Shown here: one piece after another, positions 1 to 64,000 of the stretch
How the letters are laid out: each line of letters opens with the position of its first letter
Position numbering within the stretch: the stretch's first letter is position 1
Origin: Chryseobacterium bernardetii
GTDB lineage: Bacteria; Bacteroidota; Bacteroidia; Flavobacteriales; Weeksellaceae
Assembly (NCBI RefSeq): GCF_003815975.1
Contig: NZ_CP033932.1
Span: 4,941,501 to 5,005,500 of the forward strand
Direction of reading: 5' to 3'
Length of the DNA stretch: 64,000 bases
Position numbers and translations under genes: made by a program
The notes under the pieces: generated by a model
Seen by the model: only the letters and a program-made list of their open reading frames with translations
Told to the model about the DNA's origin: nothing
Databases searched by the model: none

Positions 1-1
1 T

Positions 2-1249
2 GGATATTTTCTGAATGCACAGAGTCTAAGTAACTCTCCGTATGCAAAATATGGAATTGGGGATGTAAAATATGATAATACGATCGAAACTTCTTCCATG
101 GGAGGTATTTCTACCGCTTTTATAAGTGATTTCACCAGCAACTTCAATTTTGCTAACCCTGCCAACAACGCGAATTTCGAACTTACAAGTATCAAACTGG
201 AAGCTACCAACGAAAACAACTATTTCAAATCGAACTTTAACGATATGAAATCTACAAAGCATTCTACGTACCTTTCCAATATTTCACTGGCATTTCCTAT
301 TTCCTCAAAGGTTAAAATGGGACTTACCTACCAGCCATACAGTTCAAAAAGCTATGATATTCTGAGTCCGCAGAAAGACGCCGACGGAAATATCCTCTAC
401 CAAAATCAATTTAAAGGTAGTGGTACTTTAAATACTGCAGCGGTTGCCGTATCTTATAAAATTAACCAGGAATTCTCCGTAGGGGCTAGAGCGAACCTAT
501 ATTTTGGAGACTTGTATGACCTTACTGAGTTCAGTGCTAAAAATTCAGAATATCTTACGGGTTATGAAACCAAAAACAGAATCAGAAACTTCAACTTTAC
601 TTTAGGTACCAGCTACCAGAAACTGAATAGCCGTACTGATAAGAAATTAACGATAGGGGCAACAGCAACTTTTGGGAATACCGGTAATATGACCACTGAG
701 TATACCAACAGTACTTACAGATATGCTGATGCTGCAGGTACCAAAACAGATATCACTCCTATTGATTACCAGGAAACAAAATCTAAAAACCTTCTTCCTT
801 TACAGGCATCTGTAGGGGTTGGATATGGAAGCGAGAATCACTGGTTCCTTTCCGGGCAGATTGATTATAAAAAAGGAGAAGATATTTCCTATTTCGGAAA
901 ATCTTTCAGCTTACAGGATACTTACAGAATTTCTGCCGGTGGATGGTATCTGCCTAACTATAATAACTTCAGAAGCTACTTCTCAAGAGTAATCTACAGA
1001 TATGGTGCTTTCTATGAAAGAGGAAACCTTAAACTGGAAGGGAACAGCATCAACAAATTCGGTATTTCTGCCGGGGTAATGCTTCCGTTCAAAAACAGCA
1101 GTATTACAAGAATGAGCGGCTTAGAAATTGGTGTAGAAATAGGTAAGAGAGGTACTCTTCAGAACAATCTTATCAACCAGAACTTTATTAACCTGAAAGT
1201 CGGCTTCAATTTTGCTGATAAATGGTTTAGAAAGGCTCTTTATAACTAG
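2..1249 (+). CDS. Outer-membrane beta-barrel-like protein, 5' end cut by window edge
   Basis: The frame is open from base 2, so the start lies left of the window. The first residues read GYFLNAQSLSNSPYAKYGIGD: the end of a signal peptide (cleavage probably after FLNAQ) followed by the SPYxKYGxGD motif that opens many flavobacterial outer-membrane proteins, so only about 10-20 residues are missing. The rest alternates short polar and aromatic strands with Gly-rich turns and ends in a phenylalanine/tyrosine-rich strand, consistent with a barrel. It ends one base before the LptC gene, so the two are probably co-transcribed. The cargo or role is not visible; a transport-type barrel is an inference. 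Confidence 0.75.
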   Translation, partial: GYFLNAQSLSNSPYAKYGIGDVKYDNTIETSSMGGISTAFISDFTSNFNFANPANNANFELTSIKLEATNENNYFKSNFNDMKSTKHSTYLSNISLAFPISSKVKMGLTYQPYSSKSYDILSPQKDADGNILYQNQFKGSGTLNTAAVAVSYKINQEFSVGARANLYFGDLYDLTEFSAKNSEYLTGYETKNRIRNFNFTLGTSYQKLNSRTDKKLTIGATATFGNTGNMTTEYTNSTYRYADAAGTKTDITPIDYQETKSKNLLPLQASVGVGYGSENHWFLSGQIDYKKGEDISYFGKSFSLQDTYRISAGGWYLPNYNNFRSYFSRVIYRYGAFYERGNLKLEGNSINKFGISAGVMLPFKNSSITRMSGLEIGVEIGKRGTLQNNLINQNFINLKVGFNFADKWFRKALYN

Positions 1250-1250
1250 A

Positions 1251-1841
1251 ATGAATTTTTCAAAAAAAATAGTATATAAAAATATAGCATACCTTTTTAG
1301 TTGTGCTATATTTTTTATATTCACATCCTGTGAAGAAGACCTTACCAAAAAGAATGGGAATAACAGCAAAAACTTTCCTTCACAGATCATTAATAACGCG
1401 AATATAGTACAGCGTGATTCCGGATTTGTAATCCTTAAGGCCAAAGCTCCAATTATTGAAAAATATGAGCTTATTGACAGCCCCTATACCGTAGCCAGAA
1501 AAGGTATTGACATTGAATTCTTTGATAAGAAAAAGCCAAAGGTACCGGGAACCATTAAAGCTAAATATGCCAAGTTTTTTGATTACAAAAAATTTTACGA
1601 AGCAAAAGGTAATGTAAGGATCACTACCAACGAGGGACAAAAATTTGCCATGCAGAGTGTATATTGGGACCAGGTAAAAAAAAGAATCTATACCAAGGAT
1701 ACCGTATATGTAACGATGGAAGACGGCTCTACATTGGTAGGTGCTAATGGAATGACTGCCAAAGACGATTTTTCGGAATATACTTTCTATAACAACTCGG
1801 GAGACTTTAATTCTAAAAGGCTTTCTGAAAATAAAAAATAG
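1251..1841 (+). CDS. lptC: LPS export periplasmic lipoprotein LptC
   Basis: LptC bridges the inner-membrane LptBFG extractor and the periplasmic LptA-like bridge in lipopolysaccharide export. An N-terminal hydrophobic segment ends in a lipobox (FTSC, Cys near residue 28). The body has the LptC/OstA-type strand pattern, for example GTIKAKYAKFFDYKKFYEAKGNV and then TKDTVYVTMEDGSTLVGANGM. I chose the ATG at 1251, giving 196 residues, because an upstream in-frame ATG at 1212 lies inside the preceding barrel gene and would put charged residues before the signal peptide. The gene follows the outer-membrane protein by one base and precedes anmK by 11 bases. Confidence 0.85.
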   Translation: MNFSKKIVYKNIAYLFSCAIFFIFTSCEEDLTKKNGNNSKNFPSQIINNANIVQRDSGFVILKAKAPIIEKYELIDSPYTVARKGIDIEFFDKKKPKVPGTIKAKYAKFFDYKKFYEAKGNVRITTNEGQKFAMQSVYWDQVKKRIYTKDTVYVTMEDGSTLVGANGMTAKDDFSEYTFYNNSGDFNSKRLSENKK

Positions 1842-1852
1842 CTTCTGTTATC

Positions 1853-2896
1853 ATGAAAACGCTTGCCATTGGGCTCATGTCCGGAACAAGTTTAGATGGT
1901 TTAGACATTTGTCTTGCTGAATTTGAAAAAAAGGACAAATGGCATTTTCAGATCCTGAAAGCGGAAACCCTTCCCTATTCTACTGACTGGGAAAATAAAC
2001 TCAGAAATTCCATTCATTTTTCTGTAACAGATCTTTTAGAGCTGCACTCTGACTACGGCTTTTATCTGGGGCAAAAAGTTAAAGAATTTATAGAAAAACA
2101 TCAGCTTAAAAATATAGACCTTATTGCATCTCACGGTCATACGGTTTTTCATCAGCCCCAAAGAAAATTCACCCTTCAGATTGGTGATGGCAGAGCTGTT
2201 AAAATAGAAACAGGCATACCGGTACTTTATGATTTCAGAAGTCAGGATGTTCTGATGAAAGGAAATGGAGCTCCTCTGGTTCCTATAGGCGATGAGCTGC
2301 TTTTTTCACAGCATGATGCCTGTCTTAATCTTGGCGGATTCTCGAATATTTCTATGATATCAGGAGGCAAAAGGATAGCTTTTGATATTGCTCCTGTTAA
2401 TATTGTTCTAAATTACCTGGCCCAACAGCTAAATGAAAGCTTTGACAGAAATGGTGATCTGGCTAGAAAAGGAGAAATAAATAAAATATTGCTGAAGCAG
2501 CTTAATTCTTTAGACTTTTATCAGCAGATGCATCCCAAATCGCTGGGAGTAGAATGGTGTCATCAGCATATATTTCCCAATCTTGAAGATATAGCTCCGA
2601 TGGAGGCTCTGGCTACATTTACAGAGCATATTGCCCAGCAGATCTCCAAAGTAATCAATGAGAATAGTATAAAGGATATTTTGATAACCGGAGGCGGCGC
2701 TTATAATACTTTTTTAATTGAAAAAATAACATCAAAAACAAAATCTGAGATCATTATCCCGGAAAAGGAAATCATTGAATATAAAGAAGCTTTAATTTTC
2801 GCTTTTATGGGGGTTTTAAGAATAAATAATGAAATCAATGTTCTTTCTTCCGCTACAGGAAGTACTATTGACCACTGTTCCGGACTAATCGCTTAG
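1853..2896 (+). CDS. anmK: Anhydro-N-acetylmuramic acid kinase
   Basis: AnmK phosphorylates and opens 1,6-anhydro-MurNAc to MurNAc-6-phosphate, feeding peptidoglycan fragments back into metabolism in the cytoplasm. The ASKHA-type nucleotide-binding signature GLMSGTSLDG is at residues 7-16. Further family blocks are ASHGHTVFHQP, DFRSQDV, LNLGGFSNIS and the late ITGGGAYN loop. At 347 residues it is in the family range for Bacteroidota (about 350). It starts 11 bases after lptC, so it may share that transcript; no strong terminator follows it. Confidence 0.93.
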   Translation: MKTLAIGLMSGTSLDGLDICLAEFEKKDKWHFQILKAETLPYSTDWENKLRNSIHFSVTDLLELHSDYGFYLGQKVKEFIEKHQLKNIDLIASHGHTVFHQPQRKFTLQIGDGRAVKIETGIPVLYDFRSQDVLMKGNGAPLVPIGDELLFSQHDACLNLGGFSNISMISGGKRIAFDIAPVNIVLNYLAQQLNESFDRNGDLARKGEINKILLKQLNSLDFYQQMHPKSLGVEWCHQHIFPNLEDIAPMEALATFTEHIAQQISKVINENSIKDILITGGGAYNTFLIEKITSKTKSEIIIPEKEIIEYKEALIFAFMGVLRINNEINVLSSATGSTIDHCSGLIA

Positions 2897-3004
2897 ATAA
2901 AATTCAATCATTACTCTTGTCTTTAACTGTAATGATCTTCACTTTGCCAATATTACAGCCAGCTGAAATTTTGTATTTTTAGCTCATCTTTGGAATGAGA
3001 AAAA

Positions 3005-3440
3005 ATGACATCAGTACCAAAAGTTAAAACACATCATTTTCTCCCATGTAAATAGGACTGGAGCTTCTGTTGGATATCAGACGTATCGAAACACTGAATC
3101 GTTATGTATTAGATAATACGCTGCATAAGCTAAGTTTCTACGAAATCATTTTCATTGAAGAAGGAACAGGAATTTTCACATTAGATGAAAATAAGATCAA
3201 GATAGCTCCATAAACCATTATTTTCACAAGTCCCAGACAAGTACGTGGCTGGAAAATTCAGGAAAAGGTGAAAGGCTATACTCTATTCTTTGAAAAGGAT
3301 TTTCTGCATCTTTTTTCCTCGGATGAACTATTTCTGTACCGGTTTCAATACTTCCAACAATATTCACGCCCTACCGGGATGAGGAACATAATTATCAGCA
3401 ATTAGCAGAAGGATCGGCAGGTTTGGATTTAAATGCCGGG
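3005..3440 (+). pseudogene. Decayed AraC-family regulator (N-terminal sensor part only)
   Basis: An ATG at 3005 opens a short frame reading MTSVPKVKTHHFLP that stops at a TAG at 3053. One frame over, from 3055, the text resumes as GLELLLDIRRIETLNRY, continues through FYEIIFIEEGTGIFTLDENKI, hits a TAA at 3211, then continues as TIIFTSPRQVRGWKI and FLYRFQYF. This is the cupin-like sensor half of flavobacterial AraC regulators. The two helix-turn-helix units expected after it are missing. I see at least one frameshift, one in-frame stop and a C-terminal deletion, so this is a remnant. The last stretch (about 3376-3470) has another open frame that I do not recognise. Family assignment is from pattern memory. 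Confidence 0.7.
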
Positions 3441-3469
3441 CTTTTTAAAAGCAACAGTAGTGTTAATAA

Positions 3470-3497
3470 AAAAACCTTCAGAAGTGAAGGTTTTTTT
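3470..3497 (-). terminator. Rho-independent terminator of the SRPBCC gene
   Basis: A hairpin with arms AAAAACCTTCA and TGAAGGTTTTT around a GAAG loop is flanked by A and T runs. It sits directly after the minus-strand SRPBCC stop codon. Confidence 0.8.
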
Positions 3498-3498
3498 A

Positions 3499-3888
3499 TT
3501 ATTTATAGGCTTCGATCTTATCTGTCAATGTATTGATAAAGTTCTGTAATGGCTTTTCTACCATCATTTTGATGAACGGATTGAATTTTCCTTCAAATAA
3601 CATCTGAACTTCAGTCTGGTTCTCACTGATCGGATTTAAAGTAGCTGTTAAAGAGAAATCCAAGCTTGAACTTGCAGATTTCAGTACTGCTTTCTGATCA
3701 TTTACCTCATCAATTTTCAATGCAATTTCCGGCATTCCCTGTAATCCGAACTTGAAACCGTTATCTCTTGTTTCAAATTTCTGAAGACCATCCGGCATGA
3801 AATCTTTGTAGTTTTCAGGAGTTTTCAGTAATTCAGTTAGCTCCTTAGATGATTTATTGACAATAATTTTTCGTCCTTCTAAATTCAT
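3499..3888 (-). CDS. SRPBCC (START-like) family protein
   Basis: This 129-residue cytoplasmic protein has no signal peptide. Its pattern of a short N-terminal strand (MNLEGRKIIVNKS), helices, and a curved sheet ending in a long amphipathic C-terminal helix (PFIKMMVEKPLQNFINTLTDKIEAY) fits the SRPBCC/polyketide-cyclase helix-grip fold. Members of this small subgroup are widespread in Flavobacteria; their ligand is not known. The gene stands alone on the minus strand with its own terminator. Confidence 0.75.
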   Translation of the reverse strand: MNLEGRKIIVNKSSKELTELLKTPENYKDFMPDGLQKFETRDNGFKFGLQGMPEIALKIDEVNDQKAVLKSASSSLDFSLTATLNPISENQTEVQMLFEGKFNPFIKMMVEKPLQNFINTLTDKIEAYK

Positions 3889-4313
3889 TTTTTTATTCTG
3901 TATTTAAATTCTTATAAAGATAAGCTTCTTTATATTTACGATAACAACAAAATTATAAAAAAAATCAACAAAGACGTTATCCAAAGCATACTTTTGAAAG
4001 CTGGATGCTCCAGCCGAATCAGAATTTCCAGTGGCTGGGTTCTATAATACGATATTCAGTATGTCAGGTTTTGAAACATAAATAAGAGCAATACAGCTAT
4101 TACACTTATTTTAAAGGAAAGAATCTTACCTGAAGTAAACCAAACATTTGCTCCCTTTAAGAAAAATAAAGCCTGTAAATTGACTTATTTTATTGCTATA
4201 ATTTGATATATTTGCGTATAAATTATGGTGAAAAGCCTGATAAAAACAATCTGTTTCCCGGTCTTTTAAAACCATTACCCTCTAAGGATCAATACTAACT
4301 ATAAATTTCTGAG
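3889..4313. other. Divergent intergenic region, 425 bp
   Basis: This space lies between the divergent SRPBCC and NUDIX genes. No convincing ORF was found on either strand. A perfect TAnnTTTG box (TATATTTG, 4207-4214) lies about 100 bases before the NUDIX start, but a TTG partner at the usual spacing is absent (the nearest gives 24 bases). A short self-complementary stretch near 4003-4040 (GCTGGATGCTCCAGC) resembles the degenerate intergenic repeats seen elsewhere in the window. Confidence 0.4.
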
Positions 4314-4925
4314 ATGTATAAAGTTTTTGTGAACGAAAAAAAATTATTGATATCTAAACATCCCGAAGAACTTGAAAAAAAATTGGGGTATGAAAGTTTC
4401 ACTACTTTAGAGATCGCATTGGACCTCTTAGAAAATACTTCTGTAAACGAACTTAATGTTTATGGTGAAAATATTGATGAGATCTGGCAGGAGTTCCAAA
4501 AGCTGTTCAGAATTATAGAAGCTGCCGGAGGGCTTGTTATTAACCCTGAAGGTGAAATGCTTTTCATCAGAAGATTGGGCAAATGGGATCTTCCAAAAGG
4601 CAAAATGGAAAAAGGAGAATCCAGGGAAGAGTCTGCGGTAAGGGAAATTGAAGAAGAAACCGGCTTAAGGGATGTAGAGCTTGTACAGTTCATTAACACC
4701 ACCTATCATATCTATGTTGAAAGAAACGGTGAAAAAATCCTGAAATGCACGCATTGGTTTGAAATGAACTTCAATGGTGAAGATACTTCCAAACCACAGA
4801 TTGAGGAAGGAATTACTGAAGTTGCCTGGAAAAACACCACTCAGATTAAAGATGAAGTTTTCCCAAGCACATTCAAGAATATTAAACTTATTGTAAAAGA
4901 GTTCTGGGCTTTAAAGGCTAAATAA
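4314..4925 (+). CDS. NUDIX hydrolase
   Basis: This 203-residue protein has a perfect Nudix box at residues 96-118 (G-x5-E-x7-REIEEETGL), which binds Mg2+ and catalyses cleavage of nucleoside diphosphate-X compounds. About 65 residues precede the Nudix domain (MYKVFVNEKKLLI...), a layout found in a Flavobacteria-specific NUDIX subgroup. WDLPKGKMEKGE just before the box is typical of housekeeping and diadenosine-polyphosphate-type enzymes, but the true substrate cannot be read from sequence. Its 3' end overlaps the convergent murF by 8 bases. Confidence 0.88.
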   Translation: MYKVFVNEKKLLISKHPEELEKKLGYESFTTLEIALDLLENTSVNELNVYGENIDEIWQEFQKLFRIIEAAGGLVINPEGEMLFIRRLGKWDLPKGKMEKGESREESAVREIEEETGLRDVELVQFINTTYHIYVERNGEKILKCTHWFEMNFNGEDTSKPQIEEGITEVAWKNTTQIKDEVFPSTFKNIKLIVKEFWALKAK

Positions 4926-6189
4926 AATCAATTACCTTTTCCAGCGCTATTCCTCTTGATCCTTTCAACAGTATATTTTCTGACTGAATTTTATGATGCT
5001 GTAAATATTCAGAAAGCTCGGCAGTATTTTCAAAGGCCAGCTCTGATGAATTCACTCCTTTAAAGTGTTTTCCCACTGTGATGATGGTATCAAAACCGAG
5101 TGTTTTAGCTAACTCTAAAATATTTTGATGTTCTTTTTTGCTTTCATCACCCAATTCCAGCATATCACCGATAATAATGGTTTTACTGCCTTCAAAAGTA
5201 ATAAAGTTATGCAATGAAGCAGTCATTGAGCTTGGGTTGGCATTATAAGTATCCAGCACCAGCGTTCTGTTTTCTTTTTTCACTACCTGTGAGCGCATAT
5301 TGGTTGGGGTATACTGTTCTACGGCATGTCTGATTTTATCAAAGCTGATTCCAAAATGAAGACCAAGGCTTGCTGCTGCACAAAGGTTAGTGAAGTTATA
5401 GTCTCCGGTCAGTTTAGATACTGCCTTTTCTCCCTGATAGATTAATCCTACAAAATGATCTTCTGAGAAAGGTTCAAAATTGTATTCGGATTCCGCTTTT
5501 CCAAAAGTGATCTTAGGTGAATAGCTTTCTGTTTTTTCAACCTGAATAGGATCATTTTCATTAACAATAATAGTCTGATGATTTTTTTTAAGATAATCAT
5601 AAAGCTCAGATTTCCCTTTAATCACTCCTTCAAAGCCACCGAAACCTTCCAGGTGTGCTTTTCCAAAATTGGTAATATACCCGAAGTCCGGTTGTGAAAT
5701 GGTACAAAGAAATTCTATTTCTTTCTGATGGTTTGCTCCCATTTCAATTACAGCCATCTCATGTTCAGGCTTAATGGAAAGAATTGTTAACGGAACTCCG
5801 ATATGATTATTCAGGTTTCCATAGGTATACTGAACATTAAACTTTTCGGAAAGCACGGCATGAATAAGTTCCTTTGTTGTTGTTTTCCCGTTACTCCCCG
5901 TAAGGCCAATAAAAGGAATAGTAAGTCTGCTTCTGTGATAAATGGCCAATTGCTGCAGGAATGCAAGAGTAGACGGAACATAGAAAATATTTTTCTCTTT
6001 ATTTTCAAATTCTGGCTGTTCAACAATTACAGCCAAAGCACCTTCTTCTATCGCCTTCTCTGCCAGCGTTGCTGCATTAAAATTCTCGCCGGAAAAGGCA
6101 AAAAAGATATCATTTCTGGCTATTTTTCGGCTATCGATCGTTACTTTGTCGGCCTGTAAAAATAAAGGATAAAACTGTTCTATATTCAT
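4918..6189 (-). CDS. murF: UDP-MurNAc-tripeptide--D-alanyl-D-alanine ligase
   Basis: MurF adds the D-Ala-D-Ala dipeptide to the UDP-MurNAc-tripeptide, the last cytoplasmic step in making the peptidoglycan precursor. The N-terminal UDP-binding part carries TIDSRKI and DIFFAFSGENFN. The ATP loop GLTGSNGKTTTK is at residues 95-106, followed by YGNLNNHIGVPLT, EMGANHQKEI and the C-terminal DTYNANPSSM and LKGSRG blocks. Length 423 is a little short of the usual 430-450 but all domains are present. The end is convergent with, and overlaps, the NUDIX gene. Confidence 0.95.
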   Translation of the reverse strand: MNIEQFYPLFLQADKVTIDSRKIARNDIFFAFSGENFNAATLAEKAIEEGALAVIVEQPEFENKEKNIFYVPSTLAFLQQLAIYHRSRLTIPFIGLTGSNGKTTTKELIHAVLSEKFNVQYTYGNLNNHIGVPLTILSIKPEHEMAVIEMGANHQKEIEFLCTISQPDFGYITNFGKAHLEGFGGFEGVIKGKSELYDYLKKNHQTIIVNENDPIQVEKTESYSPKITFGKAESEYNFEPFSEDHFVGLIYQGEKAVSKLTGDYNFTNLCAAASLGLHFGISFDKIRHAVEQYTPTNMRSQVVKKENRTLVLDTYNANPSSMTASLHNFITFEGSKTIIIGDMLELGDESKKEHQNILELAKTLGFDTIITVGKHFKGVNSSELAFENTAELSEYLQHHKIQSENILLKGSRGIALEKVIDFI

Positions 6190-6280
6190 TGGGAAATATC
6201 TATTTTTTCTGATAGTAATTACTCAATCTGTACTCTTATACTTGAGTTTTCCAGCTAAGTAATTTCGTTGCTCAAAAATA

Positions 6281-6311
6281 AAAAACCTTCCGAAAATCCG
6301 GAAGGTTTTTT
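6281..6311 (-). terminator. Terminator after gldJ
   Basis: Arms AAAAACCTTCCG and CGGAAGGTTTTT enclose a short loop, with A and T runs outside on both sides. It lies 20 bases beyond the gldJ stop codon on the minus strand. Confidence 0.85.
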
Positions 6312-6330
6312 AAAAGTATTTTGATAAATA

Positions 6331-7932
6331 TTATCTTCTTGTTCTGCTCTTATCATTAGTTCTGGCATCCTGTGCAACACGGAAACCAATCCAACCATAA
6401 GCTTTACCTTGATTTTTATATCTTCTTTGTCCCGGATCAAGCCAGTATGCAGTATCTTGCCAAGAACCTCCTTTTACTACTCTAACATCGTTAGAGATTG
6501 CTGAAGTTCTGTCTTTAGTATCTTTCATCATTTTTACTCTTCCGCTTCCGTCTACAACAAATCTCTTACGAGGTGCATTGTACATATTAAATCCTGAAGC
6601 AGAATCTGATTCACTTCTGTATTCTAAAGAAGATTGTCTGTCTCCGTCTCTAAAGTTTCTGTAATCAGCAATTGTTTCTCTCTCAAACTGCCCTGGAAGT
6701 CCTTTGTATACTAATCTTCCATCAGCCAGGGTATCATACTTTATGGTACCTTCGTCTATCATTTTATAGGTTCCGTCACCGTTTCTTACGATAGCCTGAG
6801 GCATATTTCCTCTATAGTAGTTGAAATCATTGTAATCTTCATCAATGATAGGTCTGTAAACATCGGCAGTCCATTCTGCAACGTTACCGTACATACCATA
6901 GATACCAAGGTCGTTAGAAGGATACTGTCTTACATCTGATGTTTGCGCAGATCCATCGTTTTTCCACCCGGCAATACCTGAATAGTCTCCTTTACCCATT
7001 TTAAAGTTTTCAAGGAACATTCCTCTATCTCTTCCTTTGGTACCTCTTAACCTTTCGATTTCAGGCTTTTTACCCAGGTATTGGTTGTATTCTCTGTTTT
7101 TCGCCATTCCTAAAGCTGCATATTCCCATTCAACTTCAGTAGGAAGTCTGAATTTCTGAACCATTGCAGCGTTCGGAGCTCTGTTGGCAGCCAGCAATCT
7201 CTGGTTGGTAGTTTTCATACCGGATTTCTGCTGCATTCTTTTTTCGTTGATATATCCCTGCATTTCCGGATCATTCGCTTTGAATTTATCCATGTTAAAT
7301 GCTGTACCACCCTGGTTATTGGATTCGTTGATATATAAATCTTTAGCAATCACACCTGCCTGCATCAAAGCTTTTTCGTTTGCTCTGTCTGTAAGCCATT
7401 CGCAATATCTGTTTGCCTGTGTCCAGGAAACACCTACCACAGGGTAGTAATCGAATTCCGGAGAACGCAGATAAGTTTCTTGATAATCGTTTCTTGATAA
7501 TTTGTTATCCCATAATAAGGTATCTGGCAAAGCCCCGTTATAGATTTCCTTAAAACTAGGGTCACTTGGTGGGAATACATACTTCAACCATGTAAGGTAT
7601 TCGCGGTATTCATAGTTAGTAATTTCTGTTTCTCCGATGAAGAATGAACTCACCTGCATTCTGCGCGGTGTATTATTCCAATCATGCATAACATCATCTT
7701 TCACTAATCCCATTGTAAAAGTTCCACCTTCTACATATACCATTCCCGGCCAACCCTTCTGCTTCTGTTGCTTTCCTGCAAAAAACCAACCCTGTTTTTC
7801 GTTTGGTTTCCAACCCGTTTTACTGACAAATTTTTTGGTACCGCCACCTTTGCTGGTCCCTGATCCGCCACAGCTGGTTAATGCAAGTGTAGAACTTAAT
7901 GCTATTAATGAAAACAACTTTAGTTTTTTCAT
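6331..7932 (-). CDS. gldJ: Gliding motility / T9SS lipoprotein GldJ
   Basis: GldJ is an outer-membrane lipoprotein needed for gliding and for stable type IX secretion cores in Flavobacterium johnsoniae. I start at the ATG at 7932 (MKKLKLFSLIAL), giving 533 residues; a lipobox LTSC places the lipidated Cys at residue 21. The rest is a formylglycine-generating-enzyme-like (SUMF1/C-lectin) fold: VYVEGGTFTMG, ITNYEYREYL, LPTEVEWEYAA, GMYGNVAEWTADVY, VVKGGSW and GFRVAQD. The long protein and its divergent position next to porU-porV match the arrangement known in Flavobacteria. Presence does not show that the strain glides, since non-gliding relatives also keep gldJ. Confidence 0.93.
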   Translation of the reverse strand: MKKLKLFSLIALSSTLALTSCGGSGTSKGGGTKKFVSKTGWKPNEKQGWFFAGKQQKQKGWPGMVYVEGGTFTMGLVKDDVMHDWNNTPRRMQVSSFFIGETEITNYEYREYLTWLKYVFPPSDPSFKEIYNGALPDTLLWDNKLSRNDYQETYLRSPEFDYYPVVGVSWTQANRYCEWLTDRANEKALMQAGVIAKDLYINESNNQGGTAFNMDKFKANDPEMQGYINEKRMQQKSGMKTTNQRLLAANRAPNAAMVQKFRLPTEVEWEYAALGMAKNREYNQYLGKKPEIERLRGTKGRDRGMFLENFKMGKGDYSGIAGWKNDGSAQTSDVRQYPSNDLGIYGMYGNVAEWTADVYRPIIDEDYNDFNYYRGNMPQAIVRNGDGTYKMIDEGTIKYDTLADGRLVYKGLPGQFERETIADYRNFRDGDRQSSLEYRSESDSASGFNMYNAPRKRFVVDGSGRVKMMKDTKDRTSAISNDVRVVKGGSWQDTAYWLDPGQRRYKNQGKAYGWIGFRVAQDARTNDKSRTRR

Positions 7933-8097
7933 AGTCGATATAAATATTTTCAAGAGTACAAAGAAAAAATAAATTATTCAATAAATCAAATAAAGATTTG
8001 ATTTTTTTGAACAACGATAACAAATTAATTTTATTGTATTACAATTTAATTCTAAAATTTTCATTTATTTTGTAATTTAGCAATTTCAATAATAAAC

Positions 8098-11000
8098 ATG
8101 AGACGAAAAATCACGCTTTTATCTTTAATCGCTTTTACATCAATACTTTACGCCCAAAAAAACACCATAGAATGGGATGGTTCAAAAATTCAGGACTTTG
8201 GTGATTCAAAATTAAATCTTCCAAATTTTAAAAATGGAGGTTTTTCTTTCAGCCAAAATAACATTTTTATAGTAACAAAGCAAAAAATCGGAGAAAAGGA
8301 GCTAAAAATTTCTGACCTTGCCTGGGATGGTGTTTCTAACCAGGATTTATTTGAATTGGATAAAGGTGGATTACCTGACCGTGATATTGCTGAAGTTAAC
8401 TATTACACATTAGATGGAGAAAGATATGCCAGCATTAGTGTAGGTTTATTTAAAAAGACAAAAAGTGGTGTTCTGAGACTGTCTTCTTTTAATGTTTCCG
8501 AAGCCTCCACTCCAGTTAATACTTATGGAGGCGTCAATAAGATAGGAACTACCGATACCCCCCTTGCCAGCGGGAACTTTTACAAAATAAAGGTAGACAA
8601 ATCCGGAATATTTAAAATTACCGCACAGTTTTTAAGAGATAACGGAATTAATCCCGCTTCTGTAAATCCTAAGAATATGAGAATTTATGGAAATGGCGGT
8701 ATTATGCTTCCTGAATTCAATCAGGATCCCCGCTATAATTCTTTACAGGAAAATGCCATTCAGGTAGTGGGTGAAGATGACGGAGTATGGAATGATAACG
8801 ACTATGCTTTGTTCTATGCCCAGGGACCTAATGGATATAACCTTTATGATACCAGCAACGGAAATGGCTTTAAAAGAAAAGAGACCAGAACAGATGCCAG
8901 TAATAATCTCAAAAATATATATGATGACTTTTCCTACTACTATATCAATTTTGATAAAGGCGCCGGAAAAAGAGTTGCTACTGTAGACGGAAACTTACCT
9001 GCTCAAATGATAACCCGGTATGACAGCTACCAGGTTATCAACAATGATCAGACTAATTTATTGAAAGTAGGAAGAATATGGGTAGAAGAAACTCCTTTCA
9101 CCACTGAAAAGACAATCACCCTTACTACTAACTCTCCTATGCAGCCTACGGATGTTATAAAATACAGGTCACAGGTGGTAGGATACCGATCACAACAGAA
9201 TTTTATTGATATTAAAATTAATGATCTGAATCCGTTTCATGATAAGGTTCCTACTGATGAACCTACCTATTCGTATATGTTCTACCCTATGAGGTATAAC
9301 GGAAGCATTACCAATCAGACAGGAAATCAGATCACATTGAAATACACTCCTGATATTTCTGCAAATCCTAATGGGGCTTTTTATTTTGACTATCTTGAAG
9401 TACAGTACAAAGAGAATCTTTCATTCAATGGTTCGCAGATGAATTTCAGGGATTATTCTATCGTGAGCGGAAGTAATACCGATTATGGATTCAGTATTTC
9501 CAATGCATCCAGTCTGGAACAGGTATGGGACGTTACAGATATTACTAACGCCAACAGAAGAGTGAATAAAGCGGGAGCCGGCTTTTTCAATTTTGCATAT
9601 AAGGCTTCTGACCAGTATTTCAACAATGAATTTGTTGCCTTCCGTGCAGATGCAGCTTTCACCCCACAGTTTGTAGGAAGAATTGCCAATCAGAACCTAT
9701 CAGCAATCAGCAATATAGATTATCTGATTCTTACCGTACCGGAGCTGATGGGACAGGCACAAAGGCTGGCCAATTATCATCAGACAAAAAATAATTATAA
9801 GGTAGAAATTGTAGACGTTAATAAGGTCTATGAAGAATTTGGAAACGGAAGTAAAGATCTTACTGCCGTAAGAGATTTCGTTACAAAATTAAATACTCCG
9901 GAAGGAAGGCTTAAATATGTATTTATTCTTGGAGATGCATCTTATGATTATAAGAATAGAGTTCCCAATAATAACAATATTGTTTCAGCCTATCAAAGTG
10001 AACATTCTTCAGATTATGTACAGTCTTTCGTTACAGACGACTATATTGTAATGACACAGCCTCAGACCGGAACCAGCATACTGTACAATCTGCCCAACCT
10101 TCCCGTAGGAAGAATTCCTGCTTCCAATAACACAGAAGCGGCCAATATGATTGATAAGACTCTGGCTTATTACAATGCACTTCCAGGCCAATCCAGTCCT
10201 TTTGGAGATTGGAGAATGAAGCTTGATTTTGTTGTAGATGATAATGAAGAAGGCGGAAGCCCTTTCCATAATGTGATGAACAATGCACTGGTTAATGTAT
10301 TTGAACAGCCAGGAGTACAGACCCTGAAAGAATACAATGTAAAAAAGCTGTATCAGGATGCTTTTACGATGCAAAGTACTGCGGGAGGGCCTAGATATCC
10401 GCAGGTAAACCAAGCCATTTCTAACAGTATAGGAAACAGTTTATATCTTTTCTATTTTGGACATGGAGGAATCAACGGTTGGGCTCAGGAAAGAGTATTA
10501 ACCAGTACTGAAATCCAGAATTCCAATAATTTCTCCAACGTATATAGCAGATTTCCGTTTGTATCTACCATAACCTGTGAATTTACGTTATGGGATGAAC
10601 CCTCTACCAATTCTGCCGGTGAGCAGTTCATAAAATTAAAGCAAGGAGGCCCCGCTTCTATGATTACTTCCAGCCGTGCTATAGCCATTGATTATGGGCG
10701 AAGCTTCACAGATACTTTCACCAAACATATTTTTAAATTAACAGGTGATGATTTTAATACTTTGGGTTACGCTCACCTGAATGCAAAAAAAGAAACTGGA
10801 GGCAATCCTAATCACCTCAGGGTAAATGTATTGGGAGATCCTGCCATGAAACTGAGCCGACCTCAAAGGCTATTAGTCATTGATAATATTGAAACTCCGG
10901 TTCCGGGATTGATAAGAGGTCTTGACTTCGTTAAAGTAAAAGGCCATATCAATAATCCTAACGGAAGTTTGAATACTGCCTTCAACGGAAGAGTTGCCAT

Positions 11001-11994
11001 TAATATTTTTGATAAAAGACTGAATAAAAAAACACTGAACAACAATAACTGGAGCCATCCTGTTCTGAATTACACTGAAGAAGGAAGTGCAATCGTAAAA
11101 GCTTCCGGGCTGGCTGTAAATGGTGTATTTACTGCAGAATTCTATGTTCCTAAGGATATCAATTATGCTGTTGGTGAAGGAAGAATATTAGGATATGCTG
11201 ATAATAAGGTAACCGATGTATTCAATAATCAGTCTGTTCAGGTGGGAGACATTAACCCTAATGGAATTAATGACAACCAGCCGCCAAAAGTAAAACTGTA
11301 CATGAACAACACCAACTTTGCGGATGGTGGAATTACCAATCAGAACCCGATGCTTCTGGCTTGTCTTACTGACGATACAGGAATTAACTCTACCGGATCA
11401 GGTGTAGGCCATGATATTACCGTATATCTAGATGGTCAGGTTATCAATACGGTTATCCTGAATGACTTCTACTCTCCCGGTGAAGGAAACGGATGTCTAA
11501 ATCCAAGTCTTGCCGAATATCAAAAAGGAAATGTAAGCTACCCTTTCAGAAATCTTCCGGTTGGGCAGCACCAATTAACATTTAAAGTTTGGGATATAAA
11601 CAATAATTCAACAACTACAACGTTAAATTTTGAGGTTAAAGATGAAGCAGACCAACATCTGACGATCAACCGTCCGTTGAACTGGCCAAATCCATTCACC
11701 AATAAAACGTATATTCAGTTTGAACATAATTGTGATGATATCCTGGATGTGAATGTACAGATTTATACCATAACCGGCAGATTGGTAAGAACTTTATCTC
11801 AACCGGTAGTTGCAGAACCCTTCCTTCAGGGCTATAGAACCCCTCGTCAGGCTATAGAATGGGACGGAAGAGATGATTTTGGGGCTACTGTTGCAAAAGG
11901 TACATATATTTTTAAGATATTTGCAAAAAGTCAAAACCAAGAAAAATGCAAAGGAAGTGCCACAGCTGTAGAAAAAATGGTACTTTTGAAATAA
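8098..11994 (+). CDS. porU: T9SS C-terminal signal peptidase PorU
   Basis: PorU is the surface cysteine peptidase that removes C-terminal sorting domains from type IX cargo and attaches them to the cell surface. The protein has 1298 residues, with signal peptide MRRKITLLSLIAFTSILYAQ. A gingipain-type (C25) domain carries the catalytic pair: His789 in YFGHGGINGW and Cys827 in TITCEFTLWDEP. Ig-like strands follow, then a FlgD-like C-terminal domain (NWPNPFTNKTYIQF ... VAKGTYIFKIFA). It precedes porV by 59 bases and is divergent from gldJ across 165 bases. Confidence 0.95.
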   Translation: MRRKITLLSLIAFTSILYAQKNTIEWDGSKIQDFGDSKLNLPNFKNGGFSFSQNNIFIVTKQKIGEKELKISDLAWDGVSNQDLFELDKGGLPDRDIAEVNYYTLDGERYASISVGLFKKTKSGVLRLSSFNVSEASTPVNTYGGVNKIGTTDTPLASGNFYKIKVDKSGIFKITAQFLRDNGINPASVNPKNMRIYGNGGIMLPEFNQDPRYNSLQENAIQVVGEDDGVWNDNDYALFYAQGPNGYNLYDTSNGNGFKRKETRTDASNNLKNIYDDFSYYYINFDKGAGKRVATVDGNLPAQMITRYDSYQVINNDQTNLLKVGRIWVEETPFTTEKTITLTTNSPMQPTDVIKYRSQVVGYRSQQNFIDIKINDLNPFHDKVPTDEPTYSYMFYPMRYNGSITNQTGNQITLKYTPDISANPNGAFYFDYLEVQYKENLSFNGSQMNFRDYSIVSGSNTDYGFSISNASSLEQVWDVTDITNANRRVNKAGAGFFNFAYKASDQYFNNEFVAFRADAAFTPQFVGRIANQNLSAISNIDYLILTVPELMGQAQRLANYHQTKNNYKVEIVDVNKVYEEFGNGSKDLTAVRDFVTKLNTPEGRLKYVFILGDASYDYKNRVPNNNNIVSAYQSEHSSDYVQSFVTDDYIVMTQPQTGTSILYNLPNLPVGRIPASNNTEAANMIDKTLAYYNALPGQSSPFGDWRMKLDFVVDDNEEGGSPFHNVMNNALVNVFEQPGVQTLKEYNVKKLYQDAFTMQSTAGGPRYPQVNQAISNSIGNSLYLFYFGHGGINGWAQERVLTSTEIQNSNNFSNVYSRFPFVSTITCEFTLWDEPSTNSAGEQFIKLKQGGPASMITSSRAIAIDYGRSFTDTFTKHIFKLTGDDFNTLGYAHLNAKKETGGNPNHLRVNVLGDPAMKLSRPQRLLVIDNIETPVPGLIRGLDFVKVKGHINNPNGSLNTAFNGRVAINIFDKRLNKKTLNNNNWSHPVLNYTEEGSAIVKASGLAVNGVFTAEFYVPKDINYAVGEGRILGYADNKVTDVFNNQSVQVGDINPNGINDNQPPKVKLYMNNTNFADGGITNQNPMLLACLTDDTGINSTGSGVGHDITVYLDGQVINTVILNDFYSPGEGNGCLNPSLAEYQKGNVSYPFRNLPVGQHQLTFKVWDINNNSTTTTLNFEVKDEADQHLTINRPLNWPNPFTNKTYIQFEHNCDDILDVNVQIYTITGRLVRTLSQPVVAEPFLQGYRTPRQAIEWDGRDDFGATVAKGTYIFKIFAKSQNQEKCKGSATAVEKMVLLK

Positions 11995-12053
11995 TTGAGT
12001 AACACATAGACAATAAAAATTATAAAAAACTGATAATATATAAAAGACAACAT

Positions 12054-13202
12054 ATGAATTTAACTACTAAACTGCTTTTAGGACTTGGGTTAAGTGCTGG
12101 TTTTCTAGGCTATTCACAAATAAACCCAGTACTTACCGGAGCTCCCTTCCTGAGAATTGCGCCAGATGCAAGAGCGGGAGGTATGGGAGATCAGGGGGTG
12201 GTGACCTCTCCTGATGCATTTTCACAATTCTGGAATGCAGCTAAATATCCTTTCAGCAGAACAAGTTCTTCCATAGGTCTTACCTATACACCCTATATGG
12301 GAAAACTTACCAACGATGTATTCTTATTATACGGAGCATTCCATAAATTCCTTGGCCAGGATGAAAGGTCCACCATTTCCGCAAGTATCTATTACTTTAA
12401 TATGGGTGAGGTAGACCTTACTCAGTTAGTGGGTAATGACGTTACTTCAAACGGGGTATCAAAACCTAACGAGTTTTCCATTGATGTGGCGTATGGTCTG
12501 AAACTTTCTGACTCTTACTCCATGGCTGTAACCGGTAGATTTATCCGTTCAGACTTAGCTGGGGGATTCAATACAGATAACACCCTTAAAGCAGCCAACT
12601 CTTTTGCTGTAGATGTTTCAGCATATTATACGTCAGAAAGATTCTCAAGTTTCGGAGGATATGACGGTAAATTAAATGCAGGTCTTGCCATACAAAACCT
12701 GGGTCCAAAGCTTGATTATACCGGAAATGAAGAATCAAGATCCTATCTTCCTACCATGGCAAGATTAGGGGTTGGGTATGATATGTATCTGGATGACCTG
12801 AACAGAATCGGAATCTCTGTAGAAGGTTCAAAACTTTTGGTACCGGGATCTGAATATGTAGGGGTAGATGCTTACAGAAGACCTAAATATGAAATTCCAA
12901 ACGTAGGCCCTATAGCAGGTATCGGAAAATCGTTTAAAAATCCAAACAGCATTATGTATAGTGGTGCTTTAGAATATTCATATGACAATGCTTTCTCAGT
13001 AAGAGGAGGTTACTTCCATGAAAGTGAAGAACAGGGAGCAAGACAATTCGCTACTGCCGGTATCGGATTAAAGTACCGTTCTTTCGGACTTGATCTTTCT
13101 TACCTGATCAATATGTCTAAAGTGAATACAGCATTGGATAATACCCTTCGTTTCGGTCTTACCTGGAACATTGGTGAAGAAACATCCAACAACGACCGTT
13201 AA
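12054..13202 (+). CDS. porV: T9SS outer-membrane shuttle protein PorV (LptO)
   Basis: PorV is a FadL-like 14-strand outer-membrane barrel that carries secreted cargo from the SprA translocon to PorU. The 382-residue protein has a signal peptide ending GYSQ and the family opening block FLRIAPDARAGGMGDQGVVTSPDA, followed by FWNAAKYPF, and a barrel-type C-terminus (NTLRFGLTWNIGEE). It lies 59 bases after porU and ends at a strong terminator, so porU and porV likely form one operon. Confidence 0.95.
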   Translation: MNLTTKLLLGLGLSAGFLGYSQINPVLTGAPFLRIAPDARAGGMGDQGVVTSPDAFSQFWNAAKYPFSRTSSSIGLTYTPYMGKLTNDVFLLYGAFHKFLGQDERSTISASIYYFNMGEVDLTQLVGNDVTSNGVSKPNEFSIDVAYGLKLSDSYSMAVTGRFIRSDLAGGFNTDNTLKAANSFAVDVSAYYTSERFSSFGGYDGKLNAGLAIQNLGPKLDYTGNEESRSYLPTMARLGVGYDMYLDDLNRIGISVEGSKLLVPGSEYVGVDAYRRPKYEIPNVGPIAGIGKSFKNPNSIMYSGALEYSYDNAFSVRGGYFHESEEQGARQFATAGIGLKYRSFGLDLSYLINMSKVNTALDNTLRFGLTWNIGEETSNNDR

Positions 13203-13220
13203 AAAACATTTGCTATATAA

Positions 13221-13254
13221 AAAAGCCTCATACATCCGTCATGAGGCTTTTTTT
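13221..13254 (+). terminator. Terminator of porU-porV
   Basis: Stem AAAAGCCTCAT / ATGAGGCTTTT with a 9-base loop and a T run lies 19 bases after the porV stop. Confidence 0.9.
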
Positions 13255-13337
13255 GTAAATAGTGAATTGTCAATCCGCTTCTCTGATGAATTTTTATAAG
13301 CTTGGAAATCACCATTGGCTTTGCAAAGTAAAAGTGG

Positions 13338-14096
13338 TTATTGATCTTTAAATAGCTGGCTCGTATAATCCAATAGCTTTCCGTTTCCATATTCACCATG
13401 CCCCGGGATCACAATCTTTACGTCCGGATATTCTTTCTTAACTTTTTCAACGGTATCCGACCATGCTGAAACATTAGCATCACCTAAATATCCTTTACTG
13501 GCATCAAGTTCTTTCAATAAACATCCTCCAAACAATATATTTTCGCTTGGGAAATAAGCAACCGTATTATCTTTTGTATGTCCTTCTCCGAAAAATTTTG
13601 TAATCGTTTTTTTATTGCCTACTTTTAAAATAATAAAATCATTAAAGCTATTTTGAGGAACAGTAAAGTGATTTTCTTTGGCTAATTCTATAGTCTTTGA
13701 ATAGGAATAAGAAGGAATCTTCTTTTTGTGAAACGCCATCAGGCCACCCAGGCTATCATCATGAAAATGTGTTGGAACCACTGCTTTAATTTTTGAATGG
13801 AGTTTTTCATTAATCCATTTGATAAGTTCTTCTGCATCCTTATCATGAGTAGGCGTGTCAAAAACAATAGCTTCATTATTATTTCTTACAACCAACCCGT
13901 TGCAGGGAACATTTCCAAAATCATTAGTTTGTTTAAAGGAAGTATGGATAAAAGTATTTTCCGAAATTTGCGTGATGACCAGATTGTCGGATTTATAAAC
14001 CTCTTTCGTCTTAAAATTACTTTCATTCTGTGCACTGCAATTGAAAATGACGAAAGAAAACATAACAACAACTATCCTTTTAAGATTAACTTTCAT
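13338..14096 (-). CDS. Subclass B1 metallo-beta-lactamase
   Basis: This 252-residue exported enzyme is predicted to hydrolyse beta-lactams, probably including carbapenems, using two zinc ions. The B1 ligand set is complete: H110, H112 and D114 in THFHDD, H173 in GEGHTKDN, C192 in GGCLLKE and H233 in IPGHGEYG; C192 is diagnostic of B1 rather than B2 or B3. The export signal ends near FNCSAQ; Cys20 could be a lipidation site but Asn at -1 is unusual, so cleavage after SAQ is equally possible. The gene stands alone on the minus strand. It does not closely resemble the BlaB/CGB sequence I remember from this genus, so the exact variant is open. Confidence 0.92.
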   Translation of the reverse strand: MKVNLKRIVVVMFSFVIFNCSAQNESNFKTKEVYKSDNLVITQISENTFIHTSFKQTNDFGNVPCNGLVVRNNNEAIVFDTPTHDKDAEELIKWINEKLHSKIKAVVPTHFHDDSLGGLMAFHKKKIPSYSYSKTIELAKENHFTVPQNSFNDFIILKVGNKKTITKFFGEGHTKDNTVAYFPSENILFGGCLLKELDASKGYLGDANVSAWSDTVEKVKKEYPDVKIVIPGHGEYGNGKLLDYTSQLFKDQ

Positions 14097-14352
14097 ATAC
14101 TTATGGCTTTGGAAACTAAGTTAATAATTCTCAAAGCAAAACCAATTAAAGATTTTGTTAAAAAAAATCAATATTCAATCATCAACTTCACTGATAGCTT
14201 TCACTCATCATCATTCATCATTAGTTTTGTAACCAGCAAAAACTGACCATTCGCGATCTTAAAAACCAATTATTAAAAAAATATAATATTTAAGTTTACA
14301 AAAGTCTCTTATTTATGGTATTTCTTTTAAATTCAATAGTTATTTTTGTAGT

Positions 14353-16617
14353 ATGAACTATTCGGCGGAGCTAAAAAAATTTGTAACCAGTCAGTATCTG
14401 TATTCTGCAATCAGAATTACATTAGCTACTGTTCTTCCATGTTTAGTTCTCGCCCACTTCGGTATTTTAAAAGAATATTTCCTCTTCCCTCTCGGAACCA
14501 GCTTTGTAGCGCTTACCGATCAGCCCGGGCCTTTTATCAGAAGAAGAAATGCACTGGCCTTTGCCATCTGCTGTTTTGTCTTTGTGGCATTAATTGCCAG
14601 CCTGGTAATGAATTTTAGGATATTGGTACTTCTTGAGATCATTGTTTTCGGGATGTTCTTCTCCTTAATTGGAGTGTATGGCCAGCGATTGGCAGCAGTG
14701 GGTTCATTATCACTGGTTGTACTTGCTATCTTTATTGACGGCCATCTTACAGGAGCCAATATCTTTAAAAGCTTACTGATATTCACCTGCGGATGTATCT
14801 GGTTTTTGCTGATATTCCTTGTGGTGACCACCATCCGTCCCTACAAATTAGCAGGTCAGATGATTGGTGAAAACTATCTTCAATTAGCCGAGTTTTTAAA
14901 AATCAAAGCCAATTATTACCAGAAAAATCCTGATTTTGACAAGCTTACCACTCAGGTTATTGCCAAACAGATTGAAATAAAAAACCTTCAGGAAGATACC
15001 AGGGAAACAGTTTTCAAAACAAGGACCATCGTTAATGAATCTACCACAACCAGCCGCTTGCTGATGCTGATGTTCCTTAATTCTATGGACCTTCATGAAA
15101 AGCTGATGACTTCTGAAAGTGATTATCAGAAGCTGCAGCAAAGCTTTGAGGACAGTATGATCCTGGTCAATATTCATGATTATCTTAACCTGCTGGCTGA
15201 AGAGATCACCAATATCGGAATTGCTCTCCAGGGTGGAACGCGGGCCAAACCAATGTTTAATCTTGAGCTGGAATTAAAGAATCTTAACTATCATTATTTC
15301 GAACTTAGAAATAAACAACTGTCTCCTGATAGCCTGGAAAACTTTATGGTTCTTCGTCAGATCCTGATGCGTATCAATGAAATTACCAAGGAGATCAACG
15401 AAATCTATAAAGTATTTTCCCAGGACATAAAACTGGCAAAAAGTTTATCCACCGGGCTAGACTTAAGAAAGTTCATGCCAAATGAACCCAAACTGAACTC
15501 TAAGGTTTTAAGAAATAATATTTCATTGTCTTCTTCTCATTTCCGCCATGCGATAAGAATTACAACAGCATTATTACTGGGATATCTATTCTCCATGTTT
15601 GATTTCCTGGGATTAGGACATACGTATTGGATATTAATTACCATTACAGCGATTTTAAAGCCAGCCTATTCCATCACCAAGCAACGGAACCTGCTGCGTC
15701 TGTACGGAACGGTTACCGGAGCTACGATCGCTTATATCATCCTGCATTTCATACATATTAACAGTGTTTTGTTTGCAATCCTGCTCATCAGCATGATAAT
15801 GTGTTTCAGCTTTTTAAAAGGACGGTATTTTTGGGCAGTCCTTTTTATGACGATCTATATTTTCCTGAGTTTTAATTTTTTAAATCCCGGAAAAGTCAAT
15901 ATCATTTTCAAAGACAGGGTTCTGGATACAGCTATCGCCGGCATTATAGCATTTGCCGTTTCTTATATTGTACTGCCGGTTTGGGAACATACACAAAACC
16001 TGGATCTGATGAAAAAATCTGCAGCAGACAACCTCATCTATTTCCAGAGTGTGATGTCTAAATTTCTGCAGGGAACTTTTGATCTTGAAGATTATAAGGT
16101 AAAACGGAAAAATGCTATCATCTCATTGGCCAATCTTTCGGATAATTTCCAGAGAATGATTTCGGATCCTAAAAACCAGCAGAAAAAGCTGGAAGTGGTT
16201 CATCAGTTTGTAGCCACTTCACATCTTATTACAGCCTATACCGCATCACTTTCTCAATATTCTAAAAGCAATGAACAGTATCCTGAAATAGATGCTGAAA
16301 GCTGGAGCAGAAAAATTGAAGCAGAAATGCAGCAAACATCAACGTTACTCAATGGTGAGGATATCACGGAAGACCTTAGGATGGAAAGCCGCCTGGAGCC
16401 GGAAGATTCTTCTATTGAAGATATGCTTATGAAGAGAAAGACCGAAATTGAGGAAAATGAAATTGTAGACCGGAGAGATCCTGATAAAATTTCCCATTTA
16501 ACGGAGCTTAAAAACATTCATGATATTCTGGAACTGATCTATGATGTTGCTAAGGAACAACGAAAGGTGATTGAAAAATACAGAAGTGAGAAGCATACTA
16601 CTCCTCCACAATCGTAA
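14353..16617 (+). CDS. FUSC / YccS-type integral membrane protein
   Basis: The 754-residue protein has two blocks of membrane helices (about residues 15-165 and 395-560), each followed by a long charged cytoplasmic part; this duplicated layout marks the FUSC/aromatic-acid-exporter superfamily (YccS, YhfK). Conserved text includes FALTDQPGPFIRRRNAL-like residues near 55 and YWILITITAILKPAYSITKQR near 425. Related proteins are thought to export aromatic or other small organic compounds, but the substrate here is unknown. A TATTTTTG box ends five bases before the ATG, hinting at a very short leader. The last 20 bases overlap the convergent phosphopantetheinyl transferase. Confidence 0.85.
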   Translation: MNYSAELKKFVTSQYLYSAIRITLATVLPCLVLAHFGILKEYFLFPLGTSFVALTDQPGPFIRRRNALAFAICCFVFVALIASLVMNFRILVLLEIIVFGMFFSLIGVYGQRLAAVGSLSLVVLAIFIDGHLTGANIFKSLLIFTCGCIWFLLIFLVVTTIRPYKLAGQMIGENYLQLAEFLKIKANYYQKNPDFDKLTTQVIAKQIEIKNLQEDTRETVFKTRTIVNESTTTSRLLMLMFLNSMDLHEKLMTSESDYQKLQQSFEDSMILVNIHDYLNLLAEEITNIGIALQGGTRAKPMFNLELELKNLNYHYFELRNKQLSPDSLENFMVLRQILMRINEITKEINEIYKVFSQDIKLAKSLSTGLDLRKFMPNEPKLNSKVLRNNISLSSSHFRHAIRITTALLLGYLFSMFDFLGLGHTYWILITITAILKPAYSITKQRNLLRLYGTVTGATIAYIILHFIHINSVLFAILLISMIMCFSFLKGRYFWAVLFMTIYIFLSFNFLNPGKVNIIFKDRVLDTAIAGIIAFAVSYIVLPVWEHTQNLDLMKKSAADNLIYFQSVMSKFLQGTFDLEDYKVKRKNAIISLANLSDNFQRMISDPKNQQKKLEVVHQFVATSHLITAYTASLSQYSKSNEQYPEIDAESWSRKIEAEMQQTSTLLNGEDITEDLRMESRLEPEDSSIEDMLMKRKTEIEENEIVDRRDPDKISHLTELKNIHDILELIYDVAKEQRKVIEKYRSEKHTTPPQS

Positions 16618-17212
16618 AGCAGTAATCATCAAAAAATTCAACCCTGGCCTTAAATTCATCTGAAAACTGTTCGTCATATACCCGGCAGCTTATTTTATGG
16701 AGATGTTTCAGCCCAAAAGGTTTTACTTCATAATTTTTCTTCAAAGACCAGTATTTGGAATGGTGAATTTTGTACATGCTTTCTTTTACACTCCATATGA
16801 TAGTGTAAAAAGTGTCTGCTTTATCTTCAGGGATAAATCCTCTTTCATTTTCATAGGTGAATTTATCAATCACTCTTAAAATCTTGGGATTGAACTTCTC
16901 GATATCTATTCCTATTTTATTTTTAGAAACAGCAATAGCTGCAAAAGGGAAAGAATGGGTAATCGAAATTTCTGCATCATTGGGGGAAAGAAAAGGCTCT
17001 CTTTCTTTATATAAGATCTTGGAATCTGGTTTCAAACCTTTCAGCAGTTTACGAACCATCAGCACTTCCAATAATTTTTTAGGATGATAGTCCTTTACCT
17101 TTTCAGCATTTTCCGGTTCCAGTAATTCATTGATATCAAGTGTTTCACTTTCATCATATTTCCAAACCAAAATAGTGGCATTATCATCTGAAAAATCTCT
17201 GTAAAGGGGCAT
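16598..17212 (-). CDS. 4'-phosphopantetheinyl transferase (Sfp-type)
   Basis: Such enzymes attach the phosphopantetheine arm of CoA to carrier-protein serines. At 204 residues it matches the Sfp/HetI subfamily. The Mg2+/CoA motifs are visible: ITHSFPFAAIAVS, then GIDIEKFNPKI (around residue 105) and WSVKESMYK (around 145). A separate short AcpS may exist elsewhere, so this copy could serve fatty-acid, siderophore or polyene (flexirubin-type) carriers; no carrier gene lies in the window. It overlaps the FUSC 3' end by 20 bases. Confidence 0.88.
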   Translation of the reverse strand: MPLYRDFSDDNATILVWKYDESETLDINELLEPENAEKVKDYHPKKLLEVLMVRKLLKGLKPDSKILYKEREPFLSPNDAEISITHSFPFAAIAVSKNKIGIDIEKFNPKILRVIDKFTYENERGFIPEDKADTFYTIIWSVKESMYKIHHSKYWSLKKNYEVKPFGLKHLHKISCRVYDEQFSDEFKARVEFFDDYCFTIVEE

Positions 17213-17725
17213 TCTTTTTTTATTGGGTAAAAATAGTGAAAAAGTTGGAAGATGGGAGCCGGAAAAAAGAGGTTATTTGGAACAATAAAATAACTTACTT
17301 ATAATATCCATTAAAAGACATGTTTTTATTTGGCTTAAACACTGTATCCTCCAACATTTTCTTTCAGCTTCCTTTCCTATGATTTCACCTGATGATTCAC
17401 ATCATTTCTATGCTCTATAATTTCCAGATTGGAATCCACAAAACAAGCACTTCCGAACCCATTCACATAAGAGCCTTTTACAGGTTGTAAAGCGATTAAA
17501 ATGAAATCACCCATGTCAGAAATAACATCTACTACTTTTCCGTGTGCTTTTTTCAGGTTTAGTCTTCATATATATTAATTAATCAGATAAAAGTAATTAA
17601 GACTAAATAGTTTTAAATCATGTCTAATCTCAGGAAACTGAAATTGATCTGTCGTTTTTTTATCTTAATTATAAATTGTAATTTTGCCTTTCGTTATCAA
17701 TTGAATTTAAATTTATTCATTACAT
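17213..17725. other. 513-bp intergenic region with degenerate repeat and a coding fragment
   Basis: Near 17239-17262 runs GTTGGAAGATGGGAGCCGG and near 17348-17377 its loosely complementary counterpart, the same degenerate repeat family as at 25163-25304. On the minus strand, about 17377-17560, a frame without a convincing start encodes some 60 residues including KAHGKVVDVISDMGDFIL and GFGSACFVDSNLEIIEHRND, ending in TAG; it looks protein-like but I do not recognise the family. The last 50 bases before ahcY hold a TAATTTTG box (17679-17686), a likely promoter -7 element without a clear TTG partner. Confidence 0.45.
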
Positions 17726-19039
17726 ATGAGTACAACAACACAATACGTTCCTTATAAAGTTAAGGATATCTCCCTTGCAGAATGGGGAAGAAAAGAAATT
17801 ACCCTTGCAGAAGCAGAAATGCCGGGTTTGATGGCTATCCGTGAAGAGTACGGACCGTCTCAGCCGCTTAAAGGAGCAAGAATCGCAGGATGTCTTCACA
17901 TGACGATCCAAACGGCTGTGCTTATCGAGACATTGGTAGCTTTAGGAGCTGAAGTTACCTGGTCATCTTGTAATATTTTCTCTACACAGGATCACGCTGC
18001 GGCTGCTATTGCTGCTGCCGGAATTCCGGTTTATGCATGGAAAGGTTTAAATGCTGAGGAATTCGACTGGTGTATTGAACAGACTTTATTCTTTGGTGAA
18101 GACAGAAAACCATTGAACATGATCCTTGATGATGGCGGAGATTTAACAAACATGGTTTTTGATAAATACCCTGAATTTACAAAAGATATCAAAGGACTTT
18201 CTGAGGAAACGACTACCGGAGTACACAGATTGTACGAAAGAATGAAGAACGGAACTTTAGTAATGCCGGCTATCAACGTAAATGATTCTGTAACTAAATC
18301 TAAATTCGACAACAAATACGGATGTAAAGAGTCTGCAGTAGATGCTGTGAGAAGAGCTACTGACGTAATGTTGGCCGGAAAAAGAGTGGTAGTTTGCGGA
18401 TACGGAGACGTTGGTAAAGGTACTGCTGCTTCTTTCAGAGGAGCCGGTTCTATTGTTACGGTTACTGAAATTGACCCAATTTGTGCGCTTCAGGCTGCAA
18501 TGGACGGTTATGAAGTGAAAAGATTGGATACTGTAGTAGATAACGCAGATATCATCATCACTACAACAGGGAACTTCAACATTGTAAGAGGTGAGCACTT
18601 CCTTAAAATGAAAGATAAGGCTATTGTTTGTAACATCGGTCATTTCGATAACGAAATCGATATGGCTTGGTTAAATGAAAACTATGGTTCTACCAAATCT
18701 GAAGTGAAACCTCAGGTTGATATCTATACAGTAGAAGGAAAAGAGATCATCATCCTTGCAGAAGGTAGATTGGTAAACTTAGGATGTGCTACAGGTCACC
18801 CAAGTTTCGTAATGTCTAACTCTTTCTCTAACCAGACTTTGGCTCAGATTGAGTTATGGAACAACTCTGCTGCTTACAAAAATGAAGTATACATGCTTCC
18901 TAAACACTTGGATGAAAAAGTAGCGGCTTTACACCTTAAAAAATTAAGCGTAGAGCTTGAGACGCTTTCTCCTGAGCAGGCTGCTTATATTGGAGTAGAC
19001 GTAAAAGGGCCATTCAAGCCTGAATACTACAGATATTAA
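17726..19039 (+). CDS. ahcY: Adenosylhomocysteinase
   Basis: AhcY splits S-adenosylhomocysteine into homocysteine and adenosine, clearing the by-product of SAM-dependent methylation. The 437-residue protein starts at the ATG at 17726 and has the expected blocks: [58 protein letters not shown] and the NAD-binding loop CGYGDVGKG (GYGDVG at residues 225-230), ending in the family C-terminus PEYYRY. It is a single-gene unit with its own terminator. Codon use is strongly biased, which suggests high expression. Confidence 0.97.
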
Positions 19040-19060
19040 GAGTCATAAAACATGATATGA

Positions 19061-19091
19061 TCCCACTATTTTGAAATAGTGGGATTTTTTG
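19061..19091 (+). terminator. Terminator of ahcY
   Basis: Perfect 11-bp stem TCCCACTATTT / AAATAGTGGGA followed by TTTTTT, 21 bases after the ahcY stop. Confidence 0.92.
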
Positions 19092-19137
19092 TACAGTATT
19101 ATGCAGTATTCCTTATTTTTACCCACAAAAAAATAAC

Positions 19138-19965
19138 ATGAAAAAAATATTATTTCTGGGAGCTCTAAGCTTATTCTTTAGCAGCTGCAGAGGTGATGAT
19201 GATAATGATACACCCAATAATCCTGAAGCTAAAATATTTTTAAGTAAAGTCACAACTGTTAATTATACTAATCCTTCTAACATTAATACAAGTGTGGTAA
19301 CATTTGATTATAACAGCAAAAAACAATTAATCAAAATTTTATCACAAAACACATCGACTAGTTTCGAATATGATACTACTGGAAAGCTATCAAAAACAAC
19401 TTACTATAAAGCTGATGGAACTGTTGCTTATTATACCACCTGTACTTATAATGAAAATCAGCTAACTACAATTAAATCAATCTATCCAGATTCTAATGGT
19501 AACACAACAAAGGTTTACATCTATAACAACGATAAAATCACTGGTACTTCCCTTTGTTTTTCATTAAATTGTACCATTCCATCTACTTCATCATATACTT
19601 ACAGCGGTGATAATATTTCAACAGAAACCTCATTCAGTGATAATATAGGTGGTCCATCTACTATTAAAAGAGAATTTTCCTACGACAACAAGATCAATCC
19701 TTATTCTCTGACCAATACATACTTTAGAACTTATTTAGCTGGCACACAATTTTTAAGTCAAAATAATTATACGTCAGAAAAAATAAGCCGTAAGGATAGT
19801 GAAGGAAATTGGATTGAGATTCAAAATGTGACCTATGAAATTCAATACAATAGCTCTCAATTACCTTCTAAGGTTATAGGGAAAGAGGCTAATGGTAAGA
19901 CCTTGATAGAGTATAATTACGAATATATTACTTTACAAAAACAATATACAGCCTTTCCAGGTTAG
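19138..19965 (+). CDS. Uncharacterised lipoprotein with YD-repeat-like strands
   Basis: The 275-residue protein has a clear lipoprotein signal (LSLFFSSC, Cys17) followed by the Asp-rich RGDDDNDTPN linker typical of surface-exposed Bacteroidota lipoproteins. The body has repeating strand units of the type FDYNSKKQLIKI, FEYDTTGKLSKTTYYKADGT and YEIQYNSSQLPSKV, resembling the YD/RHS-like beta repeats of small flavobacterial lipoproteins. No enzyme motif is seen. It appears to be monocistronic. Its AT-rich, less biased codon use suggests low expression. Confidence 0.75.
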   Translation: MKKILFLGALSLFFSSCRGDDDNDTPNNPEAKIFLSKVTTVNYTNPSNINTSVVTFDYNSKKQLIKILSQNTSTSFEYDTTGKLSKTTYYKADGTVAYYTTCTYNENQLTTIKSIYPDSNGNTTKVYIYNNDKITGTSLCFSLNCTIPSTSSYTYSGDNISTETSFSDNIGGPSTIKREFSYDNKINPYSLTNTYFRTYLAGTQFLSQNNYTSEKISRKDSEGNWIEIQNVTYEIQYNSSQLPSKVIGKEANGKTLIEYNYEYITLQKQYTAFPG

Positions 19966-20128
19966 GAATGTTTTGTTTTAAAAAAACAGATTTCCAACTT
20001 ACATATGATAAGACGAAAGATAAAAATCATAATTCCATACCTCCGTATTTTCCCCATATTCTCTCATAATGGCGATAATGTTAACAAAAATTGAATATAT
20101 TTGACCCCTTAAACAAAACATTAAATTC

Positions 20129-20518
20129 ATGAAAAAACAAAGAGTATCAAATGCATTTGTAGCAGCATCTTGGGTTGCATTGGGAGCTGGAATGGTTGGG
20201 TATATCGTGGGTCTTGCAAGAGCAGAAATGCAGCTAAATGAGAAAGGTTATTATTTTACCATCTTATTATATGGTTTATTTGCTGTTGTTTCTTAAAAAG
20301 CAGTTCGTGATAAATTAGAAAATATTCAGGTAACGGACATTTATTATGGAATCTGTTGGTTTGCAACTCTGTCTTCCATTGTATTACTGGCCATCGGGCT
20401 TTGGAATGCCACTATACTACCCAGTGAAAAAGGATTCTATGCATTTGCATTTCTTCTTGCACTTTTTGGCGCTATTGCCGTTCAGAAGAATACCAGAGAC
20501 AATATGCTTCAGGAATAA
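20129..20518 (+). pseudogene. yiaA: YiaA/YiaB-type inner-membrane protein, interrupted by one stop codon
   Basis: From the ATG at 20129 the frame reads a two-helix unit (NAFVAASWVALGAGMVGYIVGLA, then GYYFTILLYGLFAVVS), meets TAA at 20294-20296 (codon 56), and continues without frame change as [19 protein letters not shown] plus a second two-helix unit to a stop at 20516. The duplicated unit and the RDKLE and NTRDN junctions match the YiaA/B family of about 130-150 residues. A single base change (TTA to TAA) would explain the stop. The coding text on both sides is undamaged, so the lesion is recent or is a sequencing error. A TATATTTG box lies at 20096-20103. Confidence 0.8.
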
Positions 20519-20523
20519 TACAT

Positions 20524-20551
20524 AAACTCTCCCAATGCCGGAGAGTTTTTA
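20524..20551 (+). terminator. Terminator of the yiaA remnant
   Basis: Stem AAACTCTCC / GGAGAGTTT followed by T residues, starting 6 bases after the frame's final stop. Confidence 0.8.
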
Positions 20552-20618
20552 TTCTTATATGAATTTTACACTTTGTAATACTTTAAAAGTAGCGGAAATT
20601 TAAAATTCATAAAAAAGC

Positions 20619-20648
20619 AAAAGCCTCGCTGAAAAGTGAGGCTTTTAA
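20619..20648 (-). terminator. Terminator of purE
   Basis: Arms AAAAGCCTC and GAGGCTTTT surround a small loop, about 20 bases past the purE stop on the minus strand. Confidence 0.75.
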
Positions 20649-20669
20649 TATACTGAGTTTACAACTAAA

Positions 20670-21179
20670 CTATTTATCAAAATGATTAGGATGCTGAGCT
20701 TTGATATCTTCTACCGTTCCCAATACTTTATCTTTTAGAGAATCCTGATATTTCTGAAGTTTTCCGGCAACTTCTTCATTACCGCTTCCAATGATTTTAG
20801 CTGCTAAGATTCCTGCATTTAATGCTCCGTTCAATGCTACTGTGGCTACCGGAATCCCCCCTGGCATCTGAAGGATTGAAAGCACAGAATCCCATCCATC
20901 AATAGAATTACTGGACAAGATCGGAACTCCTATTACAGGAAGTGTTGTACAGCTTGCCACCATTCCCGGAAGATGAGCTGCTCCTCCTGCTCCGGCAATA
21001 ATCACCTTAAGACCTCTTTCCTGAGCTGTTTTTGCATAATCAAACATTCTTTCCGGTGTCCTGTGTGCTGAAACTACAGTCAGTTCATAAGGAATATCCA
21101 GACTTTTAAGGAAATTTGCTGCCTGTTCCATAATTGGCAGATCACTCTGACTGCCCATAATAATACCTACCATCTTCAA
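20670..21179 (-). CDS. purE: N5-carboxyaminoimidazole ribonucleotide mutase
   Basis: PurE moves the carboxyl group of N5-CAIR to give CAIR in purine synthesis. The 169-residue protein (class I size) has GIIMGSQSDLPIM at the N-terminus, SAHRTPERM around residue 42, and AGAGGAAHLPGMVAS around 70, all substrate-binding blocks. Its partner purK lies 6 kb to the right on the same strand, with unrelated genes between, so the usual purE-purK adjacency is absent here. Confidence 0.95.
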   Translation of the reverse strand: MKMVGIIMGSQSDLPIMEQAANFLKSLDIPYELTVVSAHRTPERMFDYAKTAQERGLKVIIAGAGGAAHLPGMVASCTTLPVIGVPILSSNSIDGWDSVLSILQMPGGIPVATVALNGALNAGILAAKIIGSGNEEVAGKLQKYQDSLKDKVLGTVEDIKAQHPNHFDK

Positions 21180-21430
21180 TTTTTATTAGATCTTCAAAGA
21201 TAAAAATTAAAATTAAGTTGGGAAACTGAAAGAAAAACTGGTAATTACCATTATTTATTTAAAGTCTGACTCTCCTCATATCATTATTTTTCAACTACTT
21301 ATTTTATTTTTCAATTAAAAAAGGCTTCCATTGGCTCAAAATTTTCATCTGTACTCTTAAAAATTATAACATCTGTACCCATCTGATATTTTCGAAAGTG
21401 GATATATTTGTTTTTACACCACATTAGATT

Positions 21431-22357
21431 TTGAAAGATTATAAGCTTACTCTGGCCATACTTACTGTTGCCATTGTGTGGGGAACTACATTTTTGTCGA
21501 TCCGCATTGCAGTGGAAACTATTCCTGCCTGGTTTGTTGCAGGTATCCGCCAACTTCTGGCTTCCGTTATTATGTTTCTGATTCTTGTTTACAGAAAAGA
21601 ATTTAAATGGATCGGCTGGAAGAACCTTAAATACCAGATCATCTTTTCCATCCTCATGCTGGTGATTGCTAATGGAATGACTACTGTAGCTGAGGAGGAA
21701 GTTACCAGCAGCCTTACCTCACTGATAAGTGCCTGCTCTCCTATCCTTGTATTCCTGGGAAGCCTCGCACTGGGATTACAAAAATTCAGCTGGCGGGCTT
21801 TTACAGGAGTAATGATGTGTTTCAGCGGCATTGTTTTTATATTCTGGGATGGGATCAATGATCTTAAAAACCCGGATTATGCCCTTGGAATTCTGTTTTT
21901 ATTTATTGCCATTGCAGGCTGGGCCTCAGGAACCATTTTTACCAAAAAGCTCAACCTTCACAGCGGAAATATTTCACTGAATTTATTTTATCAGTTTGCT
22001 TTTGCAGGTATTACCCAGATCATATTCGCTTTTTTATTCTCGGAGAATTATAATTTCGGAAACTGGACGCTGCGCAGCGTTACAGCTATGCTTTATCTGT
22101 CTGTTTTCGGCTCAGTAGCAGCATTTTTTGCTTTTCATTATGCGCTTACTAAAGTTTCCCCGGTACAGGTTTCCATCTTGGCTTACATTAATACCATTAT
22201 CTCCATATTCTTAAGCTGGCTGATCCTTGGTGAATATATATCCTTTAAGTTTATTATTGCGGCGGTCCTAATCATTTGTGGGGTTTTTATCATCAATTAT
22301 AATCGCGAAATGTTCAAAAAGCAGAAAATGGATAAGGAACTCACATCCAATTCATAA
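21431..22357 (+). CDS. EamA/DMT-family transporter
   Basis: The 308-residue protein has ten predicted membrane helices in two EamA repeats; repeat one has GTTFLSIRIAVETIPAWFVAGIRQLLA and repeat two ends SPVQVSILAYINTIISIFLSWLILGEYI, the hallmark helix pair of drug/metabolite transporters. The substrate is unknown. The only start giving the full first helix is TTG at 21431. The C-terminal tail is short and charged. It appears to be transcribed alone. Confidence 0.88.
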   Translation: MKDYKLTLAILTVAIVWGTTFLSIRIAVETIPAWFVAGIRQLLASVIMFLILVYRKEFKWIGWKNLKYQIIFSILMLVIANGMTTVAEEEVTSSLTSLISACSPILVFLGSLALGLQKFSWRAFTGVMMCFSGIVFIFWDGINDLKNPDYALGILFLFIAIAGWASGTIFTKKLNLHSGNISLNLFYQFAFAGITQIIFAFLFSENYNFGNWTLRSVTAMLYLSVFGSVAAFFAFHYALTKVSPVQVSILAYINTIISIFLSWLILGEYISFKFIIAAVLIICGVFIINYNREMFKKQKMDKELTSNS

Positions 22358-22462
22358 GTATCTGATACCAGAATACAATCAAAGAACAGACAAAATTGTT
22401 ACCAAATTGTAATTTGCCCCGCTTTCATTTTTTCCCTATATTGTATACTCAACCTATACAAT

Positions 22463-23026
22463 ATGCTTAAAAACACATTTTTCGCCCTTCTTGCGGCCTC
22501 TTTTATCCTGGTAAGCTGTGATTACAAGGAAAAGGAGAAGAACCTTACAGACAGAGAAAAACAATTGTTAGAAAAAGAAAAAACATTCGCAAAAAAAGAA
22601 TCTGAATACCAGTCTCTTTTAAAAATGAGAGACAGTATTTTTGCTAAAAAAGATTCCGTGGTTATTGCCACATGGCCTGCAGAGATCTCCGGACCATGGA
22701 ACGGTAAAGTGATCTGTACAGAATCCAATTGCAGTGATTATGCTGTAGGTGACCAACGTACGGATATCTGGGAATTTGATAATGATTCTACCCAACCTAT
22801 TACCAAGATCATCAATAATAATAACCTGGTAAGACTGTATTCCGGTAAATTTGAGAATAATGAGATCAGACTTTCCTTCAAAACAGATTCTACCGCTAAA
22901 AAGAATGTAGAAATGAGCGTTCTGCTTAATGACATTTCAGATAATAAGATCAAGGGAATCAGGACCATTACATCCGATGGCTGCACAGCTAAGTTCTCTG
23001 TAGAGTTAGTACGTTCCACCAAATAA
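22463..23026 (+). CDS. Uncharacterised lipoprotein with coiled-coil stem
   Basis: A lipobox LVSC (Cys19) is followed by about 45 highly charged residues (KEKEKNLTDREKQLLEKEKTF) predicted to form a coiled coil, then a small globular domain beginning WPAEISGPWNGKVICTESNCSDY with two close cysteines. Length 187. I do not recognise the domain. The gene lies 6 bases before the cation antiporter gene, so co-transcription and perhaps a shared envelope function are likely, but that is inference. Confidence 0.7.
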   Translation: MLKNTFFALLAASFILVSCDYKEKEKNLTDREKQLLEKEKTFAKKESEYQSLLKMRDSIFAKKDSVVIATWPAEISGPWNGKVICTESNCSDYAVGDQRTDIWEFDNDSTQPITKIINNNNLVRLYSGKFENNEIRLSFKTDSTAKKNVEMSVLLNDISDNKIKGIRTITSDGCTAKFSVELVRSTK

Positions 23027-23032
23027 ACACCT

Positions 23033-25156
23033 ATGATTTTACTGAGTATACACAACCTGAGCCTTCCCATAGAGGATCCAGTACTGAAGTTTCTGTTGGT
23101 ACTGGTCATCATCCTCGCAGCTCCATTATTATTAAATAAAATTAAAGTTCCCCATCTTCTGGGGCTTATCATCGCTGGCGCAATTATCGGTCCCAACGGA
23201 TTTAATGTATTATCCAGAGACAGCAGCATCGTTGTAACCGGAACTACAGGCCTTCTTTACATCATGTTCCTCGCAGGACTTGAGATCGATATGGGAGATT
23301 TTAAGAAAAACAAATGGAAAAGTCTCACCTTTGGGCTTTATACATTTATTGTTCCTTTTGTGTTGGGGTATTTGGGAGGATATTATATTCTTCATTTCTC
23401 AATGCTTACCTCCATTTTATTTGCAAGTCTTTTTTCATCCCACACCCTTATCGCCTATCCATTGGTAAGTAAGCTGGGAATTGCTAAAAATAAGGCCGTC
23501 AACATTACCGTTGGAGGAACAATGATTACAGATATCCTGGCGTTATTGGTTCTTGCCATCATCGTTGGAATGTCACAAGGTGATGTAGGAACAGAGTTCT
23601 GGGTCAAATTATCCGTTTCATTCATTCTTTTTGCATTAATTGTACTTATTGTCTTTCCAATTATCGGGCGTTGGTTCTTCAAAAGAGTGGATGATAAGAT
23701 CTCACAGTATATTTTTGTCTTAGTGATGATCTATCTGGCGGCAATGCTTGCTGAACTTGCCGGAGTAGAAGCCATCATTGGAGCATTCTTTGCCGGATTG
23801 GCATTAAACAGGCTTATTCCTCATACTTCCTCCCTAATGAACAGGGTTGAATTTGTAGGAAATGCCATTTTTATCCCTTTCTTCCTGATTAGTGTGGGAA
23901 TGCTGATTGATTTTAAAGTGTTTTTCAAAAGCTGGGAAACGCTTGAAGTAGCGGGAATTATGCTGGCTGCATCCATTGGAGGAAAATATCTTTCTGCGGT
24001 AGCTACTCAGAAAACATTCAGATTAACAAAAGAAGAGGGAAAACTGATCTTTGGATTAAGTTCGGCTTCTGCTGCAGCCACCCTTGCATCCGTAATGGTT
24101 GGGTACAACATTATCCTTTCTGAGACTGAAACAGGAGAACCTGTAAGACTCCTTAATGAACACGTTCTTAACGGAAGTATCTTATTGATCCTTATCTCCT
24201 GTACTATTTCATCTTTTATTTCCATGGCAAGTGCCCAGAAGATTGCGGAAAGCGATAATGAAGATACTGTTTCCGGAACCAGCCATGAGGAAGAAAATAT
24301 TCTGTTGGCCATTAATCACGAGGAAACTGTAGAGAGAATGGTGAACCTGGGAATTCTTATTAAAGCACATTCCAATACGGAAGATTTATTTGCCTTAAAT
24401 GTCATTAATGAAGATAAAAACGAATCATCTGTAAAGAATGCCGAAAAGCTTCTCCACCAGGCGGCTGATACGGCTGCTGCAGCTGATGTCAAATTACAGG
24501 CCCTTAAAAGATATGATAATGATGTTATCAATGGGGTAAATAACGTTATCAAGGAGCAGAAAATCACGGATCTAATCATTGGTCTGGAAGATGAAAAAGG
24601 TTTTTCACCATCCTTTGTCTATAATCTCTATAACGGTTACCTTCAGAATGATGATGTGAACGTATTGGTTTATCATGCAGCCCAGCCACTTTCTACCATT
24701 AAGAAATACGCTGTAATGATTCCTGAAAATGCTCATAAGGAAGCCGGATTCTTCCATGCTCTTTTAAGGGTTTGGAATATTGCAAGGAATTCCGGGGCTA
24801 CTGTTGTTTTTTATGCGCCTGAGAATATTATTGATATTCTTCAGAAAATCATTAAAAAAGCCAATATAGAAGCCGAATTCATCATTATGAGTACATGGCA
24901 GGACGGTGAAAGAACAGCCACCCAGCTGAAAGATGATGAAGCACTTATCATTTTCATGGCTAAACGCGGAATGCAGTCTTATATTCCACGTATGAGGCTA
25001 ATCCCGGAATTATTGAACAGATATCTGAATGATAATAATTACCTCCTGATCTTCCCTTTCTCTGAATATGATAAAAACAGCCCTGAAATACGCTCTGTAG
25101 GCAATCATGGAGATTTTATGGAAATCGGGAATGTGATTCAGAAGATTTTTAAATAA
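23033..25156 (+). CDS. CPA2-family cation:proton antiporter (Kef-type)
   Basis: The 707-residue protein begins with about 12 membrane helices (to about residue 400) bearing CPA2 landmarks such as PHLLGLIIAGAIIGPNGF, LYIMFLAGLEIDMGDFKK and GVEAIIGAFFAGLALNRL. The remaining 300 residues are soluble and contain two universal-stress-protein-like units (ENILLAINHEETVERM ... and KYAVMIPENAHKEAGFF ...) rather than the RCK/TrkA domain of KefB/C. That layout fits Bacteroidota Na+ or K+/H+ antiporters whose cytoplasmic USP-like part may sense nucleotides. It follows the lipoprotein gene by 6 bases. Confidence 0.88.
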   Translation: MILLSIHNLSLPIEDPVLKFLLVLVIILAAPLLLNKIKVPHLLGLIIAGAIIGPNGFNVLSRDSSIVVTGTTGLLYIMFLAGLEIDMGDFKKNKWKSLTFGLYTFIVPFVLGYLGGYYILHFSMLTSILFASLFSSHTLIAYPLVSKLGIAKNKAVNITVGGTMITDILALLVLAIIVGMSQGDVGTEFWVKLSVSFILFALIVLIVFPIIGRWFFKRVDDKISQYIFVLVMIYLAAMLAELAGVEAIIGAFFAGLALNRLIPHTSSLMNRVEFVGNAIFIPFFLISVGMLIDFKVFFKSWETLEVAGIMLAASIGGKYLSAVATQKTFRLTKEEGKLIFGLSSASAAATLASVMVGYNIILSETETGEPVRLLNEHVLNGSILLILISCTISSFISMASAQKIAESDNEDTVSGTSHEEENILLAINHEETVERMVNLGILIKAHSNTEDLFALNVINEDKNESSVKNAEKLLHQAADTAAAADVKLQALKRYDNDVINGVNNVIKEQKITDLIIGLEDEKGFSPSFVYNLYNGYLQNDDVNVLVYHAAQPLSTIKKYAVMIPENAHKEAGFFHALLRVWNIARNSGATVVFYAPENIIDILQKIIKKANIEAEFIIMSTWQDGERTATQLKDDEALIIFMAKRGMQSYIPRMRLIPELLNRYLNDNNYLLIFPFSEYDKNSPEIRSVGNHGDFMEIGNVIQKIFK

Positions 25157-25162
25157 GGAACC

Positions 25163-25304
25163 TGAAGCTGGAGGCTGGAAGTTATTGAATATGATAAATA
25201 ATAATCGGTTAACATTTAGTTTATCTTTTCTTAAGAAATCATGACGTAATGATCCCCTGTAACTAACTTCCAGTTTCCTTCTTCCAGCTTCCTACTTCCA
25301 GCCT
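25163..25304. repeat. Degenerate inverted repeat, small MITE/REP-like element
   Basis: The left arm GAAGCTGGAGGCTGGAAGTTA (25164-25184) is mirrored by a right arm at 25262-25303 built from TAACTTCCAG, TTCCAGCTTC and CTTCCAGCC units. The roughly 75 bases between arms have no ORF. Related arms occur near 17239, 17348 and 40812, so this is a dispersed element in the genome. There is no transposase. Confidence 0.6.
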
Positions 25305-25335
25305 TTTTACTTATTTTTGCTCAAAATTAAATTTA

Positions 25336-26007
25336 TTGAAAACAAAAAAGATATTTCTTTTAGCGGCAGCTTTAAGTGTACAGCTATCATTTGCCCAGTT
25401 TGCAAAAGTTATAGATAAAGACGGCTATGTGAATATAAGGGAAAATGCAGATGCAAACAGTTTGGTAGTTGGAAAGATCAACTCGGATGATATTGTCTAT
25501 ATATTTGAATCTGATCCTGCTCATAAGAACTGGGCCAATGTAAGCAATGGATATGTTCATAATTCGAGACTAAAATATATTGAATCTTATCAAACCATTC
25601 TACCCACTTTACGTGACGCCAACAAAGCTATTTTTAAATCCGGAAATATCAAAGTAAGTATTGTCTCCGGAAAATTCAATTTTAAGGAAAATGAAAAAGA
25701 TTTCACCTCAACTTTAAGCGGAGATTATTACAAAAATCAGCAGGTTTGGGGAATAGACGGAACCATTCCTAAGACTCATTACCTTTCCATTACAGCCCAA
25801 ATTGGAGATAAGACCATTCAAATTCCTGAAAAAGAAATTGAAAACCTGTTCAATATCAATAATAAGTCTACCACATGTCATTATGACCGTATCAATGATA
25901 TCTTATACATTTCAATACTGAATTCTGAGGGTGCCGGTGCCTATGCCGGACTTTTTATCATTGAAAAAGGGGAATATAAAAACAGGATTTTAGAAATTCC
26001 TTTTTAA
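25336..26007 (+). CDS. Secreted protein with bacterial SH3-like domain
   Basis: The 223-residue protein starts at a TTG (25336) and has a signal peptide ending LSFAQ. Residues 25-80 (KVIDKDGYVNIRENADANSLVVGKI ... WANVSNGYVHNSRLKYI) form a bacterial SH3-like domain, often used to bind cell wall or protein ligands in the periplasm. The C-terminal 140 residues are not recognised. A TATTTTTG box sits at 25312-25319. Another SH3-like secreted protein is encoded at 48988-49785. Confidence 0.75.
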   Translation: MKTKKIFLLAAALSVQLSFAQFAKVIDKDGYVNIRENADANSLVVGKINSDDIVYIFESDPAHKNWANVSNGYVHNSRLKYIESYQTILPTLRDANKAIFKSGNIKVSIVSGKFNFKENEKDFTSTLSGDYYKNQQVWGIDGTIPKTHYLSITAQIGDKTIQIPEKEIENLFNINNKSTTCHYDRINDILYISILNSEGAGAYAGLFIIEKGEYKNRILEIPF

Positions 26008-26014
26008 TATCCTT

Positions 26015-26386
26015 ATGAGAAAACTGATCACCTGTCTGGTTTTGTTTATACTGTATTGCCTGCTTGCTTTTCCCATTGCTGCTATAGATGATGTATTAAA
26101 TACCAATAGCTTTTACCTGGTAACAAGTCTGGGATTTGGAGTTTTGGACTCGATCATTGCTTTTATTATTTTAAAATGTAAAAGCATATTTAACATCATC
26201 ACCGGATTTGTAATTGCATTTATTGCTTTATCAGCAGCCCATCTTCTCATGGAACTAAGATGGAATCCGGACTGGGATGATTATGGAATGATGACAGCAA
26301 TCTGCACAAATGCTATCAGTTCTGTTATTCTTTGGGAAATAGCTTTACAGATTAAGAAGAGATATTTATTTTCGCATGGACATTAG
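26015..26386 (+). CDS. Small four-helix membrane protein, unknown
   Basis: The 123-residue protein has four predicted membrane helices (LITCLVLFILYCLLAF, FYLVTSLGFGVLDSIIAFIIL, IFNIITGFVIAFIALSAAHL, GMMTAICTNAISSVILWEIAL) and short loops. It follows the SH3-like gene by 7 bases and is probably in the same transcript. I cannot assign a family or function. Confidence 0.65.
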   Translation: MRKLITCLVLFILYCLLAFPIAAIDDVLNTNSFYLVTSLGFGVLDSIIAFIILKCKSIFNIITGFVIAFIALSAAHLLMELRWNPDWDDYGMMTAICTNAISSVILWEIALQIKKRYLFSHGH

Positions 26387-26426
26387 ACTTTAATTTCAAT
26401 TTTGTATTTTGTCGCAAAAATAATCC

Positions 26427-27239
26427 ATGAAACAAATTATCAAATTTCTATTCATCTTTATACCAGCTATTACTTTCGCGCAGGATCTTAAATATTCTGA
26501 AAAAGAACTTCAACAGAAACTAGATTCCATCAAAACAGAAGCAAATTTACTTTTCTCCTATGAAAATGCATCATGGCATGCCGGCGATTTGGCCAACAGC
26601 AACCCTAAAATCCGTGAAAATATGGGAAGCTATCTGACATACGGGGTAAAAGATATCATAAAAACAGTTTTTCTTAATAAGGACCAAAGTAAAATCATAG
26701 CTGAATATGACTTCAAAAACAACCAAAAATCACCTGTAAAAGAAAGCTTTACACAAAGAGAGCTTAACAATGCAGAAAGCACTTTAAAAAATATTCATTC
26801 CGTAGTAATTCCACAATTATCAGATCCAAAATATGAAGTGTCATTACCACATGGATTTAGTCTTAACCTCATTCTTATACCATTTAATGAAAATTATAAA
26901 ATATATCTGATCTCCGGAACCTCTCAATCCGGAGTCATTCCATTTGGGAATGACTATCTTTTTGTATCAGATAAAAAAGGAACTATTATCTCCAACAAAA
27001 AATTTCATTCAAGATTAATTCCTGCCCAGACTACAATGCAGGATGGAAGCGAATTAACAATGGTTACCCATAGCCATTTAAAAACCAATCCATTTATCAC
27101 TGCTACAGATATATGTACTTTTAAGCTTTATGCTCCACTTACAAAACTGGAAGAATTTTCCGTTTATTCTCCTGCATTAGGAACATATATGAAATACAAT
27201 TATAAAAAGGACACTATAGAAGTAGTTAAAAAACCTTAG
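26427..27239 (+). CDS. Secreted protein, unknown
   Basis: The 270-residue protein has a signal peptide ending ITFAQ. The mature part has a charged helical N-terminus followed by a beta-rich domain with NLILIPFNENYKIYLISGTSQSGVIPFGNDYLF and a later MVTHSHLKTNPFITATDICTF stretch. I do not recognise the family. A TATTTTG-type box lies 15-20 bases before the ATG. It is separated from the purK gene by a strong bidirectional terminator. Confidence 0.65.
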   Translation: MKQIIKFLFIFIPAITFAQDLKYSEKELQQKLDSIKTEANLLFSYENASWHAGDLANSNPKIRENMGSYLTYGVKDIIKTVFLNKDQSKIIAEYDFKNNQKSPVKESFTQRELNNAESTLKNIHSVVIPQLSDPKYEVSLPHGFSLNLILIPFNENYKIYLISGTSQSGVIPFGNDYLFVSDKKGTIISNKKFHSRLIPAQTTMQDGSELTMVTHSHLKTNPFITATDICTFKLYAPLTKLEEFSVYSPALGTYMKYNYKKDTIEVVKKP

Positions 27240-27247
27240 GTATAAAC

Positions 27248-27281
27248 AAAAATAGCTGTAGAAAAGACTACAGCTATTTTT
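27248..27281. terminator. Bidirectional terminator between convergent genes
   Basis: Stem AAAAATAGCTGTAG / CTACAGCTATTTTT (14 bp) with a 6-base loop and A/T tails serves the plus-strand secreted protein and the minus-strand purK. Confidence 0.9.
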
Positions 27282-27297
27282 ATATATTTTAATTCTG

Positions 27298-28410
27298 TTA
27301 TTCAGAAATCACTCTCACCATTCCTTTCACCTGTACAAGCTTTTCCATAAGCTCTTCTCTGGAGTCTGCAAGAACATTGATGTGTCCCATTTTTCTTCCA
27401 GGTTTGGTTTCTGTTTTTCCGTATAAGTGGATGTAAGTTTCAGGCAGCTTGAGGACTTCTTCCATTCCTTCATAGATTACTTTTCCGGCATATCCTTCTG
27501 CACCTACCAGATTTAACATTCCGCTGTAAGTGATAGCATCCGTATCTGCCAAAGGAAGATTTTTTACTACACGATACATTTGCTCGAACTGAGAATTGGT
27601 ATTTCCTTCCTGGCTCTGGTGGCCTGAATTGTGCAGTCTTGGAGCGGTTTCGTTTACCCAAACTTTCCCTTCTTTATCCAGGAATAATTCGATGGCGAAT
27701 AATCCCGGAGAATTCACCGCATTCAGGAACTTTTCCGTAATAGAATCAATCTGGTTCTGAACATCTTCCGTCAGAAGAACCGGACATACATTGAAGTCTA
27801 AAAGATTCAGCTTTGGATCAGCTACCATTTCCGTTACCGGAAAGGTATTGGTTTCTCCTTTTTCATTTCTGGCTACAATAACGGAAAGCTCTTTATCAAT
27901 ATCTACAAGACTTTCAATAACTGAAGCTTCCTTCCATAGATTCTGTAAGTCTTCTTCTGTCTTAATAACCTGTACTCCTTTTCCGTCATATCCGCCGGTA
28001 TTCATCTTCTGAACAAACGGCAATGGCATCATAATCTTTTCATCACTGTTCCAAACTACCTGGAATTCAGGGCTTGGAATATTATGCTTTTTGTAAAATT
28101 CCTTCTGAAGGATCTTTTGCTGGATGGTTTTGATGATACCTGCATTAGGAACCACTCTGATTCCCTGTTTTTCAAGTTCAGCCAAAGCATCGGCATTTAC
28201 GTGCTCTATTTCAATGGTTACCACATCTTTGTCTTTTCCAAAGTTCAGAACGGTTTCATAGTCATTGAAATTTCCTTGTGTAAAATACGAGATATTATGG
28301 CATGGCGCATCAGAAGCCGGATCCAGAGTATAAAACTCATCATCATACTTCAAAGCACTTTGTATCAGCATTCTTCCCAGCTGTCCGCCTCCCAGAATTC
28401 CTATTTTCAT
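27298..28410 (-). CDS. purK: N5-carboxyaminoimidazole ribonucleotide synthase
   Basis: PurK is an ATP-grasp enzyme that carboxylates AIR to N5-CAIR, the substrate of PurE. The 370-residue protein starts KIGILGGGQLGRMLIQSA, carries PFVQKMNTGGYDGKGVQVI in the ATP-binding part, and FAIELFLDKEGKVWVNETAPRLHNSGH with the metal-binding acids. It is 6.1 kb from purE on the same strand and appears to head a unit with the DUF1543 gene upstream (25-base gap). Confidence 0.95.
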   Translation of the reverse strand: MKIGILGGGQLGRMLIQSALKYDDEFYTLDPASDAPCHNISYFTQGNFNDYETVLNFGKDKDVVTIEIEHVNADALAELEKQGIRVVPNAGIIKTIQQKILQKEFYKKHNIPSPEFQVVWNSDEKIMMPLPFVQKMNTGGYDGKGVQVIKTEEDLQNLWKEASVIESLVDIDKELSVIVARNEKGETNTFPVTEMVADPKLNLLDFNVCPVLLTEDVQNQIDSITEKFLNAVNSPGLFAIELFLDKEGKVWVNETAPRLHNSGHQSQEGNTNSQFEQMYRVVKNLPLADTDAITYSGMLNLVGAEGYAGKVIYEGMEEVLKLPETYIHLYGKTETKPGRKMGHINVLADSREELMEKLVQVKGMVRVISE

Positions 28411-28435
28411 TTTTTATTTTTATTAGATTTATGCT

Positions 28436-28999
28436 TTATTGAATTTTATCAATTTTTAAATACCCTAATCCCATTGGGTTCTCCTGATTTTCAGCCTCAG
28501 ATTTTGTAAGAGCAATGGAATATTTTTCTTTCATAGATGCCGGAAGAATATCATTTACATTGAAAATATCATCAATATCCACTCCATGCTTATCATCAAT
28601 ATGGCTTACGGCTCCTTCAAATCCCATGGTCTTATAAAACTCCGTAGCTTTAGCTCTCTTTACAATCTCGCCCATGGACTGTCCTACCATCAGATGCTGC
28701 TCGTGGAATTCTTCAAAAAATCCGGGCTTATAGCCTCCTAGATTAAGGAAGAACAATTGATTTTCAGATGGAGCTTCACCTTTTTCAACAATCTTCACTT
28801 CATAACCATCAGCAAATTTAACCTCCTGATAACAGTCAATATGAATCTTTCCTTCTGCTTCTTTCCAAAAGGCTTTCATATCAGGAACAAGCTCCTTAAG
28901 GTTTTCAGCAATCCCAAAAAAAACATCGTGCTGTTCAATATTTCTTCCTTTAGGGGTTGCCCCAAGAATCACATAAAATAATTTCATTTCACTTTTCAT
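28436..28999 (-). CDS. DUF1543-domain protein
   Basis: The 187-residue cytoplasmic protein begins MKLFYVILGATPKGRNIEQHDVFFGI, the signature opening of DUF1543, and includes FFLNLGGYKPGFFEEFHEQHLMVG and a second half with the SHIDDKHGVDIDDIFNV pattern. Family function is unknown. Translation could begin at 28999 or at the ATG at 28987 (MKLFYV), which fits the family better. It lies just upstream of purK in the same direction. Confidence 0.85.
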   Translation of the reverse strand: MKSEMKLFYVILGATPKGRNIEQHDVFFGIAENLKELVPDMKAFWKEAEGKIHIDCYQEVKFADGYEVKIVEKGEAPSENQLFFLNLGGYKPGFFEEFHEQHLMVGQSMGEIVKRAKATEFYKTMGFEGAVSHIDDKHGVDIDDIFNVNDILPASMKEKYSIALTKSEAENQENPMGLGYLKIDKIQ

Positions 29000-29037
29000 G
29001 CCTACAAAAATACGTTAAATTTATCTTTTTCAAATGT

Positions 29038-29068
29038 TTGGCAGACTACTACAATAATTTTATATTTG
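29038..29068 (+). promoter_or_regulatory. Bacteroidota-type promoter of the TSUP gene
   Basis: TTG at 29038-29040 and TATATTTG at 29061-29068 are separated by 20 bases, matching the TTG / TAnnTTTG pattern of flavobacterial housekeeping promoters. The expected start site lies about 10 bases before the ATG at 29085. Confidence 0.7.
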
Positions 29069-29084
29069 TAATATTAATTGTAGT

Positions 29085-29915
29085 ATGTCAGAAATCATCA
29101 TACTCTTCCTTGGTGCCATTTCAGCGGGCCTTTTGGGTTCACTTACAGGGCTGGGAGGAGGAGTCATCATTATTCCTTTATTAACGCTGGGATTCGGTGT
29201 TCCAATGCACTATGCCATCGGCGCTTCTCTTATTTCCGTAATCGGTACCTCTTCAGGCGCTGCGGTAGCTTTCGTAAAAGAAGGTTTTACCAATATGAGA
29301 GTCGGAATGTTTCTCGAAATAGCTACCACAGCAGGAGCCATTGTAGGAGCTTTGGTTTCAGGTATGCTTAACCCCAATACCATTGGAATTATTTTCGCAA
29401 GTATCCTTCTTTTGACGGTTGCTTTAAACCTAAAAGGAAAACCTGATCATCAGGAACCTCTGATTCAAGGAAGTCTGGAAGAAAAACTTAAACTTTACGG
29501 CACTTTCCCGGATAAAGGAATATTAAAAAGCTATTCTGCAAGAAATACAGTACCGGGATTTTTAATGATGATGTTCGCCGGTGCAATGTCCGGACTTTTA
29601 GGAATTGGTTCAGGAGCACTGAAAGTACTGGCAATGGATAATATGATGAAACTGCCATTCAAAGTTTCTACAACTACCAGTAATTTTATGATTGGAGTAA
29701 CAGCGGTTGCCAGTGCACTGATCTATTTCCAGAGAGGTGAAATTATTCCGGTAATTGCAGCTCCTGTACTGATTGGAGTGGTAATTGGAAGTTTTATTGG
29801 TTCTAAAACCCTGATGGTATCCAAAACCAAAAAGCTAAAGGTATTTTTTGCCATTGTGATTACAATTCTGTCTGTATATATGATGTATAACGGTATCAAT
29901 AAAAGCTTCAGATAA
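29085..29915 (+). CDS. TSUP (TauE/SafE) family membrane transporter
   Basis: The 276-residue protein has about eight helices in two repeats; the repeat signature GAISAGLLGSLTGLGGGVIIIPLL appears at the N-terminus and MFAGAMSGLLGIGSGALKVLAM in the second half. TSUP proteins export sulfite or organosulfur anions or import sulfate-type compounds; the substrate cannot be read here. The TAA stop shares a base with the ATG of the DUF1634 gene (TAATG), indicating translational coupling. This TSUP-DUF1634 pair is common in Bacteria. Confidence 0.9.
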   Translation: MSEIIILFLGAISAGLLGSLTGLGGGVIIIPLLTLGFGVPMHYAIGASLISVIGTSSGAAVAFVKEGFTNMRVGMFLEIATTAGAIVGALVSGMLNPNTIGIIFASILLLTVALNLKGKPDHQEPLIQGSLEEKLKLYGTFPDKGILKSYSARNTVPGFLMMMFAGAMSGLLGIGSGALKVLAMDNMMKLPFKVSTTTSNFMIGVTAVASALIYFQRGEIIPVIAAPVLIGVVIGSFIGSKTLMVSKTKKLKVFFAIVITILSVYMMYNGINKSFR

Positions 29916-30298
29916 TGAAAAAGAATTTTACAGATATAGATCTGAACCGCTCTGTAGGAAATCTCCTGAGACTGGGTGTAATTCTCTCTGTAGCTACTTC
30001 CCTGATCGGATTCATCAAACTGTTTACTGAAGGTTTTGAGATGCCCAGCAAATATACCAGCCTTGTTGTGGCAACTTCTTCTGAAAAAATATGGAGCCAC
30101 TTCTGGAATTCCCTTTGTAAGGGAGAAGGAATGGCCATTATTCAGCTGGGAATCCTGATACTGATCCTAACTCCTCTGATGAGAATTATCTTTGCTTTAA
30201 TAGGTTATTTAAAAGAAAAGGACTACATATATGTATTTATTTCCTCCATTGTTTTAGCAATTATGGCAGTGAGTTTCTTTGCAGGGTATGCCCACTGA
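29915..30298 (+). CDS. DUF1634 membrane protein
   Basis: The 127-residue protein has three predicted membrane helices (LLRLGVILSVATSLIGFIKLF, MAIIQLGILILILTPLMRIIFALI, YVFISSIVLAIMAVSFFAGY) and the GxGxxxIxxGxLxLxxTPxxRxx-like block of DUF1634. Its start overlaps the TSUP stop by one base; in other genomes the two are likewise coupled, suggesting a subunit or partner of the transporter. Exact role unknown. Confidence 0.85.
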   Translation: MKKNFTDIDLNRSVGNLLRLGVILSVATSLIGFIKLFTEGFEMPSKYTSLVVATSSEKIWSHFWNSLCKGEGMAIIQLGILILILTPLMRIIFALIGYLKEKDYIYVFISSIVLAIMAVSFFAGYAH

Positions 30299-30676
30299 TT
30301 ACATTTCATAAAACTCCAATGGCAAATAATCCGGATCTTGGGTAAAGAAAAATTCTTTCCCTGTGAATTCATCTATACGGATCTCCTCACAATCCAGACC
30401 TTTCCTTATTAATTCGTTTCGTTTTTCCGTTACATTTTCTACTGAAAAAGCAAGATGCCTTAATCCGCAGGCTTCGGGACGCGATGGGCGCGCAGGCGGA
30501 TCAGGAAAGGAAAATAATTCAATCACATAATGATCTCCTATAGCCAGATCAAGTTTATAAGATTTCCTTTCTTCACGGTAAACTTCACGAACGATCTGTA
30601 AACCTAAAGTTTCTGTATAGAATTTCTTTGATATCTGATAATCTGAACAGATAATGGCTATATGATGGATTTTCAT
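30299..30676 (-). CDS. VOC-family (glyoxalase-like) protein
   Basis: The 125-residue protein has the paired beta-alpha-beta-beta-beta modules of the vicinal-oxygen-chelate fold: MKIHHIAIICSDYQISKKFYTETLGLQIV and GLRHLAFSVENVTEKRNEL, with candidate metal ligands His5, Glu53-region, His74-region and Glu122-region. The GDHYVIELFSFPDPPARPSRPEACG stretch matches the small SMU1112c/YwkD-like subgroup, whose substrate is not established. A local GC-rich patch at 30470-30500 encodes the conserved Pro/Arg loop and is not foreign. Its stop abuts the convergent DUF1634 stop. Confidence 0.85.
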   Translation of the reverse strand: MKIHHIAIICSDYQISKKFYTETLGLQIVREVYREERKSYKLDLAIGDHYVIELFSFPDPPARPSRPEACGLRHLAFSVENVTEKRNELIRKGLDCEEIRIDEFTGKEFFFTQDPDYLPLEFYEM

Positions 30677-30697
30677 TTCTTTTAACTAATTGATTTA

Positions 30698-31138
30698 TTA
30701 TTTTATTTCTCTACAGTTTTCCTTTCTCCGGGTATCAATAATATAGTGAATTTTCCATTCATTATTCTGTTTCACCAGTTGGAAGCTATTGGCTCCGCAA
30801 TGGGATAATTTCCCTTTCAGGTAAAAACTGTAAGGTGTAAATACGGTGGCCAGATTTCCATCTGTATGAACAGCTTCTATTAGGATCCTTTCATCCAGGT
30901 CACCTTTTGAAAACTTTGAAACAGTATCTATAAATTCCTGTATATTGTCACCTTTTACGGTACCATCTTGTGTAATAGTCTGCAAAACCGCATTTTCAGC
31001 AAAGGCTGATTTTACAAGTTCAGGGTCTGCATTTTTCATGCCAAGAAACAGGCTGTGTATAGGTTTTTCTATTTCCTGACTCTGCTGTGCGAAACAGAAA
31101 CCACTGCATAAGACAAATATTGCTGTTATGGTATTCAT
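30698..31138 (-). CDS. Secreted NTF2-like (lumazine-binding-type) protein
   Basis: The 146-residue protein has a signal peptide ending CFAQ, then a cone-shaped NTF2/SnoaL fold: IEKPIHSLFLGMKNADPELVKSAFAENAVLQTIT, HTDGNLATVFTPYSFYLKGKLSHCGANSFQLVKQNNEWKIHYIID. Family members bind small ligands or act as enzymes; the specific role is unknown. It sits 21 bases upstream of the VOC gene in the same orientation and is probably co-transcribed with it. Confidence 0.78.
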   Translation of the reverse strand: MNTITAIFVLCSGFCFAQQSQEIEKPIHSLFLGMKNADPELVKSAFAENAVLQTITQDGTVKGDNIQEFIDTVSKFSKGDLDERILIEAVHTDGNLATVFTPYSFYLKGKLSHCGANSFQLVKQNNEWKIHYIIDTRRKENCREIK

Positions 31139-31251
31139 AAGGAGTAAATTTAACTAAAAATAGGTAAAATAAATTTTAATTTGATTATGAGATTTTAAAT
31201 TTCATTTTCCTTAAATTGTAATAAAAATTATTTCAGCCAAAGAATTTTTAT

Positions 31252-32334
31252 ATGTTGATTGTTTATATGATTCTGACCATACTTTTACTGGTCTTAACTA
31301 TACTACCTAAAATTCAGCATTCTCACTGGATATTCCGGGTTCCTGAATTTGCTAAAATACAGGTTACTTATCTCATATTTTTCACTTTTCTGTTAGGATT
31401 TATAATTGCTCCTGCAGAATATTTCTGGTATTATCAGGGATTTCTGCTGGCTTTATTTGTTTATCACAGCCAAACCCTTATCAGATATACGCGCCTTTAT
31501 CCTGTAAAAAAACATAAACACCGCAACAACTCTTCTGGAAGACTCCATTTTGTGTCGGCCAATGTTTACCAGTTCAATAAGGAATATGGAAGGTTTTCTA
31601 AGCTTATTGAAAAATATGAACCTGATTTTTTCATGACGATGGAAAGCAACAGCGATTGGGAAAAAGCCATGAGAAAACTGGAAAAGAAATATCCGTACCA
31701 GCACAAAGTAACCCTTGAAAACACTTACGGAATGCACTTTTATTCCCAAATTGAGATTAAGGAGGCAAGAACGCATTATTTTGTAGCAGACGATATTCCG
31801 AGCATTGAAATCCATATGGAAACAACAGATGGCTTTTCCTTTGTTTTCTTTGGTGTTCATCCGCCACCGCCAAGCCCTACAGAGGAAGAAACCTCCAAGG
31901 AAAGAGATGGTGATCTTCTAAGTACTGCCAAGCGGGTAAAAGATATCAAAGAACCGGTTATTGTAGTGGGAGACTTCAATAATGTAGCCTGGTCAAGGTC
32001 TTCTGTACTTTTCAGAAAGATGAGTCATCTTATAGATCCGAGAGTGGGGCATTCTTTTGTTTCTACTTTCCATGCCAGGTACCGCTTTTTGAGGTTTCCG
32101 ATTGATCTGATGTTTCACAGCGAAGACATTTTTATCAAACAACTGAAGACATTGGAAAATTTTGGTTCAGATCATCTTCCGGTATACTGTGAATTTTTCA
32201 TAGACCATCACAACGGTGAGCAGGCAGAGCTTATAGAAACAGCTACTTCAGAAGAAAAGGCAGAAGCAGAAATCATGATAGAAGAAGGTAAACAGGAAGA
32301 CGGCAACCGGGAAACGGTTGTTACTGAAGATTAA
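31252..32334 (+). CDS. Membrane-anchored endonuclease/exonuclease/phosphatase-family protein
   Basis: The 360-residue protein has two or three N-terminal membrane helices (to about residue 75), then an EEP domain: FVSANVYQFNKEYGRF, DFFMTMESNSDWEKAM, FFGVHPPPPSPTEEE, IVVGDFNNVAWSRSS and FGSDHLPVYCEF, giving the metal-binding Glu, the DFN Asp/Asn and the catalytic His of the SDHLP motif. The C-terminal 35 residues are Glu-rich and disordered. Relatives include phosphodiesterases and sphingomyelinase-like enzymes; the substrate is unknown. Confidence 0.88.
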   Translation: MLIVYMILTILLLVLTILPKIQHSHWIFRVPEFAKIQVTYLIFFTFLLGFIIAPAEYFWYYQGFLLALFVYHSQTLIRYTRLYPVKKHKHRNNSSGRLHFVSANVYQFNKEYGRFSKLIEKYEPDFFMTMESNSDWEKAMRKLEKKYPYQHKVTLENTYGMHFYSQIEIKEARTHYFVADDIPSIEIHMETTDGFSFVFFGVHPPPPSPTEEETSKERDGDLLSTAKRVKDIKEPVIVVGDFNNVAWSRSSVLFRKMSHLIDPRVGHSFVSTFHARYRFLRFPIDLMFHSEDIFIKQLKTLENFGSDHLPVYCEFFIDHHNGEQAELIETATSEEKAEAEIMIEEGKQEDGNRETVVTED

Positions 32335-32340
32335 ATAAAA

Positions 32341-32365
32341 AAAGTGGACTTTAAAATCCACTTTT
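32341..32365. terminator. Bidirectional terminator between EEP gene and mvaD
   Basis: Stem AAAGTGGA / TCCACTTT with flanking A and T runs lies between the two convergent stop codons. Confidence 0.85.
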
Positions 32366-32375
32366 TAGTATTGTA

Positions 32376-33431
32376 TTAAAACCTCATCACATCCTTCACT
32401 ACTCCATTTTTCTGAGTATGTTGCAGTAATTCTGCTTCTATAAATGTTTTGATCTGTTCTTCTGAAGTGCCGCTTGGGAATAAAAGGTGTACATTGGCAC
32501 CGGCATCCAGGGTAAAGAATAGAGGAAGTCCTGTTTCTCTCCTGAAATCCCAGATTTTATTGATCACTTCTAATGTTCCTGTTTTCATCAGGATAAATGC
32601 AGGATCGCTCATCATCATCATAGCATGAAGTGTAAGAGCTTCATGCTCTACCAACTTGATGAAACGTTCCATATCTCCATTTTTAAGGATTTCTTTCATC
32701 GGAACAAAGTTTTCCTTTGCCTCCTGAAATCTTCTTTCTGCATACGGATTAGACTTCATTAAGCCGTGGCCTACCGTTGAAGAAACGCTTTTCTGTCCTT
32801 CATGAATCAAGAGAACCCAATCGTTAAAGTTTTTGAATATTTCATGAATCTCACTCTCAGGATAGGCTACTGCAAACAGATCAGAACTTCCTTTCACTTC
32901 TTCCGTTTCTCCCCATACAATCAGCCCGTTGTAAAGGCTTCTGCATGCACTTCCACTTCCTAATCTGGCTAAAAAAGAAGCTTTTTGCAAAGATTCCTCT
33001 TCAGAGGTTTTTCCTGTAAATGACTCATCCAGAGCCATCAGGCATTTGGCAATAGCTCCGAATCCCGAAGCAGAGCTTGCAATTCCGGAACTGTGAGGGA
33101 AGGTATTCTCTGTTCTGATAATATATTTACCCTTTAAGATCCATGGAAGGTACTGTTCAATATTTTTGAAGTATTTTTCAATTTTTTCAGCGAATTTCAC
33201 CTCTTCATTGTTTGACAAAAATGTCTGTACGGAAAAAGGCTCGTCAGCCAAAAAATCCATGGTAGTATTGGTTTTACAATGGTTTAAAGTATAACTGATA
33301 CTTGGGTTAGCCGGAATCTGATTGTCATATTTCCCCCAATATTTAATCAAGGCAATATTAGACGGACAGCTCTCTGAAACCGTTTGTGTATGAATAATGA
33401 AATTTCCTTTTCCTATAAATTGTGTTGTCAT
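32376..33431 (-). CDS. mvaD: Diphosphomevalonate decarboxylase
   Basis: MvaD converts mevalonate diphosphate to isopentenyl diphosphate, the last step of the mevalonate route. The GHMP-kinase-type loop HSSGIASSASGFGAIAKCL is present, as are SCPSNIALIKYWGKYD and GSGSACRSLYNGLIVW with the catalytic-site residues. I use the ATG at 33431 (MTTQFIGKGNF), giving 351 residues; the frame is open to 33494, but those extra 21 residues are not family-like. Use of the mevalonate pathway is normal for Flavobacteriia. The other pathway genes are outside the window. Confidence 0.92.
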   Translation of the reverse strand: MTTQFIGKGNFIIHTQTVSESCPSNIALIKYWGKYDNQIPANPSISYTLNHCKTNTTMDFLADEPFSVQTFLSNNEEVKFAEKIEKYFKNIEQYLPWILKGKYIIRTENTFPHSSGIASSASGFGAIAKCLMALDESFTGKTSEEESLQKASFLARLGSGSACRSLYNGLIVWGETEEVKGSSDLFAVAYPESEIHEIFKNFNDWVLLIHEGQKSVSSTVGHGLMKSNPYAERRFQEAKENFVPMKEILKNGDMERFIKLVEHEALTLHAMMMMSDPAFILMKTGTLEVINKIWDFRRETGLPLFFTLDAGANVHLLFPSGTSEEQIKTFIEAELLQHTQKNGVVKDVMRF

Positions 33432-33640
33432 AGTTTGATTTAAGTGATAAAAACTTTGAACCACTCCGTCAACAGTTCTTTGAATTTTTGCCATTTCTCC
33501 AACTAAGGGAATTTCACGTCTTCAATTAGCTATCCGTGAAAGGTTTTACAAAACTTAAGTGTACTTGTTAAACACAAAGCTGGCAATTTTAAAAACTTAA
33601 GTATTAAAAACTTTTGTGACTTTTGTGGTTTATAAGCCTG

Positions 33641-35410
33641 TTAATACATCTTCTCTATAATATCTGCATATTTTTTAAGAACCACGTTTCTTTTAACTTT
33701 CAATGTTGGGGTGATTTCTCCTGTATTGATGTCAAATTCTGCCGGCATCAGCGTGAATTTTTTCACTTTCTCATAATCGGCAAGGTGATTTTGCAGCTCT
33801 TTAATCTTATCTTTATAAAGGTTGATTATCTTTTCGTTTTTCACCATATCTTCCCAATGGGTGAATGGTATATTGTTCTTTTTAATATAGTCCTGTAAAA
33901 ACTCAAAATTCGGAACAATTAAGGCAGATACAAACTGTCTTCCTTCCGCTACCAGCATAATCTGCTGAATGAAATTATTATTGGTCAGAAGATTTTCAAT
34001 CTGTTGCGGTGCGATATATTTTCCGTTGGAAGTTTTCATCAGATCCTTAAGTCTGTCTGTAATAATCAGATTTCCTTTATCATCTAATTTACCCGCATCA
34101 CCTGTTTTAAACCAGCCGTCTTCTGTAAATACTTTCTGAGTTTCTTCAGGTCTGTTATAATATCCTTTCATGATCCCGTTTCCTCTGGCCTGGATCTCAT
34201 CACTTTCTCCAATACGGATTTCTACTCCTGGCAGTGGTTTACCGCTTGTTGCATGCTCAAAATGAGTTAAAGGGAAAAGCGTTAAGGTAGCTGTAGTTTC
34301 TGTTAAACCATATCCAACGGTAACATGGATCCCTACAGATTCAAAGAATCTGGTAACTTCCGGAGATAGTGAGGCTCCACCACAAGGTAAAAACCATAAT
34401 CTTCCACCCATTTTTTCCTTGATCTTACTGAAGACCAACATATCTGCAACAGATTCTTTTAATTTTAACCCAAAAGGAATTGGTCTTTCATTTCTTCTTA
34501 ATTCTGCAGTTTCCCAGCCGGTTTTTAAAGCCCAATCAAAAATCTTTTTCTTTAAGGATGAACCTTCTTCTGCTTTTTCAAGAACTCCGGCATATACTTT
34601 CTGGAAGAATCTCGGTACCGCACACATGGCAGTAGGCTTTACTTCCTCCAATGCTTTGGCTACGTTTTTCGGATCTTCAAGGAAATAAACCCTTGCACCA
34701 CCATAAAGGCACAATAAACTCCAGCTTCTTTCAAAAACATGGCTTAATGGTAAGAATGCCAATGAAAGCTCTTCTTCAAAGTTTTTAAATTTAAAAAATT
34801 CAAAATGGGAATCGAATGCCTTGATGAAATTCCCATGGGTAAGCATAACCCCTTTAGGTATTCCTGTGGTACCCGAAGTATAGATCAGCGTAGCCGTATC
34901 GTCATATTCTCTTTTGCAGATCTCCAGTTTTGGAGAAGCCTTGGCAATGAAATCTTCAAGATAAAAGCTGCTGAATTCTTTCTTGATCCACACTGCTTTT
35001 TTAGAAACAATAATGGTTTCAAGATAATTATCTTCTTTGTGTAAAAGTTCCAGACAGGCATCGTACTGCATTTGGTTTCCTACCAGGATCACCTTCGTTC
35101 CGGAATCTTTAATGATATATTCTGCCTGCTCAGCATTATTCGTAGAATAAATTGGAACAGTAACTGCTCCAATAGACATTGCTGCCAAATCCATTATCAT
35201 CCATTCAGATGAATTATCTGAATAAATAGCCACTTTATCATTTTCCTGAACACCTGCTCCTTTTAGTGCATTGGCGGTTTTAAAAATAATTTCACTGAAT
35301 TTCTTCCAGCTCAGCTCTTTCCAGGCTTCTTCTTTCTTTTTAAAACCAATGGCTGCTTTAATAGGATGTTTTTCTACATTTTTAAGGATTATTGCCTCTG
35401 CAAGATTCAT
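33641..35410 (-). CDS. Long-chain acyl-CoA synthetase-type AMP-binding ligase
   Basis: The 589-residue cytoplasmic enzyme activates a fatty acid with ATP and joins it to CoA. The P-loop-like motif YTSGTTGIPKGV is at residues 177-188; further blocks are PLSHVFERSW, VGYGLTETTATLTL, GWFKTGDAG and ITDRLKDLMKTSNGKYIAPQQIE with the late catalytic Lys region. Length and the AKALEEVKPT block fit the FadD15/ACSL group. The start overlaps the end of the upstream SDR gene by 4 bases (ATGA), so the two are co-translated. Confidence 0.93.
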   Translation of the reverse strand: MNLAEAIILKNVEKHPIKAAIGFKKKEEAWKELSWKKFSEIIFKTANALKGAGVQENDKVAIYSDNSSEWMIMDLAAMSIGAVTVPIYSTNNAEQAEYIIKDSGTKVILVGNQMQYDACLELLHKEDNYLETIIVSKKAVWIKKEFSSFYLEDFIAKASPKLEICKREYDDTATLIYTSGTTGIPKGVMLTHGNFIKAFDSHFEFFKFKNFEEELSLAFLPLSHVFERSWSLLCLYGGARVYFLEDPKNVAKALEEVKPTAMCAVPRFFQKVYAGVLEKAEEGSSLKKKIFDWALKTGWETAELRRNERPIPFGLKLKESVADMLVFSKIKEKMGGRLWFLPCGGASLSPEVTRFFESVGIHVTVGYGLTETTATLTLFPLTHFEHATSGKPLPGVEIRIGESDEIQARGNGIMKGYYNRPEETQKVFTEDGWFKTGDAGKLDDKGNLIITDRLKDLMKTSNGKYIAPQQIENLLTNNNFIQQIMLVAEGRQFVSALIVPNFEFLQDYIKKNNIPFTHWEDMVKNEKIINLYKDKIKELQNHLADYEKVKKFTLMPAEFDINTGEITPTLKVKRNVVLKKYADIIEKMY

Positions 35411-36420
35411 TTCTTCAGCTTTTTGTCGTTAATATAATTGTTCAGGTGAAAGTCTATGCTTTCTTGGATGGGAATAAACTGATAATTCAGTTTTTCCTTG
35501 ACTTTGTGATTGGAAATGGTGTTGAATGAAGAGATAGCCTCAATATTGGATTCTGTGATCATTCTAAGCTTAGGAATCAGCCATCCGAAAAGAGTATTAG
35601 CCCATTTTCCTATGTTTAATTGCCATCTTGCAAGAATTTTTGCTTCTTTAAGGCCCAATCGGGTCCTGATCTGTTTTGCCAGATCGGCATATCTGTTATT
35701 TTCGGCAACAATAATAAAACGTTCCCCAAAAATATTGTTTTCCATCAGTTCAATGGCAGTTTTAGCAACATCTCTCACATCCACATAAGCAGATCCGCCG
35801 GCAAACGTAAAGCTGTTATCTTCAAAGGTTGAGAAAAGCTCACCGCTGCTTTGTGTCCAGTTTCCACTTCCTACGATCATTCCAGGATTGATGATAACTA
35901 CGTTCATTCCTTCTGCTGAGGCTCTCCAGACTTCCATTTCAGATAAGTGTTTGGAAATAGCATAGGCAGAATGTTCTAATTTTGGATTGAAATCGGAACC
36001 TTCATCAAGCTCTCCTTTCTCATTATAGTTATCTAAAACGGCTACAGAGCTTACATGCAGAAATTTTCTGACACTGGAATCTTCGCAGGCATACAACAGA
36101 TTTTCAGTACCTTTAATATTCGTATGGTACATTTCTTTCTCATCTTTGGGATGAAAGCTCACTTTTGCGGCACAGTGGTAGACCTCATCTACTCCTTTCA
36201 AAGCATCCTTTAAGGAATCAATATCATCAAAATCCACATTAACCCATTCTATCTTATTGAAAAAATCATCAGGATTCTCCGTATAAAAGCTGTATGAATG
36301 CCTTACTTCGTTTAAATTGCTGCCCGGTCTTTTGGAAGCACGTACGCTTTTACCTCTTTTAAGAAGCTCCAGCACGATTATTCTCCCCAGAATTCCGGTT
36401 GCACCCGTTACAAAAACCAT
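35407..36420 (-). CDS. Extended SDR (NAD-dependent epimerase/dehydratase-like)
   Basis: The 337-residue protein starts with the Rossmann loop MVFVTGATGILGRIIVLELL (TGATGILG) and has the YxxxK catalytic pair in HSAYAISKHLSEM, as well as HVSSVAVLD and INPGMIVGSGNW. This places it in the extended SDR group near dihydroflavonol-reductase/3-beta-HSD-like proteins. The substrate is unknown. The four-base overlap with an acyl-CoA ligase suggests a lipid-related reduction, which is inference only. Confidence 0.88.
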   Translation of the reverse strand: MVFVTGATGILGRIIVLELLKRGKSVRASKRPGSNLNEVRHSYSFYTENPDDFFNKIEWVNVDFDDIDSLKDALKGVDEVYHCAAKVSFHPKDEKEMYHTNIKGTENLLYACEDSSVRKFLHVSSVAVLDNYNEKGELDEGSDFNPKLEHSAYAISKHLSEMEVWRASAEGMNVVIINPGMIVGSGNWTQSSGELFSTFEDNSFTFAGGSAYVDVRDVAKTAIELMENNIFGERFIIVAENNRYADLAKQIRTRLGLKEAKILARWQLNIGKWANTLFGWLIPKLRMITESNIEAISSFNTISNHKVKEKLNYQFIPIQESIDFHLNNYINDKKLKK

Positions 36421-36820
36421 TAAATTATGTTGCTTGATTGCTGACTAAAATATGACAATATTTTTTATCCGGCAATTCTTCAGGTTCCTATAAAAGTTAC
36501 CTGAAAAACTGCTTTTGCAAATTTGCGATTTTTAAAACAAAATTCAACTTTATTTAACCAATATTATCATTCTGAAAATCAGAAAATATGAAATTTAAAT
36601 ACAGAGTACTTTTATTTCAACCACAAATCGAATCGTTAATAAAGTCAAAAAACATTTTTCTTTGAGCACATAAGTTTTTAAAAATACCTCCGTTGAAAAC
36701 GTAAAAAATTCTCATCTACTGCAGCGCTGGCAAAAATTTAGGAGGTTTTGACGGAGTGGTTTAATAAAAAAGCCCTGAAAGCATTACAACTTCCAGAGCC
36801 ACTATATAAAAATTAATCAT
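36421..36820. other. 400-bp intergenic region between graspetide operon and SDR gene
   Basis: I searched both strands for further short precursor ORFs with a PFFAxFLE box or a PSD core and found none. The right end holds the operon terminator (36765-36800). A stretch at 36640-36760 resembles decayed sequence, but no family could be recognised. Confidence 0.5.
36765..36800 (-). terminator. Terminator of the graspetide operon
   Basis: On the minus strand GGCTCTGGAAG pairs with CTTTCAGGGCT across an 8-base loop (10-11 pairs including G-U), followed by six T residues, about 20 bases beyond the MvdD-like stop codon. Confidence 0.75.
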
Positions 36821-37825
36821 TTATACCATTACCACATTATCTCTTCTAGGAGCTTTATCACAAAGCACATCTGCAATACTTCTGGAGATAAGGTTTCCTT
36901 CCGTAAGTTTATCCAGCCAGAAGAACTCTCCGGCTGCATTGATTTCGATAAAATAATATTCATCTTCAGGAGAAACAATAATATCTATCGCGCCATAGTC
37001 TACATGATAAACATCCAGAAGTTCCAGAAGTTTTTCTTCAACATCTGGCGGTAATTGTGTCTGCGTCCATTTATCTAACAGATTAACCCCATCTTTTCGC
37101 CAGTCTACTTTAGCGTCTTCAAACTGTTGGGAATCTACTTCAAAAGCATACACATCTCTTCCCACAATCGTCACCCGCAGTTCTTTTTTCTTTTGAATCA
37201 TTTTCTGAAACTGCATTGGGCAATACAGCAGTGAATCCAGCTCTTCAAGTTTGTCTTCACTCACCACATTGGTAAAGACCACGCTTTCTACACCATCTTC
37301 ATAAATTGCAAAACCGGTTTGCATTTTAGCGACCACATTCTTGTGTTTAAGGATAAACTGTTTTGCTTCTGCAGGGCTATTGGTGAGGCAGGTTTCCGGT
37401 ATTAAAAGCCCTATTTTATGAGCTATTTTGAGCTGTTCTTCCTTACTGTCGAGTCTTCTGTACACACTTGGTTTGCCTAATGAATACACATCAACAGATT
37501 CAAAGAAACCAAATAAAGTATTACGGATCTCCCCCATAGCGGCACCCAGGAATTTGGCATCTATTTCATCCTTCAACCCTTTCCCGATATTGTAAGCCCG
37601 TCGATACCAGACTGCTGAAATATCTTCCAACCGGTATTTTTTCTCTGATGTTTCAAGCAATGTGATCCATTTCCCATCCTGGAAAACAGTCGACAGTTTA
37701 TTTTGTAAAGGATACAGGTCAACATCAAAACGAATGACCTCACAATTATTCTCTTTAATATATTCCGTTACTTTTTCAATGGAAAAATTATCTGCAGTAT
37801 GTGTTATAATTAAAATTTTATTCAT
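36821..37825 (-). CDS. MvdD-like ATP-grasp graspetide ligase
   Basis: MvdD-type enzymes use ATP to join Thr/Ser hydroxyls to Asp/Glu side chains of a precursor peptide, making omega-ester rings. I start at the ATG at 37825 (MNKILIITHTADN), giving 334 residues; the open frame reaches 37954, but that extension overlaps the preceding gene and is not family-like. Visible blocks: VWYRR (72-76), GFAIYEDG, CPMQFQK (202-208), LRVTIVG (216-222), DWR (241-243), and the metal site AID (Asp281) with EIN (Glu294, Asn296) then GEFFWL. These match MvdD more closely than MvdC by memory. It overlaps the MvdC-like gene by 8 bases and is the last gene of the operon. Confidence 0.88.
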   Translation of the reverse strand: MNKILIITHTADNFSIEKVTEYIKENNCEVIRFDVDLYPLQNKLSTVFQDGKWITLLETSEKKYRLEDISAVWYRRAYNIGKGLKDEIDAKFLGAAMGEIRNTLFGFFESVDVYSLGKPSVYRRLDSKEEQLKIAHKIGLLIPETCLTNSPAEAKQFILKHKNVVAKMQTGFAIYEDGVESVVFTNVVSEDKLEELDSLLYCPMQFQKMIQKKKELRVTIVGRDVYAFEVDSQQFEDAKVDWRKDGVNLLDKWTQTQLPPDVEEKLLELLDVYHVDYGAIDIIVSPEDEYYFIEINAAGEFFWLDKLTEGNLISRSIADVLCDKAPRRDNVVMV

Positions 37826-38774
37826 GGATATTGATTCTTTTAATAAGGTTATCGGCAATTCTTTCTGCAATGGGAAATCCCAGTTCTTTTTGCAGCATTC
37901 CCCACTCTCCCTGCGGATTGACTTCCAGAAAATAATACTTCCCATCTTTACCACGGATCATATCAATAGCTCCCGTATACAATCCCATTTCCTTCATCAT
38001 AGACGTCAGATTGGTTCTGATATCGGCAGGCAGTTCATAAGCTGTCCAGAAATAGTCTTTATGGCTCACCCTCCAGTCTGCATTTTCACTGTTGTTGATC
38101 TTTCCCGTATAAAATTCCCCGTCTACATACATAATCCTCAGTTCATATTCTTTATTTATATAAGGTTGAAAAATCATAGGACAATAGATCATACCCGAAA
38201 GGTTCTCCAGCGTTTCCTGCTCTATTACCATTGTGGAAATCAGGTTTTCACCACTCATTGTTTTACGGATTACTCCGTGAAGTTTAGCAATAGCTTTTCC
38301 TGAGCAATGCTCTTCAAAAAAAGCTTTTACTTTCTCTTCATCGTTGGTAAAAACAGTAGGGGGAATCGTCAGATGATTTCGTTTCGCTACTTTCAGCTGA
38401 AACATTTTATTTCCATCAACTTTCTTTTCATTTTCGTAAGGATTAATCCATGGAAGATGCTGCAGTTGGGTAAACAGATTGTAGCGGAGATGGGCATATT
38501 CATTCAGGAATATTTTTTCGTATTCCTGATCCAATTCCTCAGGGACGCTTATCCGCCATATTTTTCTATTCCATACTCCTGTAATATCATTGGAACTGAC
38601 AGATTTCCCATCTTCACCAGTAATCTGGAATGAATCTTCACTGATGCTGATTTTCTGTAGATGATTCAACTGATCAGAATTCAGTCTGAAATAAGGAATA
38701 TTTTTAGAAGAAAGATACTGAAAAAAACGATCAATAGTATAAAAATCCTGTGAGTGGGTAATACAGAGAATCAT
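37818..38774 (-). CDS. MvdC-like ATP-grasp graspetide ligase
   Basis: MvdC-type enzymes usually close the Lys-to-Glu omega-amide bond of microviridins after the ester rings are made. The 318-residue protein begins MILCITHSQDFYTIDRF and has VWNRK (67-71), the lysine-containing IAKLHGVIRK (162-171), CPMIFQ (198-203), LRIMYVDG (212-219), DWR (233-235) and metal-site residues Asp271, Glu284 and Asn286 (LEVNPQGEW). It is paralogous to the next gene with the same block order. Assignment to amide rather than ester formation is inference: the VWNRK variant and its place in the pair point that way, but activity cannot be read from sequence. It lies 89 bases after the precursor, with a hairpin between. 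Confidence 0.83.
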   Translation of the reverse strand: MILCITHSQDFYTIDRFFQYLSSKNIPYFRLNSDQLNHLQKISISEDSFQITGEDGKSVSSNDITGVWNRKIWRISVPEELDQEYEKIFLNEYAHLRYNLFTQLQHLPWINPYENEKKVDGNKMFQLKVAKRNHLTIPPTVFTNDEEKVKAFFEEHCSGKAIAKLHGVIRKTMSGENLISTMVIEQETLENLSGMIYCPMIFQPYINKEYELRIMYVDGEFYTGKINNSENADWRVSHKDYFWTAYELPADIRTNLTSMMKEMGLYTGAIDMIRGKDGKYYFLEVNPQGEWGMLQKELGFPIAERIADNLIKRINIHE

Positions 38775-38793
38775 TCGCCGATTTTATTAAAAA

Positions 38794-38819
38794 GGGAAAC
38801 TTAACATGTTAAGTTTCCC
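38794..38819 (-). terminator. Perfect 26-bp palindrome between precursor and ligases (attenuator-like)
   Basis: GGGAAACTTAACA and its exact reverse complement TGTTAAGTTTCCC are joined without a loop base and, on the minus strand, are followed by TTTTT. Lying between the precursor stop and the first ligase start, it should end most transcripts after the precursor and let a minority read into the ligases, as in many peptide operons. An operator for a dimeric regulator is the alternative. Confidence 0.75.
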
Positions 38820-38863
38820 CCTTTGTTACAATTTTTTTATATGTTACCGTAAAATAATCATTT

Positions 38864-39082
38864 TTATAGTTCAGCGGTATCATCATCCCCATCAGAAGGA
38901 TATTTCATGGTATGATCCATATCGGTTAACTTAGATGTTACACCATCCAAAGTAGGCTTTGTAACAGCGTCTCTCTCAGGAATTGTAATATCAGTTCCTC
39001 CTTTCACTGTTTCCGGATCTTTAAGTTGTTTTTCAAGAAATGACGCGAAAAACGGTTTCTTTTTTGAGTTTTTGTCTTTCAT
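38864..39082 (-). CDS. Microviridin-type graspetide precursor peptide
   Basis: The 72-residue peptide carries the graspetide leader box PFFASFLE at residues 10-17 (compare PFFARFLE of microviridins), a linker with a double-glycine motif (VKGG, residues 26-29), and a C-terminal core TMKYPSDGDDD at 58-68, followed by TAEL. By alignment to the microviridin core TxKYPSDxEE, Thr58 would ester-link to Asp64, Ser63 to Asp66, and Lys60 could form an amide with Asp67; both usual Glu acceptors are Asp here. A weaker look-alike, TSKLTDMD (49-56), precedes the core. Products of this type inhibit serine proteases. The two following ligase genes confirm the call. Strand and start are clear (ATG at 39082). 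Confidence 0.93.
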   Translation of the reverse strand: MKDKNSKKKPFFASFLEKQLKDPETVKGGTDITIPERDAVTKPTLDGVTSKLTDMDHTMKYPSDGDDDTAEL

Positions 39083-39197
39083 AAGTTAATATGTTTATTT
39101 ATTTGATAATCGAATATACAAACTTTTTCAACTCATGGAGAAATAATTCAATATTTTAAGATAATTTTAACATATAATCAAAATAGAAAGAATATTA

Positions 39198-39977
39198 TTA
39201 ATCCAAACCAAGGAATTGCTTAACAACAATAGCAAAATCAACAGGGTTTTCAGCCTGAACCCAATGGCCTGCATTTTTAACGGTTACAATCTTAGCTTTT
39301 GGAAACTGCTGTTTGATTCCATATTCATCCTGCGGCAGGATGTAATTAGATTTTTCCCCCGCAATAAACAGGGTTTCCCCTTCAAAAACGCCAAATTTCA
39401 CAGCATTGGAAACAAATTCATTATACTTTTCAGACAGCGTTTTAAGGTTAAACCTCCAGTTCAGCTTTTTATTATCATCCCAGTACAGGTTCTTCGTTAA
39501 AAACTGTATTGTTGATTTTTCAGGGATATACTGACTCAAAATAGCTTCCACCTCATTCCTTGAGCTTACGGTATTAAAATCCACCGTTTCAAGGGCCTTG
39601 ATGATTCCCTGATGATGTGGTGGGTAAGCTTTGGGTGAAATATCAACCACAATCAGCTTTTCTACTTTTTCAGGATATTTTATAGCAAACTGCATCACAG
39701 CTTTCCCTCCCAGAGAATGTCCTAGAACATGCGCTTTCTGAATACCATAATGTTCCATATAACGGGCAATGTCATCAGCAAGATCATCGTGAGACATATC
39801 ATCGGAATGAAAACTTCTTCCATGATTTCTAAGATCTATAAGGTGTACCGGAAGATATTCTCCAAGATCTTTTCCGAAACTTCCCCAGTTATCAAGCATC
39901 CCAAACAATCCGTGGAATACTAAAAGCGGCGTAGCGGCAGAACTTTCGCCAAATATTTTTGAATTTAAGATTTCCAT
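39198..39977 (-). CDS. Alpha/beta-hydrolase (YbfF-like esterase)
   Basis: The 259-residue cytoplasmic enzyme has the nucleophile elbow GHSLGGKAV (around residue 85), an oxyanion-hole stretch LLVFHGLFGMLDNWG, the block IDLRNHGRSFHS, and the catalytic His in KNAGHWVQAENP near the C-terminus. This pattern is typical of the YbfF esterase group, active on short acyl esters in vitro. It lies 115 bases upstream of the graspetide precursor in the same direction, but YbfF-like genes are widespread housekeeping genes, so a role in the peptide pathway is unlikely. Confidence 0.88.
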   Translation of the reverse strand: MEILNSKIFGESSAATPLLVFHGLFGMLDNWGSFGKDLGEYLPVHLIDLRNHGRSFHSDDMSHDDLADDIARYMEHYGIQKAHVLGHSLGGKAVMQFAIKYPEKVEKLIVVDISPKAYPPHHQGIIKALETVDFNTVSSRNEVEAILSQYIPEKSTIQFLTKNLYWDDNKKLNWRFNLKTLSEKYNEFVSNAVKFGVFEGETLFIAGEKSNYILPQDEYGIKQQFPKAKIVTVKNAGHWVQAENPVDFAIVVKQFLGLD

Positions 39978-40069
39978 ATTTTTTTAAATAACAGATTTGA
40001 AATACAGATTCCGGAGGATCAGGACAAGACTTTTACTATAAAATCTAAATCTTACATCCGGCATCTATT

Positions 40070-40789
40070 TTACCATTTCGCCAATCTCTTCAAATAAGAC
40101 TGAACTGTATTTTCTAAGCCCATGTATAACGCTTCAGAGATCAAGGCATGTCCGATGGATACTTCTAACAGATTTGGAATAGTATCTGCAAAATACTTCA
40201 GGTTTTCAAGGCTCAGATCATGTCCTGCATTAATTCCTAAACCAAATTCATTAGCAGCAACAGCGGTATCATAATAAGGTTTGATAGCCTGCTCTTTATT
40301 GGATAAGTAGTTTTTTGCATAAGCTTCCGTATAAAGCTCAATTCTATCTGCTCCGGTTTTTGCGGCATATTCTACCAGTTCCGGTAGGGGATCAAGAAAG
40401 ATAGATGTACGAATACCTGCATTTTTAAATTCTGCGATGATTTCCGTAAGGTAATCCTGGTGTTTTTTAGTATCCCAACCAGCATTGGACGTAATAGCAT
40501 CATCTGCATCCGGAACCAGCGTTACCTGCTCAGGCTTTACATCCAATACCATATCAATAAAAGACTGATGCGGATTTCCTTCAATATTAAACTCAGTCGT
40601 CACCAATGGTTTCAGATCATAGACATCCTTTCTTGTAATGTGCCTTTCATCCGGCCTTGGGTGAATCGTAATTCCCTGTCCCCCGAATTCCTGAATCTTT
40701 ATAGCGGCTTCTGTCACACTTGGTGTTTCACCTCCTCTTGCATTTCTTAATGTCGCAATCTTATTGATGTTTACGCTTAGTTTTGTCAT
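40070..40789 (-). CDS. pdxJ: Pyridoxine 5'-phosphate synthase
   Basis: PdxJ condenses 3-amino-2-oxopropyl phosphate and deoxyxylulose 5-phosphate to pyridoxine 5'-phosphate. The 239-residue TIM-barrel protein starts MTKLSVNINKIATLRNARGG and has GITIHPRPDERHI, FLDPLPELVEYAAKTGADRIELYTE, GINAGHDLSLENL and SIGHALISEALYMGL, all family blocks. Deoxyxylulose phosphate is thus required for B6 even though the cell makes isoprenoids through mevalonate (mvaD at 32.4 kb). It precedes the esterase gene by 92 bases. Confidence 0.95.
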   Translation of the reverse strand: MTKLSVNINKIATLRNARGGETPSVTEAAIKIQEFGGQGITIHPRPDERHITRKDVYDLKPLVTTEFNIEGNPHQSFIDMVLDVKPEQVTLVPDADDAITSNAGWDTKKHQDYLTEIIAEFKNAGIRTSIFLDPLPELVEYAAKTGADRIELYTEAYAKNYLSNKEQAIKPYYDTAVAANEFGLGINAGHDLSLENLKYFADTIPNLLEVSIGHALISEALYMGLENTVQSYLKRLAKW

Positions 40790-40923
40790 TTTTATATTTA
40801 GATGTTAGATAACAGAAGTTAGAAGATGGAAGGCAGAAGCTGGATGTTTATCCGGGCTTACGACTTCACTAAGGTATTCTAACTGTATTATCACTTAAGT
40901 TTATTTTTTAGAGCATTATCTCT

Positions 40924-42192
40924 TTATACTTTAACACTTACCTGCATCACCTGAAGCTCAAATTCTTTGGATGCTACCAGCAAATGATCAAAAATATCAG
41001 CCTGGATCTGTTCAAAATGTTCCCATTTGGAATCATTGGCAAAACAATAGATCTCAAGAGGAAGCCCTTGCGGGGTAATTTCCAGCTGGCGGACCATTCT
41101 TGTTGCATTTACTTCAATATCAGGATCGTTTTCTATGTATTTTTGTGCATAATACCTGAAAACCCCGATATTCGTAAGCTGCCTTCCGTTAATGGTTTTA
41201 TCATTATTGCTCAGGTTTTCTTTTTCACTTCTGATTTCCACTCTTTTCTGTTCGAGATAATCTGCAATCAAATTAATTTCTTTTAAACGTTCAATGTCCT
41301 CATCCGTAAGAAACTTAAAGGAATTGATATTAAAATAAATAGACTTCTTGATTCTTCTGTTATTAGATTCAGACATTACCTGCATATTTTTAATTTCCGT
41401 AGTCAGGAAATCATAAGTAGGAATGGTAGAAACCGTTTTATCAAAATTGGTAATTTTTGTAGTCAGGAGGCTTATTTCAGTAATATTTCCTTCAATACTG
41501 TATTTGGGAATGCTGATCCAGTCTCCTACTTTCAGATTCTTGGAAGTAGCCACATGAATCCCGGTAACAAATCCCAGAATAGTATCCCTGAAAACAAGTA
41601 CCAAAACTGCCGTTATCGCCCCAAGGCTTCCCACAATTGTAGTTCCCTTAATCCCGAAAATCACGCATAAACCCACCACTGAGAATACAAAGATCCCTAA
41701 AATCTTCACCGTTTCTGAGATGGCGTTCAGGGCCATAATCTTGTAGAAATCCTGTTTGATGGAGAAATAATTCCTGAATGCAGTTAATGACCTGTACAAC
41801 ATTCCAGCCAAAATCATTACCAATCCCAGATTCACAGACCGGAAAATGAAAATTGTTGTCTTGGGTAATGCTCCTTCAGGAAAAATTGATTCTTGAATTC
41901 CCCCAACAACAGTCAAGGCGGCAAAATGGGCTACCGAATTGGTAATTTTAGATTGATAAATAGACTTGAGTACCGGAAATTTCTCTTCGTTATGGAACGA
42001 GCGAATAATAGCATTGATGACGAATTTAAAGACAAAGTCTACAATTAAGAACACAGCACAGAGCAAGGCCAGTTTTACAATGATATGAACAATCCAATCC
42101 AGCCCGGAGGGTGAGATCTGGGTAATGTAAATGTATAACCGTTCGCTTATTTCCTGCAAATAGTTCTTGGTTTCCTGTAGGTCATCTTTCAT
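40924..42192 (-). CDS. MscS-family mechanosensitive channel (YbdG-like)
   Basis: The 422-residue protein has five N-terminal helices, a pore helix with GSLGAITAVLVLVFRDTILGFVTGI, and the beta domain entry KVGDWISIPKYSIEGNITEISLLTTKI. Between beta and the C-terminal domain there is a long insert (RIKKSIYFNINSF ...) characteristic of the YbdG subgroup, which takes part in small osmotic responses. Family length matches (about 415). The upstream side (42193-42369) is shared with the divergent DUF456 gene. Confidence 0.9.
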   Translation of the reverse strand: MKDDLQETKNYLQEISERLYIYITQISPSGLDWIVHIIVKLALLCAVFLIVDFVFKFVINAIIRSFHNEEKFPVLKSIYQSKITNSVAHFAALTVVGGIQESIFPEGALPKTTIFIFRSVNLGLVMILAGMLYRSLTAFRNYFSIKQDFYKIMALNAISETVKILGIFVFSVVGLCVIFGIKGTTIVGSLGAITAVLVLVFRDTILGFVTGIHVATSKNLKVGDWISIPKYSIEGNITEISLLTTKITNFDKTVSTIPTYDFLTTEIKNMQVMSESNNRRIKKSIYFNINSFKFLTDEDIERLKEINLIADYLEQKRVEIRSEKENLSNNDKTINGRQLTNIGVFRYYAQKYIENDPDIEVNATRMVRQLEITPQGLPLEIYCFANDSKWEHFEQIQADIFDHLLVASKEFELQVMQVSVKV

Positions 42193-42324
42193 TACAGCAA
42201 ATTTATAAAATTAAGGATGATGATGTTACTATTCACAATCAATTTTCATCCCAAAATTTAAAGCCGTTCATAAAATTCCTTTAAATTATTTAAAAATCCA
42301 CTGTATTTTCACAATCAGCCCTGT

Positions 42325-42354
42325 TTGTTGAATCGCTAAGGTTTCATATATTCG
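42325..42354 (+). promoter_or_regulatory. Candidate promoter of the DUF456 gene
   Basis: TTG at 42325-42327 and TATATTCG at 42347-42354 (one mismatch to TAnnTTTG) are spaced by 19 bases. The box ends 15 bases before the ATG, so the leader would be very short. Confidence 0.5.
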
Positions 42355-42369
42355 TCTATATTTAAAAGA

Positions 42370-42861
42370 ATGGATACAACTGTTATTAATATTCTATGTC
42401 TTATTTTATTGTTTGTAGGGATACTAGGTACATTCCTTCCTGTTTTACCCGGGCTTCTGCTAAGTATCTGCGGATTACTGATCTATAAATTCGGAACAGA
42501 TGCGGATCTGCCTATGATTTATATATGGGCTTTTGGGATCCTCACAGCAGCCTCTGTTGTTTTAAGCTACGTAATTCCTGCAAGAACCAACAGAAAATAT
42601 GGTGGAACACGCTGGGGAAGTATCGGCTCTGTAATAGGAACCATTGTCGGGATTTTCATTCCAATTCCTTTAGGCTTTCTTATCGGAATGTTTGCTGGGG
42701 TATTTATTGGCGAGATGCTTCACGACAGCAAGGATATGAACAAAGCCTTACAATCTACTAAAGGAGCTTTAATCGGGTTTATTTATGGTACGGGATTCAG
42801 CTTTGTAGTGGGTGTGGCAATGTTTTTGGTAGTACTTCTTAATATGTTTGATATTATTTAA
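42370..42861 (+). CDS. DUF456-domain membrane protein
   Basis: The 163-residue protein has about five helices and two Gly-rich motifs typical of DUF456: GILGTFLPVLPGLLLSICG and later GTRWGSIGSVIGTIVGIFI ... LGFLIGMFAGVFIGEML. Function unknown. Its stop lies 16 bases before the ATG of the lipoprotein gene, so they are likely co-transcribed. Confidence 0.85.
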   Translation: MDTTVINILCLILLFVGILGTFLPVLPGLLLSICGLLIYKFGTDADLPMIYIWAFGILTAASVVLSYVIPARTNRKYGGTRWGSIGSVIGTIVGIFIPIPLGFLIGMFAGVFIGEMLHDSKDMNKALQSTKGALIGFIYGTGFSFVVGVAMFLVVLLNMFDII

Positions 42862-42877
42862 TTCAAAAAGAAAAATC

Positions 42878-43396
42878 ATGCTTCATAAAATCATCTTATT
42901 CAGCCTGGGAATTTTCGCATTAACGGGATGTGATGCCCAAAAGAAAGCCAAAGCAGACCTAAAGACCACTGAAATGGCAACCAATACAAAATCTGATGAG
43001 CAAAAGAATGATCTCATCTATTTAAGTGAAGGAGAAAATAAGTTTCTTCTGGATTATAAAATGAACATAACGTTCAAAGGAATTACCGAAGACAGCCGCT
43101 GCCCTGAAGGGGTAAACTGTATTTGGGCCGGGGCTGCTCTTGCTCAAATTGAAGTTATGGGAACCTCTACCCGGCCTGTACTCCTGAATCTTGCCAGCAT
43201 GGATTTCCCAAGCAAAAACTATCATCAATCTGCTGAATTCAACGGTTATACCATTACCCTACAGGAAGTCACTCCATATCCTAAAGCAGGAGGAGCCGAA
43301 GAGCTAAAGGGAAAATATAAAATTGGGGTAAGTATCAAAAGCAACAGGGCTACTTCAAATACTACCAAGAAATCGGCTTCTTCCCTTTGGAAATAA
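42878..43396 (+). CDS. Uncharacterised lipoprotein with CPxGxxCxWAG motif
   Basis: I start at the ATG at 42878 (MLHKIILFSLGIFALTGC), giving 172 residues with a lipobox LTGC (Cys18). The mature part has ITEDSRCPEGVNCIWAGAALAQI, a two-cysteine motif found in a group of small exported proteins of unknown role in Bacteroidota. The preceding residues of the longer open frame overlap the DUF456 gene and are not needed. The last 35 bases overlap the convergent ung gene. Confidence 0.75.
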   Translation: MLHKIILFSLGIFALTGCDAQKKAKADLKTTEMATNTKSDEQKNDLIYLSEGENKFLLDYKMNITFKGITEDSRCPEGVNCIWAGAALAQIEVMGTSTRPVLLNLASMDFPSKNYHQSAEFNGYTITLQEVTPYPKAGGAEELKGKYKIGVSIKSNRATSNTTKKSASSLWK

Positions 43397-44003
43397 GATA
43401 TTCATTAATTTTTGAGAAAGGCTTGCTTCCGAAGAATCCTCTATGAACAGAAAACGGTGACGGGTGTGCTGATTTCAATATAAAATGTTTAGCCGGATCA
43501 ATAAGTTCGGCTTTTTTTTGTGCAAAAGCACCCCATAAAACAAAAACTACATTTTCTTTTTTATCTGAAATTTCTTTGATGATATAATTGGTAAATGTTT
43601 CCCAGCCGAGATCTTTATGGGAATTGGGTGAATGGGCACGAACTGTAAGAGTAGCATTCAACAGAAGCACTCCCTGTTTTCCCCAGTCATCCAGTTCTTT
43701 GGAAGTTCTCACCACTCCAAGGTCATCTTTTAATTCAATAAAAATATTTTTAAGGGATGGAGGTGCGGTAACCTGTTCAGATACGGAAAAGCATAAACCA
43801 TTCGCCTGATAATCGTTATGATAGGGATCCTGACCAATAATCACCACCTCAACATCTTCAAACGGCGTAATTTCCAACGCTCTGAAGATTTGATTTTTTG
43901 GAGGAAATACCTTAGTGGTTGCATATTCATTTTTTACTTTCTCCCAAAGTGTTTTAAAGTATTCTGTACTTTTTATCGGGGCTAAAATTTCTGTCCAGGT
44001 CAT
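43362..44003 (-). CDS. ung: Uracil-DNA glycosylase
   Basis: Ung removes uracil from DNA, starting base-excision repair. The 213-residue protein has the catalytic water-activating motif GQDPYH at residues 57-62, NGLCFSV after it, LLLNATLTV (substrate-binding Asn), and the DNA-intercalating HPSPFSVHRGFFG loop near the C-terminus. All family-1 UDG motifs are intact. It is convergent with the lipoprotein gene by 35 bases of overlap. Confidence 0.96.
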   Translation of the reverse strand: MTWTEILAPIKSTEYFKTLWEKVKNEYATTKVFPPKNQIFRALEITPFEDVEVVIIGQDPYHNDYQANGLCFSVSEQVTAPPSLKNIFIELKDDLGVVRTSKELDDWGKQGVLLLNATLTVRAHSPNSHKDLGWETFTNYIIKEISDKKENVVFVLWGAFAQKKAELIDPAKHFILKSAHPSPFSVHRGFFGSKPFSKINEYLISKGKKPISW

Positions 44004-44040
44004 ATTGCAAAAGTAATTAATATTAAAATAAGACCACCAA

Positions 44041-45042
44041 TTATACCTTAAATATCTTCACTTTTCTTTCAATTAAAATATAAGAGAAATAAGACAGAAC
44101 AATAGATAAGGCCAACAGAACAAAGCTATTCATAAGCTTTGATGACAGGAATACTAATCTTTCTCTTAGCACGATATAATGAATAATATATAATGAATAT
44201 GAAATATTTCCCAGAAAATAAACAGCATCACTTCCCAAAAACCTTTTGAACATACTATCTTCACCATCATATAACTGCTTAATCATAATAGCCGATAATA
44301 ACGGAATAAAAAAGAGTCCTTTTTCTGTATACAGCAATAACAAAGACAGGATTAATGCAATATAAATGATTATATTTTTGCGGAACCTGGTCCCTGGTAA
44401 AAAAGCAAGCCCAATTCCCAGCAGATAAGATGATACCGTTCGGATCAGTGAATTTAAGCCATAAGTAATATCAAGATAATCCGGTGATTTAATCATTAGC
44501 ATGGGCATTTCTGAATTTAAATATAAATTATCAGGAAGATATGGAAGAATTACTCTTAAAATTAAACCTGTGATAATCAATATTTCACTGCGTATTTTGT
44601 ATCGAACGGTAAAGAAAAGCAGGAAAGGAAATATCAGATAACAGATCCACTCTGTACTCAAAGACCAATATACTGAGCCTAATGAATAATTAGGATTGAA
44701 AAAGCACTGCAATAAAGCAGCATTAATTAAAAATTTAGTTTTTGAAGTTTTTATTAAGAATATGACGATAAAAATAACAGATGCTATATAGACAGGATAA
44801 ATCCTGTTAACTCTTTTCTTATAAAACAGCTGTAAGACATTAAAATTTAAAGCTTTAAACTTACCAGCATAAGAAACAGCCAATAAAAACGCACTTAATA
44901 CAAAAAAAATATCTACTGCCACATACCCCTTTCCCACAACGGTCTGAATAATATCAGTTTCAAAATGACTTAAATGAAAAAAAGCAACCCATAATGCTAC
45001 AATGCCCCTTAAACCGGTTAAGGATTTGATTTCATTTTTCAT
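44041..45042 (-). CDS. Acyltransferase-3 family membrane protein
   Basis: The 333-residue protein has about ten helices and the acyltransferase-3 opening motif [21 protein letters not shown], followed by [22 protein letters not shown] and [15 protein letters not shown]. Such proteins O-acylate glycans or lipids at the cell envelope using acyl-CoA. The acceptor is not apparent, and there is no attached SGNH hydrolase domain. Codon use is AT-rich relative to its neighbours (for example many TTA/AAA), a possible sign of weaker expression or acquisition, but not proof. Confidence 0.88.
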
Positions 45043-45095
45043 ATTGTGATACTATCCATCTATTGGGGCTAAAGATAGAAAAAAAACCTATGGAT

Positions 45096-45608
45096 TCAAT
45101 GTTTTATATTTTTAAAACTGAAAACAATATTATCTGGATTGTGTTTGTCTCTTTCACCTTCTTCAAGAATAAAATGATGCTTTAAAAGAAGCTTTTTAGA
45201 GTTCTCATTGAATCTGCTTGTGATGGCTATTATTTTCTGCAACCCTAATGTGTTCAATCCATACTCCAAAACAACAGACAAAGCTTCAGACATAATTCCT
45301 TTTCTATGATAATCAGGCAGTAGTTCATACCCTACTTCCGCCATTGTTTTATCTGATGAAAAATTCCAGAGGCAAATGGTCCCAATAAGATTCCCGGAAT
45401 CTTTATATGCTATTCCCCAAAAAGCAACTTTCCCATCCTGAGTTTCTCTTTTAATATGCAGAATAAATTCCAGGGCATCATAATTGGTCTTAGGAGAATT
45501 TCTTTTCACATATAAATTCGTTATTTCATTGCTTCTGATTTTAAGAATATCCTCTACATGGCTCTCATTGATCTCTTTCAGGATCAGTCTTTCAGTTTCC
45601 AGTTTCAT
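45096..45608 (-). CDS. GNAT N-acetyltransferase (RimJ/RimL-like)
   Basis: I start at the ATG at 45608 (MKLETERLILKEI), giving 170 residues. The LETERLILKEI opening, KVAFWGIAYKDSGNLIGTICLWNF strand pair and YELLPDYHRKGIMSEALSVVLEYGL (acetyl-CoA loop RKGIMSEA) are typical of RimJ-type GNATs. The acceptor is unknown. A GNAT acts on the microviridin N-terminus in cyanobacteria, but this gene is over 6 kb from the precursor, so no link is claimed. Confidence 0.88.
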   Translation of the reverse strand: MKLETERLILKEINESHVEDILKIRSNEITNLYVKRNSPKTNYDALEFILHIKRETQDGKVAFWGIAYKDSGNLIGTICLWNFSSDKTMAEVGYELLPDYHRKGIMSEALSVVLEYGLNTLGLQKIIAITSRFNENSKKLLLKHHFILEEGERDKHNPDNIVFSFKNIKH

Positions 45609-45735
45609 ATTTTCATCAAAAATTATCATTAAACGTGTGAAAGAAATACAGAATAAGGAATCATTCTTTCATCAATCTATTTTTGTAAATCACTCAAATA
45701 TACGTAATAATCAAAATTCTCACTAAATTTGCAGT

Positions 45736-47883
45736 GTGTATATAGATAAAGAAGATTTAGACGAATTAGAGTTTCCGCAATTGCTCGCGGAAATCTCCCC
45801 ATTTGCGTATTCTCCGAAAACAAGAGAAAAAATTCTTCAACTTCGTCCGATGGAAATTGACGAGGCAGAACTTTCATTAAAAAAAACATCAGAATACCTG
45901 TCAAGTTTTGAAAGTTCAAATGCGATTCCGTTTGATGAATATGAAGATATTGAAAGTGAGCTGAAACTGATGCTGATTGAGAATTACCGTCTGGAAAACA
46001 GTGCTTTCATCAAAATAAAAACCATCACGGAACAGATTGGAAGATTACAGAAGTTCTTCCCTACCATGCCGGAAACATTTCCCACTTTACTGGAAGAAGT
46101 TTCTGTACTGGAATTCAGAAAAGAGATCATCGAGAAGGTTGATAAGGTATTCAACCGTTTTGGTGAAGTAAAAAGTGAAGCTTCTCCTGCCTTAAAAGGG
46201 ATAAGAACTGAGATCCAGCATGCTAAAAAAGCAATTCAGGAAAACTTCAACCGTGCTCTTACCACGTATGGGCAGAGTGACTTTTTGGATGATATACGGG
46301 AAACCATTATTGATGACCAACGGGTTTTAGCGGTAAAATCAGGATTTAAGAAAAGAGTTCCGGGAAGAACCCTTGGAATTTCAAAAACCGGTTCTATCAC
46401 CTATATCCAGCCGGATAGCGTTGTAAAGCATTACTTTAAGCTTCGTGAAAATGAAGAGGAAGAAAAAAAAGAGATTGATAAGGTTTTAAGAAAGCTTACT
46501 GCTGAACTGGCAGAATTCCAGCCCCAGCTTTGGAGATATCAGATGTATATTTTTGATCTTGACCTGGTGAGAGCCAAAGCTAAGTTTGCAGAACTTATCA
46601 ATGGAGTGCTTCCTAAGATCAACCGTCATAAGACATTGAGGTTAAAAGATGCCTTTCATCCTTTGTTGTGGTTAAGAAATAAGGTAGAGAACAAAACGAT
46701 TTACTCGCAGACTCTGACATTAACAGAATATAACAGAATTATCTGTATTTCCGGGCCAAATGCCGGTGGAAAATCAATCACATTGAAAACTGTCGGATTA
46801 TTACAGCTGATGATACAGAGTGGTATTCTGGTTCCTGTTCATCCAAAATCTGAAATGTTTTTCTTTGAGAAAATCATGACTGATATTGGTGATAATCAAT
46901 CTATAGAAAACCACCTTTCTACTTATTCATCAAGATTAAAGAAAATGTCCGGAATCATCCGTGAGGCTGACGCAGACACGCTTTTACTGATTGATGAGTT
47001 CGGAACAGGCTCTGATCCGGAATTGGGAGGCGCTCTGGCTGAAAGTTTCATGGAGTTTTTCTATGATAAAAAGAGTTTTGCGATTATTACAACGCATTAC
47101 ACCAATATCAAGCTGGTTATAGAACAACTTCCGAACGCTCAGAATGCAGCGATGCTTTTCAATGAGGAAACACTGGAACCTATGTATAAGCTGGAAGTAG
47201 GACAGGCTGGAAGCTCTTTTACTTTTGAAGTGGCTGAAAAGAATAAGATCCCAAGGTTTATTATTCATTCTGCCAAGAAAAAGGTAGAGCATGATATTGT
47301 GAATCTTGATAAAACGATCGTAAAACTGCAACAGGAGAAGTTTGAAGTTGAAAAACTGAAGTCTGATCTTGCAGAAAGAAAAGAATCTGTAGAAGATAAA
47401 CGTGATAACCTTCAGAAGCTGAATGACCAGCTTCAGCAGAAACTTTTCAATTTCCAGAAGCTATATGAGGAGGAACACCGTAAACTTCAGTTCGGGAACA
47501 AGATTGAAGCTTTCATTGATAGCTATACGAAAGGAAAATCCAGAAAAGATGTGGTAAAAGATTTTGTAAAGTTGCTTGAACAGGAAAAATTCAGAAAACT
47601 AGGTGCTGATAAAGATGAATCCAAGCGTCTGCAGGTAGTGAAAAGAAAAATTACGCAACAGCTTAAAAAGGAAGAAGTGATAGAAAAGATTGCTGAAACG
47701 AATGAAAAGCTGGAGGAAAAACGTAAGAGTGACCGTGCAGTCTGGATGAAAATAGGGCAGCGCGTCCGAATTACCGGAAGTACCAGCGTAGGAACTATTG
47801 AAAAAATCTCCAGAAATAAGGTGATTGTGAATTATGGAACTTTCAAAACAACGATTGATGCGGATGAATTAGAGAGAATCTAA
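45736..47883 (+). CDS. MutS2-like ATPase lacking a Smr domain
   Basis: The 715-residue protein contains the MutS core: Walker A SGPNAGGKS (around residues 339-347), SxENHLSTYSSRLKKM and Walker B LLLIDEFGTGSDPELGGAL, then a long coiled-coil region (residues 500-640) and a small beta domain ending TTIDADELERI. The Smr nuclease domain found at the end of most MutS2 proteins (about 780 residues) is absent, as is usual in many Flavobacteria. MutS2 proteins bind branched DNA and also act on stalled ribosomes; the role of this form is unclear. The start is GTG at 45736, only five bases after a TAAATTTG box. Confidence 0.88.
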   Translation: MYIDKEDLDELEFPQLLAEISPFAYSPKTREKILQLRPMEIDEAELSLKKTSEYLSSFESSNAIPFDEYEDIESELKLMLIENYRLENSAFIKIKTITEQIGRLQKFFPTMPETFPTLLEEVSVLEFRKEIIEKVDKVFNRFGEVKSEASPALKGIRTEIQHAKKAIQENFNRALTTYGQSDFLDDIRETIIDDQRVLAVKSGFKKRVPGRTLGISKTGSITYIQPDSVVKHYFKLRENEEEEKKEIDKVLRKLTAELAEFQPQLWRYQMYIFDLDLVRAKAKFAELINGVLPKINRHKTLRLKDAFHPLLWLRNKVENKTIYSQTLTLTEYNRIICISGPNAGGKSITLKTVGLLQLMIQSGILVPVHPKSEMFFFEKIMTDIGDNQSIENHLSTYSSRLKKMSGIIREADADTLLLIDEFGTGSDPELGGALAESFMEFFYDKKSFAIITTHYTNIKLVIEQLPNAQNAAMLFNEETLEPMYKLEVGQAGSSFTFEVAEKNKIPRFIIHSAKKKVEHDIVNLDKTIVKLQQEKFEVEKLKSDLAERKESVEDKRDNLQKLNDQLQQKLFNFQKLYEEEHRKLQFGNKIEAFIDSYTKGKSRKDVVKDFVKLLEQEKFRKLGADKDESKRLQVVKRKITQQLKKEEVIEKIAETNEKLEEKRKSDRAVWMKIGQRVRITGSTSVGTIEKISRNKVIVNYGTFKTTIDADELERI

Positions 47884-47938
47884 TCGGCTTGAAAATGCAT
47901 TGATCTTTGAACTGGGAAATTAACTGAATACAATAATG

Positions 47939-47968
47939 GAAGAGAGTGTCTGAGGATGCTCTCTTTTT
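47939..47968 (+). terminator. Terminator of the MutS2-like gene
   Basis: AGAGAG and CTCTCT pair across a 12-base loop, followed by TTTTTAG, about 55 bases after the stop. The stem is short. Confidence 0.6.
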
Positions 47969-48017
47969 AGTTATTATCCATTTCTGTATTTTTGGTCAAA
48001 ATTTACGAATCACAGCT

Positions 48018-48296
48018 ATGACCAAAAATTTTTCTGTCCTTTGGATCTTTTATAAAAAACTGATTATTCCTGCAGCCTTCTTTATTTTGCTGCTCATTTT
48101 TTTATTCTCGCTCAACATTCAAACTTTTGGGTTAAGCATTCTTTTAATTTTTCCCCTTCTTCATTACTTTGTCTATGAATTAAGATTTAAAAATGAATAT
48201 CATTTCTATGCTAATTTTGGATTTTCAAGATTATTTCTTTGGGGAATCACCCTATCTTTAAGTCTACTTATAGAGATTATTACACAGTTCTTATGA
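48018..48296 (+). CDS. Small membrane protein coupled to ABC ATPase
   Basis: The ATG at 48018 (MTKNFSVLWIF) gives a 92-residue protein with about three predicted helices (LIIPAAFFILLLIFLFSL, TFGLSILLIFPLLHYFVY, FLWGITLSLSLLIEIITQF). Its TGA shares three bases with the ATG of the ABC ATPase (ATGA), so the two are translated together. It is far too small for an ordinary ABC permease. Family not recognised. Confidence 0.72.
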   Translation: MTKNFSVLWIFYKKLIIPAAFFILLLIFLFSLNIQTFGLSILLIFPLLHYFVYELRFKNEYHFYANFGFSRLFLWGITLSLSLLIEIITQFL

Positions 48297-48955
48297 AAAT
48301 GCTCCATATTGACAGTATTACAAAATCTTTTGATGGCAGGCCTATTTTACAAGATATTTATCTGGGCTGTAAAACTGGTCAGATTATAGGATTATTGGGA
48401 AGAAACGGTTCCGGAAAGTCTACTTTACTCCGGATTATTTTCGGTACCATTAGTAGTGATACCCAGTTTATAAAATGTAATGATAAAGTTTTAAGAAATC
48501 TGTCTGACAGAAGGAATAAAATTTCTTATTTGCCTCAAAATTCCTTTTTACCTAAAAATGAGAAAATCAAGAAACTGATTCCGCTTTTCTGCAATAAGGA
48601 AAATACAGACTTACTGTATTCTTCAAGTCTTATCAAGCCTTTTCTGCATGAGAAACCTAAAAACCTTTCCTTAGGCGAACTTAGAATAATTGAAGCGCTT
48701 CTTATCATTCATTCTGATTCTGACTTTATTTTATTAGATGAGCCTTTTCATAGTCTTTCACCTAAAATATCCGAAGAGTTAAAAAAACTGATCCGCTTAC
48801 AAATGATAAACAAGGGTATTATTATTTCAGATCATAATTACCTGGATATTTTTGATATTTCAAATGATATATACCTTCTTTCCAACGGATATTTAAAGCC
48901 AATACAAGATTTAAAAGAACTACAACGGTATAATTATCTTCCGAAAAGCATTTAA
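48293..48955 (+). CDS. ABC-type ATPase with miniature membrane partner
   Basis: From the ATG at 48293 the protein has 220 residues and a full ATPase set: Walker A GRNGSGKST (36-44), Q-loop LPQNSFLP, signature LSLGELRII, Walker B FILLDEP and H-loop SDHNYLD. The signature is LSLGE rather than LSGGQ. The gene overlaps the small membrane protein gene and has no conventional permease next to it. The pair may form a specialised transporter or a regulatory ATPase; which one cannot be told. Confidence 0.82.
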   Translation: MKMLHIDSITKSFDGRPILQDIYLGCKTGQIIGLLGRNGSGKSTLLRIIFGTISSDTQFIKCNDKVLRNLSDRRNKISYLPQNSFLPKNEKIKKLIPLFCNKENTDLLYSSSLIKPFLHEKPKNLSLGELRIIEALLIIHSDSDFILLDEPFHSLSPKISEELKKLIRLQMINKGIIISDHNYLDIFDISNDIYLLSNGYLKPIQDLKELQRYNYLPKSI

Positions 48956-48987
48956 TTTATATATTTGGGAATTAAAAATCTGTTATA

Positions 48988-49785
48988 ATGATTTCAATAA
49001 ACAAAGCATTTTACTTATCTGCATTCAGTATTTTTTCTTTAGCTTACGTTAAAGGTCAGAATAAAGTTCCTTTTGGTGTTGTAAAAGCTGAAGAAGGGTA
49101 TGCTAATGTACGTGTACATAAGGATAATTACAGAAAAATTGTTGATAAGATCCGTATGCGTAAAGGAGATGTTTTTGTTTATGTAAAACCTGCTCCGGGA
49201 GAAACGGAATGGATCTGGATTAAATATCCTGAAAAGCAGGACGAAGACAAACCGTTTGTTCGATATGAAACCCTTGACAAGGAAGGGATGGTAAATAAGG
49301 AACGTATTGCCTTTATAGATCAGCTTCCAGCTTATACCCCTTCCAAATCTAAAAACGGAAGATCTCTTATTTTCACAGATAATTCCGATCCGAAAATTCC
49401 TACAGCCCAAAGGAGTAAAGTTGTTATTGATATTTATCCGTCCAATGCCGGCTATCGCAAAAAAGAAAAAGATGCCGAAGGAAAACTTCTTACTATAGAT
49501 AAAGTAAAGCCCTGGGGAATTGGCAATGATCTTCCTGAAGGAATGACGGAAATTAAATCCATAAGACTTCAACAGCCAGGAAGAGGTTCTGTTTTTGTAA
49601 GAGAAGCCATCAAAAATATGTTCCAGCCTACAATGGATTTCAACAATGTGGGGGTAACTTCCCTGGATAACGACAATATCTTTCTTTATATGATCAATGG
49701 TTCCGGAGAAAACAGATATACAACGCTGTGGACCATCAAAAAGGGAAGAGTAATCAGCCAGATTATTTATCATAATCCGGAATAA
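48988..49785 (+). CDS. Secreted protein with SH3-like domain, unknown
   Basis: The 265-residue protein has a signal peptide (SIFSLAYVKGQ) and, near the N-terminus, GVVKAEEGYANVRVHKDNYRKIVDKIRMRKGDVFVYV, a bacterial SH3-like pattern similar to the secreted protein at 25336. The C-terminal two thirds are basic and beta-rich and are not recognised. It follows the ABC gene by 32 bases. Confidence 0.7.
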   Translation: MISINKAFYLSAFSIFSLAYVKGQNKVPFGVVKAEEGYANVRVHKDNYRKIVDKIRMRKGDVFVYVKPAPGETEWIWIKYPEKQDEDKPFVRYETLDKEGMVNKERIAFIDQLPAYTPSKSKNGRSLIFTDNSDPKIPTAQRSKVVIDIYPSNAGYRKKEKDAEGKLLTIDKVKPWGIGNDLPEGMTEIKSIRLQQPGRGSVFVREAIKNMFQPTMDFNNVGVTSLDNDNIFLYMINGSGENRYTTLWTIKKGRVISQIIYHNPE

Positions 49786-49830
49786 ATTCATTATTTTTGC
49801 ACCGAAAAGTTTTAACGCTTATTCATCACA

Positions 49831-49983
49831 GAAACCGGTTCTGCATAACCGCAGATTAAAAGGGAACCGTGTGAAAATCACGGACTGTCGCGCAACTGTA
49901 AGTAACTAAAGTCTTTATCAAAAGATCCACTGTGCGAGGCATGGGAAGGAGATAAATGATGTTACAAGTCAGGAGACCTGCCG
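49831..49983 (+). ncRNA. Cobalamin (B12) riboswitch
   Basis: Consensus blocks appear in order: AACCGGTT stem start, AAAGGGAACCGTGTG, AATCACGGACTGTCGCGCAAC, CTGTAAG, CCACTGTGCGAGG, ATGGGAAGG, and the B12 box AAGTCAGGAGACCTGCC at 49966-49982. These are the defining elements of the adenosylcobalamin aptamer. The region after it (49984-50115) contains pairing segments such as CAGGGATTTCC / AAAGTTCCTG that could be the expression platform. The next gene is an acyl-CoA thioesterase at 50116, not a B12 transport or synthesis gene. Confidence 0.93.
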
Positions 49984-50115
49984 ATTTCTTAAACAAGAAA
50001 CTTTCGCGATTTGAAGTTTTATTGATCTGATGGATTGTTTCAGGGATTTCCAAAGTTCCTGTTATTATTCTGTTGTTTTGATACCATTTCATTTCGCTTT
50101 AATTAATAATGAAAT

Positions 50116-50499
50116 ATGACTACAGAAGAAAGAATTGAAGCTGCCGAAACCAGAATCTTTAAAGCGGTTTTTCCTAACACAACCAATCATTACGACACCC
50201 TTTTCGGGGGTACTGCCATGCAGCTGATGGATGAAGTAGCCTTCATTGCAGCTACCCGTTTCGCAAGAAAGAGAGTGGTAACAGTAAGCAGTGACAAGAT
50301 CGATTTTAAAAAGCCTATTCCTGCCGGAACTATCGTAGAACTGATCGGAAAAGTTTCATACGTTGGAAAAACCAGTATGAAAGTAAGCGTTGAGATCTAT
50401 ACTGAACAGATGTATTCTTACGAAAGAGAAAAAGCAATTGTGGGTGATTTTACTTTTGTAGCAATTGATGAATTTAAGAAACCAATCCAAATACTATAA
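50116..50499 (+). CDS. Acyl-CoA thioesterase (YciA-like hotdog)
   Basis: The 127-residue protein has the HYDTLFGGTAMQLMDEVAFIAATR helix of single-hotdog acyl-CoA thioesterases and the strands VTVSSDKIDFKKPIPAGTIVELIGKV. The catalytic Asp (in LMDEV) and the GG turn are present. It hydrolyses acyl-CoA to free CoA and acid, with substrate range unknown. It is the first gene after the cobalamin riboswitch, 132 bases away, and ends at a strong hairpin. Confidence 0.9.
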   Translation: MTTEERIEAAETRIFKAVFPNTTNHYDTLFGGTAMQLMDEVAFIAATRFARKRVVTVSSDKIDFKKPIPAGTIVELIGKVSYVGKTSMKVSVEIYTEQMYSYEREKAIVGDFTFVAIDEFKKPIQIL

Positions 50500-50512
50500 A
50501 TAGAAGAATTTA

Positions 50513-50531
50513 GGGCGGCCAAAGGCCGCCC
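50513..50531 (+). terminator. GC-rich hairpin after thioesterase
   Basis: Stem GGGCGGCC / GGCCGCCC with a three-base AAA loop; T-rich sequence follows from 50536. A good terminator although the T run is offset by five bases. Confidence 0.75.
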
Positions 50532-50549
50532 GAAACTTTTTATAAATTT

Positions 50550-51140
50550 TTATTTTAAGACTTTCTCTGTCTCAAGGCTTCTGTTCAAAAGCAGTTCAAA
50601 AGCCTCGCCCATTTCATCTGAAGCTCTGGTAATGGCCGTTTCAAGCATATTTCTGATCTGTTTTTCAGTAACCCCGGCTTCTGTCCAGCTTTTCCCCGAA
50701 GTATGTGAATTCAGAATGAAAGGCATGATCCTGTCAATAGAACATGCAAAAATAGCATCTGGTGTAGCTTCTTCCTCAAATTCAAGCCATAAGTTAAAAA
50801 ATTCCGTACGCAGAGGCTCATCCAGGATTCCGAAGATCTTCTGTGCAGAGAGCTTTTCTCTTTCAAACTTCCCTACCATAGCTGCTTCATCGAAAAGAAA
50901 GGTGTCTCCTGCTTCAATTTCTACAAGATCATGAATGGAAAGCATTCTGATCACTCTCAACAAATCGATATCTGCACGGTTTTTTGCATAAGGATAAAGA
51001 ATCTGTGCTAAAATAATAATCTGCCAAGAATGCTCCGCTGTATTTTCTCTTCGGGAATCATCTGCATTGTAATTTCTTCTCTGTACGTTTTTCAGGGCAT
51101 CTACTGCCAGGATAAAATCAATCTCTTTTTGAATCTTCAT
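50550..51140 (-). CDS. HD-domain phosphohydrolase (YfbR/HDDC2-like)
   Basis: The 196-residue protein has the metal-binding motifs of YfbR-type 5'-deoxynucleotidases: RRENTAEHSWQI (His in H...), SIHDLVEIEAGDTF (the HD pair) and the later SIDRIMPFIL with Asp. Relatives remove phosphate from deoxyribonucleoside monophosphates, controlling dNTP pools. The substrate here is inferred from motifs. It lies 2 bases before the next minus-strand gene's stop, so is likely co-transcribed with it. Confidence 0.85.
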   Translation of the reverse strand: MKIQKEIDFILAVDALKNVQRRNYNADDSRRENTAEHSWQIIILAQILYPYAKNRADIDLLRVIRMLSIHDLVEIEAGDTFLFDEAAMVGKFEREKLSAQKIFGILDEPLRTEFFNLWLEFEEEATPDAIFACSIDRIMPFILNSHTSGKSWTEAGVTEKQIRNMLETAITRASDEMGEAFELLLNRSLETEKVLK

Positions 51141-51141
51141 C

Positions 51142-51846
51142 TTACTTTTCTCTGTTATATTGATCTGCCGGATACACCTTGGTTCTGGTAATCCATTTAT
51201 TATTTTTCTTTTCTTTTGTGGTAACTTTTACATACCCCTCTTCGCTGCTGTCCTCTTCTTTTTCAAGCACTTTACTAAGTCCTTTATTTGGAACCACCTC
51301 ATATTCTGTTGTAAAAAGATTGCAACATCCTGATTTTCCGAAAGCAATAAGACGTTTACGAACCGGATCTGTTTCAAAAAAATCAAAATTATCTGATCCC
51401 AGCTCTGTAAGTTCTTTACTTTTTACAAAAGCCATTCTTGTACTATTGAATACATATACATCATAAGATGCTGAACTATAATTTCCCATATTTCCGTTTC
51501 TTATAGCGAGGTCTTCGGTTCCGTCAAAATTAAAGTCATCAAAAATAAGAGGGCTCTGTTCCTTTGTTAGCGGTATTATTTTCCCACGCTCCAGTTTCTG
51601 CCCTTCCCCAAGATGGAGTACCAAATTATCTGATGTAAAAGTCTGTACTTTGGTGTTATTGCTGTTAAATAATTCAACAGTTCCTTTATCCATACATTTC
51701 CCATCGAAACAATTGTCTATATGGATAATGGCATCATAATTTTTCGAAGCGTCCTTAATCTCAAACTTATATTGCCCGAAACACAATGGACCTAATAGTA
51801 TAAAGGCGGATAAACTCCTGTAATAATTCAAAATATTCATGTTCAT
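51142..51846 (-). CDS. XAC2610-related exported protein
   Basis: I start at the ATG at 51846 (MNMNILNYYRSL), giving 234 residues with a signal peptide ending LCFGQ. The mature part contains PLIFDDFNFDGTEDLAIRNGN, a calcium-site-like FDxxxDGxxD motif, then YDVYVFNSTRMAFVKSKELTEL, matching XAC2610-type proteins of unknown role. The protein ends with a basic tail. The gene is 2 bases from the HD-domain gene. Confidence 0.75.
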   Translation of the reverse strand: MNMNILNYYRSLSAFILLGPLCFGQYKFEIKDASKNYDAIIHIDNCFDGKCMDKGTVELFNSNNTKVQTFTSDNLVLHLGEGQKLERGKIIPLTKEQSPLIFDDFNFDGTEDLAIRNGNMGNYSSASYDVYVFNSTRMAFVKSKELTELGSDNFDFFETDPVRKRLIAFGKSGCCNLFTTEYEVVPNKGLSKVLEKEEDSSEEGYVKVTTKEKKNNKWITRTKVYPADQYNREK

Positions 51847-51888
51847 AGTAATATTGGATTCAAATGTTTTATAAAAACTTTCAAACAA

Positions 51889-52294
51889 AAATACGAATCA
51901 TAACCCCGATTTCAAAACTCAAATGTTTTTAGACAAATAGATAAGTGATAATGATGATTGATTAAACACCATTAAATCATAGCAAACAACAACATTCTAT
52001 TACAGGATAACTTTGATCTTAACCAGCCAGAATGATTTCATTTTTCCAAAATTTATTAATTTTTTAGCCTTTTCTAAAGATTTCTTCCTCTAAAATAAAA
52101 ATCTTCAAAAGATTATTAAAAATTTATTACACTGATTATCAAATTATTAACAAATTTATTTTCAAAATTTCACTACTTTGTATTGCATAATACCATTTTA
52201 ATTACATATCTTTGTAATGTAAAATTAGAATAGGCTCAACTAGCTAGGGGCATTTTTCTAAAAATATAACCTTAATTAACAAAACTTATCAAAG
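51889..52294. other. 406-bp intergenic region upstream of PadR gene
   Basis: The region separates the divergent XAC2610-type gene and the PadR-PspC operon. The right part carries the PadR promoter (52183-52214) and an 80-base untranslated leader with GGCTCAACTAGCTAGG. No ORF is supported; the left part is AT-rich with no recognised element. Confidence 0.45.
52183..52214 (+). promoter_or_regulatory. Bacteroidota-type promoter of padR-pspC operon
   Basis: TTG at 52183-52185 and TATCTTTG at 52207-52214 are spaced by 21 bases. The expected start site is about 75 bases before the PadR ATG. Confidence 0.65.
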
Positions 52295-52624
52295 ATGAAT
52301 ACTGAAAATACCAAAGCGCAAATGCGAAAAGGAATTCTGGAATTCTGTATTCTAAGTCTCATCAATCATCGTGAAATGTATGTTTCTGATCTTATTGATG
52401 AACTGAAAAAAGGAAAACTGGATGTAGTGGAAGGGACCCTCTACCCTCTTCTTACAAGACTTAAAAACGGAGAATTTCTCTCTTACAGATGGGAAGAATC
52501 TACAGGCGGGCCGCCCAGAAAATATTATCAGATCACAGAAAAAGGGAAACTTTTCCTGGATGAACTTCAAAATACGTGGAATGAGCTTACCGCTTCAGTA
52601 AACCAAATCACTCAACAACATTAA
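52295..52624 (+). CDS. PadR-family transcriptional regulator
   Basis: The 109-residue protein is nearly all winged helix: RKGILEFCILSLINHREMYVSDLIDELKKGKLDVVEGTLYPLLTRLKNGEFLSY, with the PadR signature EGTLYPLLTRL and SYRWEESTGGPPRKYYQITEKG. Such PadR proteins with a short C-terminus bind DNA as dimers. It is 11 bases before a PspC-domain protein gene, a pair seen often in Bacteroidota and suggesting membrane-stress control with autoregulation. Confidence 0.92.
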   Translation: MNTENTKAQMRKGILEFCILSLINHREMYVSDLIDELKKGKLDVVEGTLYPLLTRLKNGEFLSYRWEESTGGPPRKYYQITEKGKLFLDELQNTWNELTASVNQITQQH

Positions 52625-52635
52625 AAAACAAAGCT

Positions 52636-54354
52636 ATGAATAAAACACTCTCAATAGGACTCGCAGGTTTTTCTTTTACGATAGAAGAACACGCATATAT
52701 AAAGCTCAGCGATTACCTGAACGCTCTGAGAAGCTCACTGGATGCTTCTGAAGCAGATGAGGTAATGCATGACATAGAAATAAGAATGGTGGAGATCTTC
52801 AGAGATTCTCTGGGAAAACGTGAAGTAATTAATGATACAGATGTAGAAAAAGTAATTGCTCAGATCGGAACTCCTGAGAAAATTGAGGAACAGGAAGAAG
52901 CTTATTTTTCTGAAAAAAACACCACTAAGAATACCCATACAGGGGGAAATTATACAGACAAAAAACAATTATTCCGTGACCCTGAAAAGCAGAAAATTGC
53001 CGGGGTTTGTGCAGGCTTAGCACATTATGTAGGAATGGATATTACTGCTATGAGAATCATCTGGGTAGTTGTTTTCCTGGTGATGATTCCTGCGGCAGGA
53101 AGCGCTTTAGTGATTCTACTGCTTTATCTGATCCTTTGGCTGGTACTTCCAAAAGCACAAACCGCTTCAGATTTCCTGAAGATGCAGGGAAAGCCTATGA
53201 ACTTCGACAATCTTAAGAATGAGTCTAATAAATTGGTACAGTTTGCCAATGAATCTACTCAGAGGGTCGGAGAAATCTACAACGAAAACAAGCCTTACAT
53301 CAACAATGCCAGCAGCGGGATCTGGAACGTGTTCAAATATATAATCGGGGCATTCTCAGTATTGGTGGCAGTAGGAAGCATTATTGGAGTATTTGTATTA
53401 TTTGCCCTTTTCGGAATGGATACAGATTTCCCCGGAGCTAATCAGATCAGATTCTATATGGATGATAATGGTTTGGATAAAGTACTGGCAGCCATCATGA
53501 TTATAGGAAGTTTAATTCCTGCTATCCTTTTCAGCTTATTAAGCATTAAGATATTCTCTCCAAAAACGAAACTGAGAAATCTTGGATGGGTAGTTGGCGG
53601 GTTATTCCTTCTTCTGATAGGTCTGGGAACTTATTTCGGAATCAGCATGGCCAAGAAAAACCTGATCTATAAAGGCAGCAAAGAAGATATTGAAAACGTG
53701 GCCATCAATACTACTTCAGATACTGTATATGTAGACGTAAAACAGGTAAGTATTCCACAGACTTATAAAGCTTATGATGATGACATCTATTCTGATAAAA
53801 AGTCAGTGTATGAAGAAGATTATATTTCTGTAGAAGTTACAAGAAAACCGGAAGTAAAGACACCTTATCTTATCATTAAAAAGGAAGGAAATGGTTATAA
53901 CTTCCCAATTCAGGTAACAGTACCTGTAGAGGTTATTGATAATAAAGTAATGCTGCCGAACTACATTAAATATCCGTATGACCACAGATTCAGAGATTAC
54001 AGAGTAAATTATGAGCTGGTGGTTCCTCAGAAAACAATCGTAATTCCTGTTAAAAAAGACAGAATTGATTTTGACGGTGACCTGAACGGAGATGGCATGG
54101 ATGATGATGACCAGGACAGAGATGAAAATCACAACGGAATCAGAATCGAAAAAAATAAAATTACGGTAAATGGTTCAAGCATAGAATACAACTCTGATGA
54201 TAAAGACAGTGTTATCATTAACGGTAAAAAAGTTCCGAACAGCCAGGCTAAGAAAGTTATTGATTCCGTAGCATCTGATATCAAAAAAATCAACAAGGAT
54301 GTGGACATCAAAATAAAAGACGGAAAAAACGAAATATCCATACAAACTAAATAA
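52636..54354 (+). CDS. PspC-domain membrane protein with HAAS-type N-terminus
   Basis: The 572-residue protein has three parts: a cytoplasmic helical region (residues 1-100, SLDASEADEVMHDIEIRMVEIF ... TPEKIEE, similar to HAAS/DUF1700), a PspC domain with RDPEKQKIAGVCAGLAHYVGMDITAMRIIW and two helices, further helices to residue 350, and a large exported beta-rich C-terminal domain (DTVYVDVKQVSIPQ ... ). A Lys/Asp-rich stretch DFDGDLNGDGMDDDDQDRDENHN resembles a calcium-binding linker. The PadR partner and PspC module point to membrane-stress response. Confidence 0.88.
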   Translation: MNKTLSIGLAGFSFTIEEHAYIKLSDYLNALRSSLDASEADEVMHDIEIRMVEIFRDSLGKREVINDTDVEKVIAQIGTPEKIEEQEEAYFSEKNTTKNTHTGGNYTDKKQLFRDPEKQKIAGVCAGLAHYVGMDITAMRIIWVVVFLVMIPAAGSALVILLLYLILWLVLPKAQTASDFLKMQGKPMNFDNLKNESNKLVQFANESTQRVGEIYNENKPYINNASSGIWNVFKYIIGAFSVLVAVGSIIGVFVLFALFGMDTDFPGANQIRFYMDDNGLDKVLAAIMIIGSLIPAILFSLLSIKIFSPKTKLRNLGWVVGGLFLLLIGLGTYFGISMAKKNLIYKGSKEDIENVAINTTSDTVYVDVKQVSIPQTYKAYDDDIYSDKKSVYEEDYISVEVTRKPEVKTPYLIIKKEGNGYNFPIQVTVPVEVIDNKVMLPNYIKYPYDHRFRDYRVNYELVVPQKTIVIPVKKDRIDFDGDLNGDGMDDDDQDRDENHNGIRIEKNKITVNGSSIEYNSDDKDSVIINGKKVPNSQAKKVIDSVASDIKKINKDVDIKIKDGKNEISIQTK

Positions 54355-54363
54355 TTAACTACA

Positions 54364-54423
54364 GAGAGTGGTAGAAGGTGTGAATGGAAAGCAACCGTTT
54401 GAAATTCACACCATTCTTCTCTC
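54364..54423 (+). terminator. Long imperfect hairpin after pspC-type gene
   Basis: GAGAGTGGTAGAAGGTGTGAAT and ATTCACACCATTCTTCTCTC fold on each other with an 18-20-base loop, nine of the inner pairs being exact. It follows the stop by about 10 bases. Few T residues follow, so it may stabilise the message rather than terminate. Confidence 0.5.
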
Positions 54424-54530
54424 AGAAATGTGAAAAAAAACTAGTATTTAGTTCTCTATGTGGAAAAATTGTTATAATTTCGTATAGTTAAAAATTTAAT
54501 AACCAAATAAACACTAAAAACACTCTTATC

Positions 54531-54593
54531 ATGATACAATTTGCAATGGAATTCGTAATGAAAATCGTAGATTTAATCAACGGTTTGTTTTAA
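54531..54593 (+). CDS. 20-residue amphipathic peptide gene
   Basis: ATG at 54531 to TAA at 54591-54593 encodes 20 residues opening MIQFAMEFVMK and ending LINGLF. Polar residues Q3, E7, K11, D14 and N17/G18 fall 3-4 apart while the rest (I, F, M, V, L) are hydrophobic, giving a clear amphipathic helix like phenol-soluble-modulin or type I toxin peptides. It has its own strong terminator at 54618-54652 and its own upstream space of 130 bases (54402-54530). That package supports a real gene. No homologue can be checked here. Confidence 0.6.
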   Translation: MIQFAMEFVMKIVDLINGLF

Positions 54594-54617
54594 GAGCAAT
54601 AATATTTCAATATATTT

Positions 54618-54652
54618 GTAAAAGTATAACCAATATTTGGTTATACTTTTTG
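54618..54652 (+). terminator. Terminator of the 20-residue peptide gene
   Basis: A 13-bp stem AAAGTATAACCAA / TTGGTTATACTTT with a two-base loop, followed by TTTGTTTTTT. Strong and placed 28 bases after the stop. Confidence 0.9.
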
Positions 54653-54671
54653 TTTTTTAATCCAAGAATCT

Positions 54672-55256
54672 ATGAAAAAGCTGATAGGCAAACTGATGTT
54701 AAAATTATTAGGATGGAAAGTTGTTCTCCAGGGTGATGTTAACGTCCTGAACCGATGTATCCTGGTAGTAGCACCACATACCCACAATATGGAATACATT
54801 TTAGGAAATTTTGCCTACTGGTCCTTAAATAAACCTTTAAAAATTATCATCAAAGATGCCCACACCAAAGCATGGTATGGAGGCATTGTAAAGGGGCTTG
54901 GAGGTATCGGCATTGACAGAAGCCAGAAAAATGACCTGGTGAATTTTGTAGCCAATCAATTTGCCAAGGAAGATTTCAGCCTTGTGATCACTCCGGAAGG
55001 AACAAGAAGCTGGGTTCCGAAATGGAGGAAAGGATTCTACCACATGGCTTTGGCCGCAAAAGTTCCTATTGTACTGGCTGCCGGTGATTTCAAGAGAAAA
55101 ATTGTATACCTGGGCTATACTATTCCTTACGAAAGAATTGCATCTGTTCCGTTTGCTGAAATCATGCAGGAAATTCAGGATTATTATGTAAAAAACGATA
55201 TTGTGCCTAAGGTTCCGGCCAACTGGAATCCCAATATTATGGGTACGGGAGAGTAA
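54672..55256 (+). CDS. Lysophospholipid-type acyltransferase (PlsC-like)
   Basis: The 194-residue membrane-associated enzyme has APHTHNMEYILG at residues 34-45, where the usual HX4D catalytic motif appears as H36-X4-E41, and the second motif TPEGTRSW around residue 115. These fit the LPLAT/PlsC fold that moves acyl chains onto glycerolipids. The conservative Asp-to-Glu change could still work as a base relay. It begins 20 bases after the small-peptide terminator. Confidence 0.82.
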   Translation: MKKLIGKLMLKLLGWKVVLQGDVNVLNRCILVVAPHTHNMEYILGNFAYWSLNKPLKIIIKDAHTKAWYGGIVKGLGGIGIDRSQKNDLVNFVANQFAKEDFSLVITPEGTRSWVPKWRKGFYHMALAAKVPIVLAAGDFKRKIVYLGYTIPYERIASVPFAEIMQEIQDYYVKNDIVPKVPANWNPNIMGTGE

Positions 55257-55307
55257 AAAAATATTCCCTTTTCATCATTATCAATCATCTCTTATCTATT
55301 ATAAAAA

Positions 55308-55736
55308 ATGAAAGGTCAGACAAAAGAAGAAATATTAGCATTCATCAATAACTGGGGTGATGAAACCCTGGCAAAAGCAATGGAAATCAAATTCATTGAT
55401 ATCGATCTCGAAAATGAAACCCTTACCGCTACCATGCCGGTGCTTCCGAGAACGCACCAGCCTTTTGGAATTATGCACGGTGGAGCAAGCTGTGTATTAG
55501 CTGAAACATTGGGGTCAAGCCTGTCTAATATTTTCATTGACGGTGATAAATATTATGGTGTAGGAACCAATATCAACTCCAATCACCTGAGAAGTAAAAA
55601 GGATGGGATTGTAACAGCTACTGCGCGCTTCATCAGAAAAGGAAAAACAATGCACGTTTCCGAAATTGAGATCAGGGATGAAAAAGGAACGCTCATCAAT
55701 CATACTACTATGACAAATAATATTATTCATAAGTAG
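55308..55736 (+). CDS. PaaI/MenI-type hotdog thioesterase
   Basis: The 142-residue protein has RTHQPFGIMHGGASCVLAETLGSSLSN, the HGG/E active-site block of the PaaI/YbdB family, and GVGTNINSNHLRSKKDGIVTATARFIRKG. Related enzymes hydrolyse dihydroxynaphthoyl-CoA in menaquinone synthesis (MenI). The following gene is isochorismate synthase, so a menaquinone role is likely, though inferred from context. Confidence 0.88.
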   Translation: MKGQTKEEILAFINNWGDETLAKAMEIKFIDIDLENETLTATMPVLPRTHQPFGIMHGGASCVLAETLGSSLSNIFIDGDKYYGVGTNINSNHLRSKKDGIVTATARFIRKGKTMHVSEIEIRDEKGTLINHTTMTNNIIHK

Positions 55737-55754
55737 ATTAAACCACATAAAAAT

Positions 55755-55784
55755 AAAAAAAGCTCACTTTTTGAGCTTTTTTTG
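55755..55784 (+). terminator. Terminator of the hotdog thioesterase gene
   Basis: Stem AAAAAAGCTCA / TGAGCTTTTTT with a 5-base loop and T run, just after the stop. Confidence 0.85.
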
Positions 55785-55957
55785 TCTCCATACTGCAACT
55801 ATTTGTTTTTTCTGTTTCATGTACAATGTTAACTTAAAAAAACAGCTCCTATAATTTTGACATCTTTCAGACTAATAATACCTTTGCAGAAAGGAAATCA
55901 ACTTCGGAATTTCCTAAATTATTTCCGGTAGTGATTTTCAAAATCTGTTCATAACTC

Positions 55958-56926
55958 ATGATTTATTTCAAACTTCCCTTCAACGAAGGACTGCATACTG
56001 TAGAGGAAACAACCGATAGAAACGCTGTGGATTTTTATTCTTATAACAGCCTTCATAAGATCAGCTTTAATGGTAATATTATCAAATTTGATCCTGAAAA
56101 GTTTAAGGACGTTTCCATCTCTAATGAAATCCTGACAAAAGATAGAACGGATTTTACAGCAGAAACCAAGGAAGAATATTGCAGGACCTTAGAGCAGGTG
56201 ATTGAAGTTATTAAAGAAAATAATCTTCCCAAACTGGTATATTCAAGAAGAAAGATCTTTACAGACTTTAATAAGGTTGATTATAAGGCTAGTTTTGACA
56301 ATTTATGTAAAACTTACCCCAATGCTTTCAGATATTTGTTTAATGATGGGGAAAATGCGTGGATGGGAGCCTTTTCAGAAGTTTTGGGTATGTTTAATAA
56401 GATCACCCATGAGTTTGAAACCATGGCTCTGGCAGGAACTCTTCCAACTACTGAAGAATGGACGGAAAAAGAGATTGAAGAACAGAAACCCGTCACCACT
56501 TATATTCAGAATATTCTTAAAAATTATTCAGCCCAGGTTGTACAGTCTGCAACATATGATCACGTTTCCGGAAATATCAAGCACCTTCGTACCGATTTTA
56601 AGACGATCATAAAACCTGACGATCTTGACAACCTGATTCAGGATCTCCACCCTACTCCTGCAGTGTGTGGTATTCCTAAAGACTTTTGTAATGAAAATAT
56701 CAGAAAGTATGAAAAATTCCCCCGCGAATTTTATGCAGGTTATATTAAAGTGGAAACTGATGAGAATGTTCTTTATTTTGTAAATCTCCGATGTGCAAGA
56801 TTGTACAAAGATTCTGTACATGTTTTTGTAGGTGGTGGAATTACTTCCCAAAGCAATCCGGAAAAGGAATGGACGGAAACGGAGCTGAAATCTGAAGCTA
56901 TTTTGAAAAACCTCGTTGTTTCTTAA
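55958..56926 (+). CDS. menF: Isochorismate synthase
   Basis: The enzyme converts chorismate to isochorismate, entry to menaquinone (or salicylate siderophore) synthesis. The 322-residue protein is short because the N-terminal half of longer MenF/EntC proteins is reduced. The chorismate-binding core shows KLVYSRRKIFTDF, AFSEVLGMFNKITHEFETMALAGTLPTTEEW, HPTPAVCGIP and KYEKFPREFYAGYI. A hotdog thioesterase gene precedes it on the same strand, so menaquinone is the best reading; menF is the symbol by function. Confidence 0.9.
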   Translation: MIYFKLPFNEGLHTVEETTDRNAVDFYSYNSLHKISFNGNIIKFDPEKFKDVSISNEILTKDRTDFTAETKEEYCRTLEQVIEVIKENNLPKLVYSRRKIFTDFNKVDYKASFDNLCKTYPNAFRYLFNDGENAWMGAFSEVLGMFNKITHEFETMALAGTLPTTEEWTEKEIEEQKPVTTYIQNILKNYSAQVVQSATYDHVSGNIKHLRTDFKTIIKPDDLDNLIQDLHPTPAVCGIPKDFCNENIRKYEKFPREFYAGYIKVETDENVLYFVNLRCARLYKDSVHVFVGGGITSQSNPEKEWTETELKSEAILKNLVVS

Positions 56927-57161
56927 AAGAACAGGGAGCATTACTTCTTTATAACCACAGATTATCACAGATTTTCTTGGGAAAGCTTATTGAATCATGG
57001 AATATTTCAATAATAAGTTTTTGGCTAAAAACCAGATGAATTTTTAATGGGTTTATTTAGGCGGGCTAAAGCCCCTCTATTGATGCAAAGATCCATATGG
57101 ATAATGGTTGTTTAGCGACAGTATCTTGTATCTTTCAAATTGTTACTAATAGCTTTATCGA

Positions 57162-57239
57162 GATTCCTACGGAATGACAAAAAAAGTTTTGGTCCTTAAA
57201 GTACATGATATAAACAGTATTTGTCATTCCGTAGGAATC
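57162..57239. repeat. Near-perfect inverted repeat (MITE/REP-like element)
   Basis: GATTCCTACGGAATGACAAA at 57162-57181 is repeated inverted as TTTGTCATTCCGTAGGAATC at 57220-57239, with a 38-base AT-rich interior. The outer arms can pair over 20 bases. There is no coding content, so this is a non-autonomous mobile element or structural repeat. I recall this arm from other Chryseobacterium genomes. Confidence 0.75.
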
Positions 57240-57354
57240 CAAACTATTATTAATCCTATAAAAACTATTGAAAATTAAAGCCTGCCTTCCCCTATTGATG
57301 TTGATAGCCAAACGTATAATAGCTGGTTAACGATAAAATCTTTTATTTTTTATC

Positions 57355-57386
57355 CACAAAAAAACCTCCTTCAAAACGAAAGAGGC
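57355..57386 (-). terminator. Terminator of the small membrane protein gene
   Basis: On the minus strand CCTCTTTC pairs with GAAGGAGG (one G-U) across a short loop, followed by TTTTTTT. Confidence 0.75.
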
Positions 57387-57408
57387 TATATCTATATAAA
57401 TATTTAAT

Positions 57409-57606
57409 TTACTTCTTTACACCAATTCGGCTCCAGGTATCCATTACAAAAAGCAGGATAAGACCTATTGCAGCAGCTGATGCAGAAAATACAAACTTAA
57501 TGTTGTCTTCATCTGCGATAAGGTCATTCTGCCAGTTAATAGCATACAAATTAATAGCGATGAAAACGATGAACAGTACTAAAAATACTTTATAAAACTT
57601 CTTCAT
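57409..57606 (-). CDS. Small two-helix membrane protein, unknown
   Basis: The 65-residue protein has an N-terminal helix (VFLVLFIVFIAINLYAI) and a second helix (FVFSASAAAIGLILLFVMD), with a short basic tail. It sits 5 bases after the MarC-family gene on the same strand and so is likely part of its transcript. Family not recognised. Confidence 0.65.
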   Translation of the reverse strand: MKKFYKVFLVLFIVFIAINLYAINWQNDLIADEDNIKFVFSASAAAIGLILLFVMDTWSRIGVKK

Positions 57607-57611
57607 AATTT

Positions 57612-58214
57612 TTAAAAATTAACATAATTCAGCACCAATTGGGCAAAATTTGCAGTGAATAATTTAATTGAAATCGCTAAAAGAATAATACCGAAAACTT
57701 TCTGAAGAATCATCAAAGTAGCATCTCCTATTTTCCGCTCCAACCATTTCGCTGATTTCAGCACCAAATATACGAAAATTGTATTAAGAATGATTCCGCA
57801 AATAATATTAATATCATGAAATTCAGATCTGAGGGAAAGTGCTGTTGTTAATGTTCCTGCTCCCGCAACCAATGGAAATGCAATAGGTACGATGGATGCT
57901 GCCTTTGCTTCAGTTGTTTTATTGATCTCAATTCCTAAAATCATTTCCAGTGCTATGACAAAAATCACAAAAGCTCCGGCAATGGCAAAGGAATTCACAT
58001 CTACTCCAATCAGTTTTAAAATTTTATTCCCTACAAACAGGAAAACAATCATAATTGCCCCGGCAGTAATCGCTGCTTTTCCAGCTTCAATCTTGCCAAA
58101 CTTCTGCTGAAGGCTTACTATAATAGGAACTGAACCGATAATATCAATAACGGCAAAAAGAACCATAAAGCTGGTAACGACCTCTTTAAAAGAAAAACCA
58201 TCAAAAATTTCCAT
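57612..58214 (-). CDS. MarC-family membrane protein
   Basis: The 200-residue protein has six helices with MarC landmarks: LFAVIDIIGSVPIIVSLQQKFG at the N-terminus and IVPIAFPLVAGAGTLTTALSL in the second half. Members were once linked to antibiotic resistance, but the role is not established. It is upstream of a small membrane protein and downstream of the Bat operon, separated by 45 bases, so it may be the tail of that transcript. Confidence 0.88.
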   Translation of the reverse strand: MEIFDGFSFKEVVTSFMVLFAVIDIIGSVPIIVSLQQKFGKIEAGKAAITAGAIMIVFLFVGNKILKLIGVDVNSFAIAGAFVIFVIALEMILGIEINKTTEAKAASIVPIAFPLVAGAGTLTTALSLRSEFHDINIICGIILNTIFVYLVLKSAKWLERKIGDATLMILQKVFGIILLAISIKLFTANFAQLVLNYVNF

Positions 58215-58258
58215 CTCTTTGTAATTAAAAATTTCGCAAAAATATGAAAATAAATTAA

Positions 58259-59998
58259 TTATTTGCTAATTTGTGAATATAAATTAACAATTGTTTTCAA
58301 AAGTTCTTCTATACCATCGTGAGATTTCACAGGAGAAAATTTCTCCATCTGAATTTTCTGTTGCAGCTTCGCATATTCTTCAGCTAATGAAGAACCTTTG
58401 TGTTTTTCAAGAAAAGTCTTAAACTCCGCAACAGAGCCTTGAAAATACTGATTCCTTACTTCCTGATCCAAATCCTCCAGTGTAACAAAAAACTTTTCAT
58501 ACTCTTCGTTATCTTTAAGGTTTTCAAGATAACCAAAATAATCATTGATATCCGTTTTCAGCAATTCTCTGATCTCTTTTTCCGTTTCAGCCACTGAACC
58601 CAATGGTTTTTGAGATACGGTTTCCCTAACTAATGTACGTTTTTTTTGCCAAGTTTTAAATAAAAGATATGCAACAAATAAGCCTAAAAGAATAGCAATA
58701 TTGGTTAAAAGAATATTCCAGTGGAATTTACTTTTCTCTTTTACTTTAAATGAAGTGGTTTTCAGAACCGGAGTATCTACTGTTTCCAAAAGGTTATTGG
58801 TATACTCATTCACTTTTTCTACTGTAGAACGAGCCTCCAATACCTGATCGTGAGAAAGTGCGTTTACATCCAGTTTTTTCTGTCCCATATCCACATATTC
58901 TCTGTTCTCGGGATTAAAGAAAGCGAATGGTTCTGTCTTAATAGAAATAATACCTGATTTATTAGGAATTACTACATAATTAGCTAAAATCTCTCCTTTT
59001 ATTCCGGATGTACCCGGTGAAACTTTTGAAGTGATTTTTGGGGCAAAAACTTCATAGTCTGGTGACGCTGCAATTTTCGGAAGTACCATATCCGGTAAAT
59101 TTCCTTCTCCGGCAACCTTTACTACAACATTCAGTGGTTTTTTAGCCTCAGGCTTTTCTTTTGTAGTGCTATAAACACTCACATTGAAATTTCCTACTGC
59201 ATTTGTAAAACCATCAGGCGCTCCTTCAGGAAGTTTTCTTACGTTAAGTTTTACTTTATTGGAAACTATTTTATTTTTATTGGAATAAGTACTTACCGAT
59301 GCGGATACACCCGGAACCTCAACGTATCCGGCTTCATTCGGGAATACCATAAACATCGCCAATACCTGGGATGCCATATTTCCGTTATCAGACGGATCAA
59401 TCTCCGATTTATTGAAATTGATAGGGTGTACATTGATATTGTCCTGCTGCGGAAGACGGATATTCTTTACTTTTCTGAGATTATCCATATTTCTGGAATA
59501 TACTTTCAGGACAGCAATGGTAGGCTGGTCCTGATATACATCCCTGTCTTCAATCTCCATATTCAGATATACCTCATTAGACGTATTGCTGGCCAAAGAT
59601 TTCTTTTCGACAATATCGCGTATATTAACGTCGAAGGGTTCGGTCTTGTAGATTCTGTTATTAACGGTAACCAGTACTGACCCGATTTTGATCTTTCCTT
59701 TTTTCTTAGGCTCAAGAGCAATTCTGGATACTTTTTGAGTAATAAGGGTATTGGTTGCGGGATCAATCACCGTATTGGTTACAGATCCACTGCCGATAAT
59801 ATTGAATTTTGAAAGGTCCGGAAGCTGGAAACCTGTCTGCTGAACAAGGTCACTTCCATTCAGTTCAAGAACGATGGTAAGGTTTACGATATCCTTGCCA
59901 CCATACTCGGTTTTATCAGCATCAAGAGAAAGATTTACCTGTCCGTAAGTAATTACGGATGCTAAAGTAAGCAATATGTAAATCAATTTGTCTTTCAT
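58259..59998 (-). CDS. batD: BatD-like aerotolerance protein
   Basis: The 579-residue protein begins at the ATG at 59998, which shares one base with the stop of the TPR gene (TGATG); the open frame starts two codons earlier with a weaker TTG. A signal peptide ends TYGQ, then repeated beta domains (LNGSDLVQQTGFQLPDLSKF, KVAGEGNLPDMVLPKI), a membrane helix around residue 455, and a coiled cytoplasmic tail. This is the BatD layout; Bat proteins are linked to oxygen tolerance and membrane stress in Bacteroides and Leptospira. Confidence 0.9.
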   Translation of the reverse strand: MKDKLIYILLTLASVITYGQVNLSLDADKTEYGGKDIVNLTIVLELNGSDLVQQTGFQLPDLSKFNIIGSGSVTNTVIDPATNTLITQKVSRIALEPKKKGKIKIGSVLVTVNNRIYKTEPFDVNIRDIVEKKSLASNTSNEVYLNMEIEDRDVYQDQPTIAVLKVYSRNMDNLRKVKNIRLPQQDNINVHPINFNKSEIDPSDNGNMASQVLAMFMVFPNEAGYVEVPGVSASVSTYSNKNKIVSNKVKLNVRKLPEGAPDGFTNAVGNFNVSVYSTTKEKPEAKKPLNVVVKVAGEGNLPDMVLPKIAASPDYEVFAPKITSKVSPGTSGIKGEILANYVVIPNKSGIISIKTEPFAFFNPENREYVDMGQKKLDVNALSHDQVLEARSTVEKVNEYTNNLLETVDTPVLKTTSFKVKEKSKFHWNILLTNIAILLGLFVAYLLFKTWQKKRTLVRETVSQKPLGSVAETEKEIRELLKTDINDYFGYLENLKDNEEYEKFFVTLEDLDQEVRNQYFQGSVAEFKTFLEKHKGSSLAEEYAKLQQKIQMEKFSPVKSHDGIEELLKTIVNLYSQISK

Positions 59999-60744
59999 CA
60001 CCAATCTTTCTCGTTGCTTTCGGGCATCGAATAAGAATTTTTATTTAAAATTCTTCTGGCGGTTTCTTTTTCTTTTTCGTTTATTTTATCTAAGAGCTGA
60101 TTTTCAAGATTTTTTGGCATTCTACCCTCATTGTTCTGTTTCTGCTGAGGATTGCCCTGGTCACTTTTACCTTGGTTCTGCTGGCCATTTCCCTGATCCT
60201 GCCTTTGGTCTTTATTATCACCTTTCTGATCTTCACCTTTGTTCTGATCGTTACCGCTACCGCCTCCTTTTCCGGATTTATTCTGCTCGTTTTGGTTTTG
60301 CTGCTTTTCTTTTTCCTTCAGCTTGGCAATTTCATAATTTTTACGGGTAGCCTCACTATAGGGATTTTGTTTAAGCGATTTTTTATAATAATCGGCCGCT
60401 TTTTCCGGCTGATTCATCTGCATATAGGTATTTCCTAAATTATGAAGGGCAGCTGCCTTATCAGGAAGAGTCTGTGAAAGCTGCTGTGCTTTTTCGAACT
60501 CTGCTTTTGCTTCTTCATATTTTTTACTTTTGTATAGGGCATTTCCCATATTGTAGTGAGCTGTAAAATCTTTATCATTGGATTTTACAGCTTCCATATA
60601 CTTGGAAGAAGCTCCATCATAATCTTTACCGTCAAATTTCTGATTGCCTTCATGAACTAAAGTCCTGTAATTTTCCTGCCCAAACAAAAAGCCTGAGAAC
60701 GAGAAAGCAACTATAAACGATAAAAATATGGTTTTAGTATTCAT
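59998..60744 (-). CDS. batC: BatC-like TPR protein
   Basis: The 248-residue protein starts at the ATG at 60744 (MNTKTIFLSFIVAFSF); an in-frame TTG lies upstream at 60753. After a signal peptide come three TPR units (DFTAHYNMGNALYKSKKYEEAKAEFEKA, DKAAALHNLGNTYMQMNQPEKAADYYKKS) and then a long low-complexity stretch rich in Gln, Asn, Lys and Gly (about residues 155-215), ending in a short helix. It is the BatC-type partner in the Bat operon, one base overlapping batD. Confidence 0.85.
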   Translation of the reverse strand: MNTKTIFLSFIVAFSFSGFLFGQENYRTLVHEGNQKFDGKDYDGASSKYMEAVKSNDKDFTAHYNMGNALYKSKKYEEAKAEFEKAQQLSQTLPDKAAALHNLGNTYMQMNQPEKAADYYKKSLKQNPYSEATRKNYEIAKLKEKEKQQNQNEQNKSGKGGGSGNDQNKGEDQKGDNKDQRQDQGNGQQNQGKSDQGNPQQKQNNEGRMPKNLENQLLDKINEKEKETARRILNKNSYSMPESNEKDW

Positions 60745-60843
60745 TACCTGCAAAATTATTCCTTTATATGTTAAGAAACAGAGTTTTATTTGTTAAAATT
60801 GGGTTAAAGTACCTGTAGAATTTCTTCTATAAACAGCAGAAAA

Positions 60844-61851
60844 TTATAGATTGAAATCATTTTTGGGATTAAAAATATAAATTAAAAAGAAAAACAGGAT
60901 AGATACTGCTAAAAAATATTGATAATAATGATTTGCATTCTGTGATTTTACTAATGTTTCAGATCCTGAAGACTTCTTATTGATGGCATCAACAATCCTG
61001 TCCGGAGCTTCGTTGATATTATTTCCATCAATGTACGTTCCTCCTGTAGAGCCTGCCATCTTGTTCAAAGCCTCTGTCTGTCTTTTGGAAATAACAGTAC
61101 TTCCGTTGACATCTGTTTTATAGCCCATCAGCTGTCCGTCATTATAAACAGGAACCGGCGCTCCTTCATCTGTTCCTATTCCTACAGAGGTAATGGTTAT
61201 TCCTTCTTTATTGGCAAGTCTTATGGCTGCATTATCGTTCCCTTCATTATCTTCACCATCGCTCAATAATATAACTTTCCTTGATCCTTTGCTTACATTT
61301 TTGAATTTCTCAGCGGCTGCCTGCATCCCTTTCAGAAAATCTGTCCCCTGGATCTTCATAGAATTGGTTTCAATAGCTCCAATATAGGTTTCCGCAGAGT
61401 TATAATCTGTTGTTAAAGGCATAATGGACATAGCCTGCCCTGCAAAAATGACAATTCCGACCTTATCGTTTTTCATTTTTGACATGGTCTGCATCATCAG
61501 GTTTTTGGCTTCCGTAAGACGGCTTGGTTCAATGTCTTCGGCATTCATTGAGTTGGATACATCCAACATAAAGATCACGTTATTCAATCTCTGATTGCTT
61601 TTAACTTCTTCGGAACCATTCAGAAGATCAATAATTGAAAATATCAGAAATAATGTTCCCAACAGATATAAAGCAGGAAAAAATTTTGTAAATCCTGAAT
61701 TCTTTTCAAATAAATGATCATGAAACTGGCTGGCTGCAAATATTTCTCTTTTTTTCTTTCTCCATTTTAAAAAACGGACCAAAAAGGAAGCTAACAGCGG
61801 CAGTAGCAACAGTAACAATAAATACCAGTAATTTCCTAAAGACCAACTCAT
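60844..61851 (-). CDS. batB: BatB-like VWA protein
   Basis: The 335-residue protein has two N-terminal helices, a von Willebrand A domain with the MIDAS motif DVSNS (VIFMLDVSNSMNAED), and a C-terminal helix. It lies one base from batA (61851 shared) and 99 bases before batC. The second VWA protein of the Bat operon; ligand unknown. Confidence 0.9.
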   Translation of the reverse strand: MSWSLGNYWYLLLLLLLPLLASFLVRFLKWRKKKREIFAASQFHDHLFEKNSGFTKFFPALYLLGTLFLIFSIIDLLNGSEEVKSNQRLNNVIFMLDVSNSMNAEDIEPSRLTEAKNLMMQTMSKMKNDKVGIVIFAGQAMSIMPLTTDYNSAETYIGAIETNSMKIQGTDFLKGMQAAAEKFKNVSKGSRKVILLSDGEDNEGNDNAAIRLANKEGITITSVGIGTDEGAPVPVYNDGQLMGYKTDVNGSTVISKRQTEALNKMAGSTGGTYIDGNNINEAPDRIVDAINKKSSGSETLVKSQNANHYYQYFLAVSILFFFLIYIFNPKNDFNL

Positions 61852-62840
61852 CAGCTTAAAATTTTATAAAATACCCATCTTACTAAAGCATCCAGGACCA
61901 GTATTGCTAAAGCGATCCACAGGAAGATCTTGAAATACTCTTCATAGTTGTACAGCTTCGATACTTTTACATCTGATTTTTCCAACTGATTGATCTCATC
62001 ATATACTTCTTCAAGACTGCTGTTGGAAGTAGCTCTGAAGTATTTTCCACCTGTAGTCTGAGCAATTTCTCTCAATGTATTTTCATCAATAGTCACCTCT
62101 GCTTCTGTAAAAATAAGGTCACCGAAAAAGTCTACGGCTGTTGGCATCAGGGCATAGCCGTTTGTTCCAATACCAATAGTGTATACTTTTATATTATTAT
62201 TTTTTGCCAGTTCTGCAGCAAGTTGTGGCGGGATTGCATTTTCAATATTGCTTACGCCATCCGTCATCAGAATGATCACTTTGCTTTTGGCTTTACTTTT
62301 AATCAAATGATTCACTGCAACGGAAAGCCCTTCTCCAATGGCTGTCCCGGGTTCAAGACCTGTAGAGTTAAGATTTTTAATTTCATCAATCACTACCTGA
62401 TGGTCTGAAGTAACAGGAACTTTAGTAAATGCTTCTGCAGCATAAGCAACCACTCCTATCCTATCATTGGGGCGCTTCTGAACAAATTTAACGGCAATAT
62501 CCTTAAGAGCAGTAATACGGTCCGGATTTAAATCTTTTGCCAGCATACTGAGTGAAACGTCAATAGACAGCATAATATCTACTCCTTTGGTATCATCCCT
62601 ATCCTGCGAAACGGTAAAGGTTCTGGGCCTTGCCATAGCAATAATAAGTGCTGAAAGTATGATATATTTTGATATCTTCAAAAAGAAAAGAACGCCTTGT
62701 ATGCTGCTTATCCCCATATTTTTTATGGTAGGGACTTTTATACCTTTTCTTTTCTTTTTACCCGCATCTTTTATAATAAGAGGAATAAACAACAGAAAAA
62801 GCAGCAAAAACCACGGACTGTAAAACTCAAAATCAAACAT
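61851..62840 (-). CDS. batA: BatA-like VWA protein
   Basis: The 329-residue membrane protein has two helices before and one after a VWA domain with MIDAS motif DVSLS (DIMLSIDVSLSMLAKDL) and TDGVSNIENA. It overlaps the accessory gene upstream by 8 bases and shares one base with batB, so it is tightly coupled. Role: predicted membrane complex in aerotolerance. Confidence 0.92.
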   Translation of the reverse strand: MFDFEFYSPWFLLLFLLFIPLIIKDAGKKKRKGIKVPTIKNMGISSIQGVLFFLKISKYIILSALIIAMARPRTFTVSQDRDDTKGVDIMLSIDVSLSMLAKDLNPDRITALKDIAVKFVQKRPNDRIGVVAYAAEAFTKVPVTSDHQVVIDEIKNLNSTGLEPGTAIGEGLSVAVNHLIKSKAKSKVIILMTDGVSNIENAIPPQLAAELAKNNNIKVYTIGIGTNGYALMPTAVDFFGDLIFTEAEVTIDENTLREIAQTTGGKYFRATSNSSLEEVYDEINQLEKSDVKVSKLYNYEEYFKIFLWIALAILVLDALVRWVFYKILS

Positions 62841-63729
62841 CCTTTCTTAAGTTTTCGAATTCTAAATCTTGGGAAGATCTTTTCACAAAGTCTCTGATAT
62901 CTGCGAAGTCTTTCTCCATAGTTACCTGATCCGGGAAGGTCTTGGCAAACTTCACAAGATCTCCTCTCAGGAATACTTCTTCTATAATTTTCTCGTTATC
63001 CTGAGAAATGGTATTATTCTTTTTCAATACGTCAATAAGGTCATCTGTTAAAAGAACATTTGCAGGAAGGTGATATTGTTTGGTAATAAAATTTCTTGAA
63101 ATCTCAATAAGTTCCACATAAAATGAGCGGAAGTTACCACCTTCAATATATTTTTTCTTTTTAAGGGAATCCAGTTCCTTCAATGTCTGATTCGTAGCTA
63201 CCACTGGTGAGCTTTTTGCTTTTTTACCCCATTTTACAATCATGATGATGGCAATAATAAGAGCAATGGCTGCTATTGCCGCCAGAATATAAAACTTGTA
63301 CAGTTCCCAATAATCTTTAGCCTCAAGTTTTACCTCCTTATTTTTCATGATATCATTAATCTGATCTGCTTTCTGCGCCGTATTAATGACTTCTATTTCG
63401 TAAGGAATGGTTTTCAGTATCTTATCTCCGACTTTAAATTCCAGTTCAGGAATGGTAAACTTACCTTCATCAAAAACTGCAAATTCTATTTTTCTTTCAT
63501 AGGAATTGGCATTTTGGCCGATACTGTCTTTGGTTTCTTCAAAGTGAAAAGGCAGCAACTCATTTTTAGCTGCAGAGCTTACCTGCTCATTATGTAGATT
63601 ATCAATCTTAATAACAAGATGATTGATTTCTCCCAGAGCAATAGTTTTCTTCTCTACATTGGAGGATAGTATCTGTGAAAAAGCATTTGCACAGACTAGA
63701 AAAGATAGTATTAAAAGTATTTTTTTCAA
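62833..63729 (-). CDS. Bat operon membrane protein with beta domain
   Basis: The 298-residue protein has a signal peptide (LVCANAFSQ), an exported beta domain (KKTIALGEINHLVIKIDNL), a membrane helix around residues 150-172 and a cytoplasmic helical region with YVELIEISRNFITKQYHLPANVLLTDDL. It lies between the DUF58 gene and batA in the Bat operon, where an extra protein of this layout is usual in Flavobacteria. Specific role unknown. Confidence 0.82.
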   Translation of the reverse strand: MKKILLILSFLVCANAFSQILSSNVEKKTIALGEINHLVIKIDNLHNEQVSSAAKNELLPFHFEETKDSIGQNANSYERKIEFAVFDEGKFTIPELEFKVGDKILKTIPYEIEVINTAQKADQINDIMKNKEVKLEAKDYWELYKFYILAAIAAIALIIAIIMIVKWGKKAKSSPVVATNQTLKELDSLKKKKYIEGGNFRSFYVELIEISRNFITKQYHLPANVLLTDDLIDVLKKNNTISQDNEKIIEEVFLRGDLVKFAKTFPDQVTMEKDFADIRDFVKRSSQDLEFENLRKDV

Positions 63730-63785
63730 TGTTAAATAATAATAAAGGCTAAAGCCTGATGTTTATGGGCGGGAAAAACCCACCG

Positions 63786-64000
63786 TTATTTTTTCTGAAA
63801 ATAATTATACAACAATTTTGAATAATCCGAGCCGGTATTTACATTCATAAAACTGGCCGAACTGTTGGCAAAATCTTCCTCCAGGGCTCTCAGCTTTTGC
63901 TTTTGAGCTTCTGCAAAGGTATATCTCCATCTTGCACTGGATGTATTGGCCCATATTTCTTTTCCTGTTTCAGCATCATACAGCAATGTGTATCCTACAT
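63786..64000 (-). CDS. DUF58-domain protein, C-terminal end only
   Basis: The gene runs in from the right edge; only the last 71 residues are visible. They read VGYTLLYDAETGKEIWANTSS and then a charged helix ending YNYFQKK. The LLYDAETGKE block is typical of the C-terminal part of DUF58 proteins that precede bat genes (moxR-DUF58-batA). Assignment rests on the motif and position. Confidence 0.7.
   Translation of the reverse strand, partial: VGYTLLYDAETGKEIWANTSSARWRYTFAEAQKQKLRALEEDFANSSASFMNVNTGSDYSKLLYNYFQKK

Follow-up and report, generated by a model that had tools for sequence, protein, structure and literature searches.

The window, by which we mean the whole analysed stretch of 64,000 nucleotides, carries a locus that on sequence comparison is an orthologue of the published chryseoviridin locus (cdnA-cdnB-cdnC), and thus belongs to a locus type already described. 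Its single detected precursor is predicted to receive three small ester rings and, after them, a cage like that of the microviridins, and the product is likely to be a protease inhibitor, a reading to which we assign a probability of about 0.93. The locus is intact but ordinary, being of a kind found in most Chryseobacterium species searched. The less expected feature, which may matter more than the locus itself, is a hairpin between the precursor gene and the ligase genes, probably a partial transcription terminator.

Organization of the locus

Reading of the open reading frames reveals three intact genes on the minus strand, running from 39082 down to 36821, which encode a precursor peptide followed by an MvdC-type and an MvdD-type ATP-grasp ligase (Table 1). 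The two ligase genes overlap by 8 bp (37818-37825). We place the start of cdnC at the ATG at 37825, whose Met falls opposite the one at position 21 of the CdnC chain in the alignment; a mechanical list of open reading frames puts it at a GTG at 37954. An earlier note on this DNA had described a compact locus of three genes, with overlapping MvdC- and MvdD-type ligase genes and with a PFFASFLE leader box and a PSD core in the precursor, and had assigned it to the microviridin/chryseoviridin group of graspetides. The open frames, the overlap and the profile matches agree with that layout, the leader box is found at residues 10-17 and TMKYPSD at residues 58-64, and the assignment to the group is borne out by the matches to NF033738, TIGR04184 and 7mgv as well as by the published flanks.

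Table 1. Features of the cdn locus and its flanks (window coordinates)
Feature	Position	Strand	Basis
Alpha/beta hydrolase, flanking gene; no known role in the pathway	39198..39977	-	PF00561
cdnA, precursor peptide, 72 aa	38864..39082	-	NF033738, PF12559, dN/dS
Leader box PFFASFLE, residues 10-17	39032..39055	-	Sequence
Predicted core region after GG (residues 28-29), 43 aa	38867..38995	-	Cleavage inferred from double-glycine leaders
Hexad 1, T33-D38, predicted ester ring	38969..38986	-	T-x4-D; ring inferred
Hexad 2, T41-D46, predicted ester ring	38945..38962	-	T-x4-D; ring inferred
Hexad 3, T49-D54, predicted ester ring	38921..38938	-	T-x4-D; ring inferred
Terminal microviridin-like core TMKYPSDGDD, residues 58-67	38882..38911	-	Published TxKxPSDxD[DE]
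Hairpin then T tract, likely partial terminator	38794..38819	-	Conservation and pairing
cdnB, MvdC-type ATP-grasp ligase, 318 aa, predicted lactam former	37818..38774	-	TIGR04185 (below cut-off), 7m4s
cdnC, MvdD-type ATP-grasp ligase, 334 aa, predicted ester former	36821..37825	-	TIGR04184, 7mgv
Terminator-like site after cdnC	36771..36800	-	Pattern scan only
NAD-dependent epimerase, flanking gene	35407..36420	-	PF01370

A scan for sigma-70-type promoters gave hits at chance level (11 found, 11.4 expected), and no Rfam family matched positions 35000-41000 at E up to 1. None of the three cdn proteins matched a PADLOC family at E up to 0.001, so a defence role finds no support here. Elsewhere in the window, at 6331-13202, GldJ, PorU and PorV, which belong to gliding and type IX secretion, are encoded next to one another.

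Family assignment of the ligases

The MvdD-type ligase scores 478.4 bits against TIGR04184, above the equivalog cut-off of 475, and its best solved relative is CdnC (7mgv, 4e-186). It is 81% identical over 334 residues to the protein of C. gregarium DSM 19109, which makes it the CdnC orthologue; the nearest relative, at 93%, is from C. contaminans (among the best 80 of 86 relatives, from which records of this genome itself were possibly left out). The MvdC-type ligase is 70% identical to C. gregarium CdnB, has AMdnB (7m4s) as its best solved relative and scores 413.2 bits against TIGR04185, below the cut-off of 425. The cdnB product is accordingly of MvdC type and is not filed as an MvdC equivalog. 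Because the proteins of the C. gregarium type locus also fall just under both cut-offs (418.5 against 425 for CdnB with TIGR04185, and 470.7 against 475 with TIGR04184), scoring below the threshold is a property of the group.

The grasp-with-spasm maturases (TIGR04192), two of which are encoded in this genome, share the pre-ATP-grasp domain PF21068 with the MvdD type. The cdn ligases reach 126.6 and 123.9 bits against TIGR04192 (cut-off 230), and the MvdC and MvdD families fit them far better. We considered whether the two other PF21068 proteins of the genome, at C1:1872198-1872521 (L006) and C1:1890190-1890561 (L005), could mark a second cdn locus, and rejected this, as both exceed the grasp-with-spasm cut-off of 230 with 346.3 and 264.4 bits, respectively. 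The gene at L006 is adjoined by a TIGR04139 target peptide and has a C39 peptidase gene about 4 kb away. Directly before the gene at L005 lies a 64-aa open reading frame with a Gly-rich tail (L005 1224-1418), a candidate precursor that matches no NCBIfam family.

Conservation across Chryseobacterium

For comparison we used titled loci that carry a CdnC relative, taking the best 80 of 86; 79 are titled Chryseobacterium and one is a Weeksellaceae MAG. All of these best 80 contain relatives of cdnA, cdnB, cdnC and the alpha/beta hydrolase gene, and 76 contain the epimerase relative, two of the four misses being loci truncated at about 5 kb (L082 and L094). The order hydrolase-cdnB-cdnC-epimerase on one strand is likewise kept in 76 of these 80. 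In the window, too, cdnA-cdnB-cdnC stand between the hydrolase and the epimerase gene, the same flanks that a survey of 47 relatives of C. gregarium describes for this locus (PMC8939145). Of 173 Chryseobacterium genomes, 144 have the precursor family NF033738; among 296 genomes drawn from the taxonomic family, 126 have it, all belonging to one of 33 genera. The genome studied here has a single copy, one further match at E 1.1 not being credible.

Precursor peptide and predicted rings

The precursor matches the microviridin/marinostatin precursor family NF033738 with 72.9 bits (cut-off 26) and Pfam PF12559 with 31.4 bits (cut-off 21), and no PDB chain matches it at E up to 1. Against six relatives its dN/dS lies between 0.08 and 0.26, and it is thus under purifying selection. 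Our comparison set consists of 188 precursors from 81 loci, namely the best 80 of 86 titled relatives plus the window; the precursors were detected with a regular expression for the leader box, so that numbers of precursors are lower bounds. In one locus (L044) a gap of 341 bases precedes cdnB, and a second precursor was probably missed there. The leader box followed by GG is present in 188 of 188 precursors from the 81 loci, the box itself having been the criterion of selection.

Ahead of the terminal core the window precursor has three T-x4-D hexads, on which the earlier note was silent. Such hexads occur 599 times before the terminal core in the 188 precursors, compared with 117 in shuffled sequences that, like our stem controls, preserve single-letter composition only; every other spacing of T and D, up to a distance of eleven, occurs at most 128 times. 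Three hexads are found in 81 precursors, four in 72 and two in 34, and the sole precursor with none is the last one of L099 (C. potabilaquae, 2738-2966). Pro predominates at position 3 of the hexad (373 of 599), and many different residues occur at positions 2, 4 and 5.

The window precursor contains TSKLTDMDHTMKYPSDGDD, which fits the published chryseoviridin motif TxxxxDxxxTxKxPSDxD[DE] (PMC8939145). Among the 188 related precursors, TxKxPSD is present in 177 and the full motif in 126. The earlier note had held that the core differs from the microviridins, which is not borne out: the core conforms to TxKxPSDxD[DE], and C. jejuense (L116) and L025 have the same last 15 residues. This comparison covered loci L001-L036 and the titled loci L037-L116, the best 80 of 86; in the titled loci the whole 43-residue core has no identical counterpart. 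We considered the core as a new type and rejected this, as the published motif fits.

Up to six rings are predicted from these motifs: three hexad esters, two further esters (T58-D64 and S63-D66) and one lactam (K60-D67). The calculated mass of the 43-aa core is 4707.205 Da without modification, and would be 4617.153 Da with five rings and 4599.142 Da with six. The acids raise a question about the last of these. In the window precursor the residues after PSDx are Asp-Asp, and as far as residue 68 the terminal core has no acid other than Asp, whereas microviridin lactams use Glu (PMC8939145), which makes the sixth ring uncertain. Across the 188 precursors the pair after PSDx is DE in 94, DD in 91, DA in two and DS in one; in the precursor adjacent to cdnB, 73 of the 81 loci have DD and eight have DE. 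The Lys of the predicted lactam is kept in 185 of 188 precursors and is replaced by Arg (TxRYPSD) in one precursor each of L084, L096 and L102, where the lactam could therefore not form. The residue between Thr and Lys is Met in the window precursor and in 125 of the 188.

Two other readings of the locus have to be weighed against this ring pattern. The peptide might be a plain microviridin with a single core, in which only TMKYPSDGDD is cross-linked and the hexads serve as an unmodified spacer. The terminal core alone does fit the microviridin motif, and the hexads of the window precursor, taken by themselves, are only mildly unlikely in shuffles (P 0.03). We nevertheless regard this as very improbable, since the excess of T-x4-D is kept across the group, with two to four hexads per precursor in 187 of 188, and since Thr and Asp stay in place while positions 2, 4 and 5 of the hexad vary widely. 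In the same direction points the title of the paper on the type enzyme, Zhao et al. 2021 on chryseoviridin, which names ester macrocycles, single as well as bicyclic, and a multicore product; the paper reportedly shows small single rings ahead of a microviridin-like core. Alternatively, the locus could be decaying, with several precursors reduced to one and the product lost. One precursor is detected here, compared with two to five in 64 of the 81 loci (again lower bounds), as decay would have it; yet 16 named relatives also have one detected precursor, all frames are open, the dN/dS values are low, and the hairpin and both ligases are kept, so that we give decay hardly any credence. Rings on the hexads as well as on the terminal core remain the reading that we prefer.

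A conserved hairpin between cdnA and cdnB

Between the precursor gene and cdnB, the coding strand reads GGGAAACTTAACATGTTAAGTTTCCC, followed by a T tract; in the window this sequence is a perfect palindrome of 26 bp. Perfect stems of at least 7 bp are found in 79 of 81 cdnA-cdnB gaps, compared with nine of 81 in the shuffled control, and in only two of 107 gaps between precursor genes (control 4). Being present in the former and scarce in the latter, the hairpin marks the junction from precursor to enzyme.

The nine-base arms are exact in 74 of the 81 loci, and all 81 agree in the outer eight bases of the 3' arm. In five of the seven variant loci the changes are confined to A-to-G in the 5' arm, where RNA can still form G.U pairs; in the other two the innermost pair is broken. 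The hairpin of L099 (C. potabilaquae) has two G.U pairs. These counts are of raw loci with kinship ignored, and one and the same variant is found in L061, L064 and L068. Loop sequences are unconstrained, with 35 kinds among 81 loci, and the flanking pair is A-T in 52 loci, G-C in 26 and G-T in three. In 81 of 81 loci, the eight bases that follow the stem include five or more T.

We also analysed covariation in 30 sequences chosen from the 81. In this alignment 96% of cells pair, and the outer pair is G-C for A-U in nine of 30 sequences, a value reached by one of 500 shuffles. A two-sided change is seen at a single pair, a number below that of the shuffles, of which 499 of 500 reach it; 7 of 11 pairs are invariant, the innermost is unpaired in 12 of the 27 sequences that have letters at this place, and the structure scores 0.097 for covariation, compared with 0.103 when it is slid by +1 column. 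With most pairs invariant, a single two-sided change and an equally high score for the slid structure, covariation adds little, and the evidence for the hairpin is its sequence conservation together with its pairing.

At the level of genomes, the exact hairpin pattern occurs once in the genome studied here. It is present in 131 of the 144 genomes of the genus with NF033738 and in none of the 29 without, a comparison made by hand in which nine of the 29 were assigned by their absence from the list of NF033738 matches; adjacency of the pattern to the locus was examined in the 81 loci. There is one exact site in 130 of the 131 genomes and two in G061 (C1:466145 and C20:59697). In G092 the exact match lies on another contig and a G.U variant adjoins the precursor. 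Of the 13 genomes that have a precursor and lack the exact pattern, at least eight (G043, G057, G063, G086, G100, G102, G103 and G119) show the A-to-G variant within 0.9 kb of the precursor match; the loose pattern behind these variants also matches elsewhere, at about the rate of its control.

A pattern scan for terminators lists the cdnA-cdnB hairpin on the plus strand only and finds two terminator-like sites in the region, with 1.7 expected in shuffles. As this is chance level, the case for the hairpin comes from conservation and not from the scan. Among the papers searched for intergenic terminators in RiPP clusters, the one match concerns enterococcal cytolysin. The main text of PMC8939145 does not describe the hairpin, the word itself appearing there only in the title of a reference.

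The hairpin probably acts in RNA, ending part of the transcripts as a partial terminator and so letting the precursor outnumber the ligase. It could instead be a DNA operator, or another site read by its sequence by a dimeric factor, and the perfect palindrome in the window, the nearly invariant arms across the genus and the single site in all but one of the pattern-bearing genomes, G061 having two, are what such a site would show. We consider an operator unlikely, because five of the seven variants keep a G.U pair in RNA and break the palindrome in DNA (the other two break the innermost pair), and because the freedom of the loop, the T tract present in every locus and the alternation of the flanking pair speak against it. 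The letters of the stem are nearly invariant, beyond the apparent need of a plain terminator, which leaves room for a sequence-read role: the hairpin might be, in place of a generic terminator, a dedicated RNA control element that goes with the presence of the precursor and whose stem is read by a factor that sets the amount of ligase per precursor, a possibility we rate as less likely than not. Partial termination remains our preferred account.

Proposed pathway and significance

The genes, their families, the synteny with named Chryseobacterium loci and the conserved residues are directly established, and from them a pathway may be proposed. The PFFASFLE leader would bind and activate the ligases. 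CdnC, of MvdD type, would form the Thr-Asp ester of every T-x4-D hexad as well as both esters within TMKYPSDGDD, and CdnB, of MvdC type, would make the Lys-Asp lactam. A C39 peptidase-transporter encoded elsewhere may then cut after GG and export the product of 43 aa. The locus holds no peptidase or exporter gene, and according to PMC8939145 such loci do not typically encode a peptidase. The genome has two distant C39 peptidase genes (C1:1867823 and C1:1312315), one of them about 4 kb from a grasp-with-spasm gene, and either could serve the cdn precursor.

The window thus adds one more intact chryseoviridin locus. As it has a single precursor, it is a convenient system in which to learn what rings are the work of CdnC, and whether a Lys-Asp lactam can be closed by CdnB on a core with Asp as its only acid. 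A hairpin conserved along with the pathway across the genus would show how these bacteria adjust the ratio of precursor to enzyme in such clusters.

Comparison with known systems

The closest named system is the cdn locus of C. gregarium DSM 19109, which has the same gene order, flanks, leader box, GG, hexads, terminal motif and hairpin; it differs in that four precursors are detected there (L101) and one in the window. With the cyanobacterial microviridins (Mdn/Mvd), the window locus shares a PFFA-type leader box (PFFARFL in cyanobacteria; PMC8939145), a TxKxPSD core and ATP-grasp ligases of MvdC and MvdD type. Unlike the cyanobacterial precursors, the window precursor has hexads before the core and Asp in place of Glu as the predicted lactam acceptor. 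The locus also departs from a cyanobacterial microviridin cluster in that neither an N-acetyltransferase nor an ABC transporter is encoded between the hydrolase and the epimerase gene; a GNAT gene (45096-45629) and an ABC ATPase gene (48239-48955) lie beyond several unrelated genes. Several cross-linked units per precursor are likewise described for AMdnA/AMdnC of Anabaena sp. PCC 7120 (PMC5934393). According to the same source, AMdnA has three cores with up to two macrolactones each, whereas the window precursor is predicted to have three single hexads and one terminal core.
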